Assembly: GCA_938036665.1 (NCBI GenBank)
Contig: CALHWR010000166.1
Coordinates: 1-14,229, forward strand
From: an uncultured Collinsella sp.
GTDB taxonomy: Bacteria; Actinomycetota; Coriobacteriia; Coriobacteriales; Coriobacteriaceae
Length of the DNA stretch: 14,229 nucleotides
Direction: 5' to 3'
Shown: piece by piece, positions 1 through 14,229 of the stretch
How positions within the stretch are numbered: the stretch's first letter is position 1
Layout of the letters: each line of letters opens with the position of its first letter
The notes under the pieces: model-generated
What the model saw: only the letters and a program-made list of their open reading frames with translations
What the model was told of the DNA's origin: nothing
Database searches by the model: none
Position numbers and translations under genes: made by a program

Positions 1-1289
1 GCCACAGCGAAGTTGCCCCCGTCGAAGTCTTGATAACACAGGTCGTTGAACTGGTGGATCCACACGCCGTGATTGAACGTCTTCTTGGCCGAGCCGTCGG
101 CCTCACGGTACACGCCGGTCAGGTCCTCGACATGGCTAAAGTAGGTGAGGTGCACGTTGGCGCCGGCATCACGCAGGCGCGCCGTGAGCGGCAGCACCGT
201 TTGCTGCGGGCACACGAGCTCGTCGCCCTTGGAGTGCGTAAACCACAGCGGCGTCTTGGAGAGTGCGGCCACGTCCTCGTCCGTGGCGTTGTACCACGGC
301 GCGCAGCAGGGAAGGCCCGCGGCGAAGAAATCGGGGTAGTCGGCGCACAGGCGCAGGGTCATAAAGCCGCCGTTGGAAAGGCCGGCGACCACGATGCGAT
401 CGGTGTCGATGCGGTCGGCATGCTCGGCGACAAACTCGTCGATGAGCGCCTTGAGCACGGGGGAGTAGATGCTCTGGTTGGAGCGACCGAGTTGCTCGAT
501 GCCGTTGTCCATCCAAAAGGTGGGCGACTGCGGCACGAGCACCCAGGCAAAGCCGCCAAAGTAGCGCTGGATCTGCTTTTGTGAGAGCGCTGTCACGCGG
601 TTGCCGGTGTAAGCACGCGTCGCGCCCTCGCCCTGCGTGGCGCCCTTGCCCTCGCCGGCGCCGTGCAGGTACACGATCAGCGGCGCCTTCTCGACGGCGG
701 GCGTGTCCTCAGGCGCAAACGGGTTGAAGAGCGCGGAGTCAGCGGGCTCAAAGCTCGGCTCATAATAGCCGTACTCGAGCGCGATGCCGTCGACGGGCGT
801 CTGCTGCACGGCGTTATGCCAGCCCTTGAGCGCGGGGCAGATGTCGCCGCGGCTGCGGTCGAAGACGAGACCTGCGGTGGGGTCATCGCCGTCTTCGCCC
901 GGGAGCGCCACAAGCTGCGTCACGCGCAGGCGGTTCTCTATATAGCGCGAACCCAGCACGCCACCCTCGATCTCTTTGGTGAGACGCACCTCGGGCGTCT
1001 CGAGCGCTACGTGTGTGCCCTTGGGCAGGCGCTGGCCGTTCTCATCACAGGGGTAGGTGGCGAGGACCGGCACGTAGCCCACGGAGGGCGCCGCGTGATC
1101 GGTCCCGTGCTCCTTGCGCATCAAGACCTCGCCGGCGCGCTCGTGGCGGGCACAGTAGATATTGAACGTGTGCTCGTTCACGTCGTTGGCGCGCACGGTA
1201 CAGGGCAAGTCGAGTACGACCTTGCTGATCCAGGGGCCAAAATCGCCCAGCGTGGTGACGGTTGCGTAGGTACACGATTTGAGTTCCAT
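1..1289 (-). CDS. EstA-like alpha/beta-hydrolase esterase (3' end cut by window edge)
   Basis: The frame is open from an ATG at 1289 to the window edge, giving about 429 residues without a stop. An AAAGGAG ribosome site lies about 6 bases upstream. The C-terminal half is an alpha/beta hydrolase. It has an oxyanion-type HG motif (YLHGAGEG, H209), a nucleophile elbow GLSNGG with Ser305, a candidate acid Asp356 in HSKGDELV and a candidate His407 in NHGVW. The first 120 or so residues are beta-rich and resemble the Ig-like N-terminal domain of EstA-type esterases. No signal peptide is seen, so a cytoplasmic enzyme is likely. The fold is related to PHB-depolymerase/feruloyl-esterase-like proteins, and the ester substrate cannot be read from sequence. 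The gene is divergent from the PTS permease, so it may deacylate plant glycosides. Fold call is firm, substrate unknown. Confidence 0.85.
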   Translation of the reverse strand, partial: MELKSCTYATVTTLGDFGPWISKVVLDLPCTVRANDVNEHTFNIYCARHERAGEVLMRKEHGTDHAAPSVGYVPVLATYPCDENGQRLPKGTHVALETPEVRLTKEIEGGVLGSRYIENRLRVTQLVALPGEDGDDPTAGLVFDRSRGDICPALKGWHNAVQQTPVDGIALEYGYYEPSFEPADSALFNPFAPEDTPAVEKAPLIVYLHGAGEGKGATQGEGATRAYTGNRVTALSQKQIQRYFGGFAWVLVPQSPTFWMDNGIEQLGRSNQSIYSPVLKALIDEFVAEHADRIDTDRIVVAGLSNGGFMTLRLCADYPDFFAAGLPCCAPWYNATDEDVAALSKTPLWFTHSKGDELVCPQQTVLPLTARLRDAGANVHLTYFSHVEDLTGVYREADGSAKKTFNHGVWIHQFNDLCYQDFDGGNFAV

Positions 1290-1336
1290 GAGCTACTCCT
1301 TTGTGCCGCAAGTACTAAACAAGAGCGGCAATACAG

Positions 1337-1352
1337 ACTAAACATGTTTAGT
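1337..1352. promoter_or_regulatory. 16-bp perfect palindrome, candidate operator of the esterase gene
   Basis: ACTAAACATGTTTAGT is a perfect 16-bp palindrome centred 55 bp upstream of the esterase start codon. Perfect AT-rich dyads of this size are typical sites for dimeric repressors such as the GntR, LacI or RpiR families. Which protein binds is not known. Confidence 0.5.
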
Positions 1353-1655
1353 TTAATGCAGAACTGTAGAATGAGCAGATGAACTCGGTAAACGGTAAAA
1401 CTGAACACGCAATGAACTACTAAACAGACGTTTACTATTAACTAGCAGGACTTTTGTTGAGGATCTAACAGGTTATAGAGGTGTTTATCAAAATAAAAGC
1501 CCACGTAAATAGCCATATATCAATATCGGGTCAAATAGACGATCTTCTACCGTCTAAATACGCTTACCCCCGATTTCCTACCGTTCACCGGACTCTAGAC
1601 GGCAGAATTGCCACAAATGAGGCGCTCCGTGTAAACTAAAGTCCGTAAACGTTCA

Positions 1656-1672
1656 GTAAACACAATGTTTAC
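1656..1672. promoter_or_regulatory. 17-bp dyad GTAAACA-N3-TGTTTAC, candidate operator of the PTS gene
   Basis: Two perfect 7-bp arms are separated by CAA. The dyad lies about 107 bp upstream of the PTS start codon and just downstream of a possible -10 element. Two further GTAAAC half-sites at 1631 and 1645 point in the same direction. A lone GTAAAC also occurs upstream of the rpiR-type gene at 5775-5780, so RpiR is one candidate binder (inference). Confidence 0.5.
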
Positions 1673-1729
1673 GACGACGTATCCAAGGGTTCGGTAACCG
1701 TAAGGGGTTATAGTCACCGGGCCAAAGGC

Positions 1730-1755
1730 GTGCCTACGCCCAAGCGGATAGGCAC
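1730..1755 (+). other. Hairpin in the 5' leader of the PTS gene
   Basis: GTGCCTA (1730-1736) pairs with TAGGCAC (1749-1755), and an inner CGC/GCG (1737-1739 with 1744-1746) extends the stem past a 2-nt GA bulge. The loop is CCAA. The hairpin ends about 10 bases before the G-rich ribosome site. It may stabilise the mRNA or affect translation. It lacks the two-part pattern of a BglG/LicT antiterminator target. Confidence 0.4.
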
Positions 1756-1778
1756 ACGAAGATATGGGGAGGGGTCCC

Positions 1779-3206
1779 ATGGCAGTAGATAACAAGCAGA
1801 TTGCCACCGATGTCCTCGAGCTCGTGGGCGGTGCGGAGAATGTTACCGTCGCCACCAACTGCATGACGCGCCTGCGTCTGACGCTCAAGGACAACAGCAA
1901 GGCCGACGTGGAGAAGATCAAGAAGGTCAAGGGTGTTCTGGGTTGCCAGTTCGCCGGCAGCCAGCTCCAGGTCATCATCGGCCAGAACGTGCCCAAGGTG
2001 CTCGCCGAGTTTGTGGCCATGTCCGGCGTCAAGCAGGGCGAGGCCGTCAACGAGAACCTCGACGCGCCCAAGGAGAAGTTCGAGCTCAAGAACCTGCCGA
2101 ACATCATCCTCGACTATCTGTCCGGCTCCATGACCCAGCTCATCCCGCTGCTCATGGCCGGCGGTCTGTTCCGCACCATCGCCGCGGTCCTCGGTCCCAC
2201 CATGCTCGGCGTGCTCTCGGCCGACGACCCGACCTACACCTTCCTCTACACCACGCTGTACGAGGCAACCTTTACGTTTATCCCCATCTATCTGGGCTAT
2301 GCTGCGGCTAAGAAGCTCGGCGCCAGCCCTGTGCTCGGCATGCTCCTCGGCGGCGCTCTCATGGCCCCGTCCGTGGTGACGGCCGCTACGCAGGAGGGTG
2401 GCGGCATCATCTCGGTCTACGGTATCCAGATCGCTGCCGCCAACTATCAGCAGTCCGTTCTGCCGATCATCCTTTCGGTGCCTGTCCTCTACTTCATCGA
2501 GAAGTTCTTCAAGAAGGTCATGCCCGACGTGCTCTCCACGGTCTTCACGCCGTTCTGCACCATGATCGTCACGATCCCCATTGCCTTCATCGTCCTTGCC
2601 CCCGTCGGCAACGAGATCGGTTCCCTCATCGCAAACGCTCTGTTTGGCCTGGCTGATATGGGCGGCATCGGCGTCCTCGTCGTCATGGCCGTGCTCGGCG
2701 CCTTCTGGCAGCTCTTCGTGGTCTGCGGCATGCACATGCCCGTCATCCTGCTCGCTCAGGTTCAGATCATCGCCGCCGGCTTCGATCCCTTTGTCTTCGT
2801 TTCCACCAACTGCGCCATGGCCGCTGTCTGGGGCTGCGCCTTCGGTGCTTTCCTCAAGATGAAGAACCCCGACGAGAAGTCCCTTGCCATCGGTTACGTC
2901 ATCTCCGCTATCGCCGGCGGCGTCACCGAGCCCGCGCTCTTCGGTATCCTCATGCGCTTCCGTCGCACCATGTTTGGCATGTTCATCGGCGGTGCCATCG
3001 GCGCTGTGTTCTCCGGCCTCATGGGCGTTACCTATTACCTCGCAGGCGGTGCCTCCAACTTCCTGGTCTTCACCAACTACCTGCAGGGCGGCCAGATGAA
3101 CACCGTCTGGGCTATCGTCGGTATGGCAATCTCCTTTGTCATCGCCGCTGCCGTCGTCTTTGTCTCCGGCTTCTCCAAGGAGGAGCTCGCCGAGATGGAG
3201 GCCTAA
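1779..3206 (+). CDS. PTS permease EIIBC, glucose/beta-glucoside superfamily
   Basis: This 475-residue protein imports a sugar while phosphorylating it. The EIIB domain (about residues 5-80) carries the phosphocysteine Cys28 in the motif NCMTRLR. The EIIC membrane domain (about 105-460) has some ten hydrophobic segments and the family signature GVTEPALFG around residues 381-389. There is no C-terminal EIIA domain, unlike full-length BglF-type proteins, so phosphate must come from a separate EIIA such as the one at 11575-12111. I chose the ATG at 1779 because a GGGGAGGGG ribosome site ends 4 bases before it. An in-frame ATG at 1764 overlaps that site. The nearby 6-phospho-beta-glucosidase suggests a beta-glucoside substrate, but sucrose, trehalose or another glucoside is possible. 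The gene is flanked by an operator-rich leader and a strong terminator. Confidence 0.92.
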   Translation: MAVDNKQIATDVLELVGGAENVTVATNCMTRLRLTLKDNSKADVEKIKKVKGVLGCQFAGSQLQVIIGQNVPKVLAEFVAMSGVKQGEAVNENLDAPKEKFELKNLPNIILDYLSGSMTQLIPLLMAGGLFRTIAAVLGPTMLGVLSADDPTYTFLYTTLYEATFTFIPIYLGYAAAKKLGASPVLGMLLGGALMAPSVVTAATQEGGGIISVYGIQIAAANYQQSVLPIILSVPVLYFIEKFFKKVMPDVLSTVFTPFCTMIVTIPIAFIVLAPVGNEIGSLIANALFGLADMGGIGVLVVMAVLGAFWQLFVVCGMHMPVILLAQVQIIAAGFDPFVFVSTNCAMAAVWGCAFGAFLKMKNPDEKSLAIGYVISAIAGGVTEPALFGILMRFRRTMFGMFIGGAIGAVFSGLMGVTYYLAGGASNFLVFTNYLQGGQMNTVWAIVGMAISFVIAAAVVFVSGFSKEELAEMEA

Positions 3207-3224
3207 GGCCAAGCCATTCGGTCT

Positions 3225-3281
3225 AAAAAGACCCCTACACGACAGGGCCCCGTCAGGCGCAAGCCCGGCGGGGTCTTTTTT
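3225..3281 (+). terminator. Rho-independent terminator of the PTS gene
   Basis: AAAAAGACCCC (3225-3235) pairs with GGGGTCTTTTT ending in a six-T run (3270-3281). It lies 19 bases after the PTS stop codon. The A-rich 5' arm could let the hairpin work in both directions. Confidence 0.88.
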
Positions 3282-3299
3282 GCAAGGTAGACTGATTGG

Positions 3300-3407
3300 G
3301 GGCGGATGAGATCCGCCCGCGAGGAATTGCCAAGTGCCGAGGGCTTTCGCGCGGGGCTACCGCGAAAGCCCCCGGCGGTTCGCAACTCCTTTGTCAAACG
3401 AAAGGAC
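3300..3407 (+). promoter_or_regulatory. Structured leader of the apiosidase-like gene
   Basis: A perfect dyad GGGCGGAT-GAG-ATCCGCCC (3300-3318) is followed directly by a long hairpin. In the hairpin, 3321-3351 pairs with 3361-3391 without gaps; 27 of 31 positions pair, two of them wobbles, including an 11-bp perfect core. The last bases of the right arm, TCCTTT at 3387-3392, are also complementary to the ribosome site AAAGGA at 3401-3406. The two pairings exclude each other. This arrangement could control translation. No known riboswitch class is recognised. Confidence 0.45.
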
Positions 3408-3413
3408 ATGCAG

Positions 3414-4727
3414 ATGAGTTTGGGAAAACTGACCGTTAACGGTCGCCAGGATGGCTTCTTGTGCGACGGCAAACCATTCTTTTGGTTTGCCGATACGTGC
3501 TGGAGCGCATTCACGAGCATCACCGAGGTGGATTGGGACTACTACCTGACCCGCCGTGCCGAGCAGGGCATGAACGTACTGCAGATCAACACCCTGCCGC
3601 AGTGGGACCGCTGCCTGCCCGATCTGGGTATCTGGCCCTACGCGAGCGAGGACGGCGTTCACTTTGACTGGAACGCGCCCAACCAGGAGTACTGGGACCG
3701 CGCCCGCCGCATGTGCGAGGCAGCTGTGGAGCACGGCATTCGCCCGGCGCTCGTGCTCATGTGGTGTAACTACGTGCCCGGTACCTGGGGCGCCAAGATT
3801 GCCGAGCGTTGCGGTGCCGAGATTATGCCGCGCGAGGAGGTTCGCGCCCACGTTGCGCGTGTCGTCGAGAACCTGGGCGAGTTCGACCCCGTCTACGTGG
3901 TGACGGGCGATACCGACTTTGCCAGTGGCGAGGCGATTGCCTATTACGAGGAGGCGCTCGACGAGGCCGCCAAACTGGCGCCCGAGGCCCTGCGCACCAT
4001 GCACATCAACCGCGGCAACCGCAGCCTGCCCACGCAGTTTGCCAAGCGCCTGGACTTTTACATGTTCCAGCCCGGGCACAACTACGAGGGTCAGCCCGAG
4101 GCCTGGAAGCTCCCCGAGGACTTCCGCGCCAACTATCCCAAGCGCCCGATGGTCAACTCCGAGCCCTGCTACGAGCAGATGGGTGCGTCGCGCAACGTGT
4201 ACTGGCGTTTTACCGCGCAGGATTGCCGTGCAAGCGTGTGGTCGAGCATCCTGGCCGGTGCCTCGGCGGGCATTACCTACGGTGCGCACGGCGTGTGGAA
4301 CTGGCAGACCTCTCAGAGCCGTGGCAGCGTCCTTGGCGAGGGCTTTGACATGCCGTTCCGCTGGCAAGAGTGCCTGCAGTTTGCGGGCGTGTGGGACTTT
4401 GGCCTGATCGAGCACGTGCTGCGCGGCCTGGGTGCCACGAGCGCGGATGGGGCGGTAGCTGTTGAACCCGCGCAGGAGTTGCTCGACGACGCACGCGAGG
4501 CCATCCGCGTGGCGCGCGTGGGCGAACGCGTGGTGGTCTATCTGCCGAGGACCACGTCCGTCAAGCTCAAACTCGAGGGCGGCACCACCGCCTGGAATGC
4601 TGTGGCGTTTGACCTAGAGAACAAGCGCGTGGCAAACCTGCCGGTTGTGCCCGTCGACGGTGCCGTGCGCGTGGCCCAGCATCCCTTCGAGCACGATGCA
4701 CTCCTGGTGGTCTCGCCCGCTCAGTAG
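3414..4727 (+). CDS. DUF4038 (apiosidase-like) glycoside hydrolase
   Basis: This 437-residue protein has a DUF4038-type TIM-barrel domain (about residues 8-335). Family-typical landmarks are FFWFADTCW near the start, the RAEQGMNVLQ segment, VYVVTGDTDF (D166/D168 region) and VNSEPCYEQM with a probable catalytic Glu250. The last 90 residues form a beta-rich domain like the small C-terminal domain often found in these enzymes. DUF4038 includes GH140 apiosidases, but members may cleave other links. I preferred the ATG at 3414 over 3408 because the AAAGGA ribosome site then has a 7-base gap rather than 1. There is no signal peptide, so it should act in the cytoplasm on imported sugars. It has its own leader after the PTS terminator. 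Fold and family are well supported; the sugar is not. Confidence 0.82.
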   Translation: MSLGKLTVNGRQDGFLCDGKPFFWFADTCWSAFTSITEVDWDYYLTRRAEQGMNVLQINTLPQWDRCLPDLGIWPYASEDGVHFDWNAPNQEYWDRARRMCEAAVEHGIRPALVLMWCNYVPGTWGAKIAERCGAEIMPREEVRAHVARVVENLGEFDPVYVVTGDTDFASGEAIAYYEEALDEAAKLAPEALRTMHINRGNRSLPTQFAKRLDFYMFQPGHNYEGQPEAWKLPEDFRANYPKRPMVNSEPCYEQMGASRNVYWRFTAQDCRASVWSSILAGASAGITYGAHGVWNWQTSQSRGSVLGEGFDMPFRWQECLQFAGVWDFGLIEHVLRGLGATSADGAVAVEPAQELLDDAREAIRVARVGERVVVYLPRTTSVKLKLEGGTTAWNAVAFDLENKRVANLPVVPVDGAVRVAQHPFEHDALLVVSPAQ

Positions 4728-4781
4728 CGCGCGGCTCCAACGCGACCGGCGGCAAAAAGGCCCGAGTAACGACTACAGAAT

Positions 4782-4845
4782 GAGGGTGGATAATCTCCCG
4801 TTTTTTGCCTGTGTACGGGCTCAAAGTGGGAGATTATCCACCCTC
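4782..4845. repeat. 18-bp perfect inverted repeat between convergent genes
   Basis: GAGGGTGGATAATCTCCC (4782-4799) is repeated inverted and without mismatch at 4828-4845, with a 28-base spacer that contains a six-T run. It sits between the stop codons of the plus-strand hydrolase and the minus-strand regulator. No T run follows the stem on either strand, so it is not a standard terminator. It could still stop read-through, or be a small palindromic repeat element. Confidence 0.75.
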
Positions 4846-4877
4846 GTCATTTAAGTGACCAAAAATCCTCTCTCGTT

Positions 4878-5732
4878 TTATTTGAGCCCGGGCAGCTTGG
4901 TAAAGGGGAAGGACTGCTCGAGGAACTCGGAGCAGCGGGCGTAATCTTTGGCAAAGTAGCTGCTGTAGAGCGAATCGAGTACGTATTGCACGGCGATGTG
5001 GCTGGCAAACTGCGTGATGCGGTGGCTCAGGCTCTCGATATCGCTTACGGTGAGATATGCCGCAAAGCCGGGGTGAATGCGGGCACAGTATGGCGTGCCG
5101 ATGACGATGACCGGGACATGTCGACTGCAGAGGATCGGCAAGATCTCCTTGAGGTTGGGGGCAAGGCCGCTGTAGGAGATGACGATTGCCACATGGTCGG
5201 GGCCCGAGGCGAGCGCCGTGCGCACTTGGGCCTCGATATTGTCGTAGCACGTTGAGCTCTTACCGGCGGAAAGCAGGCGATCGCGGAACATTCCCGCCGG
5301 ATACAGGTTGTGCGAGCCCGTGTAGATGTCCACGGTGCCGGCGCGTAAGACGAGCTTGGCGGCGTAGTCGAGCTGTGCCGGGTCGAGGATCTCGCGCGTC
5401 TCGGAAAGCGTGGTCTCGTACAGTCGCGCCATGCGCTCGGAGATCTCCTGGGCGCTGGAGGTCGCATCAAAGGGAAAGTTGATATCCACCTCGGGGGCGG
5501 AGTCTGCGCGCGAGGCTGCGCGCATCAGCTCGACCTTGAGTTCTTTGAAGCCCTCGAGGCCGAGCTTTTTGCAAAAGCGGTGGATGCTCGCAACGGAGAC
5601 ATTGGCCTGGCGCGCAAATTCCTTAATGGAGAGCCCGCGGACGTCCTCGCCCATGGCGAGAACCGTCTGCCCGAGCTGCTGCTCGGTGGGGGTGAGCTCC
5701 TTGCCCTGCGTGATCTTGCGCTTGATGTCCAT
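4878..5732 (-). CDS. RpiR/MurR-family regulator with SIS domain
   Basis: This 284-residue protein is a predicted phosphosugar-responsive transcription regulator. Residues 1-75 form the RpiR-type helix-turn-helix domain (recognition region about 35-57, AROUND the ANVSVASIHRF segment). Residues about 125-255 form a sugar isomerase (SIS) domain with a GSHNLYPAGMF loop and an SYSG motif (186-189), where a phosphosugar would bind. The start at 5732 has a GGAG ribosome site 6 bases upstream. It is convergent with the apiosidase-like gene and lies downstream of the large hydrolase on the same strand, separated by element A. A GTAAAC half-site like those before the PTS gene occurs 43 bp upstream, so control of itself and of the PTS is plausible but unproven. 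Confidence 0.88.
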   Translation of the reverse strand: MDIKRKITQGKELTPTEQQLGQTVLAMGEDVRGLSIKEFARQANVSVASIHRFCKKLGLEGFKELKVELMRAASRADSAPEVDINFPFDATSSAQEISERMARLYETTLSETREILDPAQLDYAAKLVLRAGTVDIYTGSHNLYPAGMFRDRLLSAGKSSTCYDNIEAQVRTALASGPDHVAIVISYSGLAPNLKEILPILCSRHVPVIVIGTPYCARIHPGFAAYLTVSDIESLSHRITQFASHIAVQYVLDSLYSSYFAKDYARCSEFLEQSFPFTKLPGLK

Positions 5733-5810
5733 ATGACTCCTATGCGTTCGTGTCGCTATGTATCAATCATAGCGGTAAACAAAACGCCGGGGAGCAAGCC
5801 CTTTCTATGT

Positions 5811-5956
5811 TCCGCCGTTCTAACGAACGGCGGACCGCTTGACGCTGCGCGGGCCCCAAGCACCCCATCTTGCCGCTCAGCTTCGACGGCATGGGCAAAA
5901 GCCCTATGCCGCCTTGCTTCGTGGCAACCTGGGGCACTTGGAACCCGCTCGCTGAC
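5811..5956 (-). ncRNA. Structured intergenic element A (candidate RNA or palindromic repeat)
   Basis: On the plus strand it begins with a perfect 10-bp hairpin with a TAAC loop (5811-5834). A linker ending GACGCTGC follows (5835-5848), then a 100-base hairpin (5849-5948). The outer 26-base arms (5849-5874 and 5923-5948) pair at 24 positions if read as minus-strand RNA, four of these being G-U. On the plus strand those four become A-C mismatches. The tip is GGCAT, a 4-bp stem, a four-base loop, a one-base bulge and ATGCC (5888-5910). It shares design and sequence blocks with element B at 12925-13073. It lies between the hydrolase and the rpiR-type gene, both on the minus strand. No known RNA family is recognised. 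Confidence 0.6.
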
Positions 5957-5961
5957 TTAGA

Positions 5962-5989
5962 TTCAACCAAGGATTTTGCCTTGATTGAA
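5962..5989 (-). other. Hairpin just after the large hydrolase
   Basis: TTCAA-C-CAAGG (5962-5972) faces CCTTG-A-TTGAA (5979-5989). Read as minus-strand RNA the central mismatch becomes a U-G pair, giving an 11-bp stem with a 6-base loop, 16 bases after the hydrolase stop codon. No good T run follows, so it is a weak terminator or a 3'-end protecting stem at best. Confidence 0.35.
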
Positions 5990-6005
5990 GTGGGCTTCGA
6001 TGCCG

Positions 6006-8620
6006 TTAGCCAAGCAGGCGCACGGGGCCGAGCAGGCCGCTGGGTCCGGAGGGTTCGGTGAGGGCGAAGATGTCGGGGATGGCGTGGTCGAGGGTGTTGA
6101 TTACATCGATTGTGAGCGCATGTTCACCGGCGGCAAGGGTGCCGAGCTCAAAGCGGTAGGGCGGACAGATGCGGCAGCCCAGATCCGCGCCGTCAAGTGC
6201 GACCGTGGCGGTCTCAAAGACCTCGCCCAGGTCGAGCGCGGCGCCGGCGAGGTTCTCAGCAACGGCAAAGCTTGCCTGGTAGCGGAAAGTGCCTGCCTTG
6301 CCGGGGAATTCGGCGCAGGAAAGATCGTGCAGGTCGCCAAGCTCGACGGCCTCGTCAAAGACCAGGTGCGTGGCATCGGCGTCGGGCGTGGCAAAGGAGA
6401 CGTTCCAGGGGCCGTCAACGCGCGTGACCGCATGCTCGGCATCGGAGCCTCCGTGCTCGCCGGCAGCGGGCGCCTCGGCCCCGAGCACCACAATGCAGCT
6501 CTCGTAGGGCGCGAGCTCAAGCGTGCCGTCAAAGGCGACGGGTGCACTACCGTCGAGCAAATCGAGGCGCACGCCGTGCACGGGCGCGCCGTCAGCGAGC
6601 TCAACATGCGTGTGAATGCCCTGCTTGGGATGCTCGTTTACCAGCATGAGGTAGCTCTCGTCGGCGCGGTCGTAGCGAAGTGCGCGCAGCCACGGCTGCG
6701 GCTCGGTGCACACCGCGGTCTGCATACGGCCGCGCTCAGCACACCCGCAAGCTCGGAAGTTGCAACAACGCAAACGCCTGCAAGCTCGTTGGCCTCCACG
6801 GGGGCAAAGCCCGCGCGGCTGGCAGTTTCGCCGTCATAGCGCTTGCTCGGCAGTTTGTCCAGGGCATATACGCCAGCGCCTGCGGCTGCGGCGCACGCGG
6901 CAAAGTTGAGTACGGCCCCGCCGGCATATTCGGCGTCGGGCATCACCAGGCAGCGGTACGCCTGGCCGTTCACACTAAAGCCGCTGCCGTCTGCGGCGAT
7001 CTCCACAGCGTAGCGCTCGGTATCTTCAAACGCCTCGGCCGGCACGATATCGAAATCGATCTGCGCACGCACAAGCTCGGCGGCGGCATGCTGCATAAAC
7101 GAGGCCTCGCCCGCCCACTCGGCATCGGCGTGGTACAGAAGCGCCACCGGCGTGACGGCCCGCCCGCCCGAAAGCAGGCTCGAGGTGCGGTTCATGTAGC
7201 TCATGAGCTTGCCAAAGTGCGCAAACTGGGGGTTCTGACCGTGCGCGTAAAAGTGCGGCGGGCAGTCGAAGTCGGGGAAGGCGGCCATGCTAAAGGCGTG
7301 CGGCACAAACCAGTTGACGCCGCGCACCATAACGTGGTCGGTGATCCACTTCATCTCGCGCAGGCCCTCATGCCAGCCAAAAGCGCCAAAGACCTCGGCC
7401 ATGCAGCGGCCCTGCTTTTTGGGGTCGAGATGCGCTGCCGAGGAGCCCAGCTTGGGCAGCACGTAGTTGTAGAATTCCAGGTCCCACACGCCGCGGCCGT
7501 AGGAGTGGAGTCCCTGGTCCATGCCGGGGATGAGCTGGTTGATTACGATGTCCACGCCCGCCATGTCCTGGCCGCCTACGGCGCGAAAGTAGTGCCCGGC
7601 GCCCACACCCAGGCGCGCGTGGCAGTCCTTGTCCTCGATCACGTGGCCGATATACTGCACGCCGTGCGCGCGGCACCAGTCGCCGAGCTGGTCGCAGAAG
7701 CACTCCTTGTAGAGCGTGCTCGCGATGTCCATGTACACGTGGCGCACGTGCGCGCCGGCGTCCATGCGATCCCACAGGTGCGGGAGCTCGTCCAGGTAGC
7801 GCTCGCCCAGCGCCGCGCGCAGGCGGCGCTCGAGCTCAGCCGACCAGGGGAGCGGCGCGGTGGCCTTACCGATGAGTGTGTCGGAGATGCCGTCGGCGCC
7901 GGTGACGCCCTTCTCGTTGGCAAAGCCGGGCTCATCGGAGAAAAAGCCCAGGATGGTCTTGCCAAACTCATCGCCCAGATGCGCAAAGTGCGGCTCGTAC
8001 ACGGCATCGATGAGCTGCGCCACCGAGGCACGGTCGACCACGTTGATGTAGTCCTCGTTGTAGGAGGTCTTGCCGCTCGTGAACATCACGCACGCCTGCG
8101 TGGTGCCGGCCGGCGCATCAAAGACCAAGCGGCAGGGCGTGCCGTGCTCGTCCTCGATTACGCGGTGCTCCACCTCGACGGCGCGCCCTTCCTGCATAAA
8201 CGTAACGCCATAGAAGCGCTCCGTCTTGTCGAACATGTTGGTGAGCGCGATGCTCGCCTGCGGCGTGGGGCCCACCACGTCGATGGTGCGGTGGGTGAGA
8301 ACGATCTTGCGGAGCTCCGGCGCCGCCTCCTTGACGGCGCCGTTGGCGTATCCAGTGGGAAAGTGTGCGTCGTCCAAGATCCAGATCTTGAGGCCCAGCT
8401 GCTTGCACGTGTCGATCACAAAGCGCAGGTCGCGCCACCAGCCCTCACCGCAAAAATCGGGATGCGGACGACTCTCGAGGCAGACCTCGTGGATATCGGC
8501 GCCGGCGATCTTCTCCAGATACTCGGCAATGGTCTGTTGGTCCTCGCCCTTCATCCACAAAAACGGGAGTACGTGGTTGTCGTAGGCACCGTTGAGCACC
8601 TGCTGGTAGTACGCGGTCAT
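6006..8620 (-). pseudogene. GH106-like large glycoside hydrolase with one frameshift
   Basis: Two frames together encode a protein of about 871 residues. The first frame runs from an ATG at 8620 (GGAGG ribosome site 5 bases away) to about 6725. The second continues to a TAA at 6006-6008. The upstream frame keeps family-like sequence through SELAGVLSA and then turns into Arg/Ser-rich sequence. The other frame takes over at TEPQPWLRALRYD. A loss of one base near 6725-6727 would explain this. The N-terminal two thirds resemble GH106-like barrels (FLWMKGEDQQT, ILDDAHFPTGYANG, FFSDEPGF with Glu230, HVIEDKDCH with Glu329). The C-terminal 130 residues look like a GH2-type sugar-binding jelly roll. 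There is no signal peptide. The substrate may be rhamnosyl-linked or related glycans, which is uncertain. It is divergent from the AraC gene. A sequencing error is the main alternative to a true pseudogene. Confidence 0.7.
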
Positions 8621-8744
8621 GGATCCTCCTTGCAAGCCGATGGTGGGCAGCGTATGTTGCATGGCTCCATTCTGGCGTGCAGGCGGCGGCGTGCTAATAT
8701 CCAAATCACGGCAGAATATGACCGAATCAACGATTGGTGGGGCC
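8621..8744. promoter_or_regulatory. Divergent promoter region, hydrolase and AraC regulator
   Basis: This 124-base gap contains both start regions. A possible plus-strand promoter is TTGCAA (8630-8635) and TATGTT (8653-8658) with a 17-base spacer, which overlaps the hydrolase leader. Divergent arrangement with an AraC gene is typical of a target-regulator pair. No clear direct-repeat operator is visible. Confidence 0.35.
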
Positions 8745-9746
8745 ATGGAGATCTTGGAGCTCGAGCGCCGGCTGAGCGAGCTGAGCGTCAGCGAGAGGCG
8801 ATATAGGGACGAGGCTCCCTTTGACTGGTCGATCATGACCGAGCGCGTTGAGGTCGATGGACGGTCGGTGCGAAAGATCGGGCAGATTGGGACGGAATAT
8901 ACTCAGGCTGGGATGCCAGCTGGCCTGATGATCAGGAGAAACTCGCGCTTTAACGCGGTACCCGAGCACGTGCACGACTACGTTGAGATCAGCTATGTGT
9001 ACCGGGGGCGCTGTCCGCAGACGGTTGCGGGGGAGAAGCTCGTGCTCGAACGCAACGAGGTGCTGCTGCTCGATGCCGCCTGCCCGCATGCGGTGGCGGC
9101 GCTCGGCGAGGAAGACATCATGTTGAGTATGACCGTTTCACGCACCTTTTTACAGCGCAGCCTCGAGGCGAGCCTCTCGCGCGGGAGTGCGGTATCGCGG
9201 TTTTTGTTTAACGCGCTCAACAGCGAGACCGACCATCGCGGGCACGTGCGCTTTCGCTGCGGGGAGAGCCGGCGCGTGCGGCGCTACATGCAGGAGATGC
9301 TCTGCGAACGCTACGAGCCGAGCCTCAACAGCGCCGAGATCGTTCTGCGCCTGTTTCAGCTTCTGTTGGCCGAGCTCATGGATTGCTATGAGCGCGAGCT
9401 CGTGCACGGCGCGGTGGCGGGGCGCGATGAGTCGGGGCGCGCGGCCTCGCTCGTGGCAGGGATGCTCGGCTACATCGAGCGCTCGTTTGCCGCCTGCTCG
9501 CTCGAGGAGATGGCGGCACGCTTTCATGTGAGCCCTAACTACGCGTCGGCGCTGCTCAAGCAGCATGTGGGAAAGACCTACCGACAGCTGGTCCAGGAGC
9601 GCAGGCTCGCGCGTGCCGCGGAGCTCTTGCGCGCGGGTGCCACGGCCGAGGCGGCGGCGCGTGCCGTTGGCTATGAGAACATGAGCTTTTTCTATCGCAA
9701 GTTCCGCACCGCCTACGGCTGCACGCCGGCAACATACCGTGGATGA
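8745..9746 (+). CDS. AraC-family transcription regulator
   Basis: This protein of 333 residues (from 8745) has an N-terminal cupin-like effector domain with PEHVHDYVE (His75, His77) and a C-terminal pair of helix-turn-helix motifs over the last 100 residues. These include LEEMAARFHVSPNYASALLK and AVGYENMSFFYRKFRTAYG, the latter being the classic AraC signature ending in TPATYR. The start is uncertain. The ATG at 8745 has a GGTGGGG site at a fair distance. An ATG at 8718 would add nine residues but has no good ribosome site, and the frame remains open further upstream. It is divergent from the large hydrolase and is the natural candidate for its control. The inducer is probably a sugar. Confidence 0.88.
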   Translation: MEILELERRLSELSVSERRYRDEAPFDWSIMTERVEVDGRSVRKIGQIGTEYTQAGMPAGLMIRRNSRFNAVPEHVHDYVEISYVYRGRCPQTVAGEKLVLERNEVLLLDAACPHAVAALGEEDIMLSMTVSRTFLQRSLEASLSRGSAVSRFLFNALNSETDHRGHVRFRCGESRRVRRYMQEMLCERYEPSLNSAEIVLRLFQLLLAELMDCYERELVHGAVAGRDESGRAASLVAGMLGYIERSFAACSLEEMAARFHVSPNYASALLKQHVGKTYRQLVQERRLARAAELLRAGATAEAAARAVGYENMSFFYRKFRTAYGCTPATYRG

Positions 9747-9856
9747 GCAAGGCGGGGCGGGCTTTTAGCTATCGATATGCCACATCTAAATAGGTCGTTT
9801 CGTTTCATCTACCCGGGTCGGAGGGTGGCCGTCAGGTCGATTTTTGCCTCGTCTAG

Positions 9857-11434
<1,578 letters not shown>

Positions 11435-11496
11435 TCGACAATATGAGTGCCACCGGGGAAAAGCGTTGGGATGGGCTCGCGATTCGAGTCCCCACC

Positions 11497-11525
11497 TTAG
11501 CATTTGAACCATTTGGCACTATAAT
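11497..11525 (+). promoter_or_regulatory. Sigma-70-type promoter of the EIIA gene
   Basis: TTAGCA (11497-11502) and a perfect TATAAT (11520-11525) are separated by exactly 17 bases. Transcription would start near 11532, giving a leader of about 43 bases. This suggests the EIIA gene is expressed independently of the glucosidase gene. Confidence 0.75.
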
Positions 11526-11574
11526 CACCATAGGCATGCGCATAACGTTGCGCTTAATCAAGAGGAGAAAACGT

Positions 11575-12111
11575 ATGGGTCTGTTTGACATGTTCAAGAA
11601 GAAGGCTGAGCCCGCGGCTGCCGCTGCTCCGGCTTCTATCTCTGCTTCTGCCGGCGCCGATGTGCTGTGCTCGCCCGTCAAGGGCAAGGTCATCAAGATG
11701 GCCGACGTGCCCGATCCCGTCTTTGGTGGCGAGGTTCTGGGCAAGGGCTGCGCCGTGTGGCCCGAGGACGACCTGGTCTACGCTCCCTGCGACGGCAAGG
11801 TGACCGTCACCATGGGTCACGCCGTGGGTCTGCAGTCCGATAATGGCATCGAGGTTCTGGTGCACGTTGGCGTCGATACCGTCAACATGAACGGCGATGG
11901 CTTCGAGGGCTTCGTCAAGGCTGACGACGTCGTGAAGGCTGGCCAGCCCATGCTCAAGATCGACCGCGCCAAGATCGCCGCTGCCGGTTACAAGGACTGC
12001 GTCGTGGTGGCCGTGTCCAACACCGCCGAGTTTGCCGATGTCGAGCTCGCCGTCGAGGCCGACTCCGCTGTCGCCGCCGGTGACGCCATCGTCAAGGTCG
12101 TCCGCAAGTAA
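11575..12111 (+). CDS. Stand-alone PTS EIIA component, glucose (Crr) type
   Basis: This 178-residue protein is a single EIIA-Glc domain after a short Ala-rich N-terminal stretch (about residues 10-28). The phosphorylated histidine is His97 in VLVHVGVDTVNM, and the conserved partner His82 lies in TMGHAVGLQS. It carries phosphate from HPr to EIIB domains. EIIBC at 1779-3206 has no EIIA domain, so this protein is its likely donor, and it may serve other permeases. The ATG at 11575 has AGGAG 8 bases upstream. It has its own promoter and a strong terminator, suggesting a housekeeping, single-gene unit. Confidence in family is high; crr is the usual name for such proteins, but orthology is not shown here. 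Confidence 0.92.
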   Translation: MGLFDMFKKKAEPAAAAAPASISASAGADVLCSPVKGKVIKMADVPDPVFGGEVLGKGCAVWPEDDLVYAPCDGKVTVTMGHAVGLQSDNGIEVLVHVGVDTVNMNGDGFEGFVKADDVVKAGQPMLKIDRAKIAAAGYKDCVVVAVSNTAEFADVELAVEADSAVAAGDAIVKVVRK

Positions 12112-12137
12112 ACTGCGGCAACATAAGGATGTGCAAG

Positions 12138-12166
12138 GGTGGTCGGGTTGTCCGGCCACCTTTTTT
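12138..12166 (+). terminator. Rho-independent terminator of the EIIA gene
   Basis: GGTGGTCGG (12138-12146) pairs with CCGGCCACC (12152-12160), including one wobble, and is followed by six Ts. An outer GTGCAA/TTGCAC (12131-12136 and 12168-12173) encloses the terminator. TTTTATTGCAC is repeated directly at 12186-12196. Confidence 0.92.
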
Positions 12167-12347
12167 ATTGCACTGCGGGGAAGCGTTTTATTGCACGTTG
12201 GGCGGGCTCGCAAACCGTTCGGACGCTAAAACGAACCGACCGCGCCTTCGTGCCGTCGAGGGTGTTCATAAGTGGATAGTATGGGCTTACTTATTACAAC
12301 GTGCGCCGCGTCCGGGAAGCGCGGTGCCGCTCATTGGGAGGAACAAC

Positions 12348-12905
12348 ATGAAAAAGAAGCTGCTGCTTGCGCCCCTCATGGCCGTCTTGGTTGCATGCGT
12401 GGTCGTGCTTTCTGGTTGCGGAGGCCCTTCGATTGAGGAACTCATCACCGAGGATCTTACGACTCAGTTTGACGAGGTCAAGAACGGTGGCGACGAGTTC
12501 CTTTCTGGTCTGGAGGAGGCTTCGGGCGACGAGTTCGAGCAGTTGGGTATCGATCCCAAGGAGTATGCCAAGACCTATCTCGAAGGCTTTGACTACGAGA
12601 TCGGCGACGTGACGGTCGACGAGGACAAGGGTGTCGCGACCGCCGAGGTCTCCATCACCTGCAAGTCCATGAACAAGATCGTCGAGGACTTCTCCACCCA
12701 GTATCAGGAGAAGGTCGCCGCGCTTGATACGGTTCCCTCCGATGACGAGCTGTACAAGATGGCCGGTCAGGTTATGGTCGATGTGACCAAGGCCACCGAG
12801 CCCAGGAAGACCACGGTTATCTTCAAGTACACCTGCAACGACGACGGCGAGTGGTCTGCCGACGACTCCGTCAACTCCGAGATGATGGATGCAATGCTGA
12901 GCTAG
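12348..12905 (+). CDS. Small acidic lipoprotein of unknown function
   Basis: This 185-residue protein starts with a lipoprotein signal peptide: basic MKKK, a hydrophobic core and the lipobox LSGC with Cys24 as the lipid-bearing residue. It should be anchored on the outer face of the membrane. The mature part is acidic and rich in Asp, Glu and Lys, with predicted helices (about 30-75) followed by beta-rich segments (about 85-110 and 155-172). I do not recognise a family. It resembles small DUF-type lipoproteins common in Firmicutes and Actinobacteria. The ATG at 12348 has GGGAGG 5 bases upstream. The longer frame to 12129 overlaps the EIIA terminator and is unlikely. It is a single gene after a terminator. 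Confidence 0.82.
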   Translation: MKKKLLLAPLMAVLVACVVVLSGCGGPSIEELITEDLTTQFDEVKNGGDEFLSGLEEASGDEFEQLGIDPKEYAKTYLEGFDYEIGDVTVDEDKGVATAEVSITCKSMNKIVEDFSTQYQEKVAALDTVPSDDELYKMAGQVMVDVTKATEPRKTTVIFKYTCNDDGEWSADDSVNSEMMDAMLS

Positions 12906-12924
12906 GGGAGTTACGCGGTAGTTT

Positions 12925-13073
12925 GTTACGGCGTTTTACCAAACGCCGTAACTGCTCGACGCTGCGCGGGCACCAGAGCGACAACTTGTCATTCAAAGAG
13001 GACGGCATGACCAGAAGGTCTATGCCGTCCTCTTTTCATGCCAATTTGTTCGCTCTGGTGCCCGCTCGCTGTC
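12925..13073 (-). ncRNA. Structured intergenic element B (candidate RNA or palindromic repeat)
   Basis: A perfect 12-bp hairpin with TACC loop (12925-12952) is followed by a linker ending GACGCTGC (12953-12965). A 100-base hairpin comes next (12966-13065). Its outer 16-bp arms GCGGGCACCAGAGCGA and the inverse are perfect, as is an inner 14-bp stem (12995-13008 with 13022-13035). The tip has a 4-bp stem, an AGAA loop and a one-base bulge at 13021. It has the same design and sequence blocks as element A, including CCCGCTCGCTG at the end. Read from the minus strand, mismatches become G-A pairs, including a tandem pair. It lies between the convergent lipoprotein and HAD genes. Confidence 0.6.
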
Positions 13074-13113
13074 CGTCCTCTACCTGCGGCGTTGCCATGG
13101 TAGTCATTGGGGC

Positions 13114-13160
13114 GGCACTTGGGGACGTTCCTTTTCTGCCGGCAGTTGGGGACACTCCTT
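13114..13160. repeat. 20-bp direct repeat containing TTGGGGAC
   Basis: GGCACTTGGGGACGTTCCTT (13114-13133) recurs as GGCAGTTGGGGACACTCCTT (13141-13160) with three changes and a 27-base period. CTGCCGGCAG (13136-13145) is a perfect palindrome at the junction. The block looks like repeats often seen near REP-associated transposases, but no transposase gene is present. Confidence 0.6.
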
Positions 13161-13185
13161 GCGCCAGCGTTGCATCGAATGCTCG

Positions 13186-13355
13186 GGAAAATACGAGCCG
13201 GTATTTGGCCGAATAGCGGGTCACGGTTTCCGGATGGCGTGGGTTGCGGAAAGTGCGACCCGGAATATTGCTCTGAAACGGGATGCCGTTTCCCCGACAA
13301 GGCTCAACCGGAAAGCGCATCCCATTCTGAGGCGGCAAAACGGGATGCGCTTTCC
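13186..13355. repeat. Three palindromic 46-bp units with a 62-bp period
   Basis: Units at 13186-13231, 13248-13293 and 13310-13355 each begin with GGAAA and end with TTTCC, and each is exactly 46 bases long. The 16-base spacers at 13232-13247 and 13294-13309 differ from each other. The third unit is nearly intact: 14-bp arms GGAAAGCGCATCCC and inverse are perfect, and one further base pair flanks the unit. The other two are decayed. Units 2 and 3 share AAACGGGATGC. The spacers are shorter than normal CRISPR spacers and no cas gene is seen. With elements at 12925 and 13114 this accounts for most of the 491-base gap 12906-13396; no gene was found there. Confidence 0.7.
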
Positions 13356-13396
13356 GCGCGACAGAATCTATCCAGCCGTGTTGAGCGACAGCCCCG

Positions 13397-14065
13397 CTAC
13401 TCGCCCAGAATCAGCGCCGAGAGCTCGTCTTGGGTGTCCACCACGTAGTCGGCGCCGGCGGACTCCAGCTCTGCGCGGCCGCGGAAGCCCCAGCTGACAC
13501 CGGCGCTCTTGAGGCCGGCATTGTGACCGGTCAGGACGTCGACATTGGAATCGCCCACATAGAGTGTGGTTGCCGGGTCGGCGCCTAGCTCTTTCATCAC
13601 ATGCAGCGTAACAGGCGCCTCGGGCTTGGGAGGAAGCGCATCGACGCGGCCCTGCACCAGCGCAAAGCGCTCGGAACCAAAGTATTTCTCGATAAGCGGA
13701 GCGGCCGAGACGTGGTCCTTGTTAGTGAGCACGGCAAGCTGCACACCCGCGGCGCGCAGGCGGTCGAGCATCTCGATCGTGCCGGCGTACGGTGCGGTGT
13801 GGTCCTCCTTGTGCTCGCCGTAGTAAGCCCTAAACTCGGCAAGCGTCTGCTCAAACATACGGCTGTCGCCCGCGTACTCGGCGGGCATAAAGCGCTCAAC
13901 CAGCTTGAGCATGCCGTTTCCCACCTTGTAACGGTACTCGTCAACGGCAAACGTGGGCCAGCCGTGCGTCTCGCAGGTATGGTTGCCGGCGGCCGCCAGG
14001 TCCTCGAGCGTGTTGAGAATGGTGCCGTCCAGGTCAAAGATCACATGGGAAAAAGCTGCTGCCAT
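13397..14065 (-). CDS. HAD-family phosphatase, phosphoglycolate phosphatase-like
   Basis: This 222-residue protein has all four HAD motifs: DLDGT with Asp11 and Asp13, Thr114 in VLTNKD, Lys147 in PPKPEAP, and GDSNVD with Asp172 and Asp176. The helical cap lies between motifs I and II (about residues 17-90), as in subfamily IA enzymes such as Gph and PpaX. The likely reaction is hydrolysis of a small phosphate ester, possibly 2-phosphoglycolate or a sugar phosphate. The ATG at 14065 has AGGAG 6 bases upstream; an upstream frame to 14128 would add residues before the usual start and has no ribosome site. It is convergent with the lipoprotein gene across a repeat-rich gap. Substrate is unknown. 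Confidence 0.88.
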   Translation of the reverse strand: MAAAFSHVIFDLDGTILNTLEDLAAAGNHTCETHGWPTFAVDEYRYKVGNGMLKLVERFMPAEYAGDSRMFEQTLAEFRAYYGEHKEDHTAPYAGTIEMLDRLRAAGVQLAVLTNKDHVSAAPLIEKYFGSERFALVQGRVDALPPKPEAPVTLHVMKELGADPATTLYVGDSNVDVLTGHNAGLKSAGVSWGFRGRAELESAGADYVVDTQDELSALILGE

Positions 14066-14170
14066 GGGTGCTCCTGCCGCTTGAGTTGTAAAACGCACCC
14101 CATGATACTGGGCATGCGTGCCGGGCATGTTTGGAATCTGAATATCTTTAATAGCCCTGAGCCTTTGTCG

Positions 14171-14229
14171 TTAGCAAATCCTCGGCAGCTGTTCTCCCAC
14201 GAGCATGTCGAGGATGCGGGTCGAGCCCC
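14171..14229 (-). CDS. C-terminal tail of an unidentified gene (5' part outside window)
   Basis: A minus-strand frame enters from the window edge and ends at a TAA at 14171-14173. The tail reads GSTRILDMLVGEQLPRIC. This looks like the end of a real protein, with a helix followed by a short basic tail as in some LacI-type regulators, but 18 residues are too few to assign it. About 105 bases separate it from the HAD start on the same strand. Confidence 0.35.
   Translation of the reverse strand, partial: GSTRILDMLVGEQLPRIC

Follow-up and report, generated by a model that had tools for sequence, protein, structure and literature searches.

The window, that is the whole stretch of 14,229 nucleotides analysed here, derives from an uncultured Collinsella sp. 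Pfam assigns positions 1764-12111 to a sugar-use cluster comprising PTS EIIBC, an apiosidase-like protein, regulators of the RpiR and AraC types, GH106-like and GH1 proteins, and PTS EIIA. Further along lies a structured repeat, referred to as element B, directly behind a small gene, and a second copy, element A, is found within the cluster. The features are the following:

5806..5954, + strand: element A, a divergent copy of the family of B with the same plan
12348..12905, + strand: upstream gene for a small predicted lipoprotein, without Pfam match, stop codon TAG at 12903-12905
12906..12921, + strand: probably what is left of an older short hairpin of this repeat family (compare locus L165)
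12922-13071, tail to about 13091, + strand: element B overall
12925..12952, + strand: hairpin I of B, 12-bp stem with TACC loop
12956..12965, + strand: conserved motif TCGACGCTGC with core GACGCTGC
12966..13065, + strand: long imperfect hairpin of B, outer arms perfect over 16 bp
13009-13012/13017-13020: apex of the long hairpin, GACC/GGTC, bulge T at 13021
13066..13071, + strand: conserved 3' motif TCGCTG of B
13082..13091, + strand: 3' tail motif ACCTGCGGCG of B, common to part of the family

Both elements follow the order short hairpin, CGACGCTGC, long imperfect hairpin, TCGCTG. Their predicted RNA folds reach z-scores of -14.7 (B) and -7.1 (A), with 0 equally good structures among 200 shuffles each. 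The sequence GACGCTGCGCGGGC occurs exactly at two places only in the window, namely in A and B; with 3 mismatches allowed it has 8 sites, which is no more than chance. The original prediction described paired base changes between the copies, and these are borne out: the apical stem is GACC/GGTC in B versus GGGC/GCCC (5893-5896/5901-5904) in A, a one-base bulge T sits at matching places (13021 and 5905), both bases differ in 3 of the 10 short-hairpin pairs nearest the loop, and the outer arms of B (12966-12981/13050-13065) are perfect over 16 bp. The proposed end at 13073 is slightly short, as the 3' tail with ACCTGCGGCG recurs in part of the copies; its ACCTG is found in 25 of 90 distinct Collinsella flanks and in 44 of 79 from other genera. 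The composite of remnant and hairpin seen in B is present at L165 (genome G034) and missing at L152 (genome G001). A third repeat, built on GTAGTCATTGGGGACGTTCTTAAATGACTA, stands at 13099-13113 and often lies directly downstream of elements in many flanks. A separate long palindromic repeat, GTGGATAATCTCCC...GGGAGATTATCCAC, is located at 4782-4845 of the window, and a copy of it resides inside a family element at L029 (about 1560-1640).

It had been proposed that the two-sided changes reflect selection on structure and that many aligned copies should covary. Covariation was assessed with a home-made equivalent of R-scape, a G-test with APC against a substitution-shuffling null (FastTree/Fitch). 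In 94 Collinsella copies fitted to a covariance model, 23 pairs were significant, of which 19 lay on the structure, the other 4 were displaced by one column and none fell elsewhere, and in 79 copies of other genera, fitted likewise, all 21 significant pairs fell on the structure. Such alignments are biased towards the fold; a sequence-only MAFFT alignment of the 94 Collinsella copies, free of that bias, gave 22 significant pairs, 18 on the fold, 4 one column off and 0 elsewhere. RNAalifold found 51 pairs in 23 copies, 35 of them with two-sided changes. When 99 distinct rows from Collinsella are compared, pairing holds in 96.2% of cells (99.3% in hairpin I) and 40 of the 51 pairs show two-sided changes, a degree of pairing reached by 0 of 500 shuffles and by no slid register. 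Judged from these alignments, covariation in the family is real. The proposed interpretation is thereby supported, although covariation alone is no proof of selection, because template switching in palindromes makes two-sided changes in one step. Between subtypes whole stem blocks differ while certain unpaired 2x2 loops (TC opposite TC) persist, other genera included, and these unchanged unpaired loops are the stronger sign of selection.

This persistence also bears on a purely mutational origin, in which template switching would perfect the hairpins and covariation would reflect repair instead of function. Two alleles fit such a process, an inverted inner hairpin with perfected arms (L002 in G003) and an inversion at L007 in G024. 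However, the loops would then be erased, whereas they are retained across genera with unrelated stems, and stop-codon anchoring and fork bias (see below) are left unexplained. This account was already disfavoured, and we consider it very improbable.

A covariance model of 149 positions, built from 23 copies, was used to survey genomes. The nearest genome compared, G001, has 32 BLAST matches and 48 matches to the model. Within Collinsella the element is present in 36 of 43 genomes, with 29-48 copies in 21, 1-14 in 15 and none in 7. Throughout the class Coriobacteriia, 99 of 296 genomes have matches (E <= 1e-6), among them G107 with 40 copies, and these carriers represent 35 of 125 genera. Match lengths in Collinsella and in other genera are near the full 149 positions; distant matches have different stems, and exact GACGCTGC occurs in 24 of 27 inspected copies of other genera. 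A DNA pattern of the Collinsella head matched 87 stretches, all from Collinsella. Two element queries had no match in phage sequences, and a plasmid collection gave one match, to a C. aerofaciens replicon of 900 kb that was hit at 12 places. Tandem heads, with two units of hairpin I plus GACGCT(G/A)C before one long hairpin, were observed at L030, L063, L066, L075, L076, L090, L103 and L119. An additional outer helix between GACGCTGC and downstream GCGGCGTT was considered and dropped: it was fully paired in 26 of 90 Collinsella copies versus 13 with shuffled flanks, and in other genera in 9 versus 13 of 75.

The position of the elements is distinctive. In 36 of 50 distinct Collinsella contexts a same-strand coding frame ends within 15 nt of hairpin I, the stop being TAG in 28, TAA in 8 and TGA in 0. 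In 12 further contexts the stop lies at a distance of 16-150 nt, some of these copies being second units of tandem heads, and 2 contexts have none. These 50 contexts are copies with a recognisable hairpin I, many of them found by the hairpin-I pattern; copies without hairpin I (L006) lie outside this set, and the flank was sufficient in 134 of 136 copies. Seven genomes of one family of the class, labelled f3, have a stop within 15 nt in 45 of 58 copies (TAG 27, TAA 15, TGA 3). TGA is more frequent in sampled genes, at 21/146 (G003), 33/132 (G107) and 49/134 (G125). Gene calls behind these counts, and behind the fork counts below, follow a crude ORF/GC3 rule (in one count without GC3). In three annotated stretches of one C. 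aerofaciens record, the four copies found lie directly after annotated gene ends, namely those of lysS, queA and the genes for an SDR oxidoreductase and an M20 peptidase. The base ahead of TAG is G in 19 of 72 distinct contexts. Element A has no same-strand stop codon directly ahead.

Orthologous loci were compared between strains, where the original prediction had called for a search for empty sites. The gene at locus B, or a piece of it, is found in 27 of 43 Collinsella genomes. All 17 full-length gene matches have the element or its beginning after the stop, with varying subtypes, as do gene fragments in G033 and G035. The alleles combine hairpin I and long hairpin in various ways. G002 and G026 have an ordinary terminator in place of the element, and the six most distant genomes that have the gene show no element at this locus. 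At 18 loci of G001, examined in four genomes, 17 of 72 sites are empty by manual reading of the alleles listed; automatic labels had mistaken some terminators for hairpin I. Empty sites occur at 7 of the 18 loci (L002, L013, L017, L020, L021, L024, L028). Remnants and alleles with hairpin I alone were also among those listed, and L028 has inverted copies. At L002, L017, L020, L021 and L028, i.e. 5 of the 7 loci, the stop is TAA in empty and TAG in filled alleles. L013 has TAG in both; at L024 the filled allele has TAA and the empty alleles TAG twice and TAA twice. Filled alleles with TAA were also seen at L008 in G003 and at L029 in G002 and G026. At L002, L024 and L028 a hairpin-plus-T terminator of the empty alleles is absent from the filled allele. 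At L017 in G024 the long hairpin is missing between two GACG copies, as expected of slippage. Terminal inverted repeats were looked for, and by reading the two ends of the element differ from each other; no clean case of target duplication was found at the empty and filled loci read, where right ends are ragged. Copies are thus scattered, gained and lost between strains, with hairpin modules exchanged and the fold kept while stems change. Of the proposed "recent spread or strong constraint", signs of both are seen. Stop-codon anchoring, the fold-bearing strand, replication-strand bias and the class-wide distribution go beyond the original prediction.

Regarding the strand that carries the fold, the strand opposite the gene has the better calculated RNA energy for 89 of 94 copies from Collinsella and for 75 of 79 from other genera (3 the other way, one tie); with DNA energies the numbers are 92 of 94 and 77 of 79. 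The TC/TC loops become tandem G-A on the strand opposite the gene, where 49 of 79 copies of other genera have C(UUCG)G or C(UUUG)G as the apex and Collinsella copies mostly C(UUCU)G (57 of 94). Wobble pairs were considered as proof of strand and set aside. A first count favoured antisense in both groups (22 versus 35 and 27 versus 68 isolated events); a fuller count of distinct contexts does so in other genera only (73 versus 130) and is neutral in Collinsella (60 versus 61), and wobble pairs of hairpin I lean to the strand of the gene (13 versus 2 and 15 versus 9 distinct contexts). Because the wobble counts disagree, the strand claim rests on loops of G-A type and on folding energies, both of which are inherited together among the copies and are not independent events. 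Hence we assume with fair confidence that the fold of the long hairpin is carried by the strand opposite the gene, RNA and single-stranded DNA being indistinguishable in these predictions.

The direction of the copies was related to replication, with the origin placed at dnaA, in accordance with GC skew in most of the windows sampled. Of the 148 copies listed for five f3 genomes, 140 are oriented with the fork, as are 302 of 525 genes sampled in four of these genomes. Among the copies listed this amounts to 30/32 in G107 (32 of 40 matches listed; genes 65/132), 28/29 in G125 (29 of 32 matches listed; genes 72/134), 28/30 in G162 (genes 82/133), 13/13 in G215, and 41/44 in G111 with the inferred terminus or 37/44 with a symmetric one (genes 83/126). 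For G111 the terminus was placed at 1.0 Mb on the basis of the strand switch itself and of GC skew. The orientation switch in G111 is sharp and falls in the interval 0.88-1.14 Mb, which does not contain the point opposite dnaA; the sampled windows show a GC skew in agreement with this, and the repeats may mark the terminus. Fork bias in Collinsella is weak: 24/29 in G003 (29 of 36 matches listed) versus 89/146 genes (p 0.03), 24/32 in G002 (32 of 42 listed) versus 85/134 genes (not significant), and 22/28 in G024 (28 of 39 listed); Fisher p-values for fork bias are optimistic because sampled windows hold operons. Two of the three genomes tested have their copies spread evenly between origin and terminus, and G125 departs from even spacing (p 0.03), its copies being on average nearer the origin.

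A search for a mobilising enzyme covered two families. Y1 transposases are found in 73 of 99 carrier genomes versus 67 of 197 non-carriers (Fisher p 8e-11, relatedness uncorrected). They were not found in 26 of the 99 carriers, among them G107, so that a Y1 transposase (RAYT) is not required for presence of the element; it is a candidate for past mobilisation. Neither of the two Y1 loci of G001 has a match to the element. The Y1 transposase gene at one of them, L032, is flanked by another repeat, GGGACAGGTTTATTTTGG (copies at about 446-487, 1216-1262 and 2174-2218), possibly its own REP family. The reverse transcriptase family RVT_1 was rejected as a shared enzyme, being present in 29 of 99 carriers, 30 of 197 other genomes and 6 of 21 high-copy Collinsella genomes.

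Several known systems resemble the family in part. IS200/IS605 transposons follow a single-strand logic with hairpin ends and a preference for the lagging strand. An orientation given by the lagging-strand template is likewise seen in the listed f3 copies and is weak in Collinsella. However, family copies read encode no transposase, the best fold is on the other strand, there is no fixed target tetranucleotide, and Y1 transposases, though commoner in carriers, are absent from many. Integron attC sites have R boxes (RYYYAAC/GTTRRRY) at their ends and form arrays at one place, which is not what we find by reading the copies and their dispersed positions. For MITEs, terminal inverted repeats and a short target duplication were the traits compared; at the loci read the two ends differ and no clean duplication was seen, and the family may still be MITE-like. 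REP elements of the GTAG- and CGTC-tagged superfamilies with RAYT transposases are described as dispersed palindromes mostly downstream of genes; GTAG REP ends often give the TAG stop to flanking ORFs, CGTC REPs occur without a dedicated transposase, and REPs may be small mobile elements (PMC3733652). Our family shares the place downstream of genes and the habit of supplying TAG, whereas REPs have 20-40 bp versus about 150-170 bp here with a second, long hairpin. The unpaired GTAG or CGTC tag beside the stem is not found: the TAG of the stop is frequent, with the preceding G in the minority of contexts given above, and GACG (CGTC reversed) stands some 5 nt off the stem. Nor is a RAYT gene flanked by the repeat seen at the two Y1 loci of G001. 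The stem-loop repeat families Bcr1, Efa-1, BOX and RUP, with Efa-1 and Pae-1 consisting of a pair of adjacent stem-loops (PMC2267715), are similar in size and copy number, Bcr1 and Efa-1 also in shape. They belong to other hosts, and the excerpts available to us, on which this comparison by description is based, state neither stop anchoring nor replication-strand bias. Collinsella-1 RNA (RF01700) is listed as a structured motif for Actinobacteria and the human gut (PMC2864571); a scan of 12900-13100 with E up to 10 gave 23 matches, none of them to this family. Rfam gave no family at gathering score in the window or at seven loci (0 matches), and a known RNA family was discarded, the miRNA-type matches for 12900-13100 being far below gathering scores. 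Open-licence full texts yielded no description of this family, which seemingly is undescribed and fits none of the compared definitions in full.

Based on this dataset, we hypothesize, with a probability of about 0.5, that element B is a copy of a Coriobacteriia-wide, non-autonomous mobile repeat of about 150-170 bp, REP- or MITE-like, fold-dependent and coupled to replication. The element would move via a folded single-stranded intermediate recognised by its shape, which would enter the chromosome at the replication fork, with the TA of a TAA or TAG stop codon as insertion site. It would often supply the third base of the stop (TA|G) and become the new 3' untranslated region of the gene, sometimes in place of the old terminator; the mobilising enzyme may act from elsewhere or have been lost. 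Copy numbers, sites filled in some strains and empty in others, alleles with hairpin I alone, an inverted copy and the replacement of terminators speak for mobility, as do stop anchoring, the change from TAA to TAG at 5 of 7 loci, the f3 fork bias, covariation and the Y1 association. This reading is weakened by the missing enzyme, by right ends that are ragged and show no clean target duplication, by alleles filled with TAA, by the weak fork bias in Collinsella, by a more stable fold on the strand other than the lagging-strand template, and by the 14 Collinsella contexts without a nearby stop (12 and 2 of 50, see above). Because TAA-filled alleles exist, the third base would not always come from the element, and these alleles slightly lower our confidence in the mobile reading. 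A more specific version takes stop codons as the target itself: an antisense folded single-stranded intermediate would join the nascent lagging strand at the TA of TAA or TAG, often giving the last base of the stop and taking over the 3' end. This version is tentative, and we rate it as rather unlikely.

The main rival is a domesticated 3'-UTR element, a pair of RNA hairpins that would end or protect transcripts and touch the terminating ribosome, being selected in place and copied mainly by recombination and gene conversion. The strict sense-oriented place behind stop codons would suit such a role, as would the retention of some version at locus B in 17 of 17 close relatives with a full match, the replacement of native terminators at L002, L024 and L028, and the lean of hairpin I wobble pairs to the strand of the gene. 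Against this, neither hairpin is followed by a U-tract in the copies read, the 7 of 18 loci with empty sites show the element to be dispensable, the antisense strand gives the better fold of the long hairpin, and the f3 fork bias is unexpected. We regard this role as doubtful as the principal explanation, and it may hold alongside mobility.

Since the best fold is not on the lagging-strand template, an intermediate of antisense polarity is favoured within the mobile reading. As an explanation in its own right, an RNA or cDNA of that polarity, built into the nascent lagging strand like retron DNA or recombineering oligonucleotides, appears improbable to us. Such a molecule would fit the energies optimised on the strand opposite the gene (89/94 and 75/79 copies) and the tandem G-A loops and UUCG- or UUUG-type apex on that strand, which equals the nascent lagging-strand sequence when copies point with the fork. 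However, RVT_1 is limited to 29 of 99 carriers and 6 of 21 high-copy genomes, even if somewhat commoner in carriers than in the other genomes (30/197), and the Collinsella wobble counts are neutral. A polar chromosome-organising sequence of the KOPS type, retained for its direction, would be in line with the strong co-orientation in f3 genomes and is hardly credible given the even spacing, without enrichment near the terminus, in two of three genomes (G125 departing), strain polymorphism, gene-end anchoring and the weak Collinsella bias.

In f3 genomes the direction of the element follows replication so closely that it indicates where the terminus lies. If the mobile reading is right, each genome of the common gut Coriobacteriia would have dozens of genes ending in a mobile structured element, and strain differences in gene ends and expression may stem from it. 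Targeting of stop codons, if true, would be a new insertion logic across a bacterial class. The family offers a test bed for how a repeat spreads without an evident transposase, how it halts just behind stop codons, and how a fold is kept while nearly every paired base changes.
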